A stretch of DNA of 18,100 nt from Funneliformis mosseae (taxonomy: Eukaryota > Glomeromycota > Glomeromycetes > Glomerales > Glomeraceae), in contig CAJVPP010001738.1 in NCBI GenBank assembly GCA_910592005.1, positions 1 through 18,100 of the forward strand. Reading direction: 5' to 3'. Below, piece by piece: positions 1-18,100 of the stretch. The first letter of the stretch is position 1. Every line of letters starts with the position of its first letter. The translations under genes and the position numbers were made by a program. The notes beneath the pieces are model-generated. The model searched no databases. It saw nothing but the letters and a program-made list of their open reading frames with translations, and was not told the DNA's origin.

Positions 1-36
1 ATTGCAGTCATATGATTTTACTAGCATTAATTCACG

Positions 37-77
37 TTTTATGGAGGGTGTGCGGATACTTTTGTCCACCCTCTGTA
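37..77. repeat. possible terminal repeat of a Tc1-type transposon running off the left edge
   Basis: A GC-richer island in AT-rich DNA. It contains a 7-bp inverted repeat (44-50 GAGGGTG with 67-73 CACCCTC) around CGGATACTTTTGTCC. The block ends in CTG followed by TA, as expected for a Tc1-family terminus at its TA target site. The rest of such an element would lie left of position 1 and cannot be seen. It could also be an isolated solo terminus. Confidence 0.3.
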
Positions 78-900
78 TATATTTCATTAAAATTTTTTAT
101 GTAATTGTTTTAGTCTTTCTTGAATTTGTATTTATAAAATCATTAAAATCATTTGTATTTTAAGATAATTTAATATAATGTTTTTTAATTTGATTTTTAA
201 CTCATAAAATATCAGATTATTTTAAAATTTAATTACTTTATTCTTAAACTAAAAAACTGTAATATTATGAATATTTTTAATTTTTAATTTATATCAGAAT
301 AGGTTTATAAATTATAGAAAATAATAAAAGAATAATAGTAAACTTGTAAAATGTTAAAAAAAAATAAATAATATAGGTTAATAATCACTAACTTATATAA
401 GAAATGATTTAAATTTTTATATAACATAAGATTATTGCTTTAATAATACCTTTGAGTTTCTGAGTTATAAGAGCTAAAAGAACTATAACAAAAACTATGA
501 TAATTATAATAAATCATAAAATTATAACTATTTAAATAAGCATTTATTACCTGATTTAAGAAAAATAATATTTAGTATTTTATATATACTAGATATAGAT
601 CATTTTTACATTAAAAATTTTTGTATAATTATAATTAAGTTACTTTATTCTATAGTTATTATTATAGAACAGAAAAAAAGTCCTACTTATTCTCTTATTC
701 AAAATCTATTTATTATAATACATACTTTTTTTATATTATATTTTTTTATTTTTGAATTAAATACTCATAAAATCTTAATTAATGATCTTTAAAATACTTA
801 CAATCTTTATTCTTTTTTAATTATGATTTGCTAATAAATTTACTCACAAATTTAAAGTAATCAATAATAATATTTAAAATATTAATCTAAATTTACTTCT

Positions 901-927
901 AATTCTATTTCTATTCTATTTCTATTC
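901..927. repeat. short TTCTATTTCTA-type simple repeat
   Basis: Overlapping TTCTAT/TTTCTA units repeat about four times. It is a low-complexity microsatellite with no sign of function. Confidence 0.5.
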
Positions 928-2331
928 AGAATTCTAATAGAAAGTTATTATGAATACCTTCCTTTTCAATAAATTTGATATTTTATTTATAATTATTTTT
1001 TAATTCATATAAAAATTCAATTTCTTTAAATATATAAATTATATAATATAATATAAATAATATTGTTAATTAAGTATTTTCTTAAATACTTATTTTTTCA
1101 TACTTTTTTTTCTAATAATAAATTAGATTTTTTGTTTTTTTTTTTCTTCCAAAATTATATTATTTAATTTACAGATTTAATTTTTATTTATTTCTTAAAT
1201 ATATTTTTTTTTTCTTTAAAAAAAGATATATAGATTCTTTCTCTTAAAAAAATCAAGTTAACCTTTTTTGTTTTCTAAATTTCATAAGAAAAAAAATCTT
1301 TTTCTATCAAATTTCATAAAAAATTTGATCTTTTTTTTTGTAAATAAAAATAAGACTTTTCTTTAAATTTTTATATACAAAAGAAAAAAACTTTTTTACA
1401 AACAAATAAATCAAATTAAAAGAAATTATTTTCTGAATTCTACAATTGAATAAATACTATAAATAAGATTTTGCTTTATTTTATAAACAATTATCTTTTT
1501 CTTCAAATCTCAAGAGAAAAACAAAATTTTTTTCTAAATTTTATGAAAAAAAACTTTTAAATTTTTCTCAAATAAATATTTAAGATTTCTTAAAAGAAAT
1601 TAGATTTTAAAAAATTTCTTTTTATAAAAATATTCTATTATTTTTTTTTCTAAAAAACTTATGATCAATTAATTTCATTTTCTTAACTTCTTTTTCTTTC
1701 TTAAAAAAATATTAAATAATGCTATTAAAACTTAGTAGAATAAACTTATATTTATATTATAATAGAAAGAATAATATCAGAATATACAATTAAAAAAATA
1801 ACTGAAATTATATATTTAAATAATTAAGACCTAATAAAGATAATCTACTTGAAGATAAAAGTATTTATCCTTATTAATTGAAGTATTAAAATATATATCT
1901 TTGTATAATAATAACATTTTAGATTTCTTTATTAAAAAATTGGTTAATATTATTTCTGTGATTTAAGGTATAATCAATTACTTTAATCTTTTTCAATTCA
2001 GATCTACTTTTAGTTAAAGAAGTCAGGATAATTAAAATTAACTTTTATATAAAATTATATTAAACATAATAATTGATATTTTTTGATATATAATAAATTT
2101 ATCATGAAAAACGATGAATTATAAATATATAACTTTTATTAATCATAAATAATTCTATAAAGAACATTAAGCTTAATTGTCATTTTATTCAAAACTTTGA
2201 AAAATTTTTGGATGTTTCAATCTTACATAAAAATTTGATATTAAAATTAATTATAATGATTATATTGATTCTTTTAAAAATAAAATCTATAAAGTCATCA
2301 AGTAAAAAAATAATATTTTTTTTGATATTAA

Positions 2332-2790
2332 GGCTGATAACTTAATACTATAAAAGATATAAATTCTTAATGATGATAAAAATGAATTTTAAGCTTTGAA
2401 TTATAAGAAGATAAAAAAGATATACAAAGAAACTCAAATAAGTTATTAGCAATTTTTAGAATAGTAAGAAACTTTTAAAAGTAAGATATATTCATATTAT
2501 TGTTAATTTGTTATTAATGAGAGCAAATCAACAAATGACAAGTTTAGCAATTAATCAAGATAGATTTAGTTAATATTAACAATGTATTTCTTTATCAAGA
2601 TTACTAAGATATAATCATAATTTTAATATGCTCTATTTAAAAAAATAACTAAATTATTCTTTATAATATTATTAAAAGTCTAAATACTTAAGGCTTTTCA
2701 AGATAAAAATAGAAAAAAATAAATGTATTATTGATCTTAAGAAGATCATTATAAAAAAATATTATAAGTTCTTTCTGAATAATGATTTCT
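2332..2790 (+). pseudogene. decayed reading frame of unknown family
   Basis: Not recognised. Read from 2332 in one frame, this stretch is peppered with TAA and TAG. If those are taken as mutated Gln codons, the result is a believable hydrophilic protein rich in Lys, Glu and Gln (for example KKIKKIYKETQ, and FVINESKSTNDKF near 2501-2540) rather than random AT-rich translation. No frameshift is needed over about 150 codons. The same C-to-T pattern kills the Tc1 transposase at 4718-5682 and the primase-helicase at 9141-12471. It could be a remnant of a transposon or of a host gene. No motif allows a choice, and chance openness in AT-rich DNA cannot be excluded. Confidence 0.25.
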
Positions 2791-4594
2791 ATGATATTAA
2801 GTTATAAAAAGTAAAAGTATTCTTTGAAAATAAAACAATATTTGATAATTTCTAAAATAATAAAGAGACTAGTACCTATTAAGATAATGTTAAATGATGA
2901 GAAACAATATAGAGAAAAGATTGAAGATATATTTAAAAATCTACCCAAAAATTTTATAATTTTATTATTTAAGATATTTGTAATTTAAAAGATAATACTA
3001 TTATATCTATAATAGTATATTAATATTTTTTTTGATTGATAATAATTTAGGTTACTGCTATAAGTATAAGAAAGTTCTTAATAGATTATTTAAATTATAT
3101 GAAATTTCTGATTTTTATATAAACAACATAAATAATGAGAATATAAATAAAATGAACCTAAATATAGAAACGAGAATGAAAGAGATTTCTTACTAATTGA
3201 ATCTAAATTTGTAAAAAATTTAAAAAATATTTCCATATACATTAGTATACTGTAAATGAATCTAATTATAATAATGTAATTGATAAATATTTATAAGACT
3301 AAAATCTTGAACTTTATACTTTATTTTGCATGATAGCTTATATTATATCTAATATTATAATAAAAAACTTTTCATTATTATAAAAAAATTTAATTATTTT
3401 TCATATAAGAGTAAGTGGATAATATTTAATCTTATATTTGAGTTAAAAATTACATGATCTTATGAAATAAAAAGTTTTTGATTTATGATAATAAAGAAGT
3501 TTTTTGTATATATAACATTTGCAGTATATGTATTATATATAATAATCACATTATATATATATTTTTAAAGGTAGAATTACAATATGATCAATCTACTAAT
3601 AAAACTAGTAAGAAAAAGAATATTATATTCATTATATGAAATGTCTTATGAGTTATAACTATTTTTTTGCTTAAATGTTTTAATATATATATTTATCACG
3701 TAACTTTGAAAAACTGCTTTTTAAATATATATTATACATGCTTATTATGATAATTTAATTTGTAAAACAGATCTCAGAATGAATATATTACCCTATTAAC
3801 ATTAGACTTTCTAATATTATACATTTATATTATTATTCTGATTTTTTATCCTTTTTTGCAAATACAATAAAATAGGGGTAACACATTTTAAGTAATTACT
3901 ATTATGATCAAATTTTTGTGATATGATCGTTTAAAATATATTCTAAAAGTCTTATCAATTTTAGATCTATTGTAAATTATATAAAAAGATCCTACTTTCA
4001 GTTGATAAATCTTTTTACTGTCTTATATAAATATAAACAAAATCCTTTTTTCTTAAATTCAGAAAAAAGAAACAAATAATAACTATATATTACTCTGCAA
4101 CTTAAAATAAAAAATAACTTTTTTCTTTTATAGATTAAAGATTAAAAAAAAAGCAAAAATAGTAAGTGTGAATTAGAAAAATTATTTTTTTACTTTAGTT
4201 ACTAACCTTTTAAATTTATACTATAGATTTAAAATTTTTTTCTCTGTAAAATTTTTTTGTAAGAAATAGTCTGTGCAGATATAATAATATAAATGTATAA
4301 AAATTCTGTAGATATAGATTAAAAATCTAATATGATAAAAGAATTGAGAATGAGAATCACATAATTAGCAATAAAAGTAGAAACAAATTAATTATATGTA
4401 AATGTGAGGGAATAAAGAAATAACTTGATATTGAAACTCATATTAAATAGTTTAGGATTTGTGTACTTCCTTTCTCTTTTGATAGTACTATTATTTTATT
4501 CATTATGATTAATTATATATCTAAACAATCAATAAAATTTTACTATTTCTTAATTTTCATAAGATGCAAATGTATTGTAGTATAGGATAATATA

Positions 4595-5815
4595 CAGTGC
4601 ATGATGAAAGTTTTCAGAATTATATTTTTATTTATTATACTTTAAAAAATAACTTGAAAATACATAAAATTTAAAATTATATATTTCATTATATAATGAA
4701 AAAAATATTAAGCTAAATCAATAGCTTAGCTTATTGCTATTTCTCTTAATTATTTATTTTAATTGTTTTGGCATACTACAAACTAAATTAAAAAGAATTT
4801 TAGGTTTGATTCTCTTTCACTCTTTTTAATTACATTAATAAAAACATCTATAGTAATTAATTTTTTTAATTATAAGATTGTTGACCTTATTTTTCACACG
4901 TTCTTTATAATTGATCATAAATTCTTAATCAGATTTAAATTTAGGTTATTCAATAACCAATTTAATAATCTCAAATATCTTTCAAAAAAAAGTTTTTTAG
5001 TTTTCTTGACTGTGTGTTTAGGGTCATTATTCTGTTAGAAAACTCAATATTTTTCTATTATATATTTTGCATTTTCAAAAAGATTTTCATTTAAAATTTC
5101 TTAATAAAATTCCCATCTATAATTCCAGTAAAAAGAAGAAATTCAACTTGACCTTTTGCCAAAAATGCATCCTATGTATAAACTTAGTACAGATGTTTAA
5201 CCATAAATTTTTGTGAGTTGTATATTAGCCTTATAAAATACCTTTTGTGTATTTCAAAATATTTGAAATGTGGTCTCATCAGAAATGGCAACTTGATTTC
5301 AATTTTATCTTTAGTATTTCATTGCAAATTTTACACAATGCTGTTTATAAAGATTCATAAATAATAAAATAGACTTTGAAATTTTACAAATTTATTAAAA
5401 GTTATGAAGTTCTCTAAGTATAGTCCTTTTAGATATATTAAGGTTAGGATATATTTTGTTCAAATTATTTGCAAATTCAGCATATGTTGAAAATTTATTT
5501 TTTGAAATAAGCTTTTCAAGGTGACATTATTTTCTTAAAGAAAGCTTTCTTGGTCTTTCTGACTAAGGCAAATCTTTTATAGAACCACTTTTTTTAGTTT
5601 TTTGATATAGTCATATATAATAGAAAGTATAGAAAGTAGAATAGAAATTATTTATGCAAAGCTTTAGTATTATAAATTCTTTATTTTTACAAAATTATTA
5701 TAACAATTTAGTGTTATTCTCGTGTAATATAAACTATGATAAATTTGATATAAAAATTGATCAATATAAATGAAGTCTAAATAAATATGATAATCACATC
5801 TAAAAATGGTTACTG
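4595..5815 (-). mobile_element. degenerate Tc1/mariner DNA transposon
   Basis: The bounds are inferred. At the left, TA then CAGTG begins at 4593-4595. At the right, TACTG (expected CACTG with one C-to-T change) ends at 5815 and is followed by TA at 5816-5817. The ~1.2 kb between matches the size of a Tc1-family element, and the interior encodes a transposase remnant on the minus strand. Beyond the outer few bases the two ends do not match well, so the terminal repeats are either badly decayed or wrongly placed on the right. Confidence 0.6.
4718..5682 (-). pseudogene. Tc1/mariner transposase pseudogene
   Basis: Tc1-family transposases cut and paste their element by DDE chemistry after binding terminal repeats through helix-turn-helix domains. 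On the minus strand I can read, in order, a helix-turn-helix region ending SGSIKDLP then ERPRKLS, a second HTH (KFSTYAEFANNL...SKRTILREL), the first catalytic block SDETTFQ (Asp codon 5278-5280), the block NNDPKHT, the block LNLNLIKNL, and a C-terminal SMPKQL typical of the family. Two of three catalytic acids are gone: the Asp expected before NDPKHT is Asn (5029-5031), and the Glu expected before NL is Lys. Trp after NL is a TGA, and several Gln positions are TAA/TAG. All fit G-to-A or C-to-T change. The original start is not visible. Family assignment is secure; activity is excluded. Confidence 0.85.
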
Positions 5816-5817
5816 TA

Positions 5818-7655
5818 TAGTCATGTAAAATAGTTATTTAATAGATTATATATTGCAGGAAAAAATTATGATTTTTTATATCAAATTTTATTATGATAAT
5901 TTTTATTGTACATTATATGTAAATAGACTTCTGTTTTTTATTAGCTAAAATAAATGAATGATAATATACTTTCTAAAATTAAAAGTTTATATCTTAGAGC
6001 TAGTTTATGCTAGATCTATTAATGTAAAAAGTTGTGAAAAATATCACAACCACAACTACTTCAAAAGCAGAGGTTATTAAGTAAGCAAAAGCCTTCAAGA
6101 TATAAAAGTTATAGTATTCCTTGACAAAAGGGCTATATAGTGAGATAACAGTTATGATAAAGTATTCAAAAATATATAGTGGTAAATCTCAAAATATATA
6201 TATGAAATATATATTCATAATTCTAATAAAAATTATGTTTAAATTTTTAAATTTTAGGTAAAATTATTAAAAGTAAACATATATAAAAATAATTTACAAA
6301 AAAATTAACTTATTTATGATTAGTTTCTAATTTATCTATAACTATAAGAAAAAATGGTAAAGTATTAGAATAGGTGTGTTCTAGATTTTATTTGCAAAAC
6401 TTTGATATATAATATTTTCTTGAATTTTATGTAAATATTTTTTAATGATAATTATTATTTGCAGAATAAAGAATTAATTAATTATCTGTAGAAATATCTT
6501 TATCAAAAAAATAAAGAGGCTATTTGTCAGATGATGATGATGAGAATTCATTTTTTAACTTTAAAATAGTATCTATTTTGTTTATAAATATTTTTTATAA
6601 TGAATGTTCATATTCTATTTTAAATAAATTAAATAAATTGATTGAATCAAATGTATCTATAAAGAAAGTTAAAGATAAAAGGCTAATAACTAAAATAATA
6701 ATACATCACTCAAAACATTATAAATAATACTCTAAAATATATTAATTACATATTTTATTAGATAATAAGCTTATTTATAATTAAATAGACGTGTTAAACT
6801 ACAAATAAGATGAAATAGAGAGTAATTCTATATCAATTGAAATGATAAATTTTTATAATACAGATTGTATAAAATATTTTCTTTCTAATTATAAAATATT
6901 TATTGTAAATCAACTTTAAAATAAGATAAAGACAATAAATTTTACAATTTTATACTTACAGTTTAAAGAATAATATAGAATAATCTCTATTTAAAGTTTT
7001 AATATTCTTATAAGTATAATAGAACCTTTAGTAATGTTTATTAAAATTTATCAAGATTTTATTCTAATTATTTTTTATTTTATAAAAATAAAACTGAAAT
7101 ACTTAAACATGTTTAGTATATCATATTAAGTAATAATTAATTTTAACTTTTATAAATTTTATAAAATTTAAAAATACATTATGTATTGAAATAAAATTAC
7201 ACATATTAGCTAATTAATACAATAAGAGATTAAATATTAGCTAGAAGTAAGATATTAAATAAAACTTATTTTTTAAGATATTTTTATATTTAAAAGAATA
7301 TTTAAAAATAATGTTATTATAATTATAGGTTATATATTTGATATTGATAGTACTTTTTTTCAAATAAAATTATTGAATATTTACGTATTTGATTATCTAA
7401 AGATGACTTTAAAAAGGCAATTTGCATTAGATATAGTAAAGCAATAGAATTATCAGATTATCTTCAAATTGATAATTAAATTAAGTTTTCAATATAATAA
7501 CAATTTGTTTATGTTGAAAATTCTTCAGATAGTTCTAATACTTTAAAAATAATTAATAATAATAATAATAATCAATATCAAAATTTCACTGATAAAATAT
7601 AATTATTTATTAGTTTATTTATTTAATTTCTATTTCTTATTCTTTAAATTATTTA
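5818..7655. other. AT-rich spacer without recognisable genes
   Basis: Same composition as the left part of the window. A 7-bp inverted repeat (GTTGTGA at 6031-6037, TCACAAC at 6044-6050) is followed by a second CACAAC. A short AAT/ATA microsatellite lies at about 7550-7572. A small open frame near 6524-6727 starts without ATG in an acidic GATGATGAT run and gives a low-complexity product; I do not accept it as a gene. Confidence 0.5.
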
Positions 7656-7886
7656 GAACAAAGTGAACAAAATGAATTACAAAATGAATCTAAAATTAGA
7701 AAAGTAGTATTTGTAATTTTATAGTTCTTATTAGAAAAACTTAATAATAGTAATAAATTCACAGATAATAATAAAATTTAATGGCAACTTTTCCTATATT
7801 ATTAATCAAAAATTGATTTTTCAAAGCAATTTAAAATTTTGATTAACTTTTATATCTGAAGAATTTTTGAACTTATTAATATTTAA
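7656..7886 (+). pseudogene. decayed coding fragment, unknown family
   Basis: Not recognised. One frame gives a hydrophilic Gln/Asn/Glu/Lys-rich protein (EQNELQNESKIRKVVFVIL, then LLEKLNNSNKF) if the TAA/TAG/TGA codons are read as mutated Gln, Arg or Trp. Just upstream, a TTTATTTATT...AATTATTTAG tract looks like an intron 3' end, so this may be an exon of a lost gene. The fragment stops just before the palindrome at 7903. Chance is a real alternative in DNA this AT-rich. Confidence 0.2.
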
Positions 7887-7902
7887 ATTAAGCATGATGC
7901 TT

Positions 7903-7936
7903 ATTGGATAACACTCTTATAAGAGTGTTATCCAAT
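7903..7936. repeat. perfect 34-bp palindrome at a composition boundary
   Basis: Each arm reads ATTGGATAACACTCTTA and the second is its exact reverse complement, with no spacer. It could extrude as a cruciform, bind a dimeric protein, or represent two abutting terminal inverted repeats (a collapsed miniature element). It sits where DNA of extreme A+T on the left changes to clearly more balanced DNA on the right, so it may mark a junction. Confidence 0.9.
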
Positions 7937-7980
7937 TGCGCTATAATGTTATCTAGTTATGGGTATAATATTACCTAATT

Positions 7981-8152
7981 ACTGTTTTTACTGTTCTGTG
8001 ACCATTTTATTGCTTTATTGATATCCATTTATTTTTATTGCTCTGTAGTCTTTTTATTGCTTTGTGAATATTTGCTTAATTTTATTGCTCTATCCTATTT
8101 TTATTACCTTCTAGCTATCCATTTATTTTCATTGCTTTGTGGCTTTTTTGTG
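7981..8152 (+). repeat. degenerate iteron-like array built on ATTTTTATTGCTCTGT
   Basis: About seven imperfect units of 20-25 bases follow head to tail, each with a T-run, then ATTGCT (or ACTGTT, ATTACC), often followed by CTGTG or CTATCC. Examples are at about 8005-8016, 8033-8047, 8051-8066, 8079-8092 and 8126-8142. It lies about 1 kb upstream of a gene whose product resembles origin-binding helicases. An origin or control role is inference; it may be simple tandem DNA. Confidence 0.6.
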
Positions 8153-8460
8153 ATCAAGATGCTAGGCTAGTATTGATTGCTAAAAATCATGTTGTGATCA
8201 GGTGGCGCAGTTAATTTGTGGATCAGATTTTGGTCAGCACTATGGCATAATTTCTGGCCGATCTTTAGGGCGGAATATCTTGGCTTCCTGTGATTGTTTT
8301 CATGCAGTTTTGTAGTCGTTTGAAAGAGGACGTTGAGAGCTTTCCGATGATGCTAAGATCATATGGATCAGATACCTAGATGCCGAGTTATTGCGTCTCA
8401 AATTTTTGAAAAAAATATGGATTAGTGCTGGCCGAAATTAATGAAATTTACTGTGCCAAT

Positions 8461-8466
8461 CACGTG
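8461..8466. promoter_or_regulatory. CACGTG E-box motif
   Basis: A perfect CACGTG palindrome lies within AATCACGTGTTC in the repeat-rich leader. Fungal bHLH proteins bind such sites, but one hexamer of this kind can arise by chance. Confidence 0.2.
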
Positions 8467-8492
8467 TTCAGTTTCTCAGGCACTTTCCCGTC

Positions 8493-8525
8493 ACTTTTAA
8501 GTAACTTTTGAGTAACTTTTGAGAG
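8493..8525 (+). repeat. three tandem 11-bp units, ACTTTTGAGTA
   Basis: The units at 8493-8503, 8504-8514 and 8515-8525 read ACTTTTAAGTA, ACTTTTGAGTA and ACTTTTGAGAG. The exact 11-base spacing places them on one face of the helix, which suits a repeated protein-binding site. Confidence 0.7.
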
Positions 8526-8590
8526 TTTGGTTTAGTGATCAGTTGGTTAGAGAATCGAAGGTGTGATAGTCATTATTATGGCCAGTCCAT

Positions 8591-8768
8591 TTGATTGCCA
8601 GATAAGGCACAAAGTGCCAAATTTGCAATCCATCTATTTGCTAAAGATGTGTTGCAATCCATTCATTTACTTTTTGATTGCTGGTAAGGCACAAAGTGCT
8701 GATGTTGTACCATTCTTGCAATCCCGTTCATGACCATTTTGATTGCTGAGGATGAGACAAGAAGTGCC
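8591..8768 (+). repeat. three spaced copies of TTGATTGC...GGCACAAAGTGCC
   Basis: The copies are at 8591-8618, 8674-8700 and 8739-8768; the third is weaker. Each begins TTGATTGC and ends near AGTGCC/AGTGCT. The first contains the palindrome-like GGCACAAAGTGCC. Between and after them TTGCAATCC occurs at 8623-8631, 8652-8660 and 8716-8724, so GATTGC is repeatedly faced by its reverse complement GCAATC. The core ATTGC is shared with the array at 7981-8152. This layered arrangement looks like a set of binding sites in a leader or origin. Confidence 0.75.
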
Positions 8769-8861
8769 GAATTGGTTTAGAATTTACAGCTTTCATAACC
8801 TTTTTTCATGTATTCTCCTGAACCTTTCTGTCTTACCAACCTCTTTTTTGCCTATCACTTG

Positions 8862-8924
8862 GTGACCCACTCAAGTATAACTTCTTTTTTCTTTTCTATA
8901 TATAATTCTGCTTGAGTGGGTCAC
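8862..8924. repeat. 14-bp perfect inverted repeat with 35-bp loop
   Basis: GTGACCCACTCAAG at 8862-8875 is answered by its reverse complement at 8911-8924. The loop is pyrimidine-rich and contains a TATA-like TATATAA. It could be a recombinase or helicase binding site, a hairpin in the leader transcript, or one end of the element. No second copy is seen downstream of the recombinase gene. Confidence 0.85.
8897..8903 (+). promoter_or_regulatory. TATA-like box upstream of the primase-helicase
   Basis: TATATAA follows a CT-rich tract (8881-8895), an arrangement common in fungal promoters. It lies about 240 bases before the inferred start at 9141 and inside the loop of the 8862-8924 inverted repeat. 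Function is inferred from position only. Confidence 0.3.
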
Positions 8925-9140
8925 TATTTTTTCGCTTGTTTTTAGCTTCTAAGCCTTGTTCCTGCATAATACTACTTCAGAATATTATTGCATTGATTGC
9001 TTTGAAGTATTATTTAGTATATTTATTGCATACTTACACTAGTAATCTGATTAGAAGCCAGAATGGTTTATACTTTTTTATTTTGAAGGTTTGGGAAATT
9101 TACATATAATTTTATACTTATTATTTCCATACATTGTATC

Positions 9141-12100
9141 ATGCTTGCATAAAAAAAGCCTGGGCCTTACCCTAAAATAATAAATGATGCAACTAGGCTC
9201 TTCTCTGATTTAGCAGACCTCAATTATAAGCCTGATTACAATGATCATATGTATTTTCAATATTTGTTCAATAATAAAAATGATATTTCTCTTCTAGGAG
9301 CTTATCATCCTAAAGAGATTTATTTAAAATATATAGTTCGAGTGTCAGGAAAGGGTTTTACAGTAGTTGATCATCCATCTGAAATTTATGGGATCTCCGA
9401 TACTCACGAGTGCATTGATGGGAATCTGCCTTTCTGCCTGATTTTAGATATTGATATGAGGCAGAACCCTGATCCTATAAATCTTGAACTCCCTTCTTTA
9501 GATGAAAGTAAAATTTCTCGTGAAGATTTATTATCCAGAATCTTAATTGCCTGCGCTGATATCTTATATTTTGACTTAAAACATTTTGCAATATTAGATG
9601 CTTTTGCCTTAGCCAGTTCGTCTAATTCTGATAAATGTAGCTGGCATATCATATATAAATATGCACAGTTCGTTGACTACAGAGATCTTAGAGGATTTGT
9701 GAAAAAAGTTGCTGATAGGGTTGAGAAACCATATTCTAAATTTATTGACCTTGGGCTTTATAAATCACATTTTAGTCTTCGGCTTCTTAGATTGGTAAAG
9801 GAAAATAGAGTTAAAAGACCTGCGGTTTCTTCAGTTAAACAAGGATATCGCAAGCTAGAAGATTACTTAGTTCAATTTAAATCTGATTATTCCAAAATCT
9901 GGCCACAGACCTTTTCTCCTGAAAAGCTAGAAAAGGATGAATTTCAACCTATCGAAAATGAAACCACCTTAAGCAAGAGAGCTAGTTTAGTTACAGTAAA
10001 ATATGAGTGGCTTGAAATTGGCATATTAGAAAGGGATTTGTTAACTTCCAAGCAAAGTCATATGAAACGTGTCCTATTTGCGAAATCAAATATGAAAGGG
10101 ATCAGTTATATAGTTTTCTTCTTAGAATTGGATGTTTTGTACTTAGATGCTATCAGCAGAAACAATACAAACCTGATCATAAAGGATTGATGTTTAAGGA
10201 AGCATCAGATATAATTAAGCTGAAAGAAATACCTAAACAAAAAATTGTTGATAGACTGGCCAATGCCATAGCAAAACCACATCCTCTTGTAGAGTTACCA
10301 GGGAAAGTTATTAATATTAAAAAGCTAAAAGATGCCTCTGAATCATATCCTAATTTCTTGAGTTCTGAAAAAACTACCACACTAATTCGTTCATCTCTGA
10401 CAACATGAAAAACTACTACGTTGAGAGAGATTATTATGGCATTAAAAGATAAAGTGTATGATATTTCTTCTTTACCATACTTTATTTGGATCTCTTACTG
10501 AAAATCTCTCAATAATGAATCAAAAGCCAAACTTGATTTGTTAAAAGCATCTGGCTTTTGAATTTGCAATTACTAAAATATGCAAGGAGACTTATCTATA
10601 AATGAGTGGGATATTATCATAGTATAGGTTGAAAGTCTTTTTCGTGTCAAATTCACAGCCCGTCCTTTTGTGGCTATTCTTGATGAAGCTAATGCTATTA
10701 TATGCTAAATGTCCAGCAGTACAAATGCACAAGAATCTGAGAATACATTGCGTGATATTTTAAGATTTGCAAGATATGTAGTCACAATAGATGCCTTTGC
10801 GAATAAATCAACATTAGCATTCCTTAAAACATATCGTGATGAAGATATTTGTATAATTGATAATAGATACCAGTCTCATATGGGTAAGACAGTTGAAATT
10901 CTTTATGATCTGAATAGTGGAACTGAAGCCATACGAATAGGATGTGAACTTTTAAAACAGGAAAAACGTGTGGCATTTATATCTACAGGAGCAGTAATGG
11001 CTAGAGCTTTAGTAGAAAAGGCATCAAAATTAGTAAAACCTGATAATTCACCTATCAGAGCACGTGTTTATTATGAAGACATGGATGGGAAATAGCGACA
11101 AAAAGCCTTTTCTGATATTAATGTCGCTTGAAGCAAGCTTGACTGTATAGCTTATACAAATACAGTAGAAGCGGAAATATCATTTGAGGTTACAGGTCAC
11201 TTTGATATAGTTATAGCTATTACAAATATCGCTACTCCAGTTCATGTCGAAGCTCTTGCACAAATACTTTACCGAATTTGTGATTGTCCTCGTCATATGA
11301 TTTCTATATTCTATCAGAAAAATTCTAACGAACTTTTTCGCCTACCAGGTCGTAAAAATATTTGGGCAGAATTTACTAGTGCTCAGCCTAATAACTTACC
11401 TATAGCAATAAAAGATCATCGTAAATGGGATAACAATATCATTTCTTATAAAATTGATGAATCTCCAGCTGTAATAACATTTATTGAAGTTGAGTATCAG
11501 AAATGCCTTTCTGTAAGATTCTTTATTGAGAAGCTTTGTAGTCTTATAGCCAGTACTGGCGCTTCTCTTCAGCTAACAAAAATAGATGAGAGCTGAAAAG
11601 TTATAGAGAATCATAAAAAAGTCCGCAATGAGGTTAGGGTTGAAGCATTAGTTATCAAAGAAACAGATTTTAATGCAGTTGTTACTTTCAGGAATCTTGA
11701 TCCTGAAGAAGCTGAAAATCTTAAGTTTGACCAAGAGCGCTCTATTCCAAATACTATGGCACTTAAATATTTCTATATGTGAAATATTTATGGTAAAGAT
11801 ATGGATAATAAGATTTGGGATAATCTTTGTAATAAAAAGTTTGTCAACCATTTCAGTTCGTCTGAACTTCAGAAACATTTCTTGTAGTTATCTCACTTTC
11901 GAAAGCAAGGCTATGATGAGAAAAGTGCAATGAAAGGGTTAGAGGCCAAAGATATTGCACAATAGAAAGATACCTATTATAAAGCTGGATATAATTCTGA
12001 GAAATCAGTAGCAGGAGACTTGCACAAATCATATTCAGCTAATCATTGGAAAGTTATAAGGAAACTCTTTCAAATACTAGGCTTTACCAGCATAGATGAT

Positions 12101-12471
12101 AAGCGTATTCTTTCTAATAATATAGTATCAAAGTATTCATACAATCCTGCGAGAGGTTTGTAGAAATCCTGGATCAATCCCTATTACTCTTCAGATTCAA
12201 GTCTCATGCTAAGGTAACATCAGATCTTAATTCAGCTATAAGGGCAATTAATGCTATTACTAAGAATTGGTGTGGCTATATTATAAAGATAAATAGGAAA
12301 AAAATAGGACCTAAAGAACAATGAGTTTGGGAATGTTCATATCAAATTAATCAGCAACCATATGATAGTCTTGGTTTTGGAGATAAAGGTGCACCAGAGC
12401 TTCCACCATACAGGCCGAAAATAGATAATGATATTTAGAAACTCTTTGACTCTATAAGATAGGAAAAATAA
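9141..12471 (+). pseudogene. primase-helicase pseudogene (AEP primase, zinc ribbon, origin-binding-type SF2 helicase)
   Basis: The intact ~1,100-residue protein would prime and unwind DNA to replicate its own element. ATG 9141 is in frame with the long open stretch from 9249; only TAA 9150 intervenes. The primase part has DID (residues 103-105), SWH (167-169) and D203...SLRL (Arg 214), matching AEP motifs I-III. A frameshift near 10060 enters the next frame at a zinc ribbon starting TCPIC (10067-10081), with further Cys in GCFVLRC. Helicase motifs follow: a Walker A ending KTTTL whose expected Gly codon is TGA (10406-10408), ILDEANA (Walker B), DAFAN, FISTGAVMARAL, SFEVTGHFD and QILYRICDC (motif VI with Arg changed to Cys). 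A second frameshift lies near 12140. I count 16 in-frame stops; most fit CAA/CAG to TAA/TAG or CGA/TGG to TGA. Herpesvirus UL9-like and mimivirus R1-like proteins share this helicase type. Confidence 0.85.
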
Positions 12472-12491
12472 TACTTTGGTCAGATTATTAT

Positions 12492-12947
12492 TCAGCTAGG
12501 TGTCTCGATCATGTCTGATTTCATTTTAACTTTTTTACCTACACGTCAGGCATTTTTATAAATTCTTTTATGTGTGCTACAGATTCCAGTATCAGAATAT
12601 GTTAGCTCATTACGGATAGGATATATTATTCTAGGAAAGGCATTAATATGTCTAGCGCATCCTAATTCACTCATGCATCCTTTTCCACAGATCGAACTAT
12701 TTTTCTTAATGTATTAGCAGATAAAACAACCCATACAAAGTAATTTTGATACTAATAATCTCAAAACTTCATCTTCACTTTTATTATAGATATTCAAAAA
12801 TGTATACCAATCTGCGAAGTGCCTTAATGGCAGAACATAAGCTATATCAATTTTTTCGTTCCTTTAATCGAGTAAAGAGCCATCTCTGATATTTTCTCTT
12901 TCCGAAGAAGTATAAAGGAATTTTTCGAATTGAATTTTTTCTCACAT
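12492..12947 (-). pseudogene. small cysteine-rich gene on the opposite strand, broken by stops
   Basis: I do not recognise a family. Reading the minus strand from ATG at 12947 gives about 151 residues in one frame without any frameshift, broken only by TGA, TAA, TAA and TGA at positions suited to Arg/Trp and Gln. The product starts with a charged region, then FADWYTFLNIYNKSEDEV, then a Cys-rich core: CMGCFIC, ICGKGC, ELGCARH and GICSTHKRIY. Spacing of these Cys and nearby His suggests zinc binding. It ends about 20 bases from the convergent end of the primase-helicase and starts 23 bases from the divergent start of the recombinase gene, filling the gap exactly. That fit and the non-random protein argue for a real former gene. 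It may be a small regulator or DNA-binding partner; this is inference. Confidence 0.6.
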
Positions 12948-12970
12948 AATATAACTAGATAACAGTTAGT

Positions 12971-14335
12971 ATGGATATGACTACCAAAACGGCTACCTCA
13001 AAGACCCAAAAACCTAAAGCTAATAACTTTGTATTGGTCTTAGAGCAATTCCTAGAAAAGCATAATTTGACGGCTGACTCCACCCTAGAATAATTAAGCG
13101 AACATGCTTCTGAACTGAATGCTTTACTTCCTGATTGGATGGCTCGCAGGTGCGTTAAAGTTGCTCTTACCAGAGGCACTGATAACAGATGCTCATTTAG
13201 TAAAGAGAAAATAGAGACTCTCCTGCCAGATAAAAGAAAGGGAAAGCTCACCATAGAGGAAAGGGCAAAATACTGCGTTAAGAATGGTGCTTTTGTAGAC
13301 ATTATCGCTAATCATTAGGCATTAGATCCAAAAAATAAAAATGAAAATGAAATCATTACTGATGCTTCACGTCAGTCAATATTCCATACGAAGTTAGTAG
13401 AAGGTGGTGTAGAAACTGCAATTATTGATACCTTTGCTAAAGATAAGGAACTTATTCAAGATTCTAATAAAATTCAGAAGAAACAAACTAAGAAACGAAT
13501 GGCTAATTCAGACAGAATTTCCAAACATTTCTCCTTAGCAAACGTGCAAAAGAGAATCCAGAATATGGATGTTTCTAAAATCCCTATTAGGAAGAATCTC
13601 GCAGATGTGATTGTGATATTGAGTATGAGACTTGCAGAAGTAAGATCTCTTCAGATTAATTATTATAAACTGGACCCTTCAAACATTCCAGCGTGGTATA
13701 AAGAAGGCTATTCTTGGTACTGTACAGGCTATTTAAAGAGTAAAGGAAAAAAGAAAAAAAATCCTTCTCCTCATCCCTTTTTCTCCATAGAGAAGAATCC
13801 AGAACGCGTAAAGGAATTACTCACCTGGATTTGAGATGCAATTAAGGCAGAAAAGTTGCGTGATCCTGTCTATACTGAAAGTAGAACACGTAATGCTTGG
13901 CCATTTAACGAATTCTTAAAGCAAGAGCCTTATAGAACCAAGCCTAAAAATTTAAGAGATTATGGAAGTAAACACGCTTCCAGAATTCATGGTGGTAAGA
14001 AACCAACTCCTCAACATCTTAAACTGCTTTCAAGAATTGCAATAAAGCAAGAATCAGACCACCTTGATACGGGAGACAATTATGCTATAGGCGATACAGA
14101 ATCTGAATCTGAAACTGAAACTGATTACAAAACAGAGTCAGAGGACTCCGGTTCTGAATCTGGATTAAGTGATTCTAAAGGGATTAGCCCAGTGCTGGAA
14201 ACACAGGCTTCTTCACCTATGTCTCAGATTAGGAATAGCAGTACTCAGGATCAAGCCAGAGAAAAGTCTCAAACAATGGATATGGATTTAATGTTAGCAA
14301 AAATTGATGCAATGTTAGCTGAAATTTGGAAATAG
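12971..14335 (+). pseudogene. tyrosine-recombinase-like pseudogene with acidic C-terminal tail
   Basis: Tyrosine recombinases cut and rejoin DNA through a catalytic Tyr aided by two Arg, a Lys and His. ATG 12971 opens a single 454-codon frame with three stops: TAA 13091 and TAG 13316 (both Gln-type) and TGA 13832. Residues about 1-175 form a charged, helical-looking N-terminal part. Box I is MRLAEVRSL with the expected Arg at about 220. A Lys-rich hairpin (YLKSKGKKKK) follows where the catalytic Lys lies. Box II is KNLRDYGSKHA with Arg at about 329, where Lys replaces the usual first His. The candidate nucleophile is Tyr about 371 in GDNYAIGD. The tail is Ser/Glu/Asp-rich (about 376-410) and ends in a short helix. 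The order of residues fits Crypton/DIRS-type enzymes; the fit is by eye and moderate. Confidence 0.6.
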
Positions 14336-14407
14336 ACGAGCTATGCACAGCACTTTTGGCCAGATTGTGTGATAAATATTCAGTTTATTTTTTTCAGATA
14401 TATAAAA

Positions 14408-14942
14408 ATGTTAAAAAGTGATATAGATGAAATGCTAGGTTGATTAATCAGCCCTCCCTTATTTCTCATATTTATTCAGAAAAGAATAGATTAATTAAAT
14501 CAGATAAACTATCTAGTAATAGCTAAGAAATTGACGCAAGACCGCAGGTAAATTTACTACTAAATCTATACAATATTTGCCCTTATACAATCTGGCCAAA
14601 TATGATCACACATATGATAGGGCAACTGGCCTTATCACTGTTAAAAATAAAAGACAGGATAGGATTGTAGGTGTGTTTGATTATTCTGAGCTATGTGATT
14701 ATCTGAAGTCAGGTGCTCATCATTAATATTATTTTTTGATTAAAGACTCCCTCAAATAAATTCTTTGGGATGGAAAGTATTTACCCTGCAGATTGATAGA
14801 TCAAAGGGGCGAGATTGCGCCTGAATTTTAACAAGAAACCTATATAATTAGTCTTAAATTAACATTGGATAGATTGGCACAGGAGCTAGAGTTTACACAA
14901 AAAGATGATTGTTTTTTTAAGCCAGCCAGTTCAAAGCAGTGA
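14408..14942 (+). pseudogene. unrecognised gene with two frameshifts and several stops
   Basis: No family recognised. The gene starts at ATG 14408, 72 bases after the recombinase stop. The first few codons read MLKSDIDEML, then the frame shifts near 14437 to LINQPSLISHIYSEKNRLIK and again near 14545 to a long stretch to TGA 14940. The last part includes YLPLYNLAKYDHTYDRATG, DRIVGVFDYSELCDYLKSG, ILWDGKYLPCRLIDQRGE and LDRLAQELEFTQKDD. Stops at 14524, 14724, 14757 and 14829 are all TAA and fit Gln codons. About 175 residues, soluble, mixed charge, no membrane segment or signal peptide. Its place after the recombinase suggests the same element. Function unknown. Confidence 0.5.
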
Positions 14943-14995
14943 TCATGTAATTTTATTTTTCCATTTAAAGATATAATATATAATATGCATTATGT

Positions 14996-15799
14996 ATAGC
15001 GCAATCAAGCATCTTTTATTTACCAGAACTATTAGAACAGATTTTACATTTTTTAGCGATAAATAAATCTCTCTATCCCGCTCTATATGTTTCCTGATTG
15101 TGATACAGATATAATGCTCCTATTTTATGGAGACACATTAAGCTAAAGGGAAATGAAGTAGATGATAAATTTCGATTGGAAAGATTTTTAAAAATAGTAC
15201 CTGGAGGAGAAAGAAAATCAGTTTATAACCCGAAACTAACTCATCTTAAAATAACACACTACCCTTCACTTTCAAATAAAAAAATTAAAAGTATTGTATA
15301 CACATTCCCGAATATAATTCATTTAGATTTTGAAGGAAGTACAGACTGTACAGGTAAAGTTCTAAAGCTAATAGCAGAATTATACCCAAATTTGGAGTAT
15401 CTTAATATATCTAATTTAGGCAGGGGATTTTGGCCAAAAAATGATATAGGTCTAACTGCAATCGCAAATTTATGTCATAAATTAGAATGTCTAAATATTT
15501 TTAAACACACAGAATTTTCTGAAATATCAATTTGTAATATTATTCGTTCTTGCCCAAGGCTCCGACAATTCGACCTTAGCTTTTGTAAAATTACTGATAT
15601 AACTATTGAAGAAATTGCTAGATTATGTCTTAATTTAAAATTTCTTAATCTGAGGGGGTGTTATAATATTAGCAAAAAAGCTGTGAATCAGCTAAATCCA
15701 GATATTCACGTAGAGGATTTTGTGAAAACTTTAATGCCTCCTGATCTCATTAGAGTGGTTAGAAATCATCTTACACAGAACAATGTTGTTAGTAGATAG
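14996..15799 (+). pseudogene. F-box / leucine-rich-repeat protein, recently broken
   Basis: F-box/LRR proteins select targets for SCF ubiquitin ligases: the F-box binds Skp1 and the repeats bind the substrate. The frame begins with ATA GCG CAA at 14996, where the reading strongly suggests a lost ATG. An F-box follows (YLPELLEQILHFLAINKSLY, then VS..W-type motif and [10 protein letters not shown]). Two TGA codons (15095 and 15101) sit where Arg and Trp are expected in the F-box, so the N-terminus is dead. From about 15176 the frame is clean to TAG 15797. It shows LRRs with [32 protein letters not shown] and [14 protein letters not shown] at 15176 could only give an LRR-only product without an F-box. 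About 267 residues, near the short end for such proteins. It lies 53 bases after the preceding gene; this may be cargo or a host gene. Confidence 0.8.
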
Positions 15800-16459
15800 A
15801 TTTTAGCTTAGAGTCTTTAGAGCCTCTTAGATCTAAATATGCAAAATAATTTGCAGTAGTATTTTGATCCAGGGTTGGCTAGATCAATAGTCTGAAGTGG
15901 TGATCGTTGATCAGATTTTTTTTGCTGAGCCACATGCATATACTTCTGTATGATAAAAAATAAGTGGATCATTAATCGGGGTCTTGTATAACATATTAAT
16001 TTTTGCACATATATTCGAAAAAGAAAACATATTATCTTTTGTTCATTATTTTTTCCTCAAACAAATGTGAGAAAATGTGAAAGGAGTTCTAGTTGCAACA
16101 CAGGACCTACTGTAAAAGTAAATATTAACATCAAAAGCATATGTTATGAAGGGCTGAGGACTTTGTAATTTCGAGATCTATAAGAACTAATTACCTTTGC
16201 ATCTTTCTGGTAGATCTACATGTGAAAAGGTATGAGGATTCTGTTTACATGTGCTTTTATGAAGCTCTTAGCATCATATGACAATGCTAATCGCGTCTCA
16301 TATCTCCTTAACTTTTTCCCAGCAAGATGTAAAGCATATAAGAGTGTGGAAGTTCAGCTAACCTTTTCGCAAAATAAGGTTTGTATGTGCTAGAAGTTAT
16401 GTATTGTATGTATGGAGCAAGTTTTTTTTACAATGGATTCTTATATTTAAGAAAACAAG
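15800..16459. other. noncoding stretch after the F-box/LRR gene
   Basis: Moderate A+T, no acceptable frame on either strand and no RNA gene seen. GATC-containing motifs cluster at 15864-15970, including an inverted TTGATC/GATCAA pair (15864-15869, 15882-15887). A minus-strand frame over 15817-16008 is short and without protein character. Confidence 0.5.
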
Positions 16460-16748
16460 ATGTCTTCCATGGCTGACACGATAAAAGGATGGGAAACTGA
16501 AAGACTTATCAGCTTTTTACGAAGCGATTCTAATTTTGAAAGCTTAAAACTTGACAATAACTTTTTTACAAAGCTTCATGATGTCAACGGAGCAATTAAC
16601 CAGTCATAATGAAGTCACATGAATGACGCAGTATGACGATCTCTTAATTCAGAATTCTGAAAATACTGAGAATTCTGTGAATTCTGGAAATACAGAGGAT
16701 TTGTGTAACTTTGAAGATCTTCCAAATACTGATAATAATCATAATTAA
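16460..16748 (+). pseudogene. SAM-domain-like gene start with frameshifted low-complexity tail
   Basis: ATG 16460 begins 49 residues: MSSMADTIKGWETERLISFL and then SNFESLKLDNNFFTKLH, ending at TAA 16607. The pattern W-x-T-E-x-L-I-x-F-L followed by L-x-L-x-x-x-x-F is the start of SAM-like domains common in glomeromycotan proteins. The second half of the domain is missing. A different frame overlapping the end (from about 16580, through a TGA before 16623) continues as an Asn/Ser/Glu/Thr repeat (ENTENSVNSGNTED) to TAA 16746, suggesting one frameshifted gene. At the DNA level the tail repeats GAATTCTG-AAATAC three times. A short host-gene fragment is the likeliest explanation. Confidence 0.4.
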
Positions 16749-16934
16749 ACGAAGTCTAAGAATATTTGGTGTTATACACATTCTTAATATTCTAAATTTT
16801 ATTATTATTATTATTTATTTTATATTTTTATTATTTTACGTATTCTCAATGTATTTATTTTACTTATAGTTTATTTTGCCAAATTAGTTAGTTTATAGCA
16901 TAGTAATTAGTTAGCCGTGATGAAAGAAATTTTG

Positions 16935-17026
16935 TATAAATAGATAGACTTTTTGCTTATGTTGTAAATTAACTCTTTTGCAGATTTGTAAACTCTTTTG
17001 TGAATATGAGTTTCAATATTAATAAA
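16935..17026 (+). promoter_or_regulatory. LTR-like promoter and poly(A) signal
   Basis: TATAAATA at 16935-16942 is followed about 80 bases later by AATAAA at 17021-17026. Between them lie two tandem 20-base units starting AACTCTTTTG (16971 and 16991). A close TATA box and poly(A) signal is the internal plan of a retrotransposon LTR, and a gag-like frame follows at 17291. No second LTR copy or primer-binding site is identified, so this remains a suggestion. Confidence 0.3.
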
Positions 17027-17290
17027 GGAATCAATTTAAAACCTATATCTTTCTGCCTCTTTGTGTCTTCATATAGTCTGATGTGATCTTTACACATTAT
17101 TTGTAATTGAGTTCGTCATTGAAATTCTTTAATTAAAATTGTTTATAATCTCGTCTTTCAAGTCTTCATACTTGATAGATTTGTTTAAGTTCAACGCGTA
17201 GGCCTAGTAAAGTTAAGAATTAGGCAGATCCTAACGTCTTAATCGCAGTAAGCCGTAGTTAAGAAATTTTGAGTAGACTTGATAACGTGA

Positions 17291-17443
17291 CCACCTCGAG
17301 TTGAAGAATTCCACGGTGACAATGATGAACAAATCGCTGATCATTTATTTCTCAAGCTAACCGGATGAAAATTTAAGGAATACAGAATGATATTAAGACA
17401 AGCGTTAGAACTTGAGGATTATATTAAAGATCTATGTGAGTAA
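17291..17443 (+). pseudogene. possible gag-like fragment
   Basis: The frame reads PPRVEEFHGDNDEQIADHLF then LKLTG, a TGA at 17366, and KFKEYRMILRQALELEDYI to TAA 17441. The start, VEEFHGDNDE, resembles the P-x-F-x-G-x-x-E/D opening of Ty3/gypsy Gag cores. The rest does not clearly follow the family. The last codons run into GTGAGT, which could be a splice donor. It may be an LTR-retrotransposon scrap or chance. Confidence 0.25.
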
Positions 17444-18100
17444 TTATACAAAGATGCTTTGCATAGCATTATGGTTGTATTTTATTGATGGGATTCTCAT
17501 TATTCTAATAGTTTTATTTTATAAAATCAAGATAATCGAAAAGGAGAATTAGCAATTTATCATGTGAAAGGGTTTGGTTTGAAATCAAGTGATTTCCCAA
17601 CCAGTTAGAAATTTTTTATCTATATTTGTATTATGTAAAGTGATATATTCGCAATTTTTATGTATTGTAGGCCGAGTTTCAGTAACGTTTTTTTATTTCT
17701 TAAATAAAGCATATATTACGTTCTTGTCGTAAATCTTGAAAAATACTATGTGAAATGATGCTAACTAATGCAATGCCTGTGTGATATAGATGTAACTGCG
17801 TATTGGAAAATATACGTAGTAAGAAAAGTTCTCTCAATACATATACTCGAAGCATCCTCAGATCGATATGAATAATTTACGGCTTTTATTTTTTTCCTGT
17901 ACCAAATAAACAATTCAGTCCGGTGTTTTTCCATATATGGAATTTCTAATTATGTAAATGATCAACATTCTAGAAGCTTATTAAGATCGATGGTGATACA
18001 AAATTTAAAAAAAAAATTTTTTATTAACGTTGCGATAAAAGCATATACTTTGAATTTTACCCTGCTATTTATATTGTATCTTCTGTTTCATCACTATTAG
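17444..18100. other. noncoding right end
   Basis: No believable gene on either strand. A hairpin with a 7-bp stem lies at 17581-17596 (GAAATCA/TGATTTC). A CArG-type palindrome is at 17929-17942 and an A/T homopolymer palindrome near 18001-18022. Confidence 0.5.
17929..17942. promoter_or_regulatory. perfect CArG-box palindrome
   Basis: TTCCATATATGGAA contains CC(A/T)6GG, the binding consensus of SRF/Mcm1-type MADS proteins. With no gene beside it and AT-rich surroundings, chance is plausible. Confidence 0.25.

Follow-up and report, generated by a model that had tools for sequence, protein, structure and literature searches.

A dead copy of a palindrome-tipped mobile element, a probable replicon, of arbuscular mycorrhizal fungi in the genome of Funneliformis mosseae

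The window analyzed here is the whole contig C1738 (18.1 kb), and searches were performed in the genome of 82 Mb and 4154 contigs. At positions 7903-15799 of the window lie the left and middle portions of a dead element, which belongs to a mobile family, probably of replicons, found in arbuscular mycorrhizal fungi. The element begins with a 34-bp palindrome and encodes a fusion of an AEP primase and a UL9-like helicase, a small cysteine-rich protein on the opposite strand and a recombinase-family protein; variable cargo, for example a leucine-rich-repeat (LRR) gene, comes after these. The initial annotation had described a repeat-rich leader, followed by a primase-helicase gene and a recombinase-like gene in an inactivated element. 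This description holds, and the leader (7937-9140, plus strand) is indeed rich in sequence repeats, but the small minus-strand gene had been missed.

The primase-helicase pseudogene (9183-12456) contains 14 in-frame stops and two frame changes compared to the open protein of another copy, in contig C280. Its AEP part (9141-10022, plus strand) is D5-like and shows the motifs DxD and SSSN..SWHII, and the remaining part (10022-12456, plus strand), with stops and frame changes, comprises a zinc-ribbon-like CPIC segment, read by eye, and a UL9-like (Herpes_ori_bp) helicase. AEP motifs and helicase are found together in the C280 frame of 1200 aa. The AEP part of this protein aligns with the poxvirus (vaccinia-type) D5 primase OPG117 (E 0.0044), and its helicase part scored 63.2 bits for the Pfam domain Herpes_ori_bp (cut-off 20) and matched the herpes origin-binding protein in the PDB with an E of 6e-06, which confirms both proposed domains.

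Downstream, a degenerate cysteine-rich, zinc-finger-like ORF lies on the minus strand (12516-12803), followed by the recombinase-family pseudogene on the plus strand (12977-14335), which has R..EV..L, KxxR and Y boxes, contains 3 stops between 12977 and 14140 and stays open to 14335. In C280 the minus-strand ORF is open for 139 aa and the recombinase for 397 aa. All three genes of the window copy are disrupted, the primase-helicase by 14 stops plus two frame changes and the others by 3 and 2 stops, and the copy is dead. Between related frames, dN/dS was 0.19-0.46 for the recombinase and 0.17-0.38 for the primase-helicase, and therefore these genes were under purifying selection before they decayed.

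In the alignment of the recombinase family, the R, K, R and Y residues are nearly constant. The K before R was present in 42 of 56 rows, an R-to-Y distance of 41-42 was found in 36 of 43, and no His was seen at Y-9. The KxxR motif and the R-to-Y spacing resemble those of the phage protelomerases TelN and TelK. Two AlphaFold models were used for fold comparison; one of them ranked the telomere resolvases TelK and ResT first, with weak scores, and searches with model 1 against the PDB and viral models gave no matches. At the sequence level, a match to telomere resolvases was undetectable: tblastn with two family members against phages gave none, and neither did a profile-profile comparison with protelomerases and integrases, in which the positive control also remained without a match. 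When two intact proteins were scanned with Pfam (matches up to E 1), neither DUF3435 nor another tyrosine recombinase family was among the hits. One homolog, P0245, is named Tyr recombinase domain-containing by UniRef. By spacing and fold, the recombinase-type protein appears weakly nearer to telomere resolvases than to integrases.

The window copy is one member of a real, multi-copy mobile family in this genome. With the stretch 8001-15800 as query 95 genome matches were found, with the recombinase piece 125 and with the primase piece 139, all of which are numbers of matches and not of copies. Any element gene was present in the fetched stretches of 48 contigs. In 22 of these, helicase, small ORF and recombinase could all be placed, and all 22 showed the order primase-helicase (plus), small ORF (minus) and recombinase (plus), as would be expected from the suggestion that many copies keep the same gene order. 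The order of small ORF and recombinase was kept in 25 of 25 contigs. The proposed pairing of helicase and recombinase thus holds in these 22 contigs, but in seven others the recombinase was found without the small ORF within the stretch fetched, and in at least one of them, C2797, a different gene lies upstream. The recombinase is therefore not always in the three-gene setting, at least in C2797. Related proteins from named organisms, among the matches listed (the best 120 of 159, 120 of 120 and the best 120 of 236), belong to arbuscular mycorrhizal fungi and their kin, namely Rhizophagus, Funneliformis, Gigaspora, Cetraspora, Dentiscutata, Entrophospora, Diversispora, Ambispora, Acaulospora, Paraglomus and Geosiphon; many other listed matches are unnamed metagenome proteins. 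Scans of bacterial and archaeal genomes gave no relatives.

Past the recombinase, the sequence varies from copy to copy, and copies extend for kilobases. In the window, a degenerate variable segment (14400-14940, plus strand) with a partial match in contig C1649 precedes a gene that could be identified as an LRR gene (15104-15799, plus strand; LRR_4 above cut-off). An LRR gene lies 3' of the recombinase and on the same strand in all seven contigs that have both in the fetched stretch. The end of the element had been placed at 15799, which is wrong, since two further segments also occur in other copies. The first (15951-16374, plus strand) is shared with the copy in C3953, where it follows the recombinase and the LRR gene is absent, and the second (17326-17760, plus strand) is common to many contigs, several of which have the element upstream in the same orientation. 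Between them lies a nested, solo-LTR-like repeat of 740 bp with TG..CA ends (16582-17321), which is absent from the same place in C4090 and C2297 and does not belong to the element. Two positions were rejected as the right terminus: at 17760 many matches stop, yet copies continue, and merely two subfamilies part there; position 17915 is the edge of another repeat, met again at the end of C1711.

On the left side, the terminus could be determined to the base. Position 7903, the proposed start, is the first base of a perfect 34-bp palindrome (7903-7936) with the arms ATTGGATAAC..GTTATCCAAT, whereas most fetched copies carry ACTGGATAAC..GTTATCCAGT. The palindrome pattern matched once in the window and never in 200 shuffles, and 50 sites were found in the genome compared to 0 for the reversed control. 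Left ends read at 11 loci carry the palindrome, and homology between copies begins at it and extends inward, in line with the shared boundary that had been predicted. Empty sites, which had also been predicted, were obtained for two insertions (C280 and C1158), in which the flank is a repeat with uninterrupted copies elsewhere. With these sites the left terminus is exact: the element starts with the first base of the palindrome, which opens with ACTGG in C280 and with ACTGA in C1158. The interrupted palindrome of C2993 was considered as a boundary and rejected, as an insertion that hit the CTTATAAG centre would give this arrangement.

Iterons related to GTTAYCYA and spaced 21-22 bp begin in the right arm of the palindrome (7927-7980, plus strand). 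This motif had 28 forward matches in the 11 left ends, and 27 of them were located at offsets of 22, 43, 65 or 87 from the palindrome. The outer part of the leader belongs to a terminal inverted repeat. In contig C3185, the repeat into which the C280 element is inserted carries on immediately behind a palindrome of the same variant, and the first 77 bases of C3185 are the exact reverse complement of the left end of C280, the identity being cut there by the contig end. TTAAT is present on both sides of the C280/C3185 insertion and only once in the empty sites, and we infer that the two contigs hold the two ends of one insertion, the single one from which the right end, the inverted repeats and the 5-bp target duplication are known. 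Contig C95 lacks a primase match; a palindrome in it is followed by ~240 bases that are similar to the leader. The inverted repeats may therefore be long, which would account for the breaking of contigs there. A contig with both ends of an element was not found.

The palindrome was thus seen at left ends in 11 loci, with 50 sites in total, and at the right end in one case. That palindromes mark left ends only was rejected: among 13 end matches on the minus strand for which the contig extends inward by 4 kb or more, 6 have a primase match inside and 7 have none. Such a split is expected if both ends bear the palindrome, although deletion copies would give the same split. Over the 30 bp compared, 13 of the 50 palindromes are perfect, of which 11 are of one type and 2 of another that differs from it by two positions on both arms. 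In the other 37, a total of 60 changes was counted; C>T or G>A accounts for 57, and none of the changes is paired.

It is concluded that these are inverted-repeat elements tipped with palindromes. To our knowledge, Cryptons have neither terminal inverted repeats nor target duplications. Because the C280/C3185 insertion shows inverted repeats and a 5-bp duplication, the elements are not plain Cryptons, and the initial proposal of a Crypton-like site-specific integration is not supported, the enzyme also being weakly nearer to telomere resolvases than to integrases.

The most economical single account is a linear replicon that integrates and whose ends are hairpins formed by an enzyme of the telomere-resolvase type (probability roughly 0.4), because it combines the co-varying tip palindromes, the adjoining iterons, a replication initiator and the resolvase-type spacing. 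All mechanistic steps that go further than the sequence are inferred. As an extrachromosomal molecule, the element would be linear and closed covalently by a hairpin at either end. Replication would be started by the primase-helicase at the iterons adjoining the palindrome, as UL9 initiates it at the palindromic origin of herpesviruses. Copying round the hairpin would produce head-to-head joints holding the full palindrome, and the recombinase-family enzyme might cut these about the TTATAA centre and reseal them as hairpins, like telomere resolvases. Integration would leave a whole palindrome at each end and the 5-bp target duplication. This last step is the main difficulty of the hairpin account, since we know of no telomere resolvase that integrates with a 5-bp duplication. 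More tentatively still, the family may represent a class of eukaryotic transposons with a double life, as palindrome-tipped chromosomal insertions and as self-replicating linear DNA, with hairpin telomeres formed by their own telomere resolvase and copying from the iterons by their own AEP-UL9 protein.

No other gene of the conserved block is of the recombination type, and the recombinase-family enzyme could instead act as a tyrosine transposase that excises and inserts the element without any hairpin form. Palindrome and iterons would then be symmetric binding sites of the enzyme or the helicase, in agreement with the GTTAYCYA shared by palindrome arm and iterons, and the primase-helicase would replicate an excised circle or raise the copy number. 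The UniRef name of P0245 also fits. This explanation is rather unlikely; it has to accommodate terminal inverted repeats and a target duplication, both lacking in known Cryptons, and the paired change on two arms (GGTC/GACC palindrome) would require repeated co-selection.

A retroviral-type integrase would explain the inverted repeats and the 5-bp duplication, and both the D5-like primase and the UL9-like helicase are viral in flavor. The element might be what is left of a larger virus-like one (Polinton-like, virophage-like or derived from a giant virus), in which the recombinase-family enzyme resolves or recombines the genome ends and a DDE integrase, perhaps with capsid genes, is encoded in the right part, which is incomplete in all fetched contigs. 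The extension of copies by kilobases beyond the recombinase would agree with this, as would the phaeoviruses, which according to work published in 2026 have a gene for a telomere resolvase and, in an endogenous phaeovirus, a telRL-like palindromic site (PMC13236599). We consider such an origin improbable, since no capsid, polymerase B or DDE integrase genes were seen in the stretches read, scans of viral contigs with the primase-helicase and the recombinase gave no relatives, and the downstream sequence differs between copies. Some Polintons, Polinton-like viruses and virophages possess tyrosine recombinases, and these groups resemble the element in having inverted repeats with a short target duplication (for the element, at one insertion) and an AEP/D5-type primase-helicase. 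The element differs from them by its palindromic tips and by a UL9-like helicase instead of an SF3 helicase. An ordinary inverted-repeat DNA transposon that captured the primase-helicase and the recombinase-like gene, with its transposase elsewhere in the element or genome, would fit the inverted repeats, target duplication and variable cargo, but is very improbable, because the part that stays constant, under purifying selection, is the three-gene block, which is not a captured passenger, and the terminal palindromes and iterons are left unexplained.

For the integrating hairpin replicon, the nearest known systems are the telomere resolvases, with their linear replicons, of phage N15 (TelN), phiKO2 (TelK), Borrelia (ResT) and Agrobacterium (TelA), with homologs in phaeoviruses, which share the perfect end palindrome and its 6-bp symmetric centre. 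In contrast to these replicons, the element is fungal, occupies numerous chromosomal sites, where it has a target duplication, and has inverted repeats past the palindrome and an AEP-UL9 primase-helicase; its palindrome is 34 bp compared to annotated lengths of 50 (phiKO2) and 56 bp (N15). Hairpin formation by TelA is described in one study (PMC3558466). Like herpesviruses, the element encodes a Herpes_ori_bp helicase next to a palindrome that has AT at its centre and is accompanied by repeated boxes, but the helicase is fused to an AEP primase and its putative site is at the tip. Cryptons and Starships (DUF3435 captains) are, like the element, mobile DNA of fungi that carries variable cargo and a gene of the tyrosine-recombinase type. 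The element is set apart by its inverted repeats, palindromes, target duplication and primase-helicase, and a Starship captain was not among the Pfam matches mentioned above.

If the hairpin reading is true, this would be the first fungal mobile element with telomeres in the style of bacterial phages known to us, the telomere resolvases of phages and phaeoviruses would be linked to transposons, and a route for linear replicons into and out of eukaryotic chromosomes would be shown. In open-licence papers, mostly at listing level, no description of such a fungal element was found. Helicase-primase genes of Rhizophagus were previously filtered as transposon-related and Crypton families were annotated in R. 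irregularis (PMC8647823, PMC11075540), and a 1.5-Mb endogenous virus region was found in one Rhizophagus strain (PMC10640383). About two thirds of the transposable elements of R. irregularis are given as unclassified in one of these studies (PMC11075540), and the family described here may account for some of them.

The gene upstream of the recombinase-family gene (12977-14335) is not the same in all copies of the element, since on contig C2797 of the same assembly (locus L019) it differs from the usual one. In a Cetraspora gene model (protein P0256), a DUF5906 segment of the primase/helicase type and the recombinase are joined in a single fusion, although the DUF5906 match (E-value 0.00014) falls short of the cut-off. 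Both the C2797 upstream gene and this fusion possibly represent an alternative replication module. On the downstream side, the recombinase is fused to a RING domain in a gene model of Rhizophagus clarus and to leucine-rich repeats in one of Glomus cerebriforme (together proteins P0236 and P0237), and therefore such cargo also follows the recombinase in other species. On contig C2297 (locus L071), Gag-like and aspartic-protease-like pieces, recognized by eye alone, lie between the recombinase and the leucine-rich-repeat gene.

Other repeats were also identified in the window. A TG..CA repeat of 740 bp (16582-17321), flanked by a direct repeat of 4 bp, perhaps longer, has many copies across the genome with ∼82-92% identity and is absent from the equivalent position on contigs C4090 and C2297. 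The very AT-rich left flank contains a multi-copy repeat of ∼1.3 kb (4590-5910). Of a further repeat, starting with CAGTCCGGTGTTTTTCC, only the start is within the window (17916-18100), and this part matches the terminal stretch of contig C1711 at 98% identity.

Among the 50 genomic sites of the 34-bp palindrome at the element tip (7903-7936), 57 of 60 changes were C>T or G>A, and this nearly exclusive decay is the pattern expected of methylated or RIP-like mutated repeats. On contig C2993 (locus L065), the palindrome centre is occupied by a second element, whose tip is of the CAGGGTTGGG type and adjoins CTTATAAG; this element resembles a hAT insertion.
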